Made by a program: the position numbers and the translations under genes | The notes under the pieces: generated by a model | The model's database searches: none | Seen by the model: only the letters and a program-made list of their open reading frames with translations | What the model was told of the DNA's origin: nothing | Part shown: one piece after another, positions 1 to 49,407 of the stretch | Position numbering within the stretch: the stretch's first letter is position 1 | Layout of the letters: the number at the start of each line of letters is the position of its first letter | Origin: Acidimicrobiales bacterium | GTDB taxonomy: Bacteria; Actinomycetota; Acidimicrobiia; Acidimicrobiales; JAHEJN01 | Assembly: GCA_024638845.1 (NCBI GenBank) | Contig: JAHEJN010000018.1 | Location: 1-49,407, forward strand | Direction: 5' to 3' | Length of the DNA: 49,407 bases

Positions 1-178
1 CCAGCGCCGTCTCGACCTCGTCGGCGACCCGGTCTGCGTCGGCGTCGGATCCAGCCGCAGTGAAGCTGGCGGCCGGCGCTGTATCGCCGACCGGCGGGTC
101 TGCCGGTGATGCGCCCGCAGCCACGACGGTCGCGGCGGACATCACGAGCACCAAGATCACCACGAGCCGGTGTCGCAC
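1..178 (-). CDS. Secreted or lipid-anchored protein, N-terminal fragment
   Basis: Only the first 59 codons are inside the window; the gene runs off the left edge. From the GTG at 178 the protein begins with Arg-His-Arg followed by a hydrophobic run (LVVILVLVMSAATVVAAGA), which is a typical Sec signal peptide, and then an Ala/Asp/Pro-rich stretch. A TAGGAT box lies 7 nt before the GTG, which suggests a leaderless transcript and supports this start. Too little is present to name a family. It is read in the same direction as moeA, just downstream of it, but has its own promoter-like box. Confidence 0.6.
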   Translation of the reverse strand, partial: MRHRLVVILVLVMSAATVVAAGASPADPPVGDTAPAASFTAAGSDADADRVADEVETAL

Positions 179-185
179 CGACGAG

Positions 186-191
186 ATCCTA
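186..191 (-). promoter_or_regulatory. -10-like box TAGGAT before the left-edge gene
   Basis: Read on the minus strand, TAGGAT ends 7 nt before the GTG at 178. This matches the TANNNT pattern seen before many genes here and would start the transcript at or next to the start codon. No convincing -35 box was identified. Confidence 0.45.
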
Positions 192-230
192 ACGGCCGAT
201 CGTGGGAGCGGAAAGTCGCGGCGAGCGGGC

Positions 231-1430
231 TCAGTCGACGAGAACGAGCTCTGCCGTCTCGCCCGTCTTCACGCCGTCGCCGTCGGGCAGCACCGCCAAC
301 GCGTCGGCGGTTGCCATCGCGAACAGCTGGTGCGAGCCCTGACCACCGGCCGACGAGAAGTGGAACGCTCCGTCGCGGTAGGTCACGACCACTCGGGCGA
401 AGTGGGTCTTGCCGTCGGGCCGGCGGATCAGGTCGGCATCGGCGATGCCGACCACCGGCGGGCGTACGACATCGGCATGGCCCATCATCTGGCGAAGTCC
501 CGGTCGGGCGAACAGCTCGAAGGACACCATCGACGAGACGGGGTTCCCCGGGAGCCCGAACACGGGCGTGTCGGCCACCAGCCCGAACGCAAGAGGCTTC
601 GCCGGGCGTATGGCAACCTGCATCCAGGCCATGTCGCCGGTGGCGCTCAGCACCTTCTTCACGTAGTCGAAGTCGCCCATGCTGACGCCGCCGCTGGTGA
701 TGAGGGCGTCGCAGGTCTCGACCGCGGTGTCGATGGCCGACCGGATGGTGTCCTCGTCGTCGCGTATCAGACCGATGTCGACCGGCGTGGCGCCGGCTCG
801 TTCCACGAGCGACAGCAGGGTGCGGCGGTTCGAGTCGCGGATCTGTCCGGGCCGGAGTGGTGCGGCCCCTTCGACCAGTTCGTCGCCGGTTGACATCACC
901 CCGACCCGAGGTCGGGGGACCACCGTGACGTCGGTGGCGCCAAGGCTGCAGAGGACGCCGAGATGACCGGGTCCGAGCTCGACGCCGGTTTCGAACACCA
1001 GTTGACCGGGCGTGACGTCCTCACCAGCGGCCCGCACGTGATTGCCCGCCGGCACGGTGGCCTGGACCTCGACCGTCGAGCCGTCGTCGGACGCCCGGGT
1101 CAACTCGACCATGATCACCGCGTCGGCACCAGGAGGCATGGGCGCACCGGTCATGATGCGCACCGCCTGACCGGCCCCGACCTCGATGTCGGGCGCGGCG
1201 CCGGCAGCCAACGTGCCCACGATGTCGAGTCGCCGGGGCGCGTCGGCCGTGTCGGCCGACCGGACCGCGAATCCGTCCATGGCGGTGTTGGGGAACGGGG
1301 GAATAGCCTCACCGGCGACGATGGTCTCGGCCAGCACCAGCCCGAGGGCCTCGGCCACCGGAACGGTGACGGGTGGCAGGCGACGGCAGCCGGCGAGGAC
1401 TCGGGCGCGGGCCTCTTCGAGTGGGATCAC
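231..1430 (-). CDS. moeA: Molybdopterin molybdenumtransferase MoeA
   Basis: Inserts molybdate into adenylylated molybdopterin, the last common step of molybdenum cofactor synthesis in the cytoplasm. The 399 residues match the usual length. Visible family signatures are PNTAMDGFA (about 48-56), the molybdopterin-binding GGVSMGDFD (247-255) and GLPGNPVSS (292-300). The GTG at 1430 is chosen because the protein then begins VIPLEEAR, as expected for MoeA, and because a TAGGAT box lies 7 nt upstream; the open frame extends 46 codons further but in unrelated sequence. No other Mo-cofactor gene is in the window, so a molybdoenzyme must be encoded elsewhere. Confidence 0.93.
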   Translation of the reverse strand: MIPLEEARARVLAGCRRLPPVTVPVAEALGLVLAETIVAGEAIPPFPNTAMDGFAVRSADTADAPRRLDIVGTLAAGAAPDIEVGAGQAVRIMTGAPMPPGADAVIMVELTRASDDGSTVEVQATVPAGNHVRAAGEDVTPGQLVFETGVELGPGHLGVLCSLGATDVTVVPRPRVGVMSTGDELVEGAAPLRPGQIRDSNRRTLLSLVERAGATPVDIGLIRDDEDTIRSAIDTAVETCDALITSGGVSMGDFDYVKKVLSATGDMAWMQVAIRPAKPLAFGLVADTPVFGLPGNPVSSMVSFELFARPGLRQMMGHADVVRPPVVGIADADLIRRPDGKTHFARVVVTYRDGAFHFSSAGGQGSHQLFAMATADALAVLPDGDGVKTGETAELVLVD

Positions 1431-1437
1431 GGCCGCG

Positions 1438-1443
1438 ATCCTA
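1438..1443 (-). promoter_or_regulatory. -10-like box TAGGAT of moeA
   Basis: TAGGAT on the minus strand ends 7 nt before the moeA GTG. The spacing implies a leaderless mRNA. Confidence 0.45.
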
Positions 1444-1476
1444 GGGGTTCGCGGTGCGGCTGCTCCGAGCCGGCGA

Positions 1477-2079
1477 TCAGATCGCCGCCTCCTGGCGCTG
1501 CAGCAGCCGGACCAGATTCGACCAGTGGCGCATGAGCACGAGGCCGGCCAAGCCGCCGGCAACCGCAACCTCCCAGAGTGGGCGACCGACGATCGCGGTA
1601 CCCGCCACCACCATCAACGAGGCCACCATCGAACCCACCGAGGCCCGATGGCTGGCCTTCACCAGGATGGCCCAGCTGACCAGAGCGGTGAAGCCCACGA
1701 GCGGCCACACGACGAGCGACATTCCTCCGAAGGTGGCGACCCCCTTCCCGCCGCGAAGTCGGCGCTGAACGGGGAACACATGGCCGATCACCACAGCCGC
1801 ACCGCATGCGACAGCCAGTGGGCGGCCGCCGAACAGGTAGCCGACCCCGACGGGGATGACGGCCTTGAACAGGTCCCCGACCAGCACCAGGCCGCCGGCC
1901 CACCTCCCCGCCAATCGGGTCATGTTCGACGCCCCCGGGTTGCGCGACCCTTCGAGCATCGGATCGTGGCCGACCAGCCGGCCGATGAGCTGCGCCGACG
2001 GGAACGTGCCGATGAAGTAGGCAACGGGCACCAGTACCCAGGCGAAGGTCACGGCAGAATCGTAGGCGGCGACGTACAC
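1477..2079 (-). CDS. plsY: Glycerol-3-phosphate acyltransferase PlsY
   Basis: Membrane enzyme that transfers an acyl group from acyl-phosphate to glycerol-3-phosphate, making lysophosphatidic acid for phospholipids. The 200 residues hold about five to six hydrophobic segments and the three cytoplasmic motifs of the family: GSRNPGASN (about 44-52), GHVFP (about 98-102) and GGKGVAT (about 109-115). Translation starts at a GTG at 2079. It is divergent from the zinc ribbon gene at 2114, with only 34 bp between the two start codons. The gap to moeA is 46 bp, so the two may be co-transcribed, although moeA also has its own -10-like box. Confidence 0.93.
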   Translation of the reverse strand: MYVAAYDSAVTFAWVLVPVAYFIGTFPSAQLIGRLVGHDPMLEGSRNPGASNMTRLAGRWAGGLVLVGDLFKAVIPVGVGYLFGGRPLAVACGAAVVIGHVFPVQRRLRGGKGVATFGGMSLVVWPLVGFTALVSWAILVKASHRASVGSMVASLMVVAGTAIVGRPLWEVAVAGGLAGLVLMRHWSNLVRLLQRQEAAI

Positions 2080-2099
2080 GAGGTCGTGACGCAGCTCGG

Positions 2100-2105
2100 T
2101 ATCCT
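2100..2105 (+). promoter_or_regulatory. -10-like box TATCCT of the FmdB-like gene
   Basis: TATCCT ends 8 nt before the ATG at 2114. It lies within the short divergent gap to plsY and suggests a leaderless start. Confidence 0.35.
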
Positions 2106-2113
2106 CCCGGGCG

Positions 2114-2509
2114 ATGCCGACCTACGACTACCGCTGCGCCACCTGTGGCACCGACTTCGAGCTCTTCCAGGCCTTCAGCGAAGATGCGTTGAAGAAGTGC
2201 CCGACCAAGAAATCGGGCAACTCCCCCGCGGGCTGCACCAGCCCGGGCCGGGGCAAGGTCGAGAAGGTGTTCTCGGCGCCGGGCATCACGTTCAAGGGCA
2301 GCGGCTTCTACAAGACCGACAGTCGTCCGGGCTCGAAGAAGACGGCGGCGTCAGGCGACTCGGGGTCGACGGGTGATTCGGGGTCGCCGGACACGAAATC
2401 GAGCGACCCCAAGACATCCGATTCCACGCCGAGCGCGACGGAGTCGTCCGATGCGAAGTCGACCTCGTCATCGACCTCGTCATCGACCGTCGAGAAGTCG
2501 ACCGACTGA
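2114..2509 (+). CDS. FmdB-family zinc ribbon protein with Ser/Thr/Asp-rich tail
   Basis: The first 70 residues are an FmdB-type putative regulatory domain: MPTYDYRCATCG, then FSxxGITFKGSGFYKTDSR as in the family. The first Cys pair (CATC) is normal, but the second pair is not a CxxC: CP is followed by about ten inserted residues before the next Cys (CPTKKSGNSPAGC), so the zinc site is stretched or altered. Residues about 78-131 are a low-complexity Ser/Asp/Thr/Lys tail, probably disordered. The function of the family is not well defined; a role in gene regulation has been suggested from the original FmdB. It is a single gene between plsY (divergent) and a SAF-domain gene. Confidence 0.85.
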   Translation: MPTYDYRCATCGTDFELFQAFSEDALKKCPTKKSGNSPAGCTSPGRGKVEKVFSAPGITFKGSGFYKTDSRPGSKKTAASGDSGSTGDSGSPDTKSSDPKTSDSTPSATESSDAKSTSSSTSSSTVEKSTD

Positions 2510-2587
2510 CCGATCCTGGCCAGGGCCGCCGTCGGGTGGCATGGTGAGAGCCGACGCTTCCCCGGTGGTCGATTCCCGGGAAGTCCC

Positions 2588-3250
2588 ATGCGTCATCTGT
2601 TCACCGCCCGTCGAGCCGTCGATGCGGTTCGCTCCTGGCAGCCCTCAGTGGTCCGTCGGCTGCTACGCCGCCCTGCCGTATGGTGGGGCACGGCGGCGCT
2701 GCTCGCCCTGGCCACGGCAGCCGCGTCCCACGGCCTGCTGGCCGATGCGAGCTCCCAGCGCGAGGCCTGGGCCCGACGGCATGTCGTGGTGGTGACGACC
2801 ACGGCCATCGAGCCGGGCACCCAGCTCAGCTCGGCCAACTCGGCCACCGTCGAGCTTCCTGCAGTCGCGCTGCCCGATCGGTTCCTCACCGACCTCGTCC
2901 CCGGCGCCACCGCGGCCGCTCGTCTCGAACGGGGCGAGATCGTCCACCCGGCGCGCCTGCTCGGCGGGGGCGCCGTCGACGACGACCGGGTGGCCGTCGC
3001 CGTACCCACCGGCGACCTCGATGGTCTGCTCGCTACCGGCGATGTGGTCGACGTGTGGGCGTCGGCCGATCCCTACCTGGTCGAGCCCGGCACCGCCGAC
3101 GGCCTACGAATCGTCAGCGGCGCCACGGTGATCGACCGCGTCGAGGGCGTCGCGCTGCTCGCCGTCGATCGCCGCGAGGTGGCGTCGGTCGCGGCGTTGG
3201 TGCCGAACTCAGCCATCACGCTGTCGATCGTGTCGCGCTCAGCGGAATGA
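2588..3250 (+). CDS. SAF-domain (CpaB/FlgA-like) membrane-anchored protein
   Basis: 220 residues. One membrane segment (about 33-50, AVWWGTAALLALATAAASH) is followed by an outside SAF-type domain: VVVTTTAIEPGTQLSSAN, then LERGEIVHPARL, as in CpaB/RcpC and FlgA chaperones. The rest (VAVAVPTGDLDGLLATGDVVDV) resembles the RcpC/CpaB region. CpaB proteins help assemble Flp pili, but no pilus gene is nearby, so the role is open. The gene ends inside the 3' end of uppP (12-bp convergent overlap, 3239-3250). Confidence 0.72.
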   Translation: MRHLFTARRAVDAVRSWQPSVVRRLLRRPAVWWGTAALLALATAAASHGLLADASSQREAWARRHVVVVTTTAIEPGTQLSSANSATVELPAVALPDRFLTDLVPGATAAARLERGEIVHPARLLGGGAVDDDRVAVAVPTGDLDGLLATGDVVDVWASADPYLVEPGTADGLRIVSGATVIDRVEGVALLAVDRREVASVAALVPNSAITLSIVSRSAE

Positions 3251-4075
3251 CGACGCGAGCACGGCCAACACGCCGAGCCCCACGATCACCCGATACACGG
3301 CGAACGGGGCGAAGGTCGCGGTCTGCACCAGCCGCAACAGGCCCCATACCGCCAGCCATCCGGTGAGCGCCGAGCTGAGCATGCCGGCCAGGAAGGCCCA
3401 GCGCAGATCAACAGGTATGCCCGACGGCCCGCCGATGTCGACGACCGAGTAGAGCGCAGCACCGGCGATGATGGGAATGCTCATCAGGAAGGCGATGCGG
3501 GCCGCGCTCTCCCTGGCGAAACCGAGGCCTCGTGCCGCAATGATCGTCACGGCCGAGCGCGACACGCCCGGCTGCAGAGCCAGTGCCTGGCCCAACCCCA
3601 TGAGCACGGAATCCCTCAGACGGAACGACTCGGCCTGGCGACGACCGGGCAGGTACTTGTCGACCACGTACAGCACCACGCCGAACACGATGAGCATGAC
3701 GGCGATCAGCCCGATCTCGTCGTCGAGGCGATCGATCACGGAGTTGGCGGCCACACCGACGATCGCGGCCGGGATCGCCGACAACACGAGGAGCCACGCA
3801 AACCGACCATCGTCGGTCACGGGCTCACCGCGTGAGAACAGCGCCTTCCAACCGCCGACGACCAGCCTGGCCACGTCACGCCGGAAGTAGAAGACGACGG
3901 CAACGAGCGTGCCGACGTGCACCGCGACGTCGAAAGCCTTCTGGATCTGGTCGTCGGCGAAGTCGTTCCACCCGAAGAGCCACGGCACGATCGCGAGGTG
4001 CCCACTCGACGAGACGGGAAGGAACTCGGTGAGTCCCTGCACGGCGCCGAGGACGATGGCGTGCAGGATCGGCAT
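3239..4075 (-). CDS. uppP: Undecaprenyl-diphosphatase UppP (BacA)
   Basis: Integral membrane phosphatase that recycles undecaprenyl diphosphate to the monophosphate for peptidoglycan and other envelope polymers; it also gives bacitracin tolerance. The 278 residues fit the family. The start MPILHAIVLGAVQGLTEFLPVSSSGHL carries the (E/Q)xxxE-type region and the SSSGH motif, and LQPGVSRSAVT is the second catalytic motif. The ATG at 4075 is chosen over an upstream in-frame extension because the protein then starts at the family N-terminus and the ATG overlaps the stop of the preceding gene (TGATG), which implies translational coupling with the TldE paralogues. Confidence 0.93.
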   Translation of the reverse strand: MPILHAIVLGAVQGLTEFLPVSSSGHLAIVPWLFGWNDFADDQIQKAFDVAVHVGTLVAVVFYFRRDVARLVVGGWKALFSRGEPVTDDGRFAWLLVLSAIPAAIVGVAANSVIDRLDDEIGLIAVMLIVFGVVLYVVDKYLPGRRQAESFRLRDSVLMGLGQALALQPGVSRSAVTIIAARGLGFARESAARIAFLMSIPIIAGAALYSVVDIGGPSGIPVDLRWAFLAGMLSSALTGWLAVWGLLRLVQTATFAPFAVYRVIVGLGVLAVLASSFR

Positions 4076-5418
4076 CAGCTGCCGCCGAGGGAGACGCCGT
4101 CGATCACCATCGAGCACATGGCGTCGCCCGAGGTGAGCCACTCGCGATCGTCGGCCACCGCCGAGATGTCGAGCAGCAGCCGGGGCAGGGTGGAGGCGAT
4201 GGTGGCCTCGCGGATCGGTTCGGCCAGCTGCCCTTGGCGGATCATTCGGCCCTCGACGCCCACCGAGAAGTCGCCGCTCACCGCGTTCACCCCCGAGTGC
4301 AGGCCCTGGAGCGCGTAGACGAACACGCCGAGGTCGACGCCGGCCACGAGGTCGTCGAGCGAGCCGGATCCGGGGTGCATGATCAGGGCCTGCGCGCCGA
4401 CGCCAGGAGTCGAACGCGCCGAGCGCACCGCCGACGACGTCGACACCGTGCCCGCTCGACGGGCGGTGACGGTGTCGTAGAGGAACGTGGCCAGACGACC
4501 CCGGTCGATGAGCGTGTTGGCCCGCGTGGCCAGACCCTCACCGTCGTGGCTGTCCGCCGAGAGGGACCGCGAATCGGTCGGATCGTCGATGAGGGTCAGG
4601 AGCGGCGAGGCGATGACCTCGTCGAGGCGATCGGCGAAGGGCGTGCGGCCGCGCAGCTTGCGGTCGCCGCTCAGCATGCCGCCGACGATTCCCAACAGAC
4701 TCGCCGTCTTGCGGGGTTCGAACACAGCCGCGACCTTGCCGGAATCCGGCTTGGCGGCACCGAGCATGGTCACCGCGCGTTCGACGGCCTCGGCGGCGAT
4801 GGCGTCGACGTCGATGGCCGACGCGTCGCGGCCGCCGTCGTACGCGTACCCGGTCGAGGTCTCGTCGCCGCTACCAGCCATGGCCTGGACCGACATCGCG
4901 GCGTGGCTCTGCCGTCCGGCGACGCGGATGCCGCTGCTCGACACGATGGCCGACTCGCTCGATCCGTCACCGAACGACGCCGTGCGCACCCCGGTGATCC
5001 GAGCGTCGCCGCCGAGCACCTTGGCTTCGAGCCCGATCGCGAGCGCGATGCGCTCGGCGTCGGTCATGCGGGCGACGGCATCGGACCAGGGATCGATGTC
5101 GGCGCCGGGACGACCGTCGGGATCGGCCAGGGCCACGTGCGGATCGACCTCGGCGAACGAGGCGTTGTCGCGAGCCTCGGCGAGCGTGTCGATCGCCACA
5201 TCGAGATCGTGAGAGCCGGCGCTGGCGAACCCCTGCCGGCTGTCGACTATGACCCGCACACCGAGCGCACGAGAGGTGGCCGAGGTGAAGGCCTCGACCT
5301 CGCCCCGATAGGCACGAACCGATGTGCCCGTGCCCTGTGCGAGCACAACTTCGACCTGCTCGCCCGCCTCACCTGCCGCTACCAGGCGATCACCCAGAGC
5401 CAGCAGCTCGTCGCTCAC
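4075..5418 (-). CDS. PmbA/TldE-family protein, second copy
   Basis: Second of two adjacent TldE/PmbA-like subunits, 447 residues. TldD and TldE form a metalloprotease heterodimer that trims peptides such as microcin precursors; the E subunit lacks the metal-binding HExxxH, and none is seen here. Family features are a SDELLALGDRL start, an RAYRGEVEAFTSA stretch, GLATRANTLIDRGRL, and a C-terminal LHSGVNAVSGDFSVGVEG. The GTG start at 5418 overlaps the stop of the upstream paralogue (GTGA). It resembles that neighbour along its whole length, so a tandem duplication is likely. The 3' end is coupled to uppP. Confidence 0.88.
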   Translation of the reverse strand: MSDELLALGDRLVAAGEAGEQVEVVLAQGTGTSVRAYRGEVEAFTSATSRALGVRVIVDSRQGFASAGSHDLDVAIDTLAEARDNASFAEVDPHVALADPDGRPGADIDPWSDAVARMTDAERIALAIGLEAKVLGGDARITGVRTASFGDGSSESAIVSSSGIRVAGRQSHAAMSVQAMAGSGDETSTGYAYDGGRDASAIDVDAIAAEAVERAVTMLGAAKPDSGKVAAVFEPRKTASLLGIVGGMLSGDRKLRGRTPFADRLDEVIASPLLTLIDDPTDSRSLSADSHDGEGLATRANTLIDRGRLATFLYDTVTARRAGTVSTSSAVRSARSTPGVGAQALIMHPGSGSLDDLVAGVDLGVFVYALQGLHSGVNAVSGDFSVGVEGRMIRQGQLAEPIREATIASTLPRLLLDISAVADDREWLTSGDAMCSMVIDGVSLGGS

Positions 5419-6758
5419 GCGCCCGACATCGTGACGTCGGCCACCACCAACGAGACGCCGGCGGCGTTCATGGGCAGCCATTCGAGATCGGAGCCGACGG
5501 CGACGACATCGAGCAGCATCCGTTGCAGCGTGGACGCGATGGTGAACTCGCGTACCGGTTCGGCGAGCGCACCGTTGCGGATACGGAGCCCCTCGGCTCC
5601 GGTGGAGAAGTCTCCGCTCACGGGATTCACCCCCGAGTGCAGACCGCTCACGCCCTGCACCAGCAGGCCGTTGTCGATGTCGGCGATGAGGTCGGCCTGG
5701 GCCGCGGTGCCCGGCGCCAGGGCCAGAGCCTGGCAACCCACGCCCGGCGTGCTCGAGTAGCCACGGACGGCCGAGCCGGTCGAGCGTGTCCCGGCCTTGC
5801 GTGCGGTGTAGGCGTTGTGGAGGAACCCGTTCAGGACACCGGCGGTGATGAGCGGATTGCGGCGGGCCGCCAGACCTTCGCCGTCGGACTCGGTAGCGGT
5901 GAAGGCGTCGGGATCGGTGGGGTCGTCGACCAGGGTGATGAGCGGCGAAGCGACCAGGTCGCCCGAACGTTCGGCGAACAGCGATCGGCCCTTCTGCACG
6001 GCCTCGCCCGTGAGCGTGCCGCCGAGGATGGCCAGGAACTGCGCGGTGACGAAGGGATCGAGAACGACGGTCAGCCGCTCGGATCCGGGCTTGGTCGCGC
6101 CCAACAGACGGGTGGCCCGCTCCGTCGCATCGGCGGCAGCCCGATCGATGTCGAGGCCATCGGGACCCTTGGCCACCGAGAACCCGAAGCCGGTCTGCAC
6201 ATCGTCGCCGTCGGCCGCCAGGGAGTAGGCCATGAGGAAAGCCGCCGTCTCGGAACCCACCGCTCGGACACCGGCGGTCGACACCACCGCGGCAGCCGAC
6301 ATCGAGTCGCCGTACTCGGCGGTCTCGAGACCGATGATGCGGTCGTCGGCCGCTCGAACGGCTCGTTCGAGCTCCAGCGCCATCGCCACCTTCCCCTCGG
6401 GTGCGAACCCGAGGAGCCGCTCGTCGACCAGCGCGAGCTCGGGAATGGGAACGCCGTCGGGCTCGGCCAAGCCGAGGAACTCGTCGGGCGTACCGAAGGA
6501 GGCGTTGTCGCGGGCATCGGCCAGCGTCTCGGCCAACACGGTCGGGTCGAGCGTGCCCGCCGAGGCGAAGCCCTGCCGATGATCCTTGATCACCCGGACG
6601 CCGACACCCTGGCTCTCGGCCGACGACAGCGACTCGATGTCACCCTCGTAGGCCCGCACTTCGGTGTCGCGATCGTGCACGACCACGACCTCGACCTGCT
6701 CGTCGTCGTTGGCCCAGCCGATCACCTGATCGGCGATGGCGAGGAGCTCGTCGGTCAT
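5415..6758 (-). CDS. PmbA/TldE-family protein, first copy
   Basis: 447 residues starting at the ATG at 6758, which overlaps the tldD stop codon (TGATG). Typical PmbA/TldE features are MTDELLAIADQV, VRAYEGDIESLSSAESQGVG, DGEGLAARRNPLITAG and LHSGVNPVSGDFSTGAEG. As expected for the E subunit there is no HExxxH. It probably pairs with the TldD encoded immediately upstream to make the peptide-trimming protease. Matching lengths, matching N-termini and the same C-terminal glycine-rich motif show that it is a paralogue of the next gene. Confidence 0.9.
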   Translation of the reverse strand: MTDELLAIADQVIGWANDDEQVEVVVVHDRDTEVRAYEGDIESLSSAESQGVGVRVIKDHRQGFASAGTLDPTVLAETLADARDNASFGTPDEFLGLAEPDGVPIPELALVDERLLGFAPEGKVAMALELERAVRAADDRIIGLETAEYGDSMSAAAVVSTAGVRAVGSETAAFLMAYSLAADGDDVQTGFGFSVAKGPDGLDIDRAAADATERATRLLGATKPGSERLTVVLDPFVTAQFLAILGGTLTGEAVQKGRSLFAERSGDLVASPLITLVDDPTDPDAFTATESDGEGLAARRNPLITAGVLNGFLHNAYTARKAGTRSTGSAVRGYSSTPGVGCQALALAPGTAAQADLIADIDNGLLVQGVSGLHSGVNPVSGDFSTGAEGLRIRNGALAEPVREFTIASTLQRMLLDVVAVGSDLEWLPMNAAGVSLVVADVTMSGA

Positions 6759-8167
6759 CAAGCCGCGGTGCCGCCCACGGTGAGCTTGGCCACGCGCAGC
6801 GTCGGGGTGCCGTCACCGACGGGCACACCCTGGCCGTCCTTGCCGCAGGTGCCCGGCGAGCCCATGGCGAAGTCGTTGCCGAGGGCGTCGATGAGGGTGA
6901 GCACCTCGGGGCCGTTGCCGATGAGGTTGCCCTCGCGAAGCGGAGCGGTGATCTCGCCGTTCTCGATCAGGTAGGCCTCGGTCATGCCGAACACGAAGTC
7001 ACCGGTGGCGGTGTTCACCTGACCGCCTCCGAGCTGAGCGACGAACACGCCCCGCTCGGTCGACGCGATGATGTCGTCGGGGTCGTCGGTGCCGTTGCCG
7101 AGGTAGGTGTTGGTCATGCGCACCATGGGCAGGTACTGATAGCCCTGACGGCGACCATTGCCCGACGAGGCTCTACCGGCTCTGCGGGCTCGCAGCAGAT
7201 CCCACATGTAGTCGGTGAGGATCCCGTTCTCGATGAGGGTGTTGCGCTGCCCCGCACGTCCCTCGTCGTCGAAGGCGTAGGCGCCCCACTCGGTGGGCAT
7301 CGTGCCGTCGTCGACGATGGTGACGGAGCGGTTGGCGACCTGTTCGCCCACCCGATCGGCGAAGACCGAGGCGTTCTTGCCGACGAGATCGGCCTCGAGG
7401 CCGTGACCACACGCCTCGTGGAACAACACGCCACCGCCGCCCTTGCCGATCACCACGGGCATCTCTCCGCTCGGCGCCGGCACCGCCGCCAGCTTGGTGA
7501 GCGCCCGGTTGGCGGCCGTGCGAGCCAATTCCTCGACGTCGTACTCATCGAAGAGCTCGAAACCGACCGTGCGGCCGATCGTCTCGCGACCCGTCTGCAT
7601 ACCGGTGTCACCGCTGGCGACGCAGCTCACCGAGAACATCGTCCTCACCTGATCGTCGCCGGCGAGCACGCCGTCGCTGTTGGCCACCAGGAAGCGACGC
7701 CGCGAATCGGCGTACCTCGCCATCACCTGGGAAATCGCCGGGCCGGCATCGCGTGCGGCCTGGTCGGCCCGACCGAGCAGCTCGACCTTCGTCGCCTTGG
7801 CGATGGTCTCGGGCAGAACCTGTACCTCATTGGGTCGCGTGGCCGATTGCCGATCGAGGTCGATCGTCCGGGTGCCACCGCCCCCGCCCTTGGCCGTCGC
7901 GGCCGCGGCCTGAGCTGCTGCGACCAGCCCGGTCTCGGACAGGTCGGCGGTATGGGCGAAGCCCGTGGTTTCGCCCACTACGACCCGGATGCCCGCGCCG
8001 CGGTCGCGACCCGAGCTGAGCTCCTCGACCTTGCCGTCGTCGAACATGGCCGACGTGCTGCGTTTGTCCTCGACGAACACTTCTGCGAACTCGCCGCCGG
8101 TGTGCAGCGCCGCGCCGAGCGTGCGCTGGACGAGATCGTCGGACAGCAGAGCGGTTTCGTCGTTCAC
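6758..8167 (-). CDS. tldD: Metalloprotease subunit TldD
   Basis: Catalytic subunit of the TldD/TldE zinc protease. The 469 residues include the metal-binding HEACGHGLEAD (His250, Glu251, His255), preceded by a glycine-rich GKGGGGVLF, and the conserved late cysteine in GTCGKDGQGVPVGDG. The GTG at 8167 is chosen because a strong ribosome binding site (AAGGGAG) lies about six bases upstream; the frame is open for 30 more codons without family similarity. It heads an overlapping run tldD-tldE-tldE'-uppP. No RiPP precursor gene was found nearby. Confidence 0.93.
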   Translation of the reverse strand: MNDETALLSDDLVQRTLGAALHTGGEFAEVFVEDKRSTSAMFDDGKVEELSSGRDRGAGIRVVVGETTGFAHTADLSETGLVAAAQAAAATAKGGGGGTRTIDLDRQSATRPNEVQVLPETIAKATKVELLGRADQAARDAGPAISQVMARYADSRRRFLVANSDGVLAGDDQVRTMFSVSCVASGDTGMQTGRETIGRTVGFELFDEYDVEELARTAANRALTKLAAVPAPSGEMPVVIGKGGGGVLFHEACGHGLEADLVGKNASVFADRVGEQVANRSVTIVDDGTMPTEWGAYAFDDEGRAGQRNTLIENGILTDYMWDLLRARRAGRASSGNGRRQGYQYLPMVRMTNTYLGNGTDDPDDIIASTERGVFVAQLGGGQVNTATGDFVFGMTEAYLIENGEITAPLREGNLIGNGPEVLTLIDALGNDFAMGSPGTCGKDGQGVPVGDGTPTLRVAKLTVGGTAA

Positions 8168-8406
8168 GTTTCTCCCTTGCCGACCAGACGTCGGAGTCGT
8201 CGAGTGATCGACAATGCTACCGGCGCACTTCCACGTGGCCCTCGTCACGCGACCCATCCGATCGACGGCATTTCCCGCCGGCCGCTCTACCCTTCAATGG
8301 CCCCAACTCTCGTTTGGCCTCGCCCGACAATGCCGTCGCACGCGGGGTTCGGCGGTCCTGGTCCCCCTTCACACACCGACGTTCGATCGTGGAAGACAAG
8401 AAGCGC

Positions 8407-9387
8407 ATGAAGATGGCTCTGCGGATCGCACTGGCGATCGCGCTGCTCGTCGCGCTCCCGATCTTCACACCCGACTTCGACCGCTCCGAGCTGCTCCCCG
8501 ACTGGAACTCCTCCACGCCGTTGTGGCTCGCCGCCGCGGTCGTCCTGATGCTCGGGTCGTTCTGGTTCGCCACCCTGCGGTGGCATCGGGTGCTCTTCGC
8601 CTTCGACGTCACCTCGGCGCGCCACCGGCTGTTCTCCCACTTCATGGCCGGCCAGTTCGCCTCGAACTTCATGCCCAGCTCCATCGGCGGCGACGTATTG
8701 CGGGTGAACCGCCTCCGGCGTGACTCGGGCAATGCGCCCGGTGCCTTCGCCTCGGTGGTGTTCGAACGGCTGAGCGGGTGGATCGTCCTACCCGTGCTCA
8801 CCTTCATCGGTCTCCTGATCAATCCCGGCCTGCGCGATCGCGGTGCCGCCACCAGCGTGGCCGTGGTGATGGCGTCGATCACCCTGTTCGGGCTGGTCGC
8901 CATCCTGGTCGTCGTCAGCAACCCGCGTCTCGGTCGACTGCTCGAGTCGCGCGAGGGATGGACTCGATACGCGCAAGCCCTGCATCTCGGTGCCGACAAG
9001 TTCCGAGAGCACCCTCGCGAGATCGTGAACGTCCTCGCGGCCGCGTTCGCCTATCAGCTGGTCGTGCTCACCGCCGCGGCCTGCGCGGCCGAGGCCATGG
9101 GTATCGACCAGATCGGCTTCACGGCGATCCTGGCCTTCCTGCCCGTGACCCTCATCGCCCAGTTCCTGTCGCCTTTCGGCGGCTTCGGACTCCGCGAGGC
9201 ATCGCTGGCGCTGTTCCTCGGCAGCCTCGGGGTGGCCGAGGAACGGGCGATCGCCCTCGGTCTGCTGTTGTACTTCCTCACGCTGGTCGCGAGCCTCATC
9301 GGCTTTCCCGCCCTCGTCCTGGGCGCAGCCAGGGGCGGCAAGCTCATCGACGAGGACGAGCTCGTCGGGAATCCCCTCGAGACATGA
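8407..9387 (+). CDS. Lysylphosphatidylglycerol-synthase-type flippase-like membrane protein
   Basis: Polytopic membrane protein of about 326 residues with about seven to eight hydrophobic segments. It resembles the lysylphosphatidylglycerol synthase transmembrane/YbhN-like family: HFMAGQFASNFMPSSIGGDVLRVNRL in the first half and LIAQFLSPFGGFGLREASL in the second are the usual conserved loops. Such proteins are thought to move lipids across the membrane. The ATG at 8407 is used; the GTG at 8389 is an alternative and neither has a strong ribosome site. The stop overlaps the start of the PAP2 gene (ATGA), so the two are translated together, followed by dxs. The 221-bp gap upstream (8168-8388) shows no gene. 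Confidence 0.82.
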   Translation: MKMALRIALAIALLVALPIFTPDFDRSELLPDWNSSTPLWLAAAVVLMLGSFWFATLRWHRVLFAFDVTSARHRLFSHFMAGQFASNFMPSSIGGDVLRVNRLRRDSGNAPGAFASVVFERLSGWIVLPVLTFIGLLINPGLRDRGAATSVAVVMASITLFGLVAILVVVSNPRLGRLLESREGWTRYAQALHLGADKFREHPREIVNVLAAAFAYQLVVLTAAACAAEAMGIDQIGFTAILAFLPVTLIAQFLSPFGGFGLREASLALFLGSLGVAEERAIALGLLLYFLTLVASLIGFPALVLGAARGGKLIDEDELVGNPLET

Positions 9388-10193
9388 GATTCACCGCGGC
9401 CCCCTCCGACACGTCGCCGGTGACGACGCGACGGCTGGTGTGGTGGCACGAGGTCGCGATGATCGTGTCCTTCTACGTCGTCTACACGTTCATCCGCAAT
9501 CAGTTCGGCTCGGCCGCCGTCGATCCCGAGACGGCTCTCGACAACGCCGTGCTCATGATCGACATCGAGAAGGCCACCGGTCTGTACAAGGAGGCGCAGA
9601 TCCAGAGCTGGGTCATCGACTGGACGGCGTTCATCCAGTTCTGGAACCTGTTCTACGGCACCTTCCACTTCGCGGTCACCGGCGGCGTGCTCGTCTACCT
9701 GTACCGCAGACAACCCGGCCCCTACCGTTTCTGGCGCACCGCCGGGCTCGCCACCACCGGGCTGGCCCTCATCGGTTTCGCGCTCTTCCCGCTGATGCCA
9801 CCGCGGTTGCTCGGCGACTGTGGCGAGTTCGGCGCCTGCATGGCCGACAGCCTCTACGTCGACACGGTGGCCGACATCGGCGGTCTGTGGTCGTTCGACT
9901 CGGGCACCGCCCAGAAGCTCTCGAACCAGTATGCGGCGATGCCCAGCCTGCATTTCGCGTGGGCGATGTGGAGCACCCTTGCCGTCTACCCGTTCCTCAG
10001 ACACCGATGGGCTCGTTTCGCCATGCTGAGCTATCCCGTGCTGACCGTGTACGCCATCATCGTCACCGCCAATCACTACTGGATCGACGCGGTCGGCGGT
10101 GCAATCGTGCTGGCGGCCGGCATCGGGTGGGCCCATCTCGTGCACCATTCGAGTGAACGAGTCGCAGACGAAACCACTACGGTGAACCCGTGA
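9384..10193 (+). CDS. PAP2-family lipid phosphatase/phosphotransferase
   Basis: Integral membrane protein of 269 residues with about six membrane spans. The PAP2 signatures are AAMPSLHFAWAMW (PSxH) and, about 45 residues later, ANHYWIDAVGG with the third-motif His and Asp. The N-terminal layout resembles the inositol phosphotransferase (Aur1/Ipt1-like) branch, so it could move a polar head group between lipids rather than only hydrolyse phosphate. It starts inside the stop codon of the flippase-like gene and its own stop overlaps the start of dxs, giving a tightly coupled three-gene unit linking lipid handling and isoprenoid synthesis. Confidence 0.82.
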   Translation: MRFTAAPSDTSPVTTRRLVWWHEVAMIVSFYVVYTFIRNQFGSAAVDPETALDNAVLMIDIEKATGLYKEAQIQSWVIDWTAFIQFWNLFYGTFHFAVTGGVLVYLYRRQPGPYRFWRTAGLATTGLALIGFALFPLMPPRLLGDCGEFGACMADSLYVDTVADIGGLWSFDSGTAQKLSNQYAAMPSLHFAWAMWSTLAVYPFLRHRWARFAMLSYPVLTVYAIIVTANHYWIDAVGGAIVLAAGIGWAHLVHHSSERVADETTTVNP

Positions 10194-12013
10194 TGCTGGA
10201 GCAGATAAACCAGCCGGCCGATCTTCTCCAACTCGACACGGCGGAGCTCGAGGAGCTGGCCGCAGAGATCCGTGAGTTCATCGTCACCTCGGTCGAGGCC
10301 ATCGGCAGCGGTCATCTCGGGTCGAATCTCGGCGTGGTCGAGCTCACCCTGGCGCTGCATCGGGTCTTCCGTTCGCCCGACGACATCCTGCTGTGGGACA
10401 CCGGCCACCAGGCCTACGTGCACAAGATCCTCACCGGCCGCCGCGACGACTTCGCCCACCTCCGCCAAGCAGGGGGCCTGTCGGGCTACCCGAGTCGCGA
10501 CGAGTCGCCCCACGACTGGATCGAGAACAGCCACGCGTCGACCGTGTTGTCCTACGCCCACGGCCTGGCGACGGCCCAGGAGTCCGAGCACGGCGACGGC
10601 CGCAGGGTGGTTGCCGTCATCGGCGACGGGTCGATGACCGGCGGCATGGCCTTCGAGGGGCTCAACAACCTCGGCCATTCGGGCCGCAGGGTCACCATCA
10701 TCCTCAATGACAACGGTCGGTCCTATGCGCCCACCGTGTCCAAGCTGAGCGACAGCCTCGCCAAGTTGCGGGTGAATCCCCGTTTCCGACGCCAGCAGAG
10801 CCGTCTCGAGCGTCTCGTTGCCGATCTGCCCGTCGTCGGCAAGGAGGCCACCCGCACCATCGATGCCGCCAAGGCCGCTATTCGCGAGATGTGGGAGCCC
10901 ACCTCGTTCTTCGAGAACCTCGGCGTCCGCTACACCGGCCCCTTCGACGGCCACGACATCGCCGGGCTCGAGAAGGCACTGGCCAATGCGGCCGAGCTGA
11001 GCGGTCCGGTGGTCGTGCACGTGCTCACCGAGAAGGGACGCGGTCACGAGCCCGCGCTGGCCGACTCGGTCAAGAAGATGCACGACATCGGCTCGGTCAA
11101 GGCCGGCAGCTACACGTCGGCCTTCACCGAGGCGCTGGTCAAAGAGGCCGAGAACCGCCCCGAAGTCGTGGCGATCACCGCGGCGATGCCCGACTCCACC
11201 GGCCTGATGCCGTTCAACGAGCAGTTCCCCGACCGCTGCTTCGACGTCGGCATCGCCGAGCAGCATGCAGTCACCGCGGCCGCGGGTATGGCCATGGGCG
11301 GGCTGCGCCCGGTGTTCGCGGTGTACGCGACCTTCCTCACTCGTGCCATCGACCAGGTGAACCTCGACGTAGGGCTGCACCGCCAACCGGTGGTTTTCTG
11401 TCTCGATCGCGCCGGCATCACCGGCGACGACGGACCCTCCCACCACGGCATCCTCGACATGGTGCTGCTCACGAAGGTCCCGGGACTCACCCTGTTCGCT
11501 CCCAGCTCCTACCAGGAGCTGCAACAGATGCTCGGCGACGCGCTCGACATCACTGACGGGCCATCGGCCATCCGGTGGCCCAAGACGGCGGCCCCGTCGG
11601 TGCCCGACTCCGAGGTCGGCCGCGGCCTCGACGCCCGCCTCGTCCGCTCGGGCGAAGAGGTGTGCATCCTCTCGGTCGGCAAGATGCTCGCCGCGGCCCA
11701 AGAGGCTGCGGACCGACTCGAAGCCGCCGGCACGACCGTCACCGTCTGGGACGTCCGCGTCGTTCCCCTCGACGAAGCCATGCTCGCCGACGCAGCCCGC
11801 CATCGCGTCGTGGTCACCGTCGAAGACGGTCTCCGCCACGGTGGCGTGGGTTCGATGATCGCCGACCGCCTGGCCGACCGCGCCGAGCAGCCGTCGGTTC
11901 GGGTGATGGGAGTGCCCACCGAGTACATCCCCCACGGGAAGCCCGACGCCATCCTGGCCGCGCTCGGTCTCGACGCAGCCGGCATCGAAGCCGAGGTCCT
12001 CGCTCACCGCTGA
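10193..12013 (+). CDS. dxs: 1-deoxy-D-xylulose-5-phosphate synthase
   Basis: Thiamine-diphosphate enzyme that joins pyruvate and glyceraldehyde-3-phosphate in the first step of the MEP isoprenoid pathway. 606 residues, at the short end for the family. Clear motifs are GSGHLGSNLGVVELT, LLWDTGHQAYVHK, GLSGYPSRDESPHDW, the ThDP/Mg motif GDGSMTGGMAFEGLNN with NDN downstream, and the transketolase pyrimidine and C-terminal domains. The ATG at 10193 shares a base with the PAP2 stop (TGATG); a GTG directly before it is equally possible. The gene ends 9 bp before a convergent GNAT gene. Confidence 0.96.
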   Translation: MLEQINQPADLLQLDTAELEELAAEIREFIVTSVEAIGSGHLGSNLGVVELTLALHRVFRSPDDILLWDTGHQAYVHKILTGRRDDFAHLRQAGGLSGYPSRDESPHDWIENSHASTVLSYAHGLATAQESEHGDGRRVVAVIGDGSMTGGMAFEGLNNLGHSGRRVTIILNDNGRSYAPTVSKLSDSLAKLRVNPRFRRQQSRLERLVADLPVVGKEATRTIDAAKAAIREMWEPTSFFENLGVRYTGPFDGHDIAGLEKALANAAELSGPVVVHVLTEKGRGHEPALADSVKKMHDIGSVKAGSYTSAFTEALVKEAENRPEVVAITAAMPDSTGLMPFNEQFPDRCFDVGIAEQHAVTAAAGMAMGGLRPVFAVYATFLTRAIDQVNLDVGLHRQPVVFCLDRAGITGDDGPSHHGILDMVLLTKVPGLTLFAPSSYQELQQMLGDALDITDGPSAIRWPKTAAPSVPDSEVGRGLDARLVRSGEEVCILSVGKMLAAAQEAADRLEAAGTTVTVWDVRVVPLDEAMLADAARHRVVVTVEDGLRHGGVGSMIADRLADRAEQPSVRVMGVPTEYIPHGKPDAILAALGLDAAGIEAEVLAHR

Positions 12014-12022
12014 ACCGAGCCG

Positions 12023-12628
12023 TCACCTCGGCGACCTGGCCATGAGAGTGACCGAGCTCGAATCGCCTGGCAACGGCACCGCCCCGACCACCGTGAACCC
12101 GAAGCGCTCGTAGAACGGCACGTTGCGCGGGTTGCTGGACTCGAGGTACGCGAGGCGTTGCTCATCGTCGCACCGGCGGATCATGGGCTCGAGCACCGCT
12201 CGGCCGAGACCGCGGCCCTGATGGACGGGCCGAGTGCCCACACCCGCCAGGTACCAGTACGGCTCGGACGGGTGGGCTTCGACGATCCGGCCGAACACCT
12301 CGAAGCGCTCGGCCACCAGGGTCCGGTCGTCGAGGAGATCGACGAACCACGGGGTGAAGCTCTCGTCGGCCTCGGCCACCGCGTCGACCGGCGGGTGCCA
12401 CAACGCAGCCGTGGCGACGCCGGAGGCCTGCCAGGTCCTGGAACCGACGGGACGCTGCCGCACCATGCGTTCCCACCACCGAGTCACCTGATCGGCGCGG
12501 CGCGGGCGATCGGGAAACATCCAGACGAAGAATGGGTCGGTGACGAACGCCTCGGCCAGCGTCGCCACCACGGCAGCCTCCTGCCAACGAGTGGCGGTCG
12601 CGACGTCAATCTCGTCGATCTTGCTCAC
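12023..12628 (-). CDS. GNAT-family N-acetyltransferase
   Basis: 201 residues with the acetyl-CoA-binding motif GVGTRPVHQGRGLGRAVL (Q/RxxGxG/A) and the C-terminal LESSNPRNVPFYERFGF of GNAT enzymes. The substrate cannot be told. The GTG at 12628 gives a normal GNAT N-terminus (SKIDEIDVATATRWQEAAVV) and overlaps the 3' end of the upstream DUF5667-like gene by 23 bp, so the two are probably in one transcript with the sigma factor. The frame is open further upstream, but only through the repeat-rich sequence of that neighbour. Confidence 0.86.
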   Translation of the reverse strand: MSKIDEIDVATATRWQEAAVVATLAEAFVTDPFFVWMFPDRPRRADQVTRWWERMVRQRPVGSRTWQASGVATAALWHPPVDAVAEADESFTPWFVDLLDDRTLVAERFEVFGRIVEAHPSEPYWYLAGVGTRPVHQGRGLGRAVLEPMIRRCDDEQRLAYLESSNPRNVPFYERFGFTVVGAVPLPGDSSSVTLMARSPR

Positions 12629-13421
12629 GGCCCGAGTCTTCCACTGTGGGCTGCGGGCGGTAAGGCGGTAGAGACCGGGCGCGGTCGGTGACCGGCGTCG
12701 GGGTCCGGTCGGCGGCGGCCTCGGGTGTGGGCGTCGGCCGGACATCGGGAGCCGGGCTGCGCTCGGTTGCGGGCGCCGGCGTGGGCGTCGGGGCCGGAGC
12801 TGGCGTCGGTTCGGGTCGGAGCGGCGCTCCGTCGGATCGCGGCGGCTCGGCATCGGCTCCCGGCGTGGGTTCGGGGGCGGGTCGGGCAGTCGGGGTCGCG
12901 ATCGGTTCGGGGGCGGGTCGGGCGGTCGGGGTCGCGATCGGTTCGGGTGACTCGTCACGTGGGGTCGGGCGATCGGTCACCCGATCGGTCAGGGCGTCGA
13001 GTCGCATGCGGAGACCGGGCGAGTCACGGTCGCCGAGCGCGTCGGTGGCCTCATCGATCAGCTCGAAGATGGTCTGTTGGTCACCCCCGCGCGCCACCAG
13101 CGACTCGGCCTCCTCGATGCGGTGCTCGGCGACCACATCGTCGTCGAGAATCGAGACGAGCGGCTCGAGGAGCTTCTTCACGGAGTACAGAGCGTCGCCG
13201 GGCACCGCCGAATCGGAGGCAATCGCCGCAGTCGGGACGAGCACCCCTGCGCCGATCAGCAATCCGGCCAGCCACCTCCGCCAAGACCGCCAGCGCGAGG
13301 GACGGGGCACCGCCGCGGTCGAACCGAGGGCGTCGGCGATGGCACGGAAGTGCGCTTCGACGGTCTCCTCGGACATCTCCGTTCGAATCGCTTCGAGCTC
13401 GGGAAACGCGACAGGGCTCAT
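12606..13421 (-). CDS. DUF5667-like membrane protein, probable partner of the ECF sigma factor
   Basis: 271 residues. The N-terminal 40 are cytoplasmic and helical (EEVTVEAHF-like), one membrane segment lies at about 48-68 (WLAGLLIGAGVLVPTAAIA), then comes a DUF5667-type segment (SAVPGDALYSVKKLLEPL) and a long Pro/Thr/Ala/Arg-rich tail outside. The tail has a 12-residue tandem repeat (EPIATPTARPAP, twice). The ATG overlaps the sigma-factor stop (ATGA). That coupling and the topology suggest an anti-sigma or signal-sensing role, but no zinc-binding anti-sigma motif is visible, so this is inference. Confidence 0.7.
   Translation of the reverse strand: MSPVAFPELEAIRTEMSEETVEAHFRAIADALGSTAAVPRPSRWRSWRRWLAGLLIGAGVLVPTAAIASDSAVPGDALYSVKKLLEPLVSILDDDVVAEHRIEEAESLVARGGDQQTIFELIDEATDALGDRDSPGLRMRLDALTDRVTDRPTPRDESPEPIATPTARPAPEPIATPTARPAPEPTPGADAEPPRSDGAPLRPEPTPAPAPTPTPAPATERSPAPDVRPTPTPEAAADRTPTPVTDRARSLPPYRPQPTVEDSGREQDRRD
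12868..12939. repeat. Two 36-bp tandem units in the Pro-rich tail
   Basis: Units 12868-12903 and 12904-12939 differ at one visible base; a partial third unit follows. They encode the EPIATPTARPAP duplication on the minus strand. Confidence 0.85.
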
Positions 13422-13963
13422 GGGTTGGATTCCTTTGCGTCCAGCAGGGCACGAAGCCGACGTTCGGCTCGGCCGAGGGCGGCGTACACCGCCGCCCGAT
13501 TGGATCGGGTCGCGGCGGCGATCTCGTGACCGTCGAGGCCCACGACGTGGCGGAGCACCACCAGTTCACGCTGGCGATCGGTGAGCTGGGCCAGGGCTAC
13601 GGCCAGGTCGGGGTCGAGATCGTGGTCGGGTTCCGGGACACCCGCCCGCTCGGGCAGGTGCGCCGACGGCGTCTCGGGCTTGCGCTGTCGGCGCCGTATC
13701 TCGTCGAGACAGCCGTATCGAACGCTGCGGTACAGCCAGGCTTGGAGTGATCGGCCGTCGCCCCGCAGGCCCGGCGCCGCGTTGACCAGCTCGACGAAGG
13801 CCTGCTGCACGGTGTCTTCGGCGGCGCGGCGGTCGCCGAGCATGCCGATGGCGAACGACACGAGGTCGTTCGCCATCGACAGATACACCGCACGGAACGC
13901 CGAGTCGGATCGGGCTCGGATCCCGTCGACCCACTCGTCGAGGTCGCGGTTCCGAGCGGTCAA
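13418..13963 (-). CDS. ECF-type RNA polymerase sigma factor
   Basis: About 181 residues. Region 2 is seen in DSAFRAVYLSMANDLVSFAIGMLGD with AEDTVQQAFVELV, and region 4 in LTDRQRELVVLRHVVGLDGHEIAAATR followed by RAAVYAALGRAERRLRALL. The TTG at 13963 is chosen because TGAGGAG lies nine bases upstream and the protein then begins just before region 2; an ATG at 14044 is also in frame but overlaps the upstream gene by 46 bp. It lies between a secreted repeat protein and the DUF5667-like gene, its likely regulator, with which it overlaps (ATGA). Confidence 0.88.
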   Translation of the reverse strand: MTARNRDLDEWVDGIRARSDSAFRAVYLSMANDLVSFAIGMLGDRRAAEDTVQQAFVELVNAAPGLRGDGRSLQAWLYRSVRYGCLDEIRRRQRKPETPSAHLPERAGVPEPDHDLDPDLAVALAQLTDRQRELVVLRHVVGLDGHEIAAATRSNRAAVYAALGRAERRLRALLDAKESNP

Positions 13964-13998
13964 CCGAACCCGCTCCTCAACCCGAGCGGGGGCAACGG

Positions 13999-14481
13999 TC
14001 AGAGCACCCCGATCGCATGCAGGAGCCGGACGAGGGTCTTCCACTGCCCAGCAGCGATGAGGCGATGAATGAGCTTGCGCACGACCTCGGGGTCGTCGAG
14101 GTCGATCCCGGTGCAGTCGTCGACCGATCGATCATCCATCGAATCATTGCAGTGCGGCCGGTCTCGTACCGGCACGTCTTGCACCGGGACATCCCGCTCG
14201 GGAACATCGCGCACCGGCACATCCCGCTCGGGAACATCGCGCACCGGGGCATCCCGCACCGGCACATCCCGCACCGGCACGTCCCGCTCGGGAACATCGC
14301 GCTCGGGGACATCGCGCACCGGGGCATCGCGAACGGGCATGTCCGGATCGGTTGCGGCTCGGTCGGGTTCGGCGAGATCGGGCTGGACGCGATCGGTCTG
14401 GGCGGCCGCGACTCCGGCGGCGGCAGGGGTGAACAGCAGTGCGACCAACAGTACGGCGACGACTCGTTGGACTCGGTGCAT
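13999..14481 (-). CDS. Secreted pentapeptide-repeat (VPxRD) protein
   Basis: 160 residues. A signal peptide (about 1-28, LLVALLFTPAAAGVAAAQ) leads to an acidic linker and then twelve consecutive five-residue units of the form (V/A/M)P(V/E/Q)RD or QD from residue 48 to 107. After this come two cysteines enclosing an acidic loop (CNDSMDDRSVDDC) and an amphipathic helical end (DPEVVRKLIHRLIAAGQW). The ATG at 14481 has a GGAG ribosome site eight bases upstream. No family is recognised. The alternating charge pattern suggests an extended surface or wall protein, perhaps metal-binding. It is the first gene of the sigma-factor run. Confidence 0.75.
   Translation of the reverse strand: MHRVQRVVAVLLVALLFTPAAAGVAAAQTDRVQPDLAEPDRAATDPDMPVRDAPVRDVPERDVPERDVPVRDVPVRDAPVRDVPERDVPVRDVPERDVPVQDVPVRDRPHCNDSMDDRSVDDCTGIDLDDPEVVRKLIHRLIAAGQWKTLVRLLHAIGVL
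14161..14340. repeat. Twelve 15-bp units encoding VPxRD
   Basis: Twelve head-to-tail 15-bp units within the secreted protein gene. Two unit types alternate irregularly, coding Val-Arg-Asp or Glu-Arg-Asp. It is coding, not CRISPR, as there are no unique spacers. Confidence 0.9.
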
Positions 14482-14587
14482 GAGCGCTTCTCCTTGTGGG
14501 GTCGAGGAGAAGACGTCGCGTGCGTCACGAATTCGACGGGTCGCACCGAACTTCGTTCGAGTCGCGGGTGCCGACACACCCGCTGGC

Positions 14588-14593
14588 TAGGGT
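14588..14593 (+). promoter_or_regulatory. -10-like box TAGGGT of the long helicase gene
   Basis: TAGGGT ends 6 nt before the GTG at 14600 with no ribosome site between, as expected for a leaderless mRNA. The identical box and spacing occur before the second helicase at 31062. Confidence 0.5.
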
Positions 14594-14599
14594 CGGCCC

Positions 14600-17596
14600 G
14601 TGCCGATCTCCTGCGTGTACTGCGGCCAGGCCCATGACCGACCCGGCGAGGTGAAGGAGTGCTGGCAACGCGCTCGCAGGGCCGAAGTCGACGTCACCGA
14701 CGGAACCGACCGTACGCTTCTCGGCCGAGCAGAATCCGTGGTAATCGCTCGGCCGAGCGCACCGGTACCGCGCGTGCGGGTCGCGCTGCTACGGGGCCCG
14801 GAATCCTTGGGCCGGAACGTGATCGTCGGTGCTGAGCAGCCGGCACCCGACGAATGGGCCGGGTGCGAGCGCATCGTCGTCGGGGCCGACGAGCTGGCGA
14901 CCCCCGAGCCGGTGCTGGCTCGATTGCGCACAGCGGCAACCGGTGCCATCTCGCTCGTCATCCAGCTGAGCGTCGACTTCGCCGACCCCCCGGCTGCGTC
15001 GACCAACGAGGCTGCCTACGCGCTCGGGTCACGGTTCTCCTTCCCGCTCGACGAATTGCACCATCTCGTGTGGTCGAACTCCGTCGACGCCCGCGGCGAA
15101 CCACGTTGGGAGCTCGCCGATCGGGCCATCGCGCTCGGGGCATCGGTCTCCAACGGGGCCGAGGGCGATGTGGTCGGTCCCGACGGCCTGCCGCGCTGGC
15201 TCGACGGCGGCCCGGTGCGGCACCACGACCCGCTGCTCGGCATCCCCGTGGTGCACGCCGTGGCGGTCGAGCACGGGTCGCTCGCTCCACCGGCGGCCAA
15301 CGTGTCGGCCGCGGAGCTGGCACCGGACCAGCTCGCAGCCGTCACCCACGCCGGGGGTGCTGCTCGAATCATCGCCCCCGCCGGGTCGGGCAAGACCCGG
15401 GTGCTCACCGAGCGGGCCCGCCACCTGCTCGCAGCCTGGAACCTGCCGCCGAGCGCCGTCACCCTCGTGGCGTTCAACAAACGCGCGCAGGTCGAGATGA
15501 GCCAGCGAACCCACGACCTGCCTGGCCTCCAGATCCAGACGTTCAACGCGTTGGCGCTCGCCGTCGTGAACGGCCGGGCACCGTTCGCCTCCCAGCCCCG
15601 CAACTGGCGAACGCTCGACGAGCCCGATGTGCGCCGTATCATCGCCAAGCTGGTCACGGTGCCCAAGCGGCGCAATGTCGACCCCATCGCCCCATGGATC
15701 GACGCTCTCTCGCTGCTGCGTCTCGGTCTCGTGAGCCCCGCCGAGGTCGAGGCTCGTTACAACGGCGACGTCGACGGGCTCGTCGAGGTGTGGCCGCAGT
15801 ACCGCAGGGCGCTCGATCGCGAAGCTGCGCTCGACTTCGACGATCAGATCTACCGGGCGATCGACGTACTGCTCACCCAACCGGTCGCCCGGGCGGCGGC
15901 GCAGCGCGCCTGCCGGGTACTCCTGGTCGACGAGTTCCAGGACCTCACCCCGGCCCACCTGCTCCTGGTCAGGTTGCTCGGGGCACCCGGAGGCGCAGTG
16001 TTCGGCGTCGGCGACGACGATCAGACGATCTACGGGTACAACGGCGCCGATCCCGGCTCGCTCATCGACTTCGCCACGCTCTTCCCCGGCGCCGGTGACC
16101 ACCCGCTCGAGGTGAACTATCGCTGCCCCGGCGGCATCGTCGCCGCCGCCGACATGCTGTTGCGCCACAATCGCCGCCGGGTGGCCAAAACCATCCGAGC
16201 CTCGTCCCATCGGGCCGACGGCTACACCGTCACCACGTCGGACGATCCCGTCGCCGCGTCGGTCGAGCTGATCGAGCAGGCCATCGCCGACGGCACGCCC
16301 CCGGCGCACATTGCCGTATTGACCCGAGTCAATGCCACCATCGCCCCGGTTCAGATCGCCCTCAGCGCCCGGCACGTGCCGATCAAGGGCGGAGTGGGCG
16401 CCGAGTTCGCCGACCGCACCGCCATCCGGGCCGTTCTCGCCTGGCTGCGGCTCGCCTCGGCCCGACGCTTCGTCGACACCGACGTGATCGAGGCACTGCG
16501 CCGGCCGTCTCGACCCCTGCACCCCCGCATCACCGACTGGGTGGCCGAACAGAACAACGTCGAAGATCTCCACAAGCTGGCCGAACGACTCAACAACGAC
16601 CGCGACACCGACCGCGTCCACAGCTTCGCGGCCGACATCGACCGGCTCCGAACGATGGCCGCCAAGGGCGCGTCGACGTTTCGCATCGTCTCGACCCTCG
16701 TCGACCAGATGGACCTCGCCAGCTCGGTCGCCACGCTCGACAACAGCCGCCACGGCATGAACCGATCGGCCCAGAGCGACGACCTCCAGGCCATTCTGCA
16801 GTTGGCGTCCCTCCACGCCGACGCCGGCACCTTCGAAGCTTGGCTGCGATCCCAGCTCATGACCGAACGCGACCCCGCAGGTGTCCAGCTCTCCACGGTG
16901 CACCGCGTCAAGGGACTCGAATGGCCCGTCGTCGTGGTGCACCTCGCCGACACCGACCAGTTTCCCCACCGCCTGGCCGACGACACCGAGGAGGAACGAC
17001 GCCTCTTCCACGTCGCGATCACTCGCGCGTCCGATCACGCGGCCATCGTCACCGGAAGCCACCCCAGCCCCTTCGTTGCCGAGCTCACGACCGAGCCCCC
17101 CGAGCACCTTCCCGACGAGGTGGCTCGCACGCCGCGGCCGACCCCTGTCGTGCGCAAATCGGCCGCCGCCGATCACCCCTTGCTCGATCGCACCGTGGTC
17201 ATGGCCGTCCCCGGTCTCGTCCTGGTCGACCAGGGCACCGAGTGGACCATCACCGACATCGAACCGGCGGCCGCGCTGGCCACCAACGGCGCGGCGACCC
17301 GCCGGTTCGGGCTCGGCGACGCGGTCGAGACGCTCGGCCGCCAGCGAGGTGCGCTCGCCGGCCGCCACGGCGACGTCGACGAGCACGTCATTCGGGTGTT
17401 CGACGAGATGCGGGCGTTCCGAAACGACGTACGGGGCACCAAACCTGCCTACACCGTGTTCGACGACAAGACCCTGGTGGCCATCGCGTCGGCGCGACCC
17501 GAGACGCTCGCCGAGCTGTCGAGAGTGAAGGGCGTCGGTCCGGCCAAGCTCGAACAGTACGGTGACGCCGTGTTGGCCATCATCGCCGGCGAGTGA
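14600..17596 (+). CDS. UvrD/Rep-type helicase with novel N-terminus and C-terminal HRDC domain
   Basis: 998 residues. Superfamily 1 helicase motifs begin at about residue 258: Walker A APAGSGKTRVLTER, TxxxF-type QTFNALAL, DEFQDL, GVGDDDQTIYGYNGADPGS, VNYRCPGGI, STVHRVKGLEWPVVVVHL and FHVAITRASDHA. The end (about 920-998) is an HRDC domain with LSRVKGVGPAKLEQYG. It probably unwinds DNA in repair. The first ~255 residues are unusual for UvrD: a Cys-rich start (CVYCGQ, later Cys-Trp) that may bind zinc, then a domain not recognised. The GTG follows a TAGGGT box, and the glutathione peroxidase follows after 33 bp. Confidence 0.9.
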   Translation: MPISCVYCGQAHDRPGEVKECWQRARRAEVDVTDGTDRTLLGRAESVVIARPSAPVPRVRVALLRGPESLGRNVIVGAEQPAPDEWAGCERIVVGADELATPEPVLARLRTAATGAISLVIQLSVDFADPPAASTNEAAYALGSRFSFPLDELHHLVWSNSVDARGEPRWELADRAIALGASVSNGAEGDVVGPDGLPRWLDGGPVRHHDPLLGIPVVHAVAVEHGSLAPPAANVSAAELAPDQLAAVTHAGGAARIIAPAGSGKTRVLTERARHLLAAWNLPPSAVTLVAFNKRAQVEMSQRTHDLPGLQIQTFNALALAVVNGRAPFASQPRNWRTLDEPDVRRIIAKLVTVPKRRNVDPIAPWIDALSLLRLGLVSPAEVEARYNGDVDGLVEVWPQYRRALDREAALDFDDQIYRAIDVLLTQPVARAAAQRACRVLLVDEFQDLTPAHLLLVRLLGAPGGAVFGVGDDDQTIYGYNGADPGSLIDFATLFPGAGDHPLEVNYRCPGGIVAAADMLLRHNRRRVAKTIRASSHRADGYTVTTSDDPVAASVELIEQAIADGTPPAHIAVLTRVNATIAPVQIALSARHVPIKGGVGAEFADRTAIRAVLAWLRLASARRFVDTDVIEALRRPSRPLHPRITDWVAEQNNVEDLHKLAERLNNDRDTDRVHSFAADIDRLRTMAAKGASTFRIVSTLVDQMDLASSVATLDNSRHGMNRSAQSDDLQAILQLASLHADAGTFEAWLRSQLMTERDPAGVQLSTVHRVKGLEWPVVVVHLADTDQFPHRLADDTEEERRLFHVAITRASDHAAIVTGSHPSPFVAELTTEPPEHLPDEVARTPRPTPVVRKSAAADHPLLDRTVVMAVPGLVLVDQGTEWTITDIEPAAALATNGAATRRFGLGDAVETLGRQRGALAGRHGDVDEHVIRVFDEMRAFRNDVRGTKPAYTVFDDKTLVAIASARPETLAELSRVKGVGPAKLEQYGDAVLAIIAGE

Positions 17597-17629
17597 GCCC
17601 CTCGGTGACATCCGTGTCAACATGACCAC

Positions 17630-18103
17630 ATGACCAACTTCCATGATCTGGAGATGACCTCGATCACGGGCGAGCAGATCGCGTTCGACCAGTTCCGTGA
17701 CCAGGTCTGCCTCGTCGTCAACGTCGCCAGCGCCTGAGGCCTCACCCCTCAGTACGCAGGTCTGCGTGCGATTCACAACGAGATCGACGGTTTCCAGGTT
17801 CTGGGGTTTCCCTGCAACCAGTTCGGTGCCCAGGAACCGGGCAGCGACGACGAGATCCTCGAGTTCGTCACCACCAAGTTCGACGTGAACTTCCCGATGT
17901 TCTCCAAGATCGAGGTGAACGGCGACGGTGCCGCCGAGCTGTACAAGTGGCTCAAGGCCGAACAACCCGGCGAGGCCGATGGGCCCGACATCACCTGGAA
18001 CTTCGAGAAGTTCCTCGTCGACGGTGGCGGCAACGCCGCCGCCCGCTTCCCGCCCCAGACCACGCCCGAACAAGTCGCCGAGGCGCTCACCCAATACCTC
18101 TGA
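17630..18103 (+). CDS. Glutathione peroxidase, predicted selenoprotein (in-frame TGA = Sec36)
   Basis: Read through one internal TGA (17735-17737) this is a complete 157-residue peroxidase that reduces hydrogen or lipid peroxides. The TGA is codon 36, exactly the peroxidatic site: NVASA-U-GLTPQYAGL. Downstream motifs are intact: GFPCNQFGAQEPG (Gln68), FPMFSKIEVNG and TWNFEKFLVD (Trp123, Asn124), completing the tetrad Sec/Gln/Trp/Asn. The resolving cysteine of thioredoxin-dependent relatives (FCTTxxxVTFPMF region) is Val80 here; the only cysteines are 27 and 62. A SECIS-like hairpin follows at 17752-17769. The ATG at 17622 is rejected since it stops at once. A pseudogene with one nonsense change is possible but unlikely, as everything else is conserved. 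Confidence 0.9.
17735..17737 (+). other. In-frame TGA, predicted selenocysteine codon
   Basis: Codon 36 of the peroxidase, aligned with the catalytic Cys/Sec of the family. The reading frame is open for 35 codons before it and 121 sense codons after it. Confidence 0.88.
17752..17769 (+). promoter_or_regulatory. Bacterial SECIS-like hairpin
   Basis: Six-base-pair stem GTACGC/GCGTGC (17752-17757 with 17764-17769, one G-U pair) closed by the loop AGGTCT (17758-17763). Twenty bases separate the TGA from the loop. Bacterial SECIS elements have a short stem with a GGU-containing loop within about 16-37 nt of the UGA to bind SelB; the loop and its closing GC pairs match those known for E. coli fdhF as I recall them. 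Confidence 0.82.
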
Positions 18104-18201
18104 ATGGCGCACCATCGCGGCCATGCTCGACCATCGACCGCGTGCCCGAAGGTCGGCTCATCGAGGTGGCCCGCGTGTTGGTGCCGAAGCTCCGGGCCAG
18201 G

Positions 18202-20343
18202 TCAACCCTTCAACAAGAACTCGCCCTCGGCCTCGCCGAGCACGACGGAGATCTCGGCGGCGAGCTCGGGCAGCTTCGCCAGCTCCGGGTCGCCATCGGT
18301 GAGGTCCAGGGCCACCTCACGCGCCCGCTCGACCCACTCCCGGTCGCGTCGCAGCGAGGCGAGCCGCAGGTCGTTGCGACCCTTCTGACGCTCGCCCATG
18401 ATGGTCCCCTCACCACGGAGCTCGAGATCGACCTCGGCCAGCTCGAAGCCGTCGGTTGTTCGCACCAGCGCCGCGAGTCGCTCCTCGGCGTCGGGCGTCA
18501 GCGCCTTCGCGATGAGATGACAGGCCGAGGCCGCGCTCCCCCGCCCGACCCGGCCGCGAAGCTGGTGGAGCTGGGCGATCCCGAAACGGTCGGCATCGAC
18601 GATCGCCATCACCGTCGCGTTGGGCACGTCGACGCCCACCTCGATGACCGTCGTGGCCACGAGCACGTCGAGGCGGCCGGAACGGAACAGCTCCATGACC
18701 TGGTCCTTCTCGGCTGGTGACAGGCGCCCGTGCAACAACCCGAGCCGCAGCCCGGCCAGCTCGTCGGCTTCGAGTCGCTCGTAGGTCTCCTCGACGGAGC
18801 GGACGTCGAGCTTCGACGACTCCTCGATGAGCGGACACACCACGTAGGCCTGATTCCCGGCAGCCACGGCCTCACGGACCGACGCCCACACCCCGACTTC
18901 GTCGAGGTCGGTTCGGGCCCAATAGGTGGCGATCGGCGTACGTCCCGGCGGCAGCTCGTCGAGCACCGACACGTCGAGATCTCCGTAGACGGTCATGGCC
19001 GCCGTTCGGGGAATGGGCGTGGCCGTCATGACGAGGACGTCGGGTGTCGCGCCCCGCGCGCTCTTCGTGCGCAGAGCAGCCCGCTGCTCGACTCCGAAGC
19101 GGTGTTGCTCGTCGACGACGACCACGCCGAGCGACGCGAACTCCACCGCCTCCTGAATGAGGGCGTGGGTGCCGACGGCGATGTCGATCTCACCCGACGC
19201 CAGCTCGGCCAGGATGCGCTTGCGTTGGGCCGATCCGACCCTGCTCGACAGCAACGCCACCCGCAGTTCCCGCTCGGGGAACAGCGAGTCGGAGCGGTCT
19301 TCGACGACGAAGCCTTCGAGGATCTCACTGACGCCGGCGAAGTGCTGTTCGGCCAGGACCTCGGTCGGCGCCATGAACGCTCCCTGATGGCCGCCCTGCA
19401 CCGCCATCAGCAGCGACGCGACCGCCACGAGGGTCTTGCCCGAGCCCACATCGCCCTGGAGCAACCGGTGCATCGGCGACGGCGCCGCGAGATCGGAGGC
19501 GATCTCGCCGATCACGCGTTCCTGGGCACTCGTGAGGGCGAAGGGCAGTCGAGCGCGAAACGCCGACATCGTCGGGCCCTCGACCCGATGCTCGATACCC
19601 GACTCCATTGCCTCGAGCATGCGCTTGCGCCGTACCAGCTCGAGCTGCACCCGCAGCAGCTCGTCGAAGACCAGCCGGCGGCGAGCATCGCTCGCCTCGG
19701 GCATCGACTCGGGCCCGTGGATCCCGTGCAGCGCCGCCTGCCGACTCACGAGATCCCATCGCGTCAACACCTCGGCCGGTACCGGATCGGCGATGCCCCG
19801 TTGGGCGCTGCGCCGGAGAACCTGGGCCACCCAGTCGGCGAGGTCCCAGGTGTGCAGGCCCGCCTTCTCCGACTGGGGATACACGGGCACGATGCGCCCG
19901 GTCTTGTCGCCGACCAGATCGACCACGGGGTTCGCCATCTGTCGACTGCCTCGGTACACGTCGATCTTGCCGAACACCACGATCTGGGTGCCCTCGGGCA
20001 GTTGTCGGGCTCGCCACGGCTGGTTGAAGAAGGTGAGCGACAGGCGGCCCGACCCGTCGCTGATCGTCACGGTCACCAGCGTGCGGCCGCTGCGGGTCCG
20101 GCGGGCCTGTGACGACAGCACCTCGCCCAGCACCATCGCCTCGTCGCCGGGCACGAGCTCGTCGATGGCGGCTTGCCGGGTTCGATCGATGTACCGCAGC
20201 GGGTAGTGCATCAACAGGTCGAGCAAGGTCTCGATCTCGGCGGCCCGCAACGCCTCGAGCTTCTTGGGCCCGACGCCGAGCAGGCTGTCGACGCTCATTG
20301 AGGCGAAGTCGCCGAGAGTCAGCGGCCCGGCGCCAGGCGCCAC
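18202..20343 (-). CDS. recG: ATP-dependent DNA helicase RecG
   Basis: Remodels stalled replication forks and branched DNA. 713 residues. The wedge/OB domain (about 60-190) includes YPLRYIDR and VTISDGSGRLSLTFFNQPW; the motor has Walker A GDVGSGKTLVA, the RecG-type Walker B VDEQHRFG, MTATPIPRT, and motifs V/VI ATTVIEVGVDVPNAT and QLRGRVGRG. The GTG at 20343 lies three bases after the stop of the DAK gene, so the pair is an operon; fakA/yloV followed by recG is a common order. An internal ATG at 20298 is an alternative start. Confidence 0.96.
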   Translation of the reverse strand: MAPGAGPLTLGDFASMSVDSLLGVGPKKLEALRAAEIETLLDLLMHYPLRYIDRTRQAAIDELVPGDEAMVLGEVLSSQARRTRSGRTLVTVTISDGSGRLSLTFFNQPWRARQLPEGTQIVVFGKIDVYRGSRQMANPVVDLVGDKTGRIVPVYPQSEKAGLHTWDLADWVAQVLRRSAQRGIADPVPAEVLTRWDLVSRQAALHGIHGPESMPEASDARRRLVFDELLRVQLELVRRKRMLEAMESGIEHRVEGPTMSAFRARLPFALTSAQERVIGEIASDLAAPSPMHRLLQGDVGSGKTLVAVASLLMAVQGGHQGAFMAPTEVLAEQHFAGVSEILEGFVVEDRSDSLFPERELRVALLSSRVGSAQRKRILAELASGEIDIAVGTHALIQEAVEFASLGVVVVDEQHRFGVEQRAALRTKSARGATPDVLVMTATPIPRTAAMTVYGDLDVSVLDELPPGRTPIATYWARTDLDEVGVWASVREAVAAGNQAYVVCPLIEESSKLDVRSVEETYERLEADELAGLRLGLLHGRLSPAEKDQVMELFRSGRLDVLVATTVIEVGVDVPNATVMAIVDADRFGIAQLHQLRGRVGRGSAASACHLIAKALTPDAEERLAALVRTTDGFELAEVDLELRGEGTIMGERQKGRNDLRLASLRRDREWVERAREVALDLTDGDPELAKLPELAAEISVVLGEAEGEFLLKG

Positions 20344-20346
20344 GGG

Positions 20347-22029
20347 CTACTCGACCCCGACGTAGAAGGGGTAGAGCGGTTGTCCTCCGTGATGCACTTC
20401 GACCTCGACATGAGGCCGATGGTCGGCCAGCCAGGCCTCTACCTCGGCGACGGCTTCGTCGTCGGCCTGGACACCGCGAATGAGCGTGACGATCTCGTGA
20501 TCGCTGCCGACGAGGTCGTCGAGCATGGCACACGTCGCTTCGACGAGCGTCGGCTTCACGGTGGCGATGCCTCGACGGGTGAGGCCGAGCCAATCGCCCT
20601 CGGCGATCTCGCCGGCCTCGCTCATCGACGGCCGCACGGCCTGACACACCTCGCCGGCTTCGACCGCCCCGCCGGCATCGGACATCGCCGCCACGTTGGA
20701 GACCAGAGAAGCCTCGGGGTCATAGGCCAACAGGGCGGCGAAGCCCTCGGCGATGCTGCGGGTGGGAACGACGCCCACCGACCGCTCGGTGGCCTCGTTC
20801 ACCCGCTCGGCCACGGCGATGATGTTCTTGTTGTTGGGAAGGATCACGACCTGGTCCGCCGACACCTGGTCGACCGCCTGGAGCAGCTGCTCGGTCGACG
20901 GGTTCATCGACTGTCCGCCGGTGACCACCGCCTGCACGCCGAGAGACTCGAAGATCCGTCGAACGCCGTCACCAACCGCGACCGCCACCACCGCGGTGGT
21001 GGCCGGGGCCGACGCCACGAGCGACACCTCGGGCTCGTCGTGGGCAACCACATGGAAGTCCTCGATGTGGTCGAGCTCCTCGAGCAGATCGGTGACCCGG
21101 ATCTTGTGCGGGCGACCCACCGCGATCCCGGCTTCGATGGCTGCTCCGATGTCGTCGCAGTGAATGTGACAGTTCCAGAGGCCGTCGCCGCCGACGACGA
21201 CGATCGAGTCGCCGATGTCCATCCACGCGGCCTTGAAACCGTCGACTGCGCCGTCGGGTGCATCGAGGAAGTACATGACCTCGTAGCGGAGATCGGCAAT
21301 CGTCTTCTCGGCCGCTTCGTCGGACGCCCGGGCCGACCCACCGACCAACGGTGTCGCGGGGGTCTCGGGCACGGGCATCGGTCGCCCGTCGATCACGTTC
21401 AGCGCCGCGTCGAGGAACAACAGGAAGCCGGCGCCCCCGGCATCGACCACACCCGCGTCGGCCAGCGCCGGCAACAACGTGGGGGTCCGCTCGAGCGACT
21501 CGCCGCCGATCGTGCGGGCGATCTCGAACATCGTGAGGAGGTCGGCGCCGTCGGCGACGGCGTGGGCGGCAGCGTCGGCCGACTCGCGCGCCACCGTGAG
21601 GATGGTTCCCTCGACGGGGCGCATCACCGCGCCGTAGGCGGCAAGAGCCGCCTCGGTGAGCGCCGAGCTCCATGCGGCGGCGTCGGCATCGGGATGTTGG
21701 GCGAGCCCGCCCGCGACGCCTCGCAGGATCTGCGACAGGATCACGCCCGAGTTGCCCCTGGCACCCATGAGCGAGCCATGGGCGACGGCTTTGCACGTTG
21801 CCTCGAGGTCGGCATCGGCCTCGTCGACCGTCTCGACCACCGACGTGAGCGTGAGCGACATGTTGGTTCCCGTGTCGCCGTCGGGCACCGGATAGACGTT
21901 CAGGGCATTGAGCACTTCGCGATGCGCGATCAGCCCGTCGCGAAAGACAGCAACGATCGAGCGAAGGGCCCCGGCGTCAGTGCAGGCGAGAGGAGCACTC
22001 GCGGCGGTCACAACGGGGTCGGCAGACAT
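20347..22029 (-). CDS. DAK2-domain protein, FakA/YloV-like fatty acid kinase subunit
   Basis: 560 residues. The N-terminal DAK2 (DhaL-like) nucleotide-binding domain shows NVYPVPDGDTGTNMSLT (about 45-61), GARGNSGVILSQILRG and VDAGGAGFLLFLDA; the C-terminal half fits the DAK1-like/DegV-associated part of YloV/FakA. FakA phosphorylates fatty acids bound to a FakB (DegV) partner, feeding them to phospholipid synthesis through PlsX and PlsY; a plsY gene is in this window, but no FakB was found. A TACCAT box 8 nt before the ATG at 22029 suggests a leaderless start. It is co-transcribed with recG. Confidence 0.88.
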   Translation of the reverse strand: MSADPVVTAASAPLACTDAGALRSIVAVFRDGLIAHREVLNALNVYPVPDGDTGTNMSLTLTSVVETVDEADADLEATCKAVAHGSLMGARGNSGVILSQILRGVAGGLAQHPDADAAAWSSALTEAALAAYGAVMRPVEGTILTVARESADAAAHAVADGADLLTMFEIARTIGGESLERTPTLLPALADAGVVDAGGAGFLLFLDAALNVIDGRPMPVPETPATPLVGGSARASDEAAEKTIADLRYEVMYFLDAPDGAVDGFKAAWMDIGDSIVVVGGDGLWNCHIHCDDIGAAIEAGIAVGRPHKIRVTDLLEELDHIEDFHVVAHDEPEVSLVASAPATTAVVAVAVGDGVRRIFESLGVQAVVTGGQSMNPSTEQLLQAVDQVSADQVVILPNNKNIIAVAERVNEATERSVGVVPTRSIAEGFAALLAYDPEASLVSNVAAMSDAGGAVEAGEVCQAVRPSMSEAGEIAEGDWLGLTRRGIATVKPTLVEATCAMLDDLVGSDHEIVTLIRGVQADDEAVAEVEAWLADHRPHVEVEVHHGGQPLYPFYVGVE

Positions 22030-22037
22030 CGCCCGTG

Positions 22038-22043
22038 ATGGTA
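22038..22043 (-). promoter_or_regulatory. -10-like box TACCAT of the DAK-recG operon
   Basis: TACCAT on the minus strand ends 8 nt before the ATG at 22029. No ribosome site lies between. Confidence 0.4.
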
Positions 22044-22144
22044 CCGACTGCACCGGCGCCCGGGCCAGGTGGGGTCTCGACGGTGCCGTCCGAATGCCGC
22101 TACCGTGGCAGCGTTCACGACCAGTCAATGGGAGGCGGAAGTCA

Positions 22145-22372
22145 GTGCAAGGGGTGATCAAGTCGTACGACCCGACAACGGGCGATGGCGTCATCATGAC
22201 CGACACCGACTTCTCCGAACACGATCTGGCCGAGAACGCCCTGGAGGGCTCGGTGTTTCGCATGCTTCGGCAAGGCCAACGGGTGCTGTTCGACCTCAAC
22301 GACGAGGGACGAGCCACACAGCTCCGGTTGGGTTCCGAGATCGACATGGGAACCCCCGACTTCCTCCAGTAG
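22145..22372 (+). CDS. Small cold-shock-domain-like protein
   Basis: 75 residues beginning VQGVIKSYDPTTGDGVIMTD, which resembles the first strands of a cold-shock domain, followed by SVFRMLRQGQRVLFDLND and RATQLRLGSEIDMGTPDF. The usual aromatic RNP1 motif of CspA is not conserved, so nucleic acid binding is likely but not certain. The GTG start has GGGAGGCGGA about seven bases upstream; a TACCGT box (22101-22106) may be its promoter. It is divergent from the DAK gene, and a strong hairpin directly follows its stop. Confidence 0.8.
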   Translation: MQGVIKSYDPTTGDGVIMTDTDFSEHDLAENALEGSVFRMLRQGQRVLFDLNDEGRATQLRLGSEIDMGTPDFLQ

Positions 22373-22373
22373 T

Positions 22374-22394
22374 CCTCCCCGGTTTCCGGGGAGG
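22374..22394 (+). terminator. 9-bp perfect hairpin after the cold-shock-like gene
   Basis: CCTCCCCGG-TTT-CCGGGGAGG starts one base after the TAG stop. It has no T-run after it, so termination may be weak or factor-aided. It also lies in the possible leader of pckA, 35 bases before its ATG. Confidence 0.65.
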
Positions 22395-22429
22395 CAACCA
22401 CACGACAACGACGTCGGAGGACGACCCCC

Positions 22430-24094
22430 ATGACCCTGTTCGCCGATCCCTCCGAGGATCTCCTGGCCGCGTTCGGACTCCGGTGCCGCGACATCCGATT
22501 CGGGCTGACCCAGGACGAGCTGTTCGTTGCTGCACTCGAGCACGACCGGGGGCGCATCCGCCCCGACGGCCCCGACGACGAGCCCAAGGCCTACGCCACC
22601 GCATTGGGCCTCGACGGTCCGCTCGTGTACTACAGCGACCCGTCGTGCACCGGCCGACCGGTGAGCGACACCTTCGCCGTCGCCCGGCCCGAGGTCGACG
22701 ACACCGTGTGGTGGAAGCCGGGCTTCTCCCGCTTCGAGCCCGACGCCTTCGATGCCCTCCTCCCCCGGGTCATCGATCATCTCAACGAGACCGACCCCAC
22801 GCTGTTCGTGACCGACGTGTTCTGCGGCCACGACCCCGAGTTCGCCCAGCCCTACCGATTCGTCGGTGAGTACGCCAGCCACGCCTACTTCTGCAACATC
22901 ATGTTCCCCAGCAACGTCCGCGACGACGCCGACCGAGCCGAGACCGGATGGACGCTCATCAACGTGCCGTCGTTCACGTGCGTGCCCGAACGCGACGGCA
23001 CCCTCAGCGGGCGAGCGGTGATCGTCGACATCGCCAATCGTCTGGCGTTGGTGCTGGGCCGCGCCGACTACTGCGGCGTGAACAAGAAGACGATGTTCAC
23101 CGCCATGAACTACCTCATGCCGGCGATCGGCCAGTTGTCGATGCACTGCTCGGCCAACGTCGGCGACGATGGCCGCTCGGCGATCCTGTTCGGGCTCTCC
23201 GGAACCGGCAAGACGACGTTGTCGGCCGATCCGAACCGCCTGCTCATCGGCGACGACGAACACGTGTGGACCGACCGTGGCATCGCCAACCTCGAGGACG
23301 GGTGCTATGCGAAGCTCATCGACCTGAACAAGAACGCCGAGCCGGTCATCGCGGCAGCACTGTCGATGAAGGGCACGATGATCGAGAACGTCCCGGCGCT
23401 GCCTGGCCGGGCCATCGCCGACACCGACCCGCAGGACTTCGATCTCACCGATGGGTCGATCACCGAGAACACCCGATTCGCCTATCCGCTCACGTGCAAC
23501 CCCGGCGTCGCCGAAGGGGCCCGCGGCCCTCACCCCGACACCATCGTGCTGCTCACGGCCGACGCGTTCGGGGTCTTGCCTCCGGTTTCGATCCTCGAGC
23601 CCGACGAGGTGATGTATCACTTCGTCACCGGGTTCACCTCGAAGCTGGCCGGCACCGAGGTGGGGGTCACCGAGCCCGAAGCCACGTTCTCGGCGTGTTT
23701 CGGCGGCCCGTTCATGGCCCAGAAGCCGTCGGTGTACGCCGAGTTGTTGGCCGCGCGAATGGCCCAGCACAAGACCCGCTGCATCCTGTTGAACACCGGA
23801 TGGACCGGCGGCCCCTACGGCAAGGGCGAACGCATGTCGTTGGCCGTCACGCGCGCGCTGCTCGATGCCGCGTTGAACGGCAGGTTCGACAACGCACCCG
23901 TGGTCGTGCAGCCGACGCTGGGGATGCGGATGCCGACGGAGTGTGCGGGTGTGCCCGACGAGATCCTCGACCCGCGCCAGACGTGGGACGACCCCGACGA
24001 CTACGACCACCACGCCGCCGAGCTGCGCCAGATGTTCCACGCGAACTACGAATCGAAGGGATTCGCCGATCTCGGCATCGTCAACGTGATGTGA
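22430..24094 (+). CDS. pckA: Phosphoenolpyruvate carboxykinase (ATP type)
   Basis: Converts oxaloacetate and ATP to phosphoenolpyruvate, ADP and CO2 at the start of gluconeogenesis. 554 residues, near the usual length for the ATP-dependent class. Signatures are the P-loop GLSGTGKTTLSADP (about 257-270), the metal-binding IGDDEHVW, EGCYAK-like EDGCYAKLIDL, and NTGWTGGPYGKGERM. The ATG follows GGAGGA with about ten bases spacing. A hairpin between it and the small gene upstream suggests separate transcription. Many actinobacteria use the GTP enzyme; the ATP type here is a useful taxonomic trait. It is convergent with galE. Confidence 0.95.
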   Translation: MTLFADPSEDLLAAFGLRCRDIRFGLTQDELFVAALEHDRGRIRPDGPDDEPKAYATALGLDGPLVYYSDPSCTGRPVSDTFAVARPEVDDTVWWKPGFSRFEPDAFDALLPRVIDHLNETDPTLFVTDVFCGHDPEFAQPYRFVGEYASHAYFCNIMFPSNVRDDADRAETGWTLINVPSFTCVPERDGTLSGRAVIVDIANRLALVLGRADYCGVNKKTMFTAMNYLMPAIGQLSMHCSANVGDDGRSAILFGLSGTGKTTLSADPNRLLIGDDEHVWTDRGIANLEDGCYAKLIDLNKNAEPVIAAALSMKGTMIENVPALPGRAIADTDPQDFDLTDGSITENTRFAYPLTCNPGVAEGARGPHPDTIVLLTADAFGVLPPVSILEPDEVMYHFVTGFTSKLAGTEVGVTEPEATFSACFGGPFMAQKPSVYAELLAARMAQHKTRCILLNTGWTGGPYGKGERMSLAVTRALLDAALNGRFDNAPVVVQPTLGMRMPTECAGVPDEILDPRQTWDDPDDYDHHAAELRQMFHANYESKGFADLGIVNVM

Positions 24095-24113
24095 CCGCGA
24101 CTCCGCCGCCGGC

Positions 24114-25148
24114 TCAGTCCCCGGACGGGCTCGGCGGCGGATAGCCGTCGGGGTTCTGTGTCTGCCAGCGCCAGTGGTCGGCGCACATGGCGCCCAGATC
24201 GCGGCTGGCCTCCCAGTGCAGCTCGACGCGGGCCCGCTCGACCGAGGCCACGCTGGCCACCGCATCGCCGGGGCGCCGGGGGCCGACCGAGAGCGGGATC
24301 TCCCGCCCACTCGCCGCCCCGGCCTGGTGCACCACCTCGAGCACCGAATGCCCGGCACCGGTGCCGAGATTCCACGCCCGGCATCCAGGGAACCGCTCGA
24401 GGGCCTCGATGGCCGAGACATGGCCGTCGGCCAGGTCGACCACGTGCACGTAGTCGCGGATGCAGGTCCCGTCGGGAGTGTCGTAGTCGTCGCCGAACAC
24501 GACCAGCTGGTCGCGACGTCCGAGGGCAACCTGCATGACGAAGGGCATCAGGTTGTTGGGAGCTCCGGACGGGTCCTCGCCGAGGCGACCGGACGCATGG
24601 GCACCCACCGGGTTGAAGTACCGCAACAAGGCGACGCGCCAGCGCTCGTCGGAGGCCGCAACGTCGGTGAAGACCTCCTCCTGCATGAGCTTGGTCCGAC
24701 CGTACGGATTCACCGCCCCCAGGGGATGGTCCTCGGTCATCGGCAGGAACCGGGGATCGCCGTACACGGTGGCCGACGAGGAGAACACCAGGCGCCAGAC
24801 CCCGAAGTCGGCCATGGCCTCGACCAGATTGATACCCCCGATCACGTTGGCCCGGTAGTAGCGGACTGGCTGGGCCACCGACTCACCCACCGCCTTGAGG
24901 CCGGCCAGGTGCACCACGGCGTCGATCGTGTGATCGGCGAACACCGACCGGAGCGCCGGGCGGTCGGTGAGATCGACCTGCTCGAAGATCGGTGATCCCC
25001 CACCGAGCTCCCCCGCCCGCTCGACGGCCACCTCGGAGCCGTTGACCAGGTTGTCGACCACGACCACCTCGTGTCCGGCCTGAAGGAGCGCGACGACGAC
25101 GTGGCTGCCGATGTAGCCCGCGCCGCCGGTGACCAGGGTGGTTGTCAT
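24114..25148 (-). CDS. galE: UDP-glucose 4-epimerase
   Basis: Interconverts UDP-glucose and UDP-galactose for envelope sugars. 344 residues of the extended SDR type: NAD-binding VTGGAGYIGSHVVVAL at the N-terminus, HLAGLKAVGESV, the active-site SSSATVYGDP with YGRTK (Tyr and Lys of YxxxK), LRYFNPVGAH, and DGTCIRDYVHVVDLADGH near the end. The ATG at 25148 directly precedes TTTLVTGG; a start four codons upstream is possible. It is divergent from hsp20, with the HAIR operator in between. Confidence 0.95.
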   Translation of the reverse strand: MTTTLVTGGAGYIGSHVVVALLQAGHEVVVVDNLVNGSEVAVERAGELGGGSPIFEQVDLTDRPALRSVFADHTIDAVVHLAGLKAVGESVAQPVRYYRANVIGGINLVEAMADFGVWRLVFSSSATVYGDPRFLPMTEDHPLGAVNPYGRTKLMQEEVFTDVAASDERWRVALLRYFNPVGAHASGRLGEDPSGAPNNLMPFVMQVALGRRDQLVVFGDDYDTPDGTCIRDYVHVVDLADGHVSAIEALERFPGCRAWNLGTGAGHSVLEVVHQAGAASGREIPLSVGPRRPGDAVASVASVERARVELHWEASRDLGAMCADHWRWQTQNPDGYPPPSPSGD

Positions 25149-25232
25149 GGCCCCATCCAACCACGCCGTACCCGTTGCCGGAGAAATACATCGCCGGAAC
25201 GGAATAGACCCCCAAACGAAGCGTTGAGGAAA

Positions 25233-25253
25233 CTTGAGTGCAAATCACTCAAG
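25233..25253. promoter_or_regulatory. HAIR operator (HspR-binding inverted repeat)
   Basis: CTTGAGT, seven bases, ACTCAAG: a perfect match to the HAIR consensus bound by the HspR repressor of actinobacterial heat-shock genes. It is centred about 64 bases before the hsp20 ATG and 95 bases before galE, in a position to block the hsp20 promoter. A TTGAGT within the left arm could itself act as a -35 element. Confidence 0.9.
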
Positions 25254-25306
25254 TACCCGATCTGTCATCTGTTCTGCCACTACCCATTTCTGCAAGGAGC
25301 ACAAGA

Positions 25307-25711
25307 ATGCTGTTCAGGACCTTCGATCCTTTCCGCGAAATCGACCGTCTGGCCGCCCGCACCACGCCGGCCACCCCGACGGTGGCCTACGACACCCTCA
25401 AATTCGAGGATCGCTACGAGCTGCGCTTCGACGTACCTGGAGTCGATCCCGACACGATCGAGCTCACCGTCGATGATCGCGAGCTCGTGCTCACCTTCGA
25501 GCGCGCCGACGAGGTGCCCGAGGGCGCCGAGGTCGTCGCCCGTCGCCGTCCGCTCGGCGTGGTCTCGCAGCGGCTGTTCCTCGGTGAGGGCCTCGACCCG
25601 CAGGGCCTCGATGCCCGCTGCGACCTCGGCGTGCTCACCGTGGTGATTCCCGTGGCCGAGGCAGCCAAGCCCCGCAAGGTGGCCATCGGTGCCGCCAACG
25701 GCGCCAGCTGA
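25307..25711 (+). CDS. Small heat-shock protein, Hsp20/alpha-crystallin family
   Basis: 134 residues. A short N-terminal arm (MLFRTFDPFREIDRL) is followed by the alpha-crystallin domain: YELRFDVPGVDPDTIELTVDDRELVLTFER (about 39-68) and LDARCDLGVLTVVIPVAEAAKPRKV at the end, with the GVLTVxxP motif. It is an ATP-independent holdase that keeps unfolding proteins soluble under heat. AGGAG lies eight bases before the ATG. The perfect HAIR site upstream points to HspR repression. A 15-bp hairpin follows the gene. Confidence 0.95.
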   Translation: MLFRTFDPFREIDRLAARTTPATPTVAYDTLKFEDRYELRFDVPGVDPDTIELTVDDRELVLTFERADEVPEGAEVVARRRPLGVVSQRLFLGEGLDPQGLDARCDLGVLTVVIPVAEAAKPRKVAIGAANGAS

Positions 25712-25769
25712 GCATCCCTTCCCCCGACACGGACTCCGGTTCCCCCGCCGTCGAGTCCGTCGGAGACGC

Positions 25770-25805
25770 CGTGGTGCGGGTGACCTGCCTCACCCGCACC
25801 ACGGT
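25770..25805 (+). terminator. 15-bp perfect hairpin after hsp20
   Basis: Arms 25770-25784 and 25791-25805 are exact reverse complements with a six-base loop (CCTGCC). No T-run follows. It separates the heat-shock gene from the Lrp-type gene. Confidence 0.75.
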
Positions 25806-25840
25806 GCGACAACCCGTTCGCCGAACGGTGCCGACCGACT

Positions 25841-25846
25841 AGGGTC
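25841..25846 (+). promoter_or_regulatory. -10-like box TAGGGT of the Lrp-type gene
   Basis: TAGGGT lies 27 nt before the ATG at 25874. Here a ribosome site (GAGGAGG) sits between, so a short leader is expected, unlike the leaderless genes. Confidence 0.4.
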
Positions 25847-25873
25847 ACAACCGACTCGAGGAGGTCTTCGTTC

Positions 25874-26107
25874 ATGGTCAGTTCCTACGTGTTGATCCAG
25901 GTCGACATGGGAAAGGCGTCCGACGTCGCCCGAGCCATTCGCGCCATCGACGGTGTCGTGAGCGCCGAAATCGCCACCGGGCCCTACGACATCATCGCCA
26001 AGGCGTCGGCCGACACGATGGACGATCTCGGACGCATGGTGGTCGGCCAGATCGAGATGGTGCCCGGGATCACCCGCACCCTCACTTGCCCCGTCGTCAA
26101 CCTCTGA
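25874..26107 (+). CDS. Stand-alone Lrp/AsnC ligand-binding (RAM) domain protein
   Basis: 77 residues, SSYVLIQVDMGKASDVARAIRAIDGVVSAEIATGPYDII with a C-terminal VPGITRTLTCPVV strand. This is the complete alpha/beta RAM domain of Lrp/AsnC regulators without the DNA-binding helix-turn-helix. Such proteins form ring oligomers and may bind amino acids or related effectors; they may modulate full Lrp proteins. The ATG has GAGGAGG about eight bases before it. It is a single gene convergent with the membrane protein gene that ends at 26125. Confidence 0.88.
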   Translation: MVSSYVLIQVDMGKASDVARAIRAIDGVVSAEIATGPYDIIAKASADTMDDLGRMVVGQIEMVPGITRTLTCPVVNL

Positions 26108-26124
26108 CCGGGGCCCGGCGCGCC

Positions 26125-26532
26125 CTACGACGTGGTGCCGACCAGCATCGCCCGAATGCCCAGGCCCATGAGGAACAGGCCGCCCCCGCCGTACAGCAGG
26201 TAGCGCACATGGGCCATCTGGGCTCGGTAGCTGTAGATGATGCCGACCGCGATGATGGCGACGAAGCCGTAGAACAGATGGAACTGCGGGGGCTCGATGT
26301 CCTGCCCGGCGACCAGAGCCACGCCGAGGCTCACCTGCACGAAGATCCACACCTCGGCGAAACCGGTGAACCACCACAGAGCGCGAGTGCGGAGACCCTC
26401 GACCCAGTTGGCGGCCAGGGCCCACACGCCCGCCAGACCGTTGGCGATCACCATCACCCACGCCGACGCCTCGTGGAGCTCGCTCAACGTCGTGGCCACG
26501 ACGAGCGCCGAGCCGGCGATCACGGCTGCCAC
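26125..26532 (-). CDS. Small four-helix membrane protein
   Basis: 135 residues with four hydrophobic segments (about 1-15, 24-42, 52-75, 85-100) and a short fifth near the end (LLYGGGGLFLMGLGIRAML). No family is recognised with confidence. The GTG start is one base after the stop of the histidine phosphatase gene, with GAGGTG upstream, so it belongs to the minus-strand run with that gene and the LmbE-like deacetylase. Confidence 0.75.
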   Translation of the reverse strand: MAAVIAGSALVVATTLSELHEASAWVMVIANGLAGVWALAANWVEGLRTRALWWFTGFAEVWIFVQVSLGVALVAGQDIEPPQFHLFYGFVAIIAVGIIYSYRAQMAHVRYLLYGGGGLFLMGLGIRAMLVGTTS

Positions 26533-26533
26533 C

Positions 26534-27082
26534 TCATCGGATCCGCGAGTCGGCGTCGCCGGGAAGGTGCGCGATCGAGACGACCCCGTCGATGACGTCG
26601 AGCTCGACGATCGCGCAGTGGTCTGGCCGAAAGACCGTGACCTCTTTCCGTCCGAGCACCGATGCCACCAGCGCGTTCATCACCACGAAGTGGCTCACCC
26701 ACACTTGCGGGAACCGAACCCCGGCAGCCGCCTCGAGGATGGCGCCGCGCCATTCGGCGACCTCGTCGGACAGATCGCTCCACTCTCCGGCCAACGCGCC
26801 GCGCAACCACTGGCGTCGCTCGGCCAGATCGATGCAGGGTGAGGGCACCTCGCGCAGCACCGGAGCGACCGCAACCGAGACGCCGTAACGCTCGGCCAGG
26901 GGCTCGGCCGTCTGGCGGGCCCGTCGCATGGGGGAGGAGAACACCGGACGCCGCTTCATCAGCGCCAGGCGATCGGCCAGGACCTCGGCCTGGGCCAGCC
27001 CCTTCGGGCTGAGACCGGGGTCGGCCGCCTCGCCGAAACCGGCCGCGGCCTCGCCATGGCGCACGACCAGGAGCCGGGTCAC
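26534..27082 (-). CDS. Histidine phosphatase family protein
   Basis: 182 residues of the phosphoglycerate-mutase-like superfamily. The catalytic RHG motif is in TRLLVVRHGEA at the very start, SSPMRRARQTAEPLAERYG gives the second Arg, and WVSHFVVMNALV holds the C-terminal His. The substrate is unknown. The GTG at 27082 overlaps the stop of the upstream deacetylase gene (GTGA), which supports this start over an upstream in-frame one. Confidence 0.88.
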   Translation of the reverse strand: MTRLLVVRHGEAAAGFGEAADPGLSPKGLAQAEVLADRLALMKRRPVFSSPMRRARQTAEPLAERYGVSVAVAPVLREVPSPCIDLAERRQWLRGALAGEWSDLSDEVAEWRGAILEAAAGVRFPQVWVSHFVVMNALVASVLGRKEVTVFRPDHCAIVELDVIDGVVSIAHLPGDADSRIR

Positions 27083-27867
27083 GACGAGAAGGTGATCGTG
27101 ATCGGAATCGGCTCCTTGCCCGGTTGCGACCCGGGCCGGTGGAACCACTCGGTCCCGAAGGCCCTGGCAAACACCTCGTCGCGCATGGAGAGGAAGAACG
27201 AGTCGTCGCGAATCTGGCTGGCGTGGGCGCGCATTGCCGCGCGCTTCCGATCGATGAAGGTCCCGAGGTCGACGGCATGGGTCAGCTCGGTCTCGGCCAT
27301 CCCGAAGGTCTCGGTGTCGACCTCGGGCGGCTCCTCCTCGTACAGCTCGGCCACCATGGCGAGCTGGCGAGCGATCTCGTCGCGGTTCATGGTGGCCCAG
27401 TACGCCTCGTCGATGCCGGCCATTTGGGCGAAGCGCGTGCCCACCCGATGCACCTGGATGTGATCCGGGTGGTCATATCCCCCGTGGTCGTCGTAGATCG
27501 TGAGCACGTCGACCGTCTCGTCGGAAACCAGGGTGGCCAAACGGGCGGCCGCCTCGTCGATGTCGGCCTGCCAGAAGCTGGCCGGATCGTCGTTTCTGTG
27601 GTCGCCGTTCATGCCGGAGTCGTGATAGCCGAGGAACTCGGTGCGGTGCACCCCGAGGATCTCCGCCGAGCGGAGCGTCTCGGATCGACGGCGATCGGCG
27701 AGGGATTCGCCGTCGTCGAGACCATCGTGGGGGTCGAGCCCGAGCTCGCCGGTGGTGGCCACCACCAGGATCACGCGGTGACCGGCCGCAGAAGCGCTCA
27801 TGATGAGACCGGCCGTGGCGATGGCCTCGTCGTCGGGGTGCGCATGGAAGCACATCAGGGTTGCCAT
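27079..27867 (-). CDS. PIG-L/LmbE-family deacetylase, mycothiol Mca/MshB-like
   Basis: 262 residues. The zinc site is visible in MCFHAHPDDEAIATAG (His, Asp, Asp at the N-terminus) and GGYDHPDHIQVHRVG. The family removes N-acetyl or N-acyl groups from sugar conjugates; in actinobacteria MshB makes mycothiol and Mca cleaves mycothiol S-conjugates for detoxification. Which of these applies is not certain from sequence alone. The ATG at 27867 gives the family N-terminus. It leads the run with the histidine phosphatase and membrane protein. Confidence 0.86.
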   Translation of the reverse strand: MATLMCFHAHPDDEAIATAGLIMSASAAGHRVILVVATTGELGLDPHDGLDDGESLADRRRSETLRSAEILGVHRTEFLGYHDSGMNGDHRNDDPASFWQADIDEAAARLATLVSDETVDVLTIYDDHGGYDHPDHIQVHRVGTRFAQMAGIDEAYWATMNRDEIARQLAMVAELYEEEPPEVDTETFGMAETELTHAVDLGTFIDRKRAAMRAHASQIRDDSFFLSMRDEVFARAFGTEWFHRPGSQPGKEPIPITITFSS

Positions 27868-27899
27868 GGGTGCCAGTGTGCCCGCCCGGCGGCCTCCTA

Positions 27900-27951
27900 C
27901 CGAAATTGGTTTGCTGGGGCTCACAAGTGAAGCCCAGCAAACCGATTTCGG
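27900..27951. repeat. 52-bp palindromic repeat, copy 1
   Basis: Begins CCGAAATTGGTTTGCTGGG and ends CCCAGCAAACCGATTTCGG; the arms pair around a 14-base centre with one mismatch or wobble. It ends three bases before the CaiB stop codon on the minus strand, so it could also act as its terminator. Copy 2 is at 42872-42923 (42 of 52 bases identical). Confidence 0.85.
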
Positions 27952-27954
27952 TCG

Positions 27955-29103
27955 TTAGGCGATTGCACCGTCGGATCGCAGCGACGCGATCTCTTCGGCG
28001 GTGAATCCTGCGGTTGCGAGCACCGCGTCGGTGTCGGCGCCCGCGGCCGGGGGCGGTGACGGCACGGCCGCGGGTGTGCGATCGAAACGGGGGGCAGGGG
28101 CCGGTTGGGTCGTGCCGGCCAGATCGAGGAATGTGCCCCGAGCGATGTTGTGCCGATGGTGGGGTGCTTCGTGCAACGACAGCACCGGAGCGAAGCACAC
28201 GTCGGTGTGTTCCATCACGGCGCACCACTCTTCGCGGGTCTTGGTGCGGAACACCTGGGCCAGACGTACTTTCAGCTCGGGCCAGGCCGACTGATCCATC
28301 TGGCGCTCGGCGAAGTCGGGGTCGGTGTCGAGCCCGGTCAGACGCAGCAGCTCGCGGTAGAACTGCGGCTCGATCGAACCGATCGACACGTACTTGGCGT
28401 CGGCGGTCTCGTATACATCGTAGAAGTGGGCGCCCGTGTCGAGCAGATTCACTCCTCGTTCGTCGCGCCACAGCCCGCCCTGGAGCATCGAGTGGGTCAT
28501 CATGGCCAACAGGGCCGAACCGTCGACCATCGCCGCGTCGATCACCTGCCCCTGCCCACTGCGGCCCGCTTCGACCAGCGCCGCGAGCACGCCCACCGCC
28601 AGAAGCATGCCGCCGCCGCCGAAGTCGCCGACGAGATTCATCGGCGGCACCGGCGCCTGCCCCGACCGACCGATCGCGTGCAGGGTGCCCGACAAGGCCA
28701 CGTAGTTGATGTCGTGACCGGCGGCCGAGGCGTACGGGCCGTCCTGGCCCCACCCGGTCATGCGCCCGTACACCAGTGCCGGATTCCGCTGGAGACACTC
28801 GTCGGGACCCACGCCGAGGCGCTCGACCACTCCGGGTCGGAAACCCTCGACCAGCGCGTCGGCCGTGTCGACCAGGCGCAGAACGGTCTCGAGTCCAGCG
28901 GGATGCTTGAGATCGACGCCGATGGACCGCTTGCCGCGGTTCAAGAGGTCACCCGAAGTCATGCCGGTGGGGTCGGGTCGAACGGCGCCGGCCCGCTCGA
29001 CCCGGATCACCGCGGCACCGAGATCAGCCAACACCATGGCACCGAAGGGCGCCGGTCCGAGCCCGGCCAGTTCGATGATCTTGGTGCCGGTGAGGGGTCC
29101 CAT
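27955..29103 (-). CDS. CaiB/BaiF-family CoA transferase, alpha-methylacyl-CoA racemase-like
   Basis: 382 residues. Starts MGPLTGTKIIELAGLGPAPFGAMVLADLGA, contains RGKRSIGVDLKHPAG, RMTGWGQDGPYASAAGHDINY (with the catalytic Asp in GHD) and GGGGMLLAVGVLAAL. The GHDINY form and overall length favour alpha-methylacyl-CoA racemase, which epimerises branched acyl-CoAs before beta-oxidation, over CoA transfer. The ATG at 29103 overlaps the stop of the hydrolase gene (TGATG). A GTG one codon upstream is possible. Confidence 0.9.
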   Translation of the reverse strand: MGPLTGTKIIELAGLGPAPFGAMVLADLGAAVIRVERAGAVRPDPTGMTSGDLLNRGKRSIGVDLKHPAGLETVLRLVDTADALVEGFRPGVVERLGVGPDECLQRNPALVYGRMTGWGQDGPYASAAGHDINYVALSGTLHAIGRSGQAPVPPMNLVGDFGGGGMLLAVGVLAALVEAGRSGQGQVIDAAMVDGSALLAMMTHSMLQGGLWRDERGVNLLDTGAHFYDVYETADAKYVSIGSIEPQFYRELLRLTGLDTDPDFAERQMDQSAWPELKVRLAQVFRTKTREEWCAVMEHTDVCFAPVLSLHEAPHHRHNIARGTFLDLAGTTQPAPAPRFDRTPAAVPSPPPAAGADTDAVLATAGFTAEEIASLRSDGAIA

Positions 29104-29984
29104 CACACCCTGCTGCCGACGATCAGCTGCAGGATCGCCTCGACGATCGGCGGCCAGAACGCGTCGAGCAGATCGTGGCCCATCTCGTCGATCATCAGCA
29201 GACTGGCACCCGGAATGAGCTCGGCTGTGCGTTCACCACCGCTGGGCGCGATGAGTGTGTCCTGGCCACCGTGCACCACCAGGGTGGCCACGTCGAGGCT
29301 CCGCAGGGCGGGCTCGCGGTCGTCCGACGCCATGGCTGCGCCGTATTGACGCTGGGCCGCATCGGGGTGGTGATCACGATCCCACATCTCGCCGAACTGC
29401 GCGGCGAGAGCCACCTCGTCGATCAGATCAGGCGTCCCCCATATGCGACGCTGGGCGATCGATCGCTCGATGGACTCCTCACGGGTGGTCGGGCCGGGCG
29501 ACAGAAGGGCTTCCATCGCCTCATCCGAACCCTGGCCGTAGTCGGGATTGCCCGTGTTCGACATGATGCAGGTGAGGCTGCGAACACGGTCGCGGTGGTT
29601 GACCGCCGTCAGCTGGGCGATCATCCCGCCGAGCGACATGCCGACCATGTGGGCGGAATCGAGCCCGAGGGCGTCGATCACACCGACCGCATCGGCCGCC
29701 ATGTCGTCGAGGTGATAGGGCGGCTCGAAGCTCTCGCCGGCGAGGGTGGCCGCCATCGCCTCGCCCAACTGAAACGGGAGGTGATCGAGCTTGGTCGACA
29801 GGCCGATGTCGCGGTTGTCGAACCGGATGACATAGAGGAACCGATCGGCCAACGCCTCGCAGAAGCCGACCGGCCACGACAAGCACTGCGCGCCGATCCC
29901 GGCGATGAGCAACACCGGCTCGTCGTCGGGGTCACCGAAGGTCTCGTGGTACAGATCGAGCTCGCCCACCGAAAGGAGAGCCAT
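29103..29984 (-). CDS. Alpha/beta-fold hydrolase
   Basis: 293 residues with the nucleophile elbow GMSLGG (Ser), an oxyanion-type LLIAGIGAQCLSW, a late acid in HGGQDTLIAPSGG and the catalytic His in DEMGHDLLDAFW. The chemistry (esterase, lipase or thioesterase) cannot be fixed. GAAAGGAGAG precedes the ATG at 29984. It lies between the PH-domain membrane protein and the racemase-like gene, with gaps or overlaps of only a few bases, so the three are one operon. Confidence 0.88.
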   Translation of the reverse strand: MALLSVGELDLYHETFGDPDDEPVLLIAGIGAQCLSWPVGFCEALADRFLYVIRFDNRDIGLSTKLDHLPFQLGEAMAATLAGESFEPPYHLDDMAADAVGVIDALGLDSAHMVGMSLGGMIAQLTAVNHRDRVRSLTCIMSNTGNPDYGQGSDEAMEALLSPGPTTREESIERSIAQRRIWGTPDLIDEVALAAQFGEMWDRDHHPDAAQRQYGAAMASDDREPALRSLDVATLVVHGGQDTLIAPSGGERTAELIPGASLLMIDEMGHDLLDAFWPPIVEAILQLIVGSRV

Positions 29985-29986
29985 CG

Positions 29987-30622
29987 CTACAACCGGTCGA
30001 GCAGGTCGCGCTTCTTGGCCTCGAACTCGGCGTCGGTGAGCACGCCGCTGCGGCGGAGCTCGTCGAGCTTCTTGATCTGATCGGGGATCGAGTCGCCCGT
30101 TTCACCCGATGTGGCGCGAGCGGCGCGACCCATGGTCTCGAAGCGCCGGCTCTCGTCGGCCTCCATGGCCCGATAGATGGCCTGCTGGACGTTCCGGGGC
30201 TTGCGGATGTCCTGGAAGGTCTGTCGCCCGCCCTCGCCGGCGGACTCGATGCCGAGGTCGCCAGCGCCGATCATGCGTTCGAACAACGACTGGTTGAAGA
30301 ACACGGTGTTGATGCGATCGAGGGGGATCTCGATCCCCTTCTTGGCGATCACCCCGGTGCGCGAGATCACCCGTTCGCTCGTGACAACGAAGTTGATGCC
30401 CGCCCACCGCACGTAGCGGACGACGAACAAACCGAGCGCCCCGAGCACGATGACTCCGGCCAGGATCCTCAGCGCGGCATTTCCCGTACCGGCCAGGACG
30501 ACGATGCCGAGGATGACCGCGGCCCCCAGGAGCGCTCCGGCCGGCGCGATGAACCACCAGTGAGGCCGCAGGTCGAGCACGATCTCCTCGTTGTCGTTGA
30601 GCATGTCGGGAGGGAAGGCCAC
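29987..30622 (-). CDS. Bacterial PH-domain membrane protein with C-terminal SHOCT motif
   Basis: 211 residues. Two membrane segments (about 25-45 and 51-69) lead to a bacterial PH domain: YVRWAGINFVVTSERVISRTGVIAKKGIEIPLDRINTVFF. The end is a short SHOCT domain (IPDQIKKLDELRRSGVLTDAEFEAKKRDLL). These proteins sit in the membrane with the PH domain inside; their role is unclear. The GTG at 30622 has a TACAGT box 7 nt before it. It heads the operon with the hydrolase and racemase-like genes. Confidence 0.87.
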   Translation of the reverse strand: MAFPPDMLNDNEEIVLDLRPHWWFIAPAGALLGAAVILGIVVLAGTGNAALRILAGVIVLGALGLFVVRYVRWAGINFVVTSERVISRTGVIAKKGIEIPLDRINTVFFNQSLFERMIGAGDLGIESAGEGGRQTFQDIRKPRNVQQAIYRAMEADESRRFETMGRAARATSGETGDSIPDQIKKLDELRRSGVLTDAEFEAKKRDLLDRL

Positions 30623-30629
30623 GAGGCTG

Positions 30630-30635
30630 ACTGTA
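30630..30635 (-). promoter_or_regulatory. -10-like box TACAGT of the PH-domain operon
   Basis: TACAGT on the minus strand, 7 nt before the GTG at 30622. Another leaderless-type start. Confidence 0.4.
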
Positions 30636-30655
30636 GTCCTTCCGCCGCGAAGCGG

Positions 30656-31000
30656 TCAGCCCCAACCGAGGTCGTGGAGACGGTCGTCGTCGATGCCGAA
30701 GTGGTGGGCGATCTCGTGCACCACGGTGACGAGCACCTCGTTGCGTACCTCGTCCTCGGTCGCGCAGACCGCGCAGATGGGATCCTGGTAGATGTAGACC
30801 CGGTCGGGCATGACCATGCCGCCGTAATCGTCGCGCTCGGTCAGTGGAACACCGTCGTAGAGCCCGAGGAGGTCGGGATCTCCCCCATCGCGCTCGACGA
30901 TGACGGCGACGTTTTCGATGAGGCCCGCGAGCTCGGCCGGAATCGCCTCGAGCGCGGTCTCGACCAGCGCCTCGAATCGACGGTTGCTCATGCGGATCAT
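30656..31000 (-). CDS. Metallopeptidase-family (zincin-like) protein
   Basis: 114 residues with the zinc motif VVHEIAHHFGIDDDRLHDLGW (HExxH). It belongs to the small 'metallopeptidase family' proteins of about 115-150 residues (DUF1025-like), with the typical YDGVPLTER and PDRVYIYQDPI stretches. The substrate is not known. The ATG at 31000 is chosen since TAGGGT lies 7 nt upstream; a second ATG three codons later is possible. It is divergent from the uvrD2-like gene. Confidence 0.85.
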   Translation of the reverse strand: MIRMSNRRFEALVETALEAIPAELAGLIENVAVIVERDGGDPDLLGLYDGVPLTERDDYGGMVMPDRVYIYQDPICAVCATEDEVRNEVLVTVVHEIAHHFGIDDDRLHDLGWG

Positions 31001-31007
31001 CGCAAGA

Positions 31008-31013
31008 ACCCTA
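31008..31013 (-). promoter_or_regulatory. -10-like box TAGGGT of the metallopeptidase gene
   Basis: Minus-strand TAGGGT, 7 nt before the ATG at 31000. It forms a divergent pair with the box at 31050-31055. Confidence 0.5.
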
Positions 31014-31049
31014 GGCAGTGTGGTCCGCCGCGGTGTCATCGCCTCTGCG

Positions 31050-31055
31050 TAGGGT
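31050..31055 (+). promoter_or_regulatory. -10-like box TAGGGT of the uvrD2-like gene
   Basis: TAGGGT ends 6 nt before the GTG at 31062, the same box and spacing as before the helicase at 14600. Confidence 0.5.
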
Positions 31056-31061
31056 CAGCCC

Positions 31062-33029
31062 GTGGAGGCCGACCAGGATTCGCTGCTCATCGGGCTGAGC
31101 GAGGCTCAGCGCGAGGCGGTCACCGCCGACGATCCCCTGTTGTGCATCGTTGCCGGCGCCGGCTCGGGCAAGACCCGCGTGCTCACCCGTCGGGTCGCAT
31201 GGCGGGCGGCGACCGAGTCGCTCGACCCGGCGCACACGCTGGTGCTCACCTTCACCCGCAAGGCGGCGTCGGAACTGGGCGACCGCCTGAGCAGGCTGGG
31301 CCTCCGCGACGACGTCGCGGCAGGAACATTCCACTCGCTGGCCTACGCACAGCTCCGGGCGCGCTGGAACGACCGCAACATCTCGGCACCGAAGCTCATC
31401 GATCGCCGCACCAAGCTCTTCGGCGAAGCCATGGGTGGCGTCGGCATCGACGAAGCTCGAGCCGGTCTGGCCGAGCACGACTGGGCGAGGGCACGCATGA
31501 TCGAGCCCGAGGGCTACGAGTCGGCAGCTGCTGCTGCTCGGCGGCGACCGGTGACCGACCAGTCGGAGCTCGTCGGCGCGTTCCGCGCCTTCGCCGCCCT
31601 GAAGCGAAAACGTCGTTTGGTCGACTTCGACGACCTGCTCGTGCTGGCGCTGCGAGACCTCCGCGCCGACGCCGACTACGCGGCCGCCATGGCGTGGCGG
31701 TTCCGGCATCTGTTCGTCGACGAGTTCCAGGACGTCAACCCGTTGCAGTTCGCCCTGCTCGAGGCGTGGCGAGCCGATCGACCCGACCTGTGTGTGGTGG
31801 GCGACCCCGATCAGGCGATCTACGGGTGGAACGGTGCCGATGCAAGCCACCTCGTCGACTTCGACGCTCGTCTGGGCGGCCGCACCATCGAGCTGACCGA
31901 CAACTTCCGGTCGTCGCCCGAAGTGGTCCGAGTCGCCCACCTCGTCCTGGCGGCCGACCGATCGACGCCCACGGTGCACCAACCGACAGCTCGTCCTCCG
32001 GTGATCGTCGGCCACGACGACGACCGCCTCGAGGCGGCGGGCATCGCCCGGGCCGCTCGCGACGCTCACGCTCCGGGCACCCCCTGGTCGACGCAAGCGG
32101 TTCTCGTTCGCACCAACGCTCAAACCGTACTCATCCAGGAGGCGCTCGCTGCCGCGGGTATCCCCTATCGGGTCCGAGGAGGGCGGAGCTTCGTCGAGCA
32201 CCCTGCGGTGGTCCTTGCCCTCCAACTCCTTCGTGGCCACCCCGGTCGCCTCGGTGATGCGATCGGCGATCTTCGGGCCATCGACATCACCGAACTGATG
32301 GTCAACGATGCCGGGGAGCACCTCGACGTCGTCGTGCGCCTGGCCTATGACCATCTACGGCTCGATCGCGACTGCACGGCGCGTGCGTTCGCCGAGCTGT
32401 TGGGCACCACGGTGGCGGGCGAGGTCATAGGGCCGTCGGGCGACGCCGTCGACATCGCGACCTTTCACGCGGCGAAGGGCCTCGAATGGTCGGTGGTGCA
32501 CCTGGCCGGGCTCGAGGAGGGGTACGTTCCGGTCTGGCAGGCAACGTCGCCCGAGGCGGTGGCCGAAGAACGGCGTCTCCTTCATGTGGCCATGACCCGA
32601 GCCCGAACGCACCTGAGCCTGCACTGGGCCCGCCGGCGCACATTCGGTGATCACACGACCGACCGCACCCGATCGGCCTTCTTGCGTGTCCTCGACGAAC
32701 ACCGGCTCACGGCCGACCTTCCGACCGAACCCGATCCGGGTGTTCGTGAGTCGCTTCGTTCGCGCCGTCAGGAGCTCGAGACCACCCCGCCCTTCGTCGT
32801 GGCCCGCGACGCGCTGCACGCGAGCCTGCTCGCCTGGCGCGATGCAGCAGCTCGGGCCACGAGTGTCGATCCGGCCGCGGTCGTGAGCGACGAGGTCCTC
32901 GCCGTGATCGCCGATACCAGGCCCGTCACCGACAGCGACCTGGCCGCCATCGACGGCTTCAGCTCGATGCGGCGCGCCCGGTACGGATCGAGACTGCTCG
33001 AAGTGGTCGCAGCCGCCGGCCTCGAATAG
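31062..33029 (+). CDS. UvrD2-like ATP-dependent DNA helicase with HRDC domain
   Basis: 655 residues, a superfamily 1A 3'-5' helicase. Motifs in order: LSEAQREAVTADD (Q motif), GAGSGKTRVLTRR (Walker A, about 33-45), LTFTRKAASEL, GTFHSLAY, VDEFQDVNPLQ, VGDPDQAIYGWNGAD, LTDNFRSSPEVV, ATFHAAKGLEWSVVHL and LLHVAMTRARTHL. The C-terminus (about 580-655) is an HRDC-type domain (PVTDSDLAAIDGF). In mycobacteria UvrD2 is a repair helicase with this layout. It differs from the longer helicase at 14600 by having a normal N-terminus. Convergent with the antiporter gene, gap of two bases. Confidence 0.93.
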   Translation: MEADQDSLLIGLSEAQREAVTADDPLLCIVAGAGSGKTRVLTRRVAWRAATESLDPAHTLVLTFTRKAASELGDRLSRLGLRDDVAAGTFHSLAYAQLRARWNDRNISAPKLIDRRTKLFGEAMGGVGIDEARAGLAEHDWARARMIEPEGYESAAAAARRRPVTDQSELVGAFRAFAALKRKRRLVDFDDLLVLALRDLRADADYAAAMAWRFRHLFVDEFQDVNPLQFALLEAWRADRPDLCVVGDPDQAIYGWNGADASHLVDFDARLGGRTIELTDNFRSSPEVVRVAHLVLAADRSTPTVHQPTARPPVIVGHDDDRLEAAGIARAARDAHAPGTPWSTQAVLVRTNAQTVLIQEALAAAGIPYRVRGGRSFVEHPAVVLALQLLRGHPGRLGDAIGDLRAIDITELMVNDAGEHLDVVVRLAYDHLRLDRDCTARAFAELLGTTVAGEVIGPSGDAVDIATFHAAKGLEWSVVHLAGLEEGYVPVWQATSPEAVAEERRLLHVAMTRARTHLSLHWARRRTFGDHTTDRTRSAFLRVLDEHRLTADLPTEPDPGVRESLRSRRQELETTPPFVVARDALHASLLAWRDAAARATSVDPAAVVSDEVLAVIADTRPVTDSDLAAIDGFSSMRRARYGSRLLEVVAAAGLE

Positions 33030-33031
33030 CG

Positions 33032-35170
33032 CTACAGGTCGATGGGCACGAAGACCACGGCCACGGTGGCGTCACAGTTGGCGAGGATGTACTCGACGTT
33101 GCGGCCGAGGAACGGCTTGCCCGCCGCCCGGCGGAGGCTCGTGCCCACCACCACCAGATCGACCTCCCGCTGGCGGGCGATCTTCACCAGCTCCTCGCCC
33201 GGATGGGCCGCCTGCCGGACCACGGCCTCGGCATCGACGCCGATCTCGCCGGCCAGTTCGCGAGACTGCTCGACCAGCCGCCGACCGACCGTGGCGTCGG
33301 CGGTGGGCACCGCCCGTCGGTGGAACATCCGGGGCAGCACACCCTCGTTCGCTTCGGGAGCCTCGACGTGGGCCACGATGAGCTCGGTGCCGAGCTGGCG
33401 TCCGAGGTTGAACGCGACCTCCTGGGCCGCACGCGATCCTGGCGTGGCCGCCACCGCGACCAGCGCCCGACTGAAGGCCGCCGGGAGCGGTCGGTCGAGA
33501 TTACGCGCGCGGCGGACGACCACGACCGGAATGGGCGCCTCGGACAACACGTCGTCGATGAAGGGCGAGATGAGCTGGCCGTCGACCACGTCGTGGGCAC
33601 CCAGACCGATGACACCGAATCCCAGCTCCGTTTCGCGGCGAATGGCCTCGAGCGGGCTTCCGTTCTTGACCCTGCGGTACTCGACCTCGCGCCCGTGCAA
33701 CACGTTGCGCAGCGGCTCGATGTCGGGCTCGACCTCTCCGTTGGCGACACTCAGGACGGTGACCCCCGACTCGGGCGGCCAGGCCAGGTGCAGGAGCTGC
33801 GCCGCCGCGATCGACGTCGGCTGGCCACGACTGGGCACGAGCATGCGCTGATTGCGGACCACCAGGTTGCGACTGAGGGCTGCCTCCCGGCCGAGACGCT
33901 CCATCTCGTCGGGCGTGCCTTGGTAGTTGTGGACGACTGCTCGCAGCGAAACCGAGGCGAAGATCGAGGTGATGACCGGCACCAGGACGATGACGGTGAA
34001 CGCGGTGTTGGAGAACACACCGAGCTCGAGCCCCACCGTCGCGATGACCACCTCGAGCGCACCACGTGCGTTGAGGCCGGCGCCGAGGGCCAGACCGGCG
34101 CGATGGGTACGGCCCGCGACCCGAGCACCGGCGTAGGCACCGATGAACTTGGCCACGATCGCGACGAGCACGACGACGGCCGTCCAGCGCAGCGCGGTTG
34201 CCGACCGCAGCGTCTGCAGATCGATGCGCAACCCCGCAGTTGCGAAGAACAGGGGGGCGAACATCGTGAAGGTGATCGACTCGAGGTGATGACGCGTGTC
34301 GTGATGCTGAAAGCGCGAACGAGCCAGGACGACGCCGGCGACGAAGGCACCGAGCACCGCTTCGACACCGAGTCGCTGCGTGATGACCCCCGCGCCGAGG
34401 GCGACAAGGATGCTCACGGTGAGGGCCCCGCCGAGGTTCTCGCCCCTCCGACGGACGCGGCGCAGGCCGAAGTCGACCAGCCGCTGGCCCACGGTCAGCA
34501 TGCCCACGAGGAACAGGGCCATGCCGCCGACCGTCGTGGCAACGCCGCCGAGCGAGACGGAGCCCGAGCCGGCAACGCCGGCGAACACACCGAGCAGCAT
34601 CCAGCCGACGAGGTCGTTGGCCATCCCGACTGCCACCGTGATCTGGCCGAAGTCGCGGCGCATCATGCCCATCTCCGACAGGATCTTGGCCACCACGGCC
34701 AACGCCGAGACGCTCAACGCCGTGGCCACGAAGAACGCAAAGGTGACCCGATCGACGTCCTGGCCGAGGAACGTCTCGGCCGGCAGGAGCAGGCCCACCA
34801 CCAGACCTCCGGCGAAGGGCAGGAGCAGGCTGCCGGTGGCCACGAGCGTCACGGGGCGACCGAGCTTGCGAATCAACGCGAGGTCGGTTTCGAAGCCGGT
34901 GACGATGAGCAACAGGAACAGGCCGATCCAGCTGATGCCGAGCAAGGCCGCCGACTGGGTCTCGCTCTCGGGGAGGAACCAGTGGAAACCATCGGGCCAC
35001 AGCTCACCGAACACCGACGGACCCAGCACCAGTCCGGCGATGAGCTCGCCGATGACCGACGGCAGGCCCACCTTGCGGGCGGTGTAGCCGAGGGCGCGGG
35101 CAAACAGGAGCAGGGTGAACAGCTGGACCCAGAAGACCAGCAGTTCGTGTTCTTCGATGGGGATCAGCAC
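33032..35170 (-). CDS. CPA2-family cation/proton antiporter with C-terminal USP domains
   Basis: 712 residues. The first ~420 hold about 12-13 membrane spans of a Na+(K+)/H+ exchanger (GLPSVIGELIAGLVLGPSVFG near the start, LGAFVAGVVLARS, LGAGLNARGALEVVIATVGLELG), followed by two universal-stress-protein-like domains; the last ends DLVVVGTSLRRAAGKPFLGRNVEYILANC, with the USP GTS/G phosphate-binding pattern. The USP part may sense nucleotide. The GTG at 35170 is chosen because it begins just after the xth stop (7 bp); the open frame upstream lies within xth. Same transcript as xth is likely. Confidence 0.88.
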   Translation of the reverse strand: MLIPIEEHELLVFWVQLFTLLLFARALGYTARKVGLPSVIGELIAGLVLGPSVFGELWPDGFHWFLPESETQSAALLGISWIGLFLLLIVTGFETDLALIRKLGRPVTLVATGSLLLPFAGGLVVGLLLPAETFLGQDVDRVTFAFFVATALSVSALAVVAKILSEMGMMRRDFGQITVAVGMANDLVGWMLLGVFAGVAGSGSVSLGGVATTVGGMALFLVGMLTVGQRLVDFGLRRVRRRGENLGGALTVSILVALGAGVITQRLGVEAVLGAFVAGVVLARSRFQHHDTRHHLESITFTMFAPLFFATAGLRIDLQTLRSATALRWTAVVVLVAIVAKFIGAYAGARVAGRTHRAGLALGAGLNARGALEVVIATVGLELGVFSNTAFTVIVLVPVITSIFASVSLRAVVHNYQGTPDEMERLGREAALSRNLVVRNQRMLVPSRGQPTSIAAAQLLHLAWPPESGVTVLSVANGEVEPDIEPLRNVLHGREVEYRRVKNGSPLEAIRRETELGFGVIGLGAHDVVDGQLISPFIDDVLSEAPIPVVVVRRARNLDRPLPAAFSRALVAVAATPGSRAAQEVAFNLGRQLGTELIVAHVEAPEANEGVLPRMFHRRAVPTADATVGRRLVEQSRELAGEIGVDAEAVVRQAAHPGEELVKIARQREVDLVVVGTSLRRAAGKPFLGRNVEYILANCDATVAVVFVPIDL

Positions 35171-35177
35171 GAGCGAC

Positions 35178-35951
35178 TCACCCCAGATCGACCAGCACGG
35201 GCGCGTGATCGGATGGCTTGTCGCCCTTGCGGGCGTTGCGGTCGACAACCACCCACTCGGTGCGGTCGGCGATCGACTCGGTGCCCAGCAGCAGATCGAT
35301 ACGCATTCCTTGACGTTTGTGGAAGCGCCCGGCCTGGTAGTCCCAGTAGGTGTAGAGACCGTCGGGCTCGGGATACTGCCGACGGAACAGATCGACCAGC
35401 CCCCAGTCGTAGAGTGCAGCGAGCGCCTCCCGCTCGGGCTCGGTCACGTGCGTGGAGCCTTCGAAGGCCTTCGGGTCCCAGACGTCGCGGTCCTCGGGGG
35501 CGATGTTGAAGTCGCCCACGACGAGCACTGGGTCGTCGGGTGTGTGCTGCTGGGCCAGATGGTTCCGTAGCCGGTCGAGCCATTCGAGCTTGTACGTGTA
35601 GTGCGGGTCGTCGATGGCGCGGCCATTGGGGATGTAGCCGCTCGCGATGCGGACACCGCCGCAGGTTGCCCAGCACAGACGGGCATCGGTGTCGGGGACC
35701 CCGCCATCGGCGAAGTCGACGGCCGGATCGTCGAGGCCGACCCTCGAGAGGATGGCGACGCCGTTCCATTGGCCCTGCCCGTGGTGAAACGTCTCGTAGC
35801 CGAGCGCTTCGAAGGTGAGCGCCGGAAACGCATCGTTGGCGAGCTTGGTCTCCTGCATGCACAACACGTCGGGCTGGGCCAACGACAGCCATTCCTCGAC
35901 GCGGGCCAGACGGGCGTTGAGGGAGTTCACGTTCCAGCTGACGACACGCAC
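35178..35951 (-). CDS. xth: Exodeoxyribonuclease III (AP endonuclease)
   Basis: Cuts at abasic sites and trims 3' ends in base excision repair. 257 residues of the exonuclease/endonuclease/phosphatase fold: VVSWNVNSLNAR at the start, CMQETKL (catalytic Glu), GYIPNGRA, VVGDFNIAPEDRDVW (Asp, Asn), TYWDYQAGRFHKRQGMRIDLLL and the final KPSDHAPVLVDL (Asp-His). The GTG at 35951 has TACTCT 6 nt upstream, which points to a leaderless mRNA. Divergent from kgd. Confidence 0.94.
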   Translation of the reverse strand: MRVVSWNVNSLNARLARVEEWLSLAQPDVLCMQETKLANDAFPALTFEALGYETFHHGQGQWNGVAILSRVGLDDPAVDFADGGVPDTDARLCWATCGGVRIASGYIPNGRAIDDPHYTYKLEWLDRLRNHLAQQHTPDDPVLVVGDFNIAPEDRDVWDPKAFEGSTHVTEPEREALAALYDWGLVDLFRRQYPEPDGLYTYWDYQAGRFHKRQGMRIDLLLGTESIADRTEWVVVDRNARKGDKPSDHAPVLVDLG

Positions 35952-35957
35952 GACGCG

Positions 35958-35963
35958 AGAGTA
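35958..35963 (-). promoter_or_regulatory. -10-like box TACTCT of xth
   Basis: Minus-strand TACTCT ending 6 nt before the GTG at 35951. Confidence 0.4.
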
Positions 35964-36009
35964 TCGGGTGAGTTTGTCCACGCCCTCGGTGGCGCGCACC
36001 ACTCTGTCG

Positions 36010-36015
36010 TAGACT
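36010..36015 (+). promoter_or_regulatory. -10-like box TAGACT of kgd
   Basis: TAGACT ends 8 nt before the ATG at 36024. It forms a divergent promoter pair with the xth box about 50 bp away. Confidence 0.4.
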
Positions 36016-36023
36016 CGGCCGCG

Positions 36024-39000
36024 ATGACCGATCAATCCGCGATCTCGCCCGGCCAGAACTCATGGCTCGTCGACGAGATGCGCGAGCAGTACCTGACCGA
36101 CCCCGAATCGGTCCCGCAATCGTGGCGCGACATGTTCGAGGGACGCGACACCTCGCCCCACGAGGAGGCGACGGCACCGACCGAGCCGATGACGCAGACC
36201 TCCGACACCATCTCTGAGCGGGCGATCACGTCACCGGTACCGGCACCCGAGCCTGCTCCTGCACCCGCAATGGCCCCGAGTACAGCACCACCGTCACCGG
36301 CACCGGCGGTCGCACCGAGTACCGCATCCGTCGAGGAGGCGCCGGCACCGGCGGTCGCACCGAGTACCGCATCCGTCGAGGAGGCGCCGGCACCCGCCGA
36401 GCACACGGGTCCCGAAACCCAGCCCCTCCGGGGGGCCGCCGCTCGCATCGTGGCGAACATGGAGGCCAGCCTGGGCGTTCCGACCGCCACGAGCTTCCGG
36501 GAGGTGCCGGCCCGGCTGCTCGAGGTGAACCGCCAGATCATCAACGGCTACCTGGGGCGCACCCGCGGGGGCAAGGTGTCGTTCACCCACCTCATCGGCT
36601 ATGCCGTCGTGCGGGCCATCGCCGACCACATGCCGGCCATGAATGCCGGGTTCGTCCCGGCCGATGGCAGTGAACCGCCCAAGGTCATCCGCCATGAACA
36701 CGTTGGTCTCGGAGTGGCGGTCGACGTCGAGAAGGCCGACGGCTCGCGCACGCTCATGGTCCCGTGTGTGAAAGACGCCGACACGCTCGACTTCCGCGCC
36801 TTCGTCGACGCCTACGAGGCCCTCATCACCAAGGTCCGCAACAACAACCTCTCGCCCGACGACTTCGCCGGCACCACGGTGAGCCTCACCAACCCGGGAA
36901 CCATCGGCACCATGCAGTCGGTGCCTCGTCTCATGGCCGGTCAGGGACTCATCGTCGGCGTCGGTTCGATTGCCTATCCCACCGAGTTCCAGGCCGCGAG
37001 TCCGCAGCTGCTGGCCGAGCTCGGTGTGTCGAAGATCATCACGCTCTCGTCGACCTATGACCACCGCATCATCCAGGGTGCCGAGTCGGGTCTGTTCCTG
37101 AAGAAGGTGCACGAGCTCATGCTCGGCGAGGAGGACTTCTACGTCGACGCCATGGCCGCCATGGGCGTGCCCTACGAGGCGGTCAAGTGGCGCCGCGACG
37201 TCATGGCCGTCGACCGCGAGACGTCGATGCTGGAGAAGCAGTCGCAGGTCGATGCGCTGATCCACATGTACCGGGTTCGCGGCCACCTCATCGCCGACGT
37301 CGACCCGCTCGGGCTCAAGGAGGTGCAGATGCACTCCGAGCTCGACCCGGCGACCTACGGGCTCACCATCTGGGACCTCGAGCGAGAGTTCCTCACCACC
37401 GGCCTCACCGGCGCCGAAGCGGTGGACGGCGGCGCGAAGATGAAGCTCTCCGACATCCTCCACCTCCTCCGCGACGCCTACTGCCGCACGATCGGCGTCG
37501 AGTACATGCATGTCGAGGACCTCGACGAGAAGCGCTGGATCCAGTACTCGCTCGAAGGCCATGGCACTGACATCGACACCGACGAGAAGCTGCACATCCT
37601 CGACCGTCTGTCGGCCGCCGAGGCACTCGAGAAGTTCCTCGGGACCAAGTACGTCGGCCAGAAGCGATTCGGCATCGAGGGTGCCGAATCGGCCATCCCG
37701 ATTCTCGACACCCTCATCGGCGACGCCGCCGACTCCGGTCTCGAGTCGGTGGTGATGGGCATGGCCCATCGCGGCCGGCTCAACGTCTTGGTGAACATCG
37801 TCGGCAAGGAGTTCGAGAAGCTCTTCAGCGAGTTCGAGGCCCCCATCGACACCGACTCGATCCAGGGTGGGGGCGACGTGAAGTACCACCTCGGCCAGAG
37901 GGGCGTCTTCACCAGCCGCAGCGGCAACACCATCCCGATCGAGCTGGCCGCGAATCCGTCGCACCTCGAGGCGGTCGACCCTGTCGTCGCCGGCATGGTG
38001 CGGGCCCGCATGGACCTCATCAACAAGCACCACGACGACAACCCGCGGTATCCCGTGCTGCCCCTCACTATCCACGGCGACGCGGCCTTCGCCGGCCAGG
38101 GGGTCGTGGCCGAGACCCTCGCCATGAGTCAGATCCGTGGGTACAAGGTGGGCGGCACCATCCACCTCGTCATCAACAACCAGCTCGGCTTCACCACCAC
38201 CCCCGAGTCCTCCCGCTCCAGCACCTACGCCACCGATGTGGCCCGCACCGTGCAGGCACCCATCTTCCACGTGAACGGCGACGACCCGGAAGCCTGTGCC
38301 CGCGTGGCGCATCTGGCCTTCGAGTACCGCCAGCGGTTCAACAAGGACGTCGTGATCGACATGTGGTGCTATCGCCGCCACGGTCACAACGAAGGCGACG
38401 ACCCCAGCTATACGCAGCCGCTCATGTACCGGCGCATCCAGGAGCATCCGAGCACCCGTGAGCGGTATGTGGCCGCCCTGGTGAAGAGCAACGAGCTCAC
38501 GCCCGAAGATGCCGAGGCCGCCCAGGCTGCGTTCCACGACGCGCTCCAGATGGCCCTCGATCTCACTCGTGACCACGCGCCGCCGCCAGGGCTGATGGCC
38601 AAGCCGCCCCCCGAACCGGTCGGTGTACTGGGTCCGGTCGCCACCTCGGTGTCGAAGGTGCTGCTCGACCATGTCTTCGAGCCGCTGTTCAAGGCACCCA
38701 CCGACGACTTCATGCTCCATCCGAAGCTGGCCAGGCAGTTCGCGATCCGCGAGGCCATGTACCGCAACGACGGCATGGTCGACTGGGCCCTCGCCGAGGC
38801 GTTGGCCTTCGGCACGCTCCTGTCCGAGGGGACCTCGATCCGGCTGGCCGGCCAGGACTCGCGGCGCGGCACGTTCTCGCACCGGCACTCGACCCTCGTG
38901 TGCTTCGAGACAGCCGCCGAGCACGTACCGTTGCGCACCCTGTGCGAGGACGGTGCCGAGCTGTGGGTCTACGACTCGCTGCTCTCCGAGTACGCCGCCC

Positions 39001-39803
39001 TCGGCTTCGAGTACGGCTACTCGGTGACCAACACCGACGCGTTGGTGATCTGGGAAGCCCAGTTCGGCGACTTCATGAACGGCGCCCAGATCATCATCGA
39101 CCAGTTCATCGTCGGCGCCGAAGACAAGTGGAAACAGAAGAGCGGGCTCGTGATGCTCCTCCCCCACGGCTACGAGGGTCAGGGCCCCGAGCACTCGTCG
39201 GGGCGGATCGAGCGCTTCCTCCTCCTCGCAGCCGAGGACAACATCCAGGTGGTCAACTGCACCACCGCGGCTCAGCTGTTCCACGTGCTGCGCCGTCAGA
39301 TCTGCCGGGCCACACCCAAACCGCTCATGCTGTTCACGCCCAAGTCCCTGCTCCGGGCCCGGGGGACGCAGTCGCCGGTGAGCGAGCTCATCGATGGCAC
39401 CTTCCACGAAGTCCTCGACGACACCCTCGTCGATCCGGAACAGGTGCGGCGGGTGGTCTTCACCTCGGGCAAGGTCGGCCCCGAGCTCCAGGCGCTACGC
39501 GACGAACGGTCGGCCCCGGTTGCCATCGTCCGGGTCGAGCAGCTGTATCCGTGGCCGGTCAAGCAGGTAGCCGACGCACTGAACCGGTACCCGCATGCGG
39601 GCGAGATCGTGTGGCTCCAGGAAGAGCCCGAGAACATGGGAGCCTGGAACTTCGTGAAGGGGCGCTTCTACGAGGCCCACGAGGAAACCCACATCATCCG
39701 GAGGATGAGCCGCTACGAGTCGGGCAGCCCGGCCACCGGCAGCGCGAAGATCCACGCGCAGGAGCAAGCCACCCTTCTCGACCGCGCGCTGACGCTCGAT
39801 TGA
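36024..39803 (+). CDS. kgd: Multifunctional 2-oxoglutarate decarboxylase/dehydrogenase E1-E2 (Kgd)
   Basis: 1259 residues, the actinobacterial fused form. Order: short E1 N-terminal segment (NSWLVDEMREQYLTDPESVPQ), an Ala/Pro-rich linker (about 50-130), an E2-type acyltransferase domain (about 132-360, RLLEVNRQIINGYL, TVSLTNPGTIGT, and STYDHRIIQGAESG with the active-site His), then the E1 decarboxylase from about 390: GMAHRGRLNVL, NPSHLEAVDPVV, the ThDP motif GDAAFAGQG...NNQLGFTT, and RRHGHNEGDDPSYTQP. It has no lipoyl domain, as in mycobacteria, so it works with another protein's lipoyl domain. It serves the TCA cycle. The MFS gene follows after 10 bp. Confidence 0.95.
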   Translation: MTDQSAISPGQNSWLVDEMREQYLTDPESVPQSWRDMFEGRDTSPHEEATAPTEPMTQTSDTISERAITSPVPAPEPAPAPAMAPSTAPPSPAPAVAPSTASVEEAPAPAVAPSTASVEEAPAPAEHTGPETQPLRGAAARIVANMEASLGVPTATSFREVPARLLEVNRQIINGYLGRTRGGKVSFTHLIGYAVVRAIADHMPAMNAGFVPADGSEPPKVIRHEHVGLGVAVDVEKADGSRTLMVPCVKDADTLDFRAFVDAYEALITKVRNNNLSPDDFAGTTVSLTNPGTIGTMQSVPRLMAGQGLIVGVGSIAYPTEFQAASPQLLAELGVSKIITLSSTYDHRIIQGAESGLFLKKVHELMLGEEDFYVDAMAAMGVPYEAVKWRRDVMAVDRETSMLEKQSQVDALIHMYRVRGHLIADVDPLGLKEVQMHSELDPATYGLTIWDLEREFLTTGLTGAEAVDGGAKMKLSDILHLLRDAYCRTIGVEYMHVEDLDEKRWIQYSLEGHGTDIDTDEKLHILDRLSAAEALEKFLGTKYVGQKRFGIEGAESAIPILDTLIGDAADSGLESVVMGMAHRGRLNVLVNIVGKEFEKLFSEFEAPIDTDSIQGGGDVKYHLGQRGVFTSRSGNTIPIELAANPSHLEAVDPVVAGMVRARMDLINKHHDDNPRYPVLPLTIHGDAAFAGQGVVAETLAMSQIRGYKVGGTIHLVINNQLGFTTTPESSRSSTYATDVARTVQAPIFHVNGDDPEACARVAHLAFEYRQRFNKDVVIDMWCYRRHGHNEGDDPSYTQPLMYRRIQEHPSTRERYVAALVKSNELTPEDAEAAQAAFHDALQMALDLTRDHAPPPGLMAKPPPEPVGVLGPVATSVSKVLLDHVFEPLFKAPTDDFMLHPKLARQFAIREAMYRNDGMVDWALAEALAFGTLLSEGTSIRLAGQDSRRGTFSHRHSTLVCFETAAEHVPLRTLCEDGAELWVYDSLLSEYAALGFEYGYSVTNTDALVIWEAQFGDFMNGAQIIIDQFIVGAEDKWKQKSGLVMLLPHGYEGQGPEHSSGRIERFLLLAAEDNIQVVNCTTAAQLFHVLRRQICRATPKPLMLFTPKSLLRARGTQSPVSELIDGTFHEVLDDTLVDPEQVRRVVFTSGKVGPELQALRDERSAPVAIVRVEQLYPWPVKQVADALNRYPHAGEIVWLQEEPENMGAWNFVKGRFYEAHEETHIIRRMSRYESGSPATGSAKIHAQEQATLLDRALTLD
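36301..36390. repeat. Exact 45-bp tandem duplication in the kgd linker
   Basis: 36301-36345 and 36346-36390 are identical; they encode a 15-residue Ala/Pro/Val unit (APAVAPSTASVEEAP) twice. A partial third unit follows. Confidence 0.95.
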
Positions 39804-39813
39804 TCGAGCCCGA

Positions 39814-41016
39814 GTGACAGGCGGTCTCGATTCCCGCCGGGCCTGGCTCACGGTGGTGGGGGCGTTCTTCTCGTCGGGCATCACCTTGGGCACGGCCTAC
39901 AGCTTCGGCGCCTTCTTCGAGTCGATGGCCGAGGAGTTCGACGCCGCCCGCGGCGCCACGGCGGTGATCTTCGGCATCACCACCTTCAGCTTCTTCTGGT
40001 TGGGCATCGGCACCGGTCGCATGGTCGATCGCTTCGGTCCCCGACCGGTGCTCGCGTTGGGTGCTGCCAGCCTGCTCGTCGGACTCCTCGCCACCGCCGA
40101 GGTGCAGTCGCTCACCGCCGGCTACCTCACCTACGGCGCAGGAGTCGGCATCGCCGCAGCATGCGGGTACGTGCCGATGGTGGCGGTGGTCGGCGCCTGG
40201 TTCGAGCGGTCGCGAGCGGTTGCGGTCGGCGTGGCCGTCGCCGGCATCGGCGTCGGGACACTGGTGCTGTCGCCGCTCGCCGCCGCGCTCATCGACGCTC
40301 ACGGGTGGCGCGACACGTACCGCATCTTCGCCATCGGTGGGGCGGCGGTGCTCCTGGCTTGCGTCCCGCTGATGGATCGCCCGCCTGTGCACGCCCAGGC
40401 GACCGACCGGCCGTACCTCGATGCCTTCGGGTCGCCGGTTTTCCGGCGTCTGATCACGTCGGCGCTCTGTCTCGCGCTCGGACTGTTCGTGCCTTTCGTC
40501 TTCGTCGGTCAATACGCGAAGGATCGAGGTGTCGGTGCCGTGCAGGCATCGATTCTCGTGGGCGTGCTGGGCGGGTCGAGCGTGCTCGCTCGGGTGGGGT
40601 TCGGTTCGCTCGTGCGGCGATTCGGCTCGTTCCGCCTGTACCGGCTGTGCTTCGTGAGCCATTCGCTCAGCTTCTTCGTGTGGCTGGTGGCCGGATCGTC
40701 GTTTGCGGCCCTCGTGGTGTTCGTGGCGGTGTTGGGCGTCGGCTACGGAGGTTTCGTGGCCCTGAGCCCCATCGTGCTGAGCGATCTGTTGGGTGTGGTC
40801 GGGCTGGGAAAGATGCTCGGTGTGTTCTACACAGGCGCCGGGCTCGGTGGCCTGCTCGGTCCGCCATTTGCCGGATGGCTCATCGATCAGACCGACACCT
40901 ACCGGTGGGCGATCGTGTTCGGCGGCGTGTCCGGAGCCGTGGGTACGCTGCTGCTCTTCTGGATGCCGGTGGATCGCTCCGGACGCATCGAACGCGCCGC
41001 CACCGCCGTCGGCTGA
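39814..41016 (+). CDS. MFS transporter, monocarboxylate/oxalate-formate antiporter-like
   Basis: 400 residues with about 12 hydrophobic segments. The first loop GIGTGRMVDRFGPRPVLALG is the MFS motif-A-like region, and FSSGITLGTAYSFGAFFESM in the first helix resembles the monocarboxylate (MCT)/oxalate-formate antiporter branch, so an organic acid is the likely substrate. The GTG start lies 10 bases after the kgd stop, so it is probably co-transcribed with kgd, though no link in function is shown. Ends just before a convergent small gene. Confidence 0.87.
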   Translation: MTGGLDSRRAWLTVVGAFFSSGITLGTAYSFGAFFESMAEEFDAARGATAVIFGITTFSFFWLGIGTGRMVDRFGPRPVLALGAASLLVGLLATAEVQSLTAGYLTYGAGVGIAAACGYVPMVAVVGAWFERSRAVAVGVAVAGIGVGTLVLSPLAAALIDAHGWRDTYRIFAIGGAAVLLACVPLMDRPPVHAQATDRPYLDAFGSPVFRRLITSALCLALGLFVPFVFVGQYAKDRGVGAVQASILVGVLGGSSVLARVGFGSLVRRFGSFRLYRLCFVSHSLSFFVWLVAGSSFAALVVFVAVLGVGYGGFVALSPIVLSDLLGVVGLGKMLGVFYTGAGLGGLLGPPFAGWLIDQTDTYRWAIVFGGVSGAVGTLLLFWMPVDRSGRIERAATAVG

Positions 41017-41027
41017 AGCGATTCGTC

Positions 41028-41450
41028 TCAGCCCAACCTCGCCTGCATGGCAGTGACCAGCCGCTCGGGCTTCTGATTGCCGGCAATGACCAGGCCGATC
41101 TCCGAACCGTCGATGAACGCCAGCGTGAGCAGCTTCGAGCTCGTGGCGCCGTCACGCAGGTCGACAGAGACCACCTCGTGGTAGGCGAGCTCGGCTTCGA
41201 TGTCGCCGGCCGAGCCGGTGCCGGTATAGGTGCTCCAGAGGAATCGCCGATCGGTGACGATGAGATAGCCGTACGCCCTGGGGATACGCGCCGCTATTTC
41301 GCCAGGCTGCCCTGGCGCAGAATCCGGGCTGCTCGATTCGCTCGGCTGAACCACGGTGGCCTGCTCGACGGTCTCGCCTTCGGAAACCTCCAACTTCTTT
41401 CGCACTCGCCTCTCCAACTTCTTTCGCACTCGCCTGGTGAAGTCGGGCAT
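41028..41450 (-). CDS. Small cytoplasmic protein, PH-like fold predicted
   Basis: 140 residues. The N-terminus is very basic and contains an exact duplication (RRVRKKLE twice), followed by an acidic, Ser/Pro-rich linker and a C-terminal domain (about 55-140) with AYGYLIVTDRRFLWSTY and LAYHEVVSVDLRDG, which resembles bacterial PH/YokE-like domains. The ATG at 41450 has GGAAGGA four bases upstream; a GTG nine codons earlier is also possible. A TACGAT box lies 28-33 bases upstream. No membrane span is seen. Confidence 0.65.
   Translation of the reverse strand: MPDFTRRVRKKLERRVRKKLEVSEGETVEQATVVQPSESSSPDSAPGQPGEIAARIPRAYGYLIVTDRRFLWSTYTGTGSAGDIEAELAYHEVVSVDLRDGATSSKLLTLAFIDGSEIGLVIAGNQKPERLVTAMQARLG
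41388..41435. repeat. Exact 24-bp tandem duplication
   Basis: Two identical 24-bp units (41388-41411, 41412-41435), in frame, encode the doubled RRVRKKLE segment on the minus strand. Confidence 0.95.
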
Positions 41451-41549
41451 GCGGTCCTTCCGGTCTGGCTCGATCACGATCGTAGTTTCGACGCGCCGAT
41501 CGCTCGAGGCGAACGTGCACCTTCGGCCGTGCGCCGCGAGACTGGCACC

Positions 41550-42848
41550 ATGTTCGACCTCACGCCCTCGCCGGACTCGCTCGATCCGATCGAACGAGCC
41601 TCCATCGACGAGATCCGGTCACTCCAGCTCGAACGCATGCAGTGGTCGCTGCGGCACGCCTACGACAATGTCGGGCACTACCGGGCCGCGTTCGAGGCGG
41701 CAGGGGTCCACCCCGACGACTGTCGGAGTCTCGACGATCTCGGCCGCTTCCCTTTCACCGCCAAGGAGGATCTCCGCGAGCACTATCCGTTCGGCATGTT
41801 CGCCGTACCCCAGGACCAGGTGTCGCGTATCCACGCGTCGTCGGGTACCACCGGGCAACCCACGGTCGTCGGCTACACCCGGAACGACATCGACATGTGG
41901 GCCGACGTGTGCGCCCGCTCCATCCGGGCATCGGGCGGCCGTCCCGGGCACAAGGTGCACGTGGCGTACGGCTACGGCCTGTTCACGGGGGGCCTCGGGG
42001 CCCACTACGGCGCCGAGCGGCTGGGGTGCACCGTGATCCCGGTGTCCGGCGGCATGACCGAGCGTCAGGTTCGCCTCATCCACGACTTCCGACCGGAGGT
42101 GATCATGGTCACGCCGAGCTACATGCTGGCCCTGATCGACGAGATGGAACGTCACGATCTCGATCCGACCGACACGTCGTTGCAGGTCGGTATCTTCGGC
42201 GCCGAACCCTGGACCAACGACATGCGACTGGAGGTCGAACGTCGTCTCGACATGCATGCCGTCGACATCTATGGGCTGTCCGAGGTGATCGGCCCCGGTG
42301 TCGCCAACGAATGCGTCGAGACCAAGGACGGCCTGCACGTCTGGGAGGACCACTTCTACCCCGAGATCATCGATCCCGAATCCGGGGCGGTGCTGCCCGA
42401 CGGCGAATACGGCGAGCTGGCGTTCACCACGCTCACCAAGGAAGCAATGCCGATGGTGCGCTATCGCACCCGCGACCTCACCCGCCTGTTGCCCGGTACT
42501 GCACGGCCGATGCGGCGTATCGAGAAGATCACCGGCCGCACCGACGACATGATCATCCTCCGCGGCGTGAACCTGTTTCCCACCCAGATCGAGGAGCTCA
42601 CCTTGCGAACTCCGGCGCTGTCGGCGCACTTCCAGTGCCACCTGCGCAAGGACGGCGCCATGGATTCTCTCACGGTCAGAGTCGAGCGCCGCAGTGATGC
42701 CTCCCCCGGCGAGGCGGCCGCGGCCGGGGCCGAGCTCGCCGACCACGTGAAGAGCAACATCGGGGTCAGCATTGCCGTCGAGGTGGTCGAACCCGGCGAG
42801 GTGGCGAGGTCGGCCGGCAAGATGCACCGAGTCGTAGATGAGCGCTGA
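41550..42848 (+). CDS. Phenylacetate-CoA ligase-like AMP-forming enzyme
   Basis: 432 residues, the usual length for PaaK-type ligases, which activate an aryl acid with ATP and CoA. Signatures are HAYDNVGHYRAAF, FPFTAKEDLREHYPFG, the AMP-binding P-loop SSGTTGQPTVVGYT, YGLSEVIGPGVANEC, MVRYRTRDLT and the C-terminal RTDDMIILRGVNLFPTQIE. Phenylacetate is the best guess for the acid, but no other paa gene is in the window, so another aryl acid is possible. A GAGACT box lies 6 nt before the ATG. The 3' end faces a palindromic repeat and a convergent gene. Confidence 0.9.
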   Translation: MFDLTPSPDSLDPIERASIDEIRSLQLERMQWSLRHAYDNVGHYRAAFEAAGVHPDDCRSLDDLGRFPFTAKEDLREHYPFGMFAVPQDQVSRIHASSGTTGQPTVVGYTRNDIDMWADVCARSIRASGGRPGHKVHVAYGYGLFTGGLGAHYGAERLGCTVIPVSGGMTERQVRLIHDFRPEVIMVTPSYMLALIDEMERHDLDPTDTSLQVGIFGAEPWTNDMRLEVERRLDMHAVDIYGLSEVIGPGVANECVETKDGLHVWEDHFYPEIIDPESGAVLPDGEYGELAFTTLTKEAMPMVRYRTRDLTRLLPGTARPMRRIEKITGRTDDMIILRGVNLFPTQIEELTLRTPALSAHFQCHLRKDGAMDSLTVRVERRSDASPGEAAAAGAELADHVKSNIGVSIAVEVVEPGEVARSAGKMHRVVDER

Positions 42849-42871
42849 GGGCCCCCACCCCCTCAACCAAC

Positions 42872-42923
42872 CCGAAATCGGTTTGTGCGGGACCACATGT
42901 GGACCCCAGCAAACCAATTTCGG
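42872..42923. repeat. 52-bp palindromic repeat, copy 2
   Basis: Begins CCGAAATCGGTTTG and ends CAAACCAATTTCGG, pairing around a less perfect centre than copy 1. It lies between two convergent genes (stops at 42848 and 42937) and could terminate both. It shares length and arms with the copy at 27900-27951. Confidence 0.85.
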
Positions 42924-42936
42924 CGGGAGAGGTCGG

Positions 42937-44466
42937 TCAGCGAGCGCCGGAGATGAGCTGATCGACCGGAGCGAAGTCGTCGGTGAGCAGCAGGGCACCG
43001 TCGAGAAAGGCCGACAGGTCCTCGACGACGCGCCCGGCGTCGCCGGACCCCTCGATCGATCCGGCGAGGGCGTCCTCGTCGATCGGTCGATCCGACGCCA
43101 CGATCACCGAGTTGCCGCCGAAGCCCGCCGCTGCCCCCGATCCGAGAATGACGACGACGTGGGGAAACACATCGGCGATCGTCGCCACCTCGGCTCGTAG
43201 GAACCCGAGCGCGGGCGAGTCGATCACGTTGGCGGCGTACACGCCGCCGGGTCGCAGTACCCGATCGATGTCGGTGAGGAACTCCCGGGTGGCGAGATGG
43301 AACGGCACGGCCCGGCTCCCGAACGCATCACCGATGACGACGTCGGCGCTGTCGGATGGCCGGTCGGTCATGCTCAGGCGGCCGTCGCCCACCACGATCT
43401 CGGTCTCGGCGGCCCGGTCGAATGCGAGGTCGGTGACCACGATGTCAACCAGGTCCTTGTCGATCTCCATCACCGTCTGGCGGCTGCCCGGACGAGTGGC
43501 CTGGAGATAGCGGGGAATGGTGAACCCACCCCCGCCCAGCTCGATGACGTCGACCGGGCCCTCGGGCGCGAGGATCTCGATGGCGTCGACGAGACGGCGG
43601 ATGTACCAGAACTCGAGATGGGTGGGATCGTCGAGGTCGACATAGCTGTGGCGCAGATCGTCGAGACGCAGCACCCGTCCCGACGGATTGGCGGCATCGA
43701 CCTCGACCGACACGCAGTAGTACGCCGTCTGGGTCTGGCATGGACTGTCGACGACGGCGACGCCGGTGATAAGCACCGCGACCAGCGCCGTGAGACTGAA
43801 CAGACGGCCCGTCGAGTGGAGGGCGGCCGCTGTCCACAGTGCGACACCCGATGCGATGAGCAGGAGACCGACCGTGACGACGAGGGTGGTGACCGCGGCC
43901 CAGGCGACGAGCACGAACCCGGTGAGGAACGTGCCCACGATCGCACCGGCGGTGCTGTAGGCCGACAGCCGACCGACCGTGACGCCGGTGGTGGAGAGAT
44001 CGCGCAGCTGGAGCTTCACCACCGCAGGGGGTACGGCACTGAGGACCGATGCCGCAGGGAGGAAGCCGAAGGCGGCCAGCGCGATGATGCTGACCCCGCC
44101 CGCCGAACCGAGCTCGGGGCCGAGCACTCGCACGACGGGAATGCTGGCGATGGCGAGAACCCCACCGGTCATGAGCAACAGCGGCACCACCCGCCGGGGA
44201 TCGAACCGATCGGCCAGGTAGCCGCCGGCCCAGGCTCCCAACGCGATGCCGGCGAGGATCGTGCCGATGATGCCGGTGAAGGTCTCCAGGCTCACGCCGA
44301 CGAACGGGGCGAGAATGCGTCCGGCGAGGATCTCCAGCACCAACACGGCAGCCGAGGTGCCGGTGACCAGCGCAATTGCGAGCGGTTTGGGCAGGGGCTC
44401 GCCGGCCCGCACCCTCGGCTGACCCCCCACCACTTCCGTCGAGGCCGGTGGCTCTTCAGCGGCCAT
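42937..44466 (-). CDS. Membrane protein fused to a spermidine-synthase-like methyltransferase fold
   Basis: About 509 residues. The first ~285 carry around nine to ten membrane spans (MFS-like; KPLAIALVTGTSAAVLVLEILAGRI at the start is typical), the last ~210 form a Rossmann domain with VIELGGGGFTIPRYL, an acidic residue in VMEIDKDLVDI and VVGDGRLSM. The family is annotated as spermidine synthase-like; whether it makes a polyamine is unproven. The ATG at 44466 (or 44478) overlaps the end of the GNAT gene, so the two are coupled. Confidence 0.83.
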   Translation of the reverse strand: MAAEEPPASTEVVGGQPRVRAGEPLPKPLAIALVTGTSAAVLVLEILAGRILAPFVGVSLETFTGIIGTILAGIALGAWAGGYLADRFDPRRVVPLLLMTGGVLAIASIPVVRVLGPELGSAGGVSIIALAAFGFLPAASVLSAVPPAVVKLQLRDLSTTGVTVGRLSAYSTAGAIVGTFLTGFVLVAWAAVTTLVVTVGLLLIASGVALWTAAALHSTGRLFSLTALVAVLITGVAVVDSPCQTQTAYYCVSVEVDAANPSGRVLRLDDLRHSYVDLDDPTHLEFWYIRRLVDAIEILAPEGPVDVIELGGGGFTIPRYLQATRPGSRQTVMEIDKDLVDIVVTDLAFDRAAETEIVVGDGRLSMTDRPSDSADVVIGDAFGSRAVPFHLATREFLTDIDRVLRPGGVYAANVIDSPALGFLRAEVATIADVFPHVVVILGSGAAAGFGGNSVIVASDRPIDEDALAGSIEGSGDAGRVVEDLSAFLDGALLLTDDFAPVDQLISGAR

Positions 44467-44989
44467 CGGACTCTGCATTTGCGGCGGTGAAGCTGAACAC
44501 GTGGGCGTCGTGGGGCTCACCGTGGAGGAGCAGCCGGGCGCGAGCAACACCTTCGTAGTGCGCACCGGCTTTCTCGGCGACCCGGCGGCTGGGGTGGTTC
44601 CGGGTCGACATGAACACTTCGAGGCGCTGGTAGCCCCCCTCGACCAGCCCGTGGCGCGCCAGCAGGCGGGTGGCCGCCGTGGCATGGCCACGACCGGTGT
44701 GGGCCGAATGCACCCAGTAACCCAGGTTGGCGGTGTTGTTGACCTCGTTGATCAGATTGAGTCCACAGCACCCGACGAAATTGCCCTCGTCGTCGATCAT
44801 CGCGAAGCGGTGGACGTCACCGAGCTCGCCGTTGATCCAGCGCAGGGCGTCGACCTCGGTGTAGGTACTGTCGGCCCACGGCATGAAGGGCAACAGGTGG
44901 GCCCGCGAGGCGTGCACGGCCGCCGTCACCACGGGAGCGTCGTCGGGAGTCGGTGCTCGCAACACGAGATGATCGGAGCGCAGAGCCAT
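44456..44989 (-). CDS. GNAT acetyltransferase, RimJ/RimL-like
   Basis: 177 residues from the ATG at 44989. Starts LRSDHLVLRAPTPDDAPVV and includes FVGCCGLNLINEVNNTANLGYWV, TGRGHATAATRLLARHG (acetyl-CoA motif) and NHPSRRVAEKAGAHYEGVAR, all typical of RimJ/RimL protein N-acetyltransferases. Ribosomal or other protein N-termini are possible substrates. Other in-frame starts up to 45031 exist, but they would run into the promoter region of the divergent sixA gene. Confidence 0.87.
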   Translation of the reverse strand: MALRSDHLVLRAPTPDDAPVVTAAVHASRAHLLPFMPWADSTYTEVDALRWINGELGDVHRFAMIDDEGNFVGCCGLNLINEVNNTANLGYWVHSAHTGRGHATAATRLLARHGLVEGGYQRLEVFMSTRNHPSRRVAEKAGAHYEGVARARLLLHGEPHDAHVFSFTAANAESDGR

Positions 44990-45080
44990 GGCCACGAGTG
45001 TGGCCTGCAACGGAGCGGTAGTCGTGCCCATTTCCCGGATGTGGCTTCACGCCGAAGGCGTCAGGGTGCACACTGACCAC

Positions 45081-45626
45081 ATGACCGCCGCACCGACTGA
45101 CGGGGCCGACCACCATCTGCTGCTGGTGCTGCGCCATGCCAAGTCCAGCTGGAAAACGCCAGGCCTGGCCGACCATGATCGACCCCTGGCGCCACGGGGC
45201 GTTCGCGCCGCGGCGGCTCTGCAACACCACTTCACCGACCTCGAGATCGTGCCCGACCTGGTGCTGTGCTCGAGCGCGACCCGCGCCGTCGAGACCTGGA
45301 AGGGAGTTGCCGGGGCCTTTCCACCCGCTACCGCCGTGGCGGTGGAGGACGAGCTGTACGGTGCCAACGACGACCATCTCCTCGGTCGGCTCTGTCTCGT
45401 GCCCGAGTCGGTCGGGTCGGTGCTGCTCATCGGCCACAATCCCGGGGTGGAGGATTTGTGCTCGGGGCTCGTGGGTTCGGGGGATCCGGTGCTGCAGGCC
45501 CGCCTCGAGACGAAGTTCCCCACCGGAGCCCTGGCGACGTTCTTCGTCCCCGTGCCGTGGGACGAGCTCGACTGGGGTGGCGCTGAGCTGATCGGCTTCG
45601 TCGTTCCCCGAAACCTCGAGTGGTGA
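45081..45626 (+). CDS. SixA-type phosphohistidine phosphatase
   Basis: 181 residues. The RHG-like catalytic motif is LVLRHAKSSWKTPGLADHDRPL at about 18-38, the form typical of SixA, with CSSATRAVETW and the second catalytic His in LLIGHNPGVEDL. E. coli SixA removes phosphate from histidine in phosphorelay or PTS proteins; the target here is unknown. The ATG at 45081 is preceded 6 nt upstream by CACACT, a weak -10 candidate. Confidence 0.88.
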   Translation: MTAAPTDGADHHLLLVLRHAKSSWKTPGLADHDRPLAPRGVRAAAALQHHFTDLEIVPDLVLCSSATRAVETWKGVAGAFPPATAVAVEDELYGANDDHLLGRLCLVPESVGSVLLIGHNPGVEDLCSGLVGSGDPVLQARLETKFPTGALATFFVPVPWDELDWGGAELIGFVVPRNLEW

Positions 45627-45695
45627 GCCGTCGGCCCAGGCCCGACAGGACCTTCTGCTCTTGGCGAGGCTCCGGAGCCGACCGAGAATGCAACG

Positions 45696-46124
45696 ATGGC
45701 CGACCGCGTGACCGCCTGCCCGAGCTGCGGAACCCGCAACCGCGTTCCCCTCGTGTCTCGTGGCCGACCGCGTTGCGGCGAATGCCGGGCCGACCTCCCC
45801 TGGTTGGTCGATCTCGGCGCCGGTGAAGTCGCCGCGGCCATCGAGCAGTCGAAGCTCCCCGTGTTGGTCGATCTGTGGGCGCCCTGGTGTGGACCGTGCC
45901 GCATGGTTGCTCCCGCGCTCGAACAACTCGCAGTGGAACGGGCCGGGTCGTTGCGCATCGCCAAGGTGAACGTCGACGACGCCCCGACGGCGTCGGCCCG
46001 ATTCGGCGTGCAGGGCATCCCGACGATGCTGCTGTTCGCCGGTGGTGTCGAGGTCGGCCGACAGGTCGGCGCCATGCCGATCGAGGGCATCCGCCAGTTC
46101 GTCGACCGGTCGCTCGCCGGCTGA
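45696..46124 (+). CDS. trxC: Thioredoxin with N-terminal zinc ribbon (TrxC/Trx2 type)
   Basis: 142 residues. A zinc ribbon (CPSCGTRN and CGECRADLPW, about 8-36) is followed by the thioredoxin fold with the active site LWAPWCGPCRMVAP (CGPC, about 66-69) and the cis-Pro segment GVQGIPTMLLF. It reduces protein disulfides. Thioredoxin 2-type proteins are often part of oxidative-stress defence, so it is a candidate electron donor for the peroxidase at 17630, though nothing in the sequence proves that. The ATG is preceded 6 nt upstream by GAGAAT. Confidence 0.92.
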   Translation: MADRVTACPSCGTRNRVPLVSRGRPRCGECRADLPWLVDLGAGEVAAAIEQSKLPVLVDLWAPWCGPCRMVAPALEQLAVERAGSLRIAKVNVDDAPTASARFGVQGIPTMLLFAGGVEVGRQVGAMPIEGIRQFVDRSLAG

Positions 46125-46185
46125 ATCGACAACCGGCGCTCCTCCGGCACGGGTAAGGTCACCGCGATCGAAGGATGAGGTCATC

Positions 46186-47103
46186 GTGAAGCGTGCACTA
46201 CCGATCGACAAGGTCGACATGGCGTCGGTGCCCATGTTCGCCGCGACGATGTTGGCCGAGGCGCGGGCCCTGCGGAACCGGCCGGTGCTCCGTGAGATGG
46301 GCGATCTCGACGACTGGACGACCGCCCAGCTCTCCGACCCGTCCCTGCCCCCAGACGAGCTGATTCCGGTGGGCTACGAACGCAACGACACCGTCGCCAG
46401 CCTCACCATGCTCGCCGGCAACATTGCCGTGAACCTGGCGATCGCGAATGCCCTCGGCAAGGTGGCCAGCCGACTGTTCGGCCGACGGGTGATCACCATC
46501 AGCGGCCGACGCGGCAGCCTCTTGGCAGCCATGGTGACCTGGGACTTCCTGTACTACTGGAACCACCGCTGGCAGCACGAGAAGCGGATCTTCTGGGCCA
46601 ACCACGTCACCCACCACTCGAGCGAGCACTACAACCTGTCGACCGCATTGCGCCAGCCGTGGTCGGGGTTCTTGTTGGCGTGGGTGTACTTCCCGATGCC
46701 ACTTCTCGGGTTCTCGCCCGCCCAGATCGCCAAGGCCGGCCAGCTCAACCTGCTCTATCAGTACTGGATCCACACCGAAGTCATCGACCGGCTCTCCCCC
46801 ACCGCCGAGCACGTCCTCAACACGCCGTCACACCATCGGGTGCACCACGGAGCGAACCCGCAGTATCTCGACAAGAACTACGGCGGCATTCTCATCACCT
46901 GGGACAAGCTCTTCGGCACCTTCGAGCCCGAGGTGCGTCGCGTGAAGTACGGGCTCACGAAGAACATCAAGACGTTCAACCCGGTGAAGATCGGCTACGG
47001 CGAGTTCGCCGCCATCGCCCGCGACGTGCGCACGGCCAAGGGCTGGCGCGACAAGCTGGGCCACCTGTGGAACCGACCCGGCTGGCAGCCGGAGGCCTCA
47101 TGA
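46186..47103 (+). CDS. Fatty acid hydroxylase/sterol desaturase superfamily protein
   Basis: 305 residues with several membrane spans and the di-iron histidine clusters of the superfamily: YYWNHRWQHEKR (HxxxH), HVTHHSSEHYN and HRVHHGANPQYLDKNYGG. These enzymes add a hydroxyl group or double bond to lipid substrates using oxygen. The GTG at 46186 follows GGATGAGG at good spacing, with a TAAGGT box 27-32 bases upstream. The stop overlaps the start of the enoyl-CoA hydratase gene (ATGA), so both are made together. Confidence 0.9.
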   Translation: MKRALPIDKVDMASVPMFAATMLAEARALRNRPVLREMGDLDDWTTAQLSDPSLPPDELIPVGYERNDTVASLTMLAGNIAVNLAIANALGKVASRLFGRRVITISGRRGSLLAAMVTWDFLYYWNHRWQHEKRIFWANHVTHHSSEHYNLSTALRQPWSGFLLAWVYFPMPLLGFSPAQIAKAGQLNLLYQYWIHTEVIDRLSPTAEHVLNTPSHHRVHHGANPQYLDKNYGGILITWDKLFGTFEPEVRRVKYGLTKNIKTFNPVKIGYGEFAAIARDVRTAKGWRDKLGHLWNRPGWQPEAS

Positions 47104-47918
47104 CCCCCGCATTCGACACACTGCTGGTCGAGGTCGACGGGCGCATCGGGCGGCTGACTCTCAACCGACCCGACAAGCTGAATCCGCTGTCGACCCACAC
47201 ACTGCGCGAGCTGGCCGAAGCGGCACACTGGTTCGACACGCAGCGTGACGTTCGCGTCGTCGTGGTCTCGGGTGCCGGCCGGGCGTTCTCGGCCGGAGCC
47301 GACATCTCGAGCTTCGGCGAGGACCCGTCGAACGACGCACTCAGCCCCCGCGACTCGGCCGAGACCGGTTGGCTCATGGCCCGGGCCTTCGAGCAGATGC
47401 GGGCGGTCACGATCGCCGCCATCTGGGGTCCCTGTATCGGTGGTGGGGTCGTGCTGGCCGCCGTCTGCGACCTCCGCATCGCGGCGACCGACACGTACTT
47501 CTCCATACCCGAGGTCGATCTGGGCATCCCGCTCGCGTGGGGCGGCATTCCCCGCCTGGTTCGCGAGCTGGGCCCGGCGATCACCCGGGAGCTCGTGATG
47601 ACCTGTCGGCCCTTCAGCGCCGACGAGGCCAGGGCCCTGGGGTTCCTGAACCGGGTCGTGGCGGCCGAGTCGGTGATGGCCGAGGCCGGACAACTCGCCG
47701 CCGATCTCGCCCAGAAGTCGGCCCTTGCCCTGTACGCCAGCAAGACCGGTGTCAATGCCGCGCTCGAGGCCATGGCGCCTGCTTCCGCCGCGTGGTCCGA
47801 CGCCGACAGTCTGGTGGCGGCCCTCGGCGACCCTGAATCGCGTCGGCTCGGCAACGAGTACCTGCGTCGGGTGCGCAAAGAGGCCTCGGGGGAGAACCCA
47901 TCGGACCGGCACGGTTGA
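47100..47918 (+). CDS. Enoyl-CoA hydratase/isomerase family protein
   Basis: 272 residues of the crotonase fold. The oxyanion-hole segments are GRAFSAGADISSF and IWGPCIGGGVVLAAVCDLRIAA, then FSIPEVDLGIPLAWGGIPRLVRELG. The crotonase glutamate pair is not obvious, so hydratase, isomerase or another crotonase reaction remains possible. Its start lies in the stop codon of the hydroxylase gene. The pair suggests modification or breakdown of a lipid acyl chain. Convergent with the SARP gene at 47974. Confidence 0.88.
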   Translation: MTPAFDTLLVEVDGRIGRLTLNRPDKLNPLSTHTLRELAEAAHWFDTQRDVRVVVVSGAGRAFSAGADISSFGEDPSNDALSPRDSAETGWLMARAFEQMRAVTIAAIWGPCIGGGVVLAAVCDLRIAATDTYFSIPEVDLGIPLAWGGIPRLVRELGPAITRELVMTCRPFSADEARALGFLNRVVAAESVMAEAGQLAADLAQKSALALYASKTGVNAALEAMAPASAAWSDADSLVAALGDPESRRLGNEYLRRVRKEASGENPSDRHG

Positions 47919-47973
47919 CAGCGCAAGACGTGCCCATACCCCACCCCGCCTCGGCAGCAAGTCGGCTGACCGC

Positions 47974-48777
47974 TCAGTCGGCGATCTTCTGAGTCGGTCC
48001 TGACGAGTCGGATCCCGTGCCCCGAGCCAGGTGGGAGCGAACCATCGGCGACTCCTGTATCACCATCGCCTCGAGCTCGGTGAGATCGGTGCTCGGCTCG
48101 AGCCCGACCTCGCCGAGGATCGCACGGATCTGCTGGCACGCCCGGAGCGCCTCGACGCGGCGCCCATCACGGGCCAGCGCCAGCACCAACAGGTACCAGA
48201 GCCGTTCGCGGTACGGGTTCTCGAGGGTCTCGGCCTCGAGACTCGCAATGGCCGACGTGAGTCTTCCGCACGCCACGTCGGCTTCCAGCCGCACCTCGAT
48301 GGCACTCAACCGCAGCGCCTCGAGCCGTCTCACCTCGGGCTCGAGGAACACCACGTCGCTGAGATCACCGAAGGGCACTCCTCGCCAGAGCGCCAGGGCT
48401 TCGATCATCATGGCGGCAGCACTCGACGCGTCGTCGGCCACGAGGCCCGACGCGCGCTCCAACAAGCGCTCGAACCTGATCGAGTCGACAGCCGCGGGAT
48501 CGGCCACGAGGCGATAGGAGTGGTCGATGAGCTCGATCACGTCGTGACCCAGCTCCCCCCTGAGGCGGGACACGATCGATTGGAGGGTGTCGATGGCGTG
48601 TTCGGGGGGATGATCTCCCCAAACGGACGCCACGAGATTGTCGATGGACACCGCGTGGTTGAGGCCGACGACGAGCGCGGCGAAGACGGTGCGCGCTCGC
48701 GGACCGCCGAGGGCTACCGAGCGCCCGTCGACGTCGACCTCGAGTGGACCGAGTACCTCGATCTGAAGAGTGCCCAT
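47974..48777 (-). CDS. SARP-type transcriptional regulator with BTAD domain
   Basis: 267 residues from the ATG at 48777 (GGGAG four bases upstream). It starts IEVLGPLEVDVDGRSVALGGPRARTVFAALV, the usual opening of the OmpR-like DNA-binding domain of AfsR/DnrI/RedD regulators, with VSIDNLVASVWGD and TLQSIVSRLRGEL. The rest (about 100-240) is the bacterial transcriptional activation domain (VDSIRFERLLERA to LWYLLVLALARDGRRVEALRACQQI). There is no ATPase domain. The frame is open to 48885, but without family-like sequence. It is divergent from the repeat-bearing membrane protein gene, its most obvious target. Confidence 0.88.
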   Translation of the reverse strand: MGTLQIEVLGPLEVDVDGRSVALGGPRARTVFAALVVGLNHAVSIDNLVASVWGDHPPEHAIDTLQSIVSRLRGELGHDVIELIDHSYRLVADPAAVDSIRFERLLERASGLVADDASSAAAMMIEALALWRGVPFGDLSDVVFLEPEVRRLEALRLSAIEVRLEADVACGRLTSAIASLEAETLENPYRERLWYLLVLALARDGRRVEALRACQQIRAILGEVGLEPSTDLTELEAMVIQESPMVRSHLARGTGSDSSGPTQKIAD

Positions 48778-48859
48778 GACGCTCCCGACACGAGTGTGGA
48801 TGACTTCTGAGCTCATCGTGCCCATGTCGGACGACGCCCGCACAGAGGCCTTCGACACT

Positions 48860-48910
48860 GCATGTGGCGTGAAGGAGGTCTGCATGCGAGATGCGCTGAA
48901 CGTCGCATGC
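48860..48910. promoter_or_regulatory. GCATG direct/inverted repeats in divergent promoter region
   Basis: GCATG occurs at 48860, 48882 and 48905, spaced 22 and 23 bp, and GCATGCGA (48882-48889) with TCGCATGC (48903-48910) is an exact inverted repeat over 13 bases. SARP proteins bind direct repeats spaced 11 or 22 bp, so this is a possible operator. The 208-bp gap (48778-48985) holds no gene otherwise. Confidence 0.35.
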
Positions 48911-48985
48911 GGCTCTCACGGGGCGCGCAGGGTGCCCGGCACACAATTGAATAGAGAGAAGAATCGAACCACGAAAGGAGGCGCA

Positions 48986-49407
48986 ATGACGATCCTCGAA
49001 GAACGAGAAACTACTCAGGTACTGTCTCCCGAACGGGAACCGTTGGTCGAAGAGGAACGGCCGCCGATGCCACCACCGCAACAGCCGCGGCGGGTCACCC
49101 GGTGGCTGTCTTGGATGGCAGCGATCTTCCTGATGGCCGGATTTGCCGCCGTTGTGGCGGTGATCGTGGCTACCAACGATGAGATCACCGATACGCCGTC
49201 GCTGAGCGACATCGATCCCCACGTGAGCCCCGAGATCCTCACAACCCAACCGGTCGTGTTGGTCGCACCGTCGCTGACCACCATCGACCCCCACGTGAGC
49301 CCCGAGATCCTCACAACCCAACCGGTCGTGTTGGTCGCACCGTCGCTGACCACCATCGACCCCCACGTGAGCCCCGAGATCCTCACAACCCAACCGGTCG
49401 TGTTGGT
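48986..49407 (+). CDS. Single-pass membrane protein with 24-residue outside repeats, partial
   Basis: The gene runs off the right edge after 140 codons. A cytoplasmic Glu/Pro-rich N-terminus (about 1-40), one membrane span (about 44-65, MAAIFLMAGFAAVVAVIVA) and an outside region that consists of a 24-residue unit (IDPHVSPEILTTQPVVLVAP plus four more) present at least 2.7 times. The ATG has AAGGAG five to six bases upstream. No family is recognised. Wall- or surface-exposed repeats of this sort often act as stalks or adhesins, but this is a guess. Confidence 0.75.
   Translation, partial: MTILEERETTQVLSPEREPLVEEERPPMPPPQQPRRVTRWLSWMAAIFLMAGFAAVVAVIVATNDEITDTPSLSDIDPHVSPEILTTQPVVLVAPSLTTIDPHVSPEILTTQPVVLVAPSLTTIDPHVSPEILTTQPVVL
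49211..49407. repeat. 72-bp tandem repeats, at least 2.7 copies
   Basis: Units 49211-49282, 49283-49354 and 49355 to the window edge. Units 2 and 3 agree in every visible base; unit 1 has a few differences at its start (ATCGATCC against ATCGACCC). They are coding and in frame. Confidence 0.95.

Follow-up and report, generated by a model that had tools for sequence, protein, structure and literature searches.

The locus studied here raises the question whether a glutathione peroxidase (GPx) gene with a TGA codon at its catalytic position is a damaged gene or a selenoprotein gene, in which UGA is read as selenocysteine (Sec). The gene resides in the window, that is, the whole analyzed stretch of 49,407 nt from an Acidimicrobiales bacterium (contig JAHEJN010000018.1).

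Coding Frame and the In-Frame TGA

The initial annotation described one continuous frame of 158 codons interrupted only by a TGA at the peroxidatic codon, and both the coordinates and the single internal TGA proved to be exact (Table 1). The interrupting codon falls within NVASA-U-GLTPQY, the frame is terminated by another TGA (18101–18103), and the product comprises 157 residues. The Pfam profile GSHPx (PF00255) matches across the internal TGA with E = 4.6e-40 (136 bits, with the gathering score of 27), and Cys homologues have TGC or TGT in this place. The expectation that automatic calling would split or discard the gene holds as well: the list of standard-code open reading frames contains it only as fragments, e.g., 17885–18103 (72 aa). 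The upstream neighbor encodes a UvrD-type helicase with an HRDC domain, and the downstream one, on the opposite strand, encodes RecG; neither hints at a functional link to GPx.

Table 1. Positions of the GPx gene features in the window.
Feature	Position	Strand	Remark
Predicted Sec-GPx coding frame, ATG to TGA stop	17630..18103	+	157 aa, predicted Sec at residue 36
UGA predicted to be read as selenocysteine, residue 36 (peroxidatic position)	17735..17737	+	TGA in 25 Sec forms; TGC/TGT in Cys homologues
SECIS-like hairpin	17752..17769	+	stem 17752–17758/17763–17769, apical loop GGUC 17759–17762
Catalytic Gln68 (aligned with GPX4 Gln81)	17831..17833	+	invariant in alignment A1
Val80, position of the resolving Cys in Cys-GPx (yeast HYR1 Cys82)	17867..17869	+	
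Catalytic Trp123-Asn124 (aligned with GPX4 Trp136-Asn137)	17996..18001	+	invariant in alignment A1

Distribution of the TGA Form

Two hundred and ninety-six genomes of the class were searched for GPx, and 127 were positive, 17 of them with the TGA form. These 17 are also the best-scoring GPx in the class, with exactly one TGA each, and every Cys form scores lower. The TGA always occupies the same codon, no other stop is present in frame, and all 17 genomes have both selA and tRNA-Sec(UCA). In the same order, selA accompanies the Sec form of GPx in 15 out of 15 genomes and the Cys form in 16 out of 59 (Fisher p = 1.6e-7, which overstates independence, as genomes in the class are related by kinship).

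Scanning of a wider set of genome contigs yielded eight more TGA-GPx genes, for a total of 25 Sec forms. They come from MAGs labeled, as given, Acidimicrobiaceae/Acidimicrobiales, Gammaproteobacteria/Pseudomonadales, and Deltaproteobacteria, and selA is present in all of these genomes. The alignment with relatives, suggested in the initial annotation as a check, shows either TGA or TGC/TGT at the peroxidatic codon, with neither further stops nor frameshifts in the TGA forms; its argument that a random nonsense change would not be expected here is strengthened by the same TGA in 25 genomes with the remaining frame open.

One more GPx gene of the class (L043, 1032–1466; genome G078, contig C88) contains two TGAs and apparent frameshifts. 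This gene, the only case of frame damage in the class search, is of the Cys form and probably represents an assembly error or a pseudogene; it was rejected as a second selenoprotein type.

SECIS-Like Hairpin

A candidate SECIS, not remarked upon in the initial annotation, begins 14 nt past the UGA. The hairpin GUACGCA-GGUC-UGCGUGC has a 7-bp stem and, as the bacterial SECIS criterion requires, a G in the small apical loop (GGUC). Since folding energy in the single sequence gives no significant signal (z = –0.8 and –0.7), we relied on comparative tests. No SECIS family match was obtained in the Rfam scan of the window and the hairpin region.

The codons CAG TAC GCA GGT CTG are identical in all 17 TGA-GPx genes of the class, and in the rest of these genes the shares of GCA among Ala codons and of GGT among Gly codons are 8% and 18%, respectively. 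Moreover, A43, G44, and L45, encoded by the invariant GCA-GGT-CTG, are the only conserved four- or sixfold degenerate columns with a single codon, the other conserved residues differing at synonymous sites. Pairing is retained in 97.6% of stem cells over the 25 Sec genes; wobble pairs are seen in several genes and a compensatory G-C to A-U change, in one, although one double-sided compensatory change is a weak signal, matched by 28 out of 500 shuffles. When a stem of no fewer than 7 bp and a G in the first two loop positions are required, 22 out of 25 Sec genes vs. one out of 49 Cys genes qualify; in the three remaining Sec genes, the stem contains an A-C mismatch.

Exactly the same core, GCAGGUCUGC, is present in the Escherichia coli fdhF SECIS, whose 41-nt hairpin segment was confirmed in 5368 out of 5426 E. 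coli genomes; the core is read there in the same frame (Ala-Gly-Leu) and also soon follows the UGA. The fdhF loop starts 18 nt past the UGA, one codon closer than the loop studied here (21 nt), and the fdhF stem has a bulged U, in contrast to our seven consecutive pairs. The exact core GCAGGTCTGC was ruled out as a stand-alone finder of further selenoproteins, as it occurs 12 times in the same genome vs. 14 times for the reversed-pattern control.

Selenocysteine Machinery and Other Predicted Selenoproteins

SelA, SelB, SelD, and tRNA-Sec, whose presence elsewhere in the genome had been predicted from the window, were all found in the same genome (3.7 Mb, 220 contigs, 96.9% complete, 2.5% estimated contamination). 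The tRNA-Sec gene (contig C83, 18085–18176) scores 66.1 bits with the gathering score of 47, and is called by ARAGORN as tRNA-SeC with anticodon tca. Genes selA (C83, 32419–33657) and selB (C83, 33666–35384) are adjacent, with 8 nt between them; both products score above their NCBIfam cut-offs, and SelB contains the GTPase, beta-barrel, and C-terminal winged-helix domains. Gene selD, on contig C80, scores 364.6 bits (cut-off 125) and has one in-frame TGA, in HGAGUACK. An in-frame TGA, in CNRTUHAPS, is also present in a homologue of the formate dehydrogenase alpha subunit FdhA on contig C211 (643 bits, slightly below the 666-bit cut-off). Counting the TGA codons in GPx, selD, and the FdhA homologue, we predict at least three selenoproteins in this genome.

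These sel genes are located on other contigs of the assembly, from which alone their origin from the same organism is not proven. In three single-contig genomes (G002, G157, and G027), TGA-GPx, selA, and tRNA-Sec are found together on one contig, and hence the link between TGA-GPx and the machinery is independent of metagenome binning.

Being itself a predicted selenoprotein gene, selD (L010, 18460–19404) has a strong hairpin, UGGCGCAG-GUU-CUGCGCCA, after its TGA. The FdhA homologue (L065) is matched by the profile in two pieces (8501–10369 and 12845–12994), with the N-terminal 50 profile positions in a separate downstream open reading frame, which is an unusual split arrangement.

Catalytic Residues and Proposed Mechanism

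Residues 36, 68, 123, and 124 (Sec/Cys, Gln, Trp, and Asn, respectively) are invariant in 17 sequences of alignment A1. For GPX4 we assume the numbering and catalytic role of Gln81 and Trp136-Asn137, and in yeast HYR1 we take Cys36 to be the peroxidatic and Cys82 the resolving residue. The AlphaFold model of the studied protein (pLDDT 88) has the thioredoxin-like GPx fold, with TM of 0.95 to the Schistosoma mansoni GPx (2wgr) and 0.93 to human GPX4 (2obi).

At the position of HYR1 Cys82, each of the 25 Sec forms has V, A, or I, and 47 out of 49 bacterial Cys forms have Cys, the two exceptions being L075 and L082. With Val80 here, the protein lacks the resolving Cys that defines 2-Cys thioredoxin-dependent GPx, a feature that had also escaped comment. 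Because this residue is absent from every Sec form, we infer a one-selenol cycle similar to that of animal GPX4.

During translation, SelB with GTP and Sec-tRNA-Sec(UCA) would recognize the hairpin after the UGA, and the complex would place selenocysteine at residue 36. The selenol would reduce H2O2 or organic hydroperoxides, aided by Gln68, Trp123, and Asn124. Without a resolving cysteine, the enzyme would probably depend, like animal GPX4, on an external thiol for reduction of the oxidized selenium, and not on an internal disulfide and thioredoxin.

On sequence grounds, we are nearly certain that the gene encodes a monomeric-type Sec-GPx, with UGA decoded as Sec via SelB and the hairpin; the protein would act as a one-selenol peroxidase. 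We consider a functional selenoprotein gene very probable, with predicted Sec insertion and peroxidase activity.

It is conceivable, if somewhat doubtful, that such a selenoprotein is reduced in vivo by thioredoxin or another protein thiol, and not by a small thiol. The MshC-like and GshB-like genes give no clear indication of the reductant, being ambiguous by cut-offs: the MshC-like ligase (L071, contig C151, 17074–18156) scores 421 out of 485 bits, that is, below the MshC cut-off and above the CysS one, and the GshB-like protein (L072, contig C192, 26483–27463) passes one glutathione synthetase subfamily cut-off (432.6 vs. 408), being below both glutathione synthetase equivalog models. On the other hand, without the resolving Cys no intramolecular disulfide would form as it does in thioredoxin-dependent GPx.

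The replacement of the resolving Cys only in the Sec clade also argues against the view that the gene is an ordinary Cys-GPx in which a nonsense mutation or a sequencing error produced the TGA, that is, a pseudogene or an artefact. TGA is just one substitution from TGC or TGT, and the TGA form is missing from 110 out of 127 GPx-positive genomes of the class. However, the hairpin is conserved, the Sec machinery is present, and the only frame-damaged GPx in the class search, that of G078, is a Cys form. As the TGA is found at the same codon in 25 separate genomes, several of them single-contig (G157, G002, and G027), and the frames are otherwise open, chance or sequencing error can be dismissed, and we regard this explanation as highly improbable. 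A genome-wide code change, with UGA read as another amino acid (e.g., Trp), would also account for a TGA that is in frame and read through, but is of negligible probability given that the same GPx gene terminates at TGA 18101, as do the frames of several relatives at TGA, that the internal UGA is at the catalytic Sec/Cys position, and that tRNA-Sec(UCA), SelA, SelB, and SelD are present.

Comparison With Known Glutathione Peroxidases

The Sec-GPx reading of the initial annotation stands, given the machinery, the relatives, and the hairpin, with the qualification that bacterial Sec-GPx are already known. They have been predicted in Treponema denticola (PMC1794560), five sequences were reported from the Sargasso Sea (PMC1088965) and 40, from the GOS metagenomes (PMC2398784), and a 2026 review lists them as GPX-like, with the UxxT motif (PMC13188914). 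The gene in the window shares with them the family (COG0386, PF00255), UGA at the peroxidatic codon, UxxT, and a bacterial SECIS within the coding sequence, and differs in the host, here from Actinomycetota (class Acidimicrobiia by the labels of close relatives). Some marine metagenomic Sec-GPx, set beside our gene by description and not by sequence, may belong to the same clade. We found no earlier report of Sec-GPx in this class or of a selenoprotein in Ilumatobacter in openly licensed literature, which is weak evidence of absence. The window GPx is a new branch of the already known bacterial Sec-GPx, spanning one class of Actinomycetota and scattered proteobacteria.

Animal GPX4 and the S. 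mansoni GPx, the best structural matches of the model, also use Sec as the peroxidatic residue (replaced by Cys in most crystal structures), have the same Gln-Trp-Asn, and carry no Cys where HYR1 has its resolving Cys82. Unlike them, the window GPx has a bacterial in-frame SECIS and, past the Sec motif, no one-residue insertion. Bacterial Cys-GPx and yeast HYR1 are of the same family and fold, but have Cys in place of Sec, retain the resolving Cys, and lack the hairpin (the single bacterial Cys gene out of 49 excepted).

According to a GPx review, bacterial GPx have both peroxidatic and resolving cysteines (PMC8614756); this description is contradicted by the Sec clade, which lacks the resolving Cys. 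For animals, the same review describes Sec gain accompanied by loss of the resolving Cys (PMC8614756), and the clade provides a bacterial test of whether Sec gain makes this Cys dispensable. Its hairpins also constitute a defined SECIS set for Actinomycetota, and the recoded gene, split or dropped by standard gene calling, is common to at least 25 species-level genomes.

Phylogeny and Evolution of the Sec Clade

In the maximum-likelihood tree, the 25 Sec forms and two Cys forms, L082 and L075, constitute one group of 27 rows with support 100/92, inside which the inner branches are partly weak. The eukaryotic Sec-GPx are placed elsewhere in the tree, although their joint grouping with the clade is not rejected by the AU test (p = 0.16); a bacterial gain of Sec with loss of the resolving Cys, independent of animals, is favored by the tree and not proven at this value. 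As the clade mixes phyla (by the MAG labels as given), it suggests horizontal transfer of Sec-GPx across phyla.

One may tentatively imagine a broader scenario, in which bacteria would have repeated the GPX4 transition independently and obtained a one-selenol peroxidase using a small thiol (e.g., mycothiol), the gene would then have been exchanged between Actinomycetota and Proteobacteria along with a SECIS that hardly changed, and a return to Cys, with decay of the hairpin, would have occurred in at least one lineage (L075); we consider this combination unlikely.

The Cys form L082 (1501–1968), which has no resolving Cys and is sister to the Sec clade, could have preceded the gain of Sec as an intermediate or resulted from an old reversion. 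The Cys form L075 (1501–1968), from a gammaproteobacterial MAG that keeps selA, is nested in the Sec clade and has a broken remnant of the hairpin, CAATACGCAGGTCTTTGTAC; given this position and the decayed hairpin, it is likely a Sec-to-Cys reversion.

Follow-up and report, generated by a model that had tools for sequence, protein, structure and literature searches.

Does the hairpin that follows an in-frame TGA codon in an Acidimicrobiales genome act as a bacterial SECIS element (bSECIS), and is that TGA decoded as selenocysteine (Sec)? We addressed this question computationally in a stretch of 49,407 nucleotides from contig JAHEJN010000018.1 (hereafter, the window), together with its own genome and homologous genes. 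An earlier note had placed a SECIS-like hairpin with a 6-bp stem GTACGC/GCGTGC and the loop AGGTCT 20 nt after the TGA, and in all of these particulars it agreed exactly with the sequence. Its reading of the TGA as a Sec codon was also supported, and the host gene, which it had left unnamed, turned out to be a glutathione peroxidase (GPx) gene whose TGA occupies the catalytic site. The features of this locus are listed in Table 1.

Table 1. Features of the GPx locus in the window, with the basis of each assignment.
Feature	Position	Strand	Basis
GPx gene, TGA read as Sec, 157 aa	17630..18103	+	Translation; Pfam; end-to-end alignment with relatives and solved GPx structures
In-frame TGA, predicted Sec, residue 36, catalytic Sec/Cys position of GPx	17735..17737	+	Alignment with yeast HYR1/Gpx3, PDB 3cmi; homologue column
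Terminating TGA of the GPx gene, without a conforming hairpin 3'	18101..18103	+	Model scan
Predicted bacterial SECIS upper stem-loop, stem GTACGC/GCGTGC, loop AGGTCT	17752..17769	+	Sequence; folding; conservation and covariation
Core GCAGGTCTGC, identical to E. coli fdhF SECIS core	17756..17765	+	E. coli K-12 NC_000913.3 fdhF

When the first TGA was read through, the 157 codons gave a product (MTNFHDLE...NVASAU36GLTPQYAGLRAI...) that matched Pfam GSHPx (PF00255) over residues 4–109 (E=4.6e-40, 136 bits vs a cut-off of 27). The TGA residue aligned with the catalytic Cys of the yeast enzyme in the context NVAS-C-GxTPQY, and the catalytic residues Gln, Trp and Asn were all present. For comparison, 110 GPx loci (window included) were gathered from GTDB genomes and from the window's own class, some of the relatives being close kin or perhaps the same species from two collections; Gln, Trp and Asn were invariant across all 110 sequences, and the catalytic column was occupied by TGA in 62 genes and by TGC or TGT in 48. 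The 62 TGA-containing genes were mostly from Acidimicrobiia and Gammaproteobacteria; one sequenced relative that carries this gene is Ilumatobacter nonamiensis YM16-303 (L022). The predicted product is a selenium-dependent, single-Sec peroxidase of the GPx type (Sec36 with Gln, Trp and Asn) that lacks the resolving Cys of Cys-type enzymes; its activity and reductant are likewise predicted. A 1031-aa open frame on the minus strand (window 15029–18124) overlaps both the GPx gene and the preceding gene (14600–17596, plus strand) and is probably a shadow of the high-GC coding sequence.

The hairpin itself (GTACGCAGGTCTGCGTGC, with the loop at 17758–17763) begins 14 nt after the end of the TGA and all six of its pairs form, one of them a U-G wobble; the MFE of the 18-mer was −8.5 kcal/mol. 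If the A-U pair that closes the loop is counted, the stem has 7 rather than 6 bp, the loop 4 rather than 6 nt, and the spacing to the loop is 21 rather than 20 nt. It has been reported that bSECIS elements have an apical loop of 3–9 nt, a stem of 4–16 bp, a distance of 16–37 nt between UGA and loop, a G in the first two loop positions and an MFE of −7.5 kcal/mol or lower (PMC13188914, Fig. 2A). The window hairpin agreed with this consensus in loop, stem, loop G, spacing and MFE, with nothing outside the model, and its loop fitted the bSECIS pattern N1-G-G-U-..-N2 closed by an A-U pair; the SECIS-type distance claimed for it was thus borne out. Folding of 17735–17780, a check proposed in the earlier note, which would have taken the lack of a stable stem as a refutation, gave a stable stem with a pair probability of about 1, as did segments starting at the TGA or later. 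In longer folds that included sequence 5' of the TGA, the window hairpin was outcompeted in silico (pair probability 0.0–0.09), and the hairpin was still kept in 52 of the 62 Sec genes; RNA 5' of the TGA would lie inside the ribosome during decoding of this codon. Rfam searches found no SECIS or other relevant family, either at the gathering threshold or at E<=10 over 17600–18200, where only chance matches appeared.

How much weight can such a hairpin bear by itself? The general SECIS criteria were satisfied after 148 of the 1072 TGA triplets in the window (14%), and therefore the hairpin is suggestive alone and becomes decisive only together with its relatives. The earlier note had taken it as independent evidence for Sec decoding; this holds to a modest degree. 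When codons were resampled synonymously under the encoded peptide and codon usage, a complete 6/6 stem arose with p=0.04, the loop AGGTCT with p=0.02 and both together with p=0.0007. The exact core GCAGGTCTGC occurred once in the window at SECIS distance 3' of a TGA. Genome-wide, GCAGGT(N)CTGC was found at 41 sites vs 43 for a reversed control pattern, which means that the core by itself is no rarity; among 30 such sites examined, only those of GPx and selD followed an in-frame TGA in a recognizable protein. One alternative is that the hairpin arises as a by-product from the conserved QYAGLR peptide and codon usage, with the TGA being a true stop, an error of sequencing or the mark of a pseudogene. 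The motif is coding, Gly-Leu is kept by GPx homologues at this site, 14% of the window's TGAs are followed by a conforming hairpin, and the stem alone reached p=0.04 in the coding null, all of which the by-product proposal would accommodate. However, 62 genes carry TGA at one and the same codon with the frame open on both sides.

Comparison of the Sec and Cys genes provided what we regard as the decisive evidence for a SECIS. The stem was complete (6/6) in 59 of the TGA genes and 5/6 in the other three, whereas the 48 Cys genes formed 1 to 4 of the 6 pairs, and the mean energy of the 18-mer was −7.9 vs −0.6 kcal/mol. Loss of the hairpin in relatives that keep the TGA, which the earlier note had named as a refuting observation, was seen in 0 of 61. 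The loop was AGGTCT in 56 of the 62 TGA genes and CGGGTT in the remaining 6, with both Gs kept in every gene. Besides, hairpin bases at synonymous positions were fixed against codon preference in Sec genes: GCA was used for 49 of 55 Ala residues at its site (vs 11% in the rest of these genes), GGT for 56 of 62 Gly residues (21% elsewhere) and CGT for 50 of 53 Arg residues (18% elsewhere). Since Cys homologues with the same Gly-Leu form no such hairpin, and since the genome contains the full Sec machinery described below, we rejected a chance hairpin from coding constraint, along with sequencing error and pseudogene, and consider this alternative very improbable. In three Sec genes of one family (L101, L102 and L107), CGC replaces CGT at position +10, which leaves an A-C mismatch at pair 3; the TGA is retained in all three.

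Compensatory changes in the stem, also suggested earlier as a check, were found at two pairs, in part through amino acid replacements. After near-duplicates had been removed by eye, 41 Sec sequences remained, with 39 Cys sequences as control. In the Sec set, 98.8% of cells were paired, and changes on both sides with pairing kept were present in 2 of 6 pairs (pairs 4 and 5), in 6 cells in total. At one of these pairs, C-G had become U-A in a gene from Myxococcales; at the other, several genes from Gammaproteobacteria and Alphaproteobacteria had A-U in place of G-C, and L106 had the intermediate G-U. When partner columns were slid by 1 to 3, the signal became weak or disappeared, and shuffled controls were low; pairing in the 39 Cys sequences was 40%, which did not exceed that of the shuffles. 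These compensatory changes alter residues (Ala to Thr, Arg to Cys and Arg to His), and codon usage is therefore no explanation for them. On a tree built without the columns of the element, the state of pair 5 changed at least 5 times, with only 2 independent changes on well-supported branches, so that covariation rests on few independent events. RNAalifold independently recovered the same stem, and the consensus fold of the 41 Sec genes consisted only of the 18–23/30–35 stem. The latter result bears on another proposal, namely that selection acts on a different function of the element, such as translational pausing, and that Sec decoding depends on a different nearby structure. The UGA can indeed pair with 17747–17751 (UGAGG/CCUCA) to give another short helix in the sequence of the window, but this helix is absent from the consensus fold, and the main hairpin matches the known SECIS model in its apical GG loop, its distance and its energy. 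We regard this alternative as having only a slight chance of being correct.

When the catalytic and hairpin columns were left out, three changes on the GPx tree separated the Sec genes from the Cys genes, many branches having modest support as the protein is short. Two Cys-encoding genes of Gammaproteobacteria, L030 and L028, were nested among the Sec genes, and their hairpins had decayed: L030 retained the AGGTCT loop with a broken stem, and L028 had lost both loop and stem. A second Cys located 44 residues after the catalytic Cys, the counterpart of the resolving Cys in yeast Gpx3, was present in 46 of the 48 Cys enzymes and missing in all 62 Sec genes (window codon 17867–17869). Except for L028 and L030, no Cys gene lacked it, which supports an origin of both from Sec enzymes. 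They are probably Sec-to-Cys conversions in which the hairpin decays once unneeded. Remnant SECIS-like structures of this kind are known from other families (PMC1794560).

In the genome to which the window belongs (3.7 Mb, 97% complete), the Sec gene set was complete. SelA is encoded directly before SelB, a protein of 572 aa with an EF-Tu-like GTPase, a SelB beta-barrel and a C-terminal winged helix (SelB-wing_3), and a tRNA-Sec with anticodon UCA lies on the same contig as selA-selB. The selD gene (L010, G000:C80) has its own in-frame TGA, followed at a spacing of 31 nt by the hairpin GGCGCAGGTTCTGCGCC, an 8-bp structure of the form TGGCGCAG-GTT-CTGCGCCA (L010, 1531–1600). The selD and GPx hairpins have the core GCAGGT(T)CTGC in common after an in-frame TGA; in selD, one extra base closes the stem to 8 bp around a 3-nt GTT loop. 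Thus, two selenoproteins of one genome have an apical core in common. Within the class, TGA-type GPx occurred in 24 of 395 genomes, and all 24 encoded SelA, as did 263 of the full set of 395 (Fisher p=6e-5, a value that is optimistic because the genomes are phylogenetically non-independent).

Some bacteria read UGA otherwise. It could accordingly be proposed that the hairpin promotes read-through of UGA with another residue (suppression by Cys or Trp) and not an insertion of Sec that depends on SelB, the more so as the inserted residue is not nameable from the letters alone. But UGA also serves as an ordinary stop in this genome, including the terminator of the GPx gene itself; selA, selB, tRNA-Sec and a TGA-containing selD with a related hairpin are all present; and in the class Sec-GPx was found only alongside SelA. 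On these three grounds other recoding of UGA was rejected, and we give it hardly any credence. SelB-dependent Sec insertion is the reading followed below.

The earlier note had pointed to a match with the fdhF element of E. coli, and for the core this was accurate. In E. coli K-12 MG1655 (NC_000913.3), GGTTGCAGGTCTGCACC lies 3' of TGA codon 140 of fdhF, with the same core GCAGGTCTGC and loop AGGTCT, and in both genes the core encodes AGL. The two elements differ in spacing to the loop (17 nt in fdhF, 20 nt in the window), in the gene served (a formate dehydrogenase in fdhF, a GPx in the window) and in the lower stem, which is GUAC/GUGC without a bulge in the window and GGU(U)/ACC with a bulged U in fdhF. 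The fdhF-type bulged U below the GC pairs was absent from the window and from the whole 62-gene Sec family; therefore, the hairpin is not fdhF-type in the strict sense, only a bSECIS with the same core.

Sec-containing GPx proteins have been described in bacteria before. One was reported in 2006, in Treponema denticola (PMC1794560), and 40 sequences were found in the Global Ocean Sampling set in 2008 (PMC2398784); later reviews also give Sec-GPx as a bacterial selenoprotein family (PMC13188914, PMC9312934). As in these records, the window gene has a UGA-coded Sec, here a predicted one, at the catalytic position. Unlike them, it comes from Acidimicrobiia, its hairpin is documented family-wide and the resolving Cys is absent. 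No paper on Sec-GPx in Acidimicrobiia was found, a weak negative as most subscription literature fell outside the search. With both bacterial SECIS elements and Sec-GPx already described, the window case adds a new member with an unusually clean comparative record.

The hairpin at 17752–17769 is almost certainly a true bacterial SECIS, dependent on SelB, within a Sec-GPx gene, where SelB binding and Sec insertion are predicted from the sequence record. With the ribosome at the UGA, the mRNA hairpin, which starts 14 nt downstream, would stand just outside the ribosome, and its apical GGU loop would be bound by the winged-helix C-terminus of SelB carrying Sec-tRNA(UCA) and GTP. SelB would then bring selenocysteine into the A site, competing there with release factor 2.

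The hairpin may also have consequences for the protein. At position +10 after Sec (window codon 17765–17767), each of the 62 Sec genes encodes Arg, Cys or His, whereas 44 of the 48 Cys genes encode Glu or Gln. Paired replacements tracked base-pair compensation: Ala to Thr went together with Arg to Cys, and Arg to His was also seen. The amino acid at +10 thus appears to be fixed by the 3' arm of the hairpin. Standard annotation, which would end the gene at codon 36 or begin it after the TGA, would miss this peroxidase. The family also suggests that the fdhF core may function without the bulged U in actinobacteria. The family, with 62 Sec genes, 46 ordinary Cys genes and 2 probable converts, offers a test set for an RNA signal in a coding region that constrains both RNA and protein. 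We are evenly divided as to a broader reading, in which the SECIS hairpin dictates protein sequence in a Sec family without resolving Cys, and enzyme and signal together form a portable unit found across Actinomycetota, Pseudomonadota and Myxococcota.
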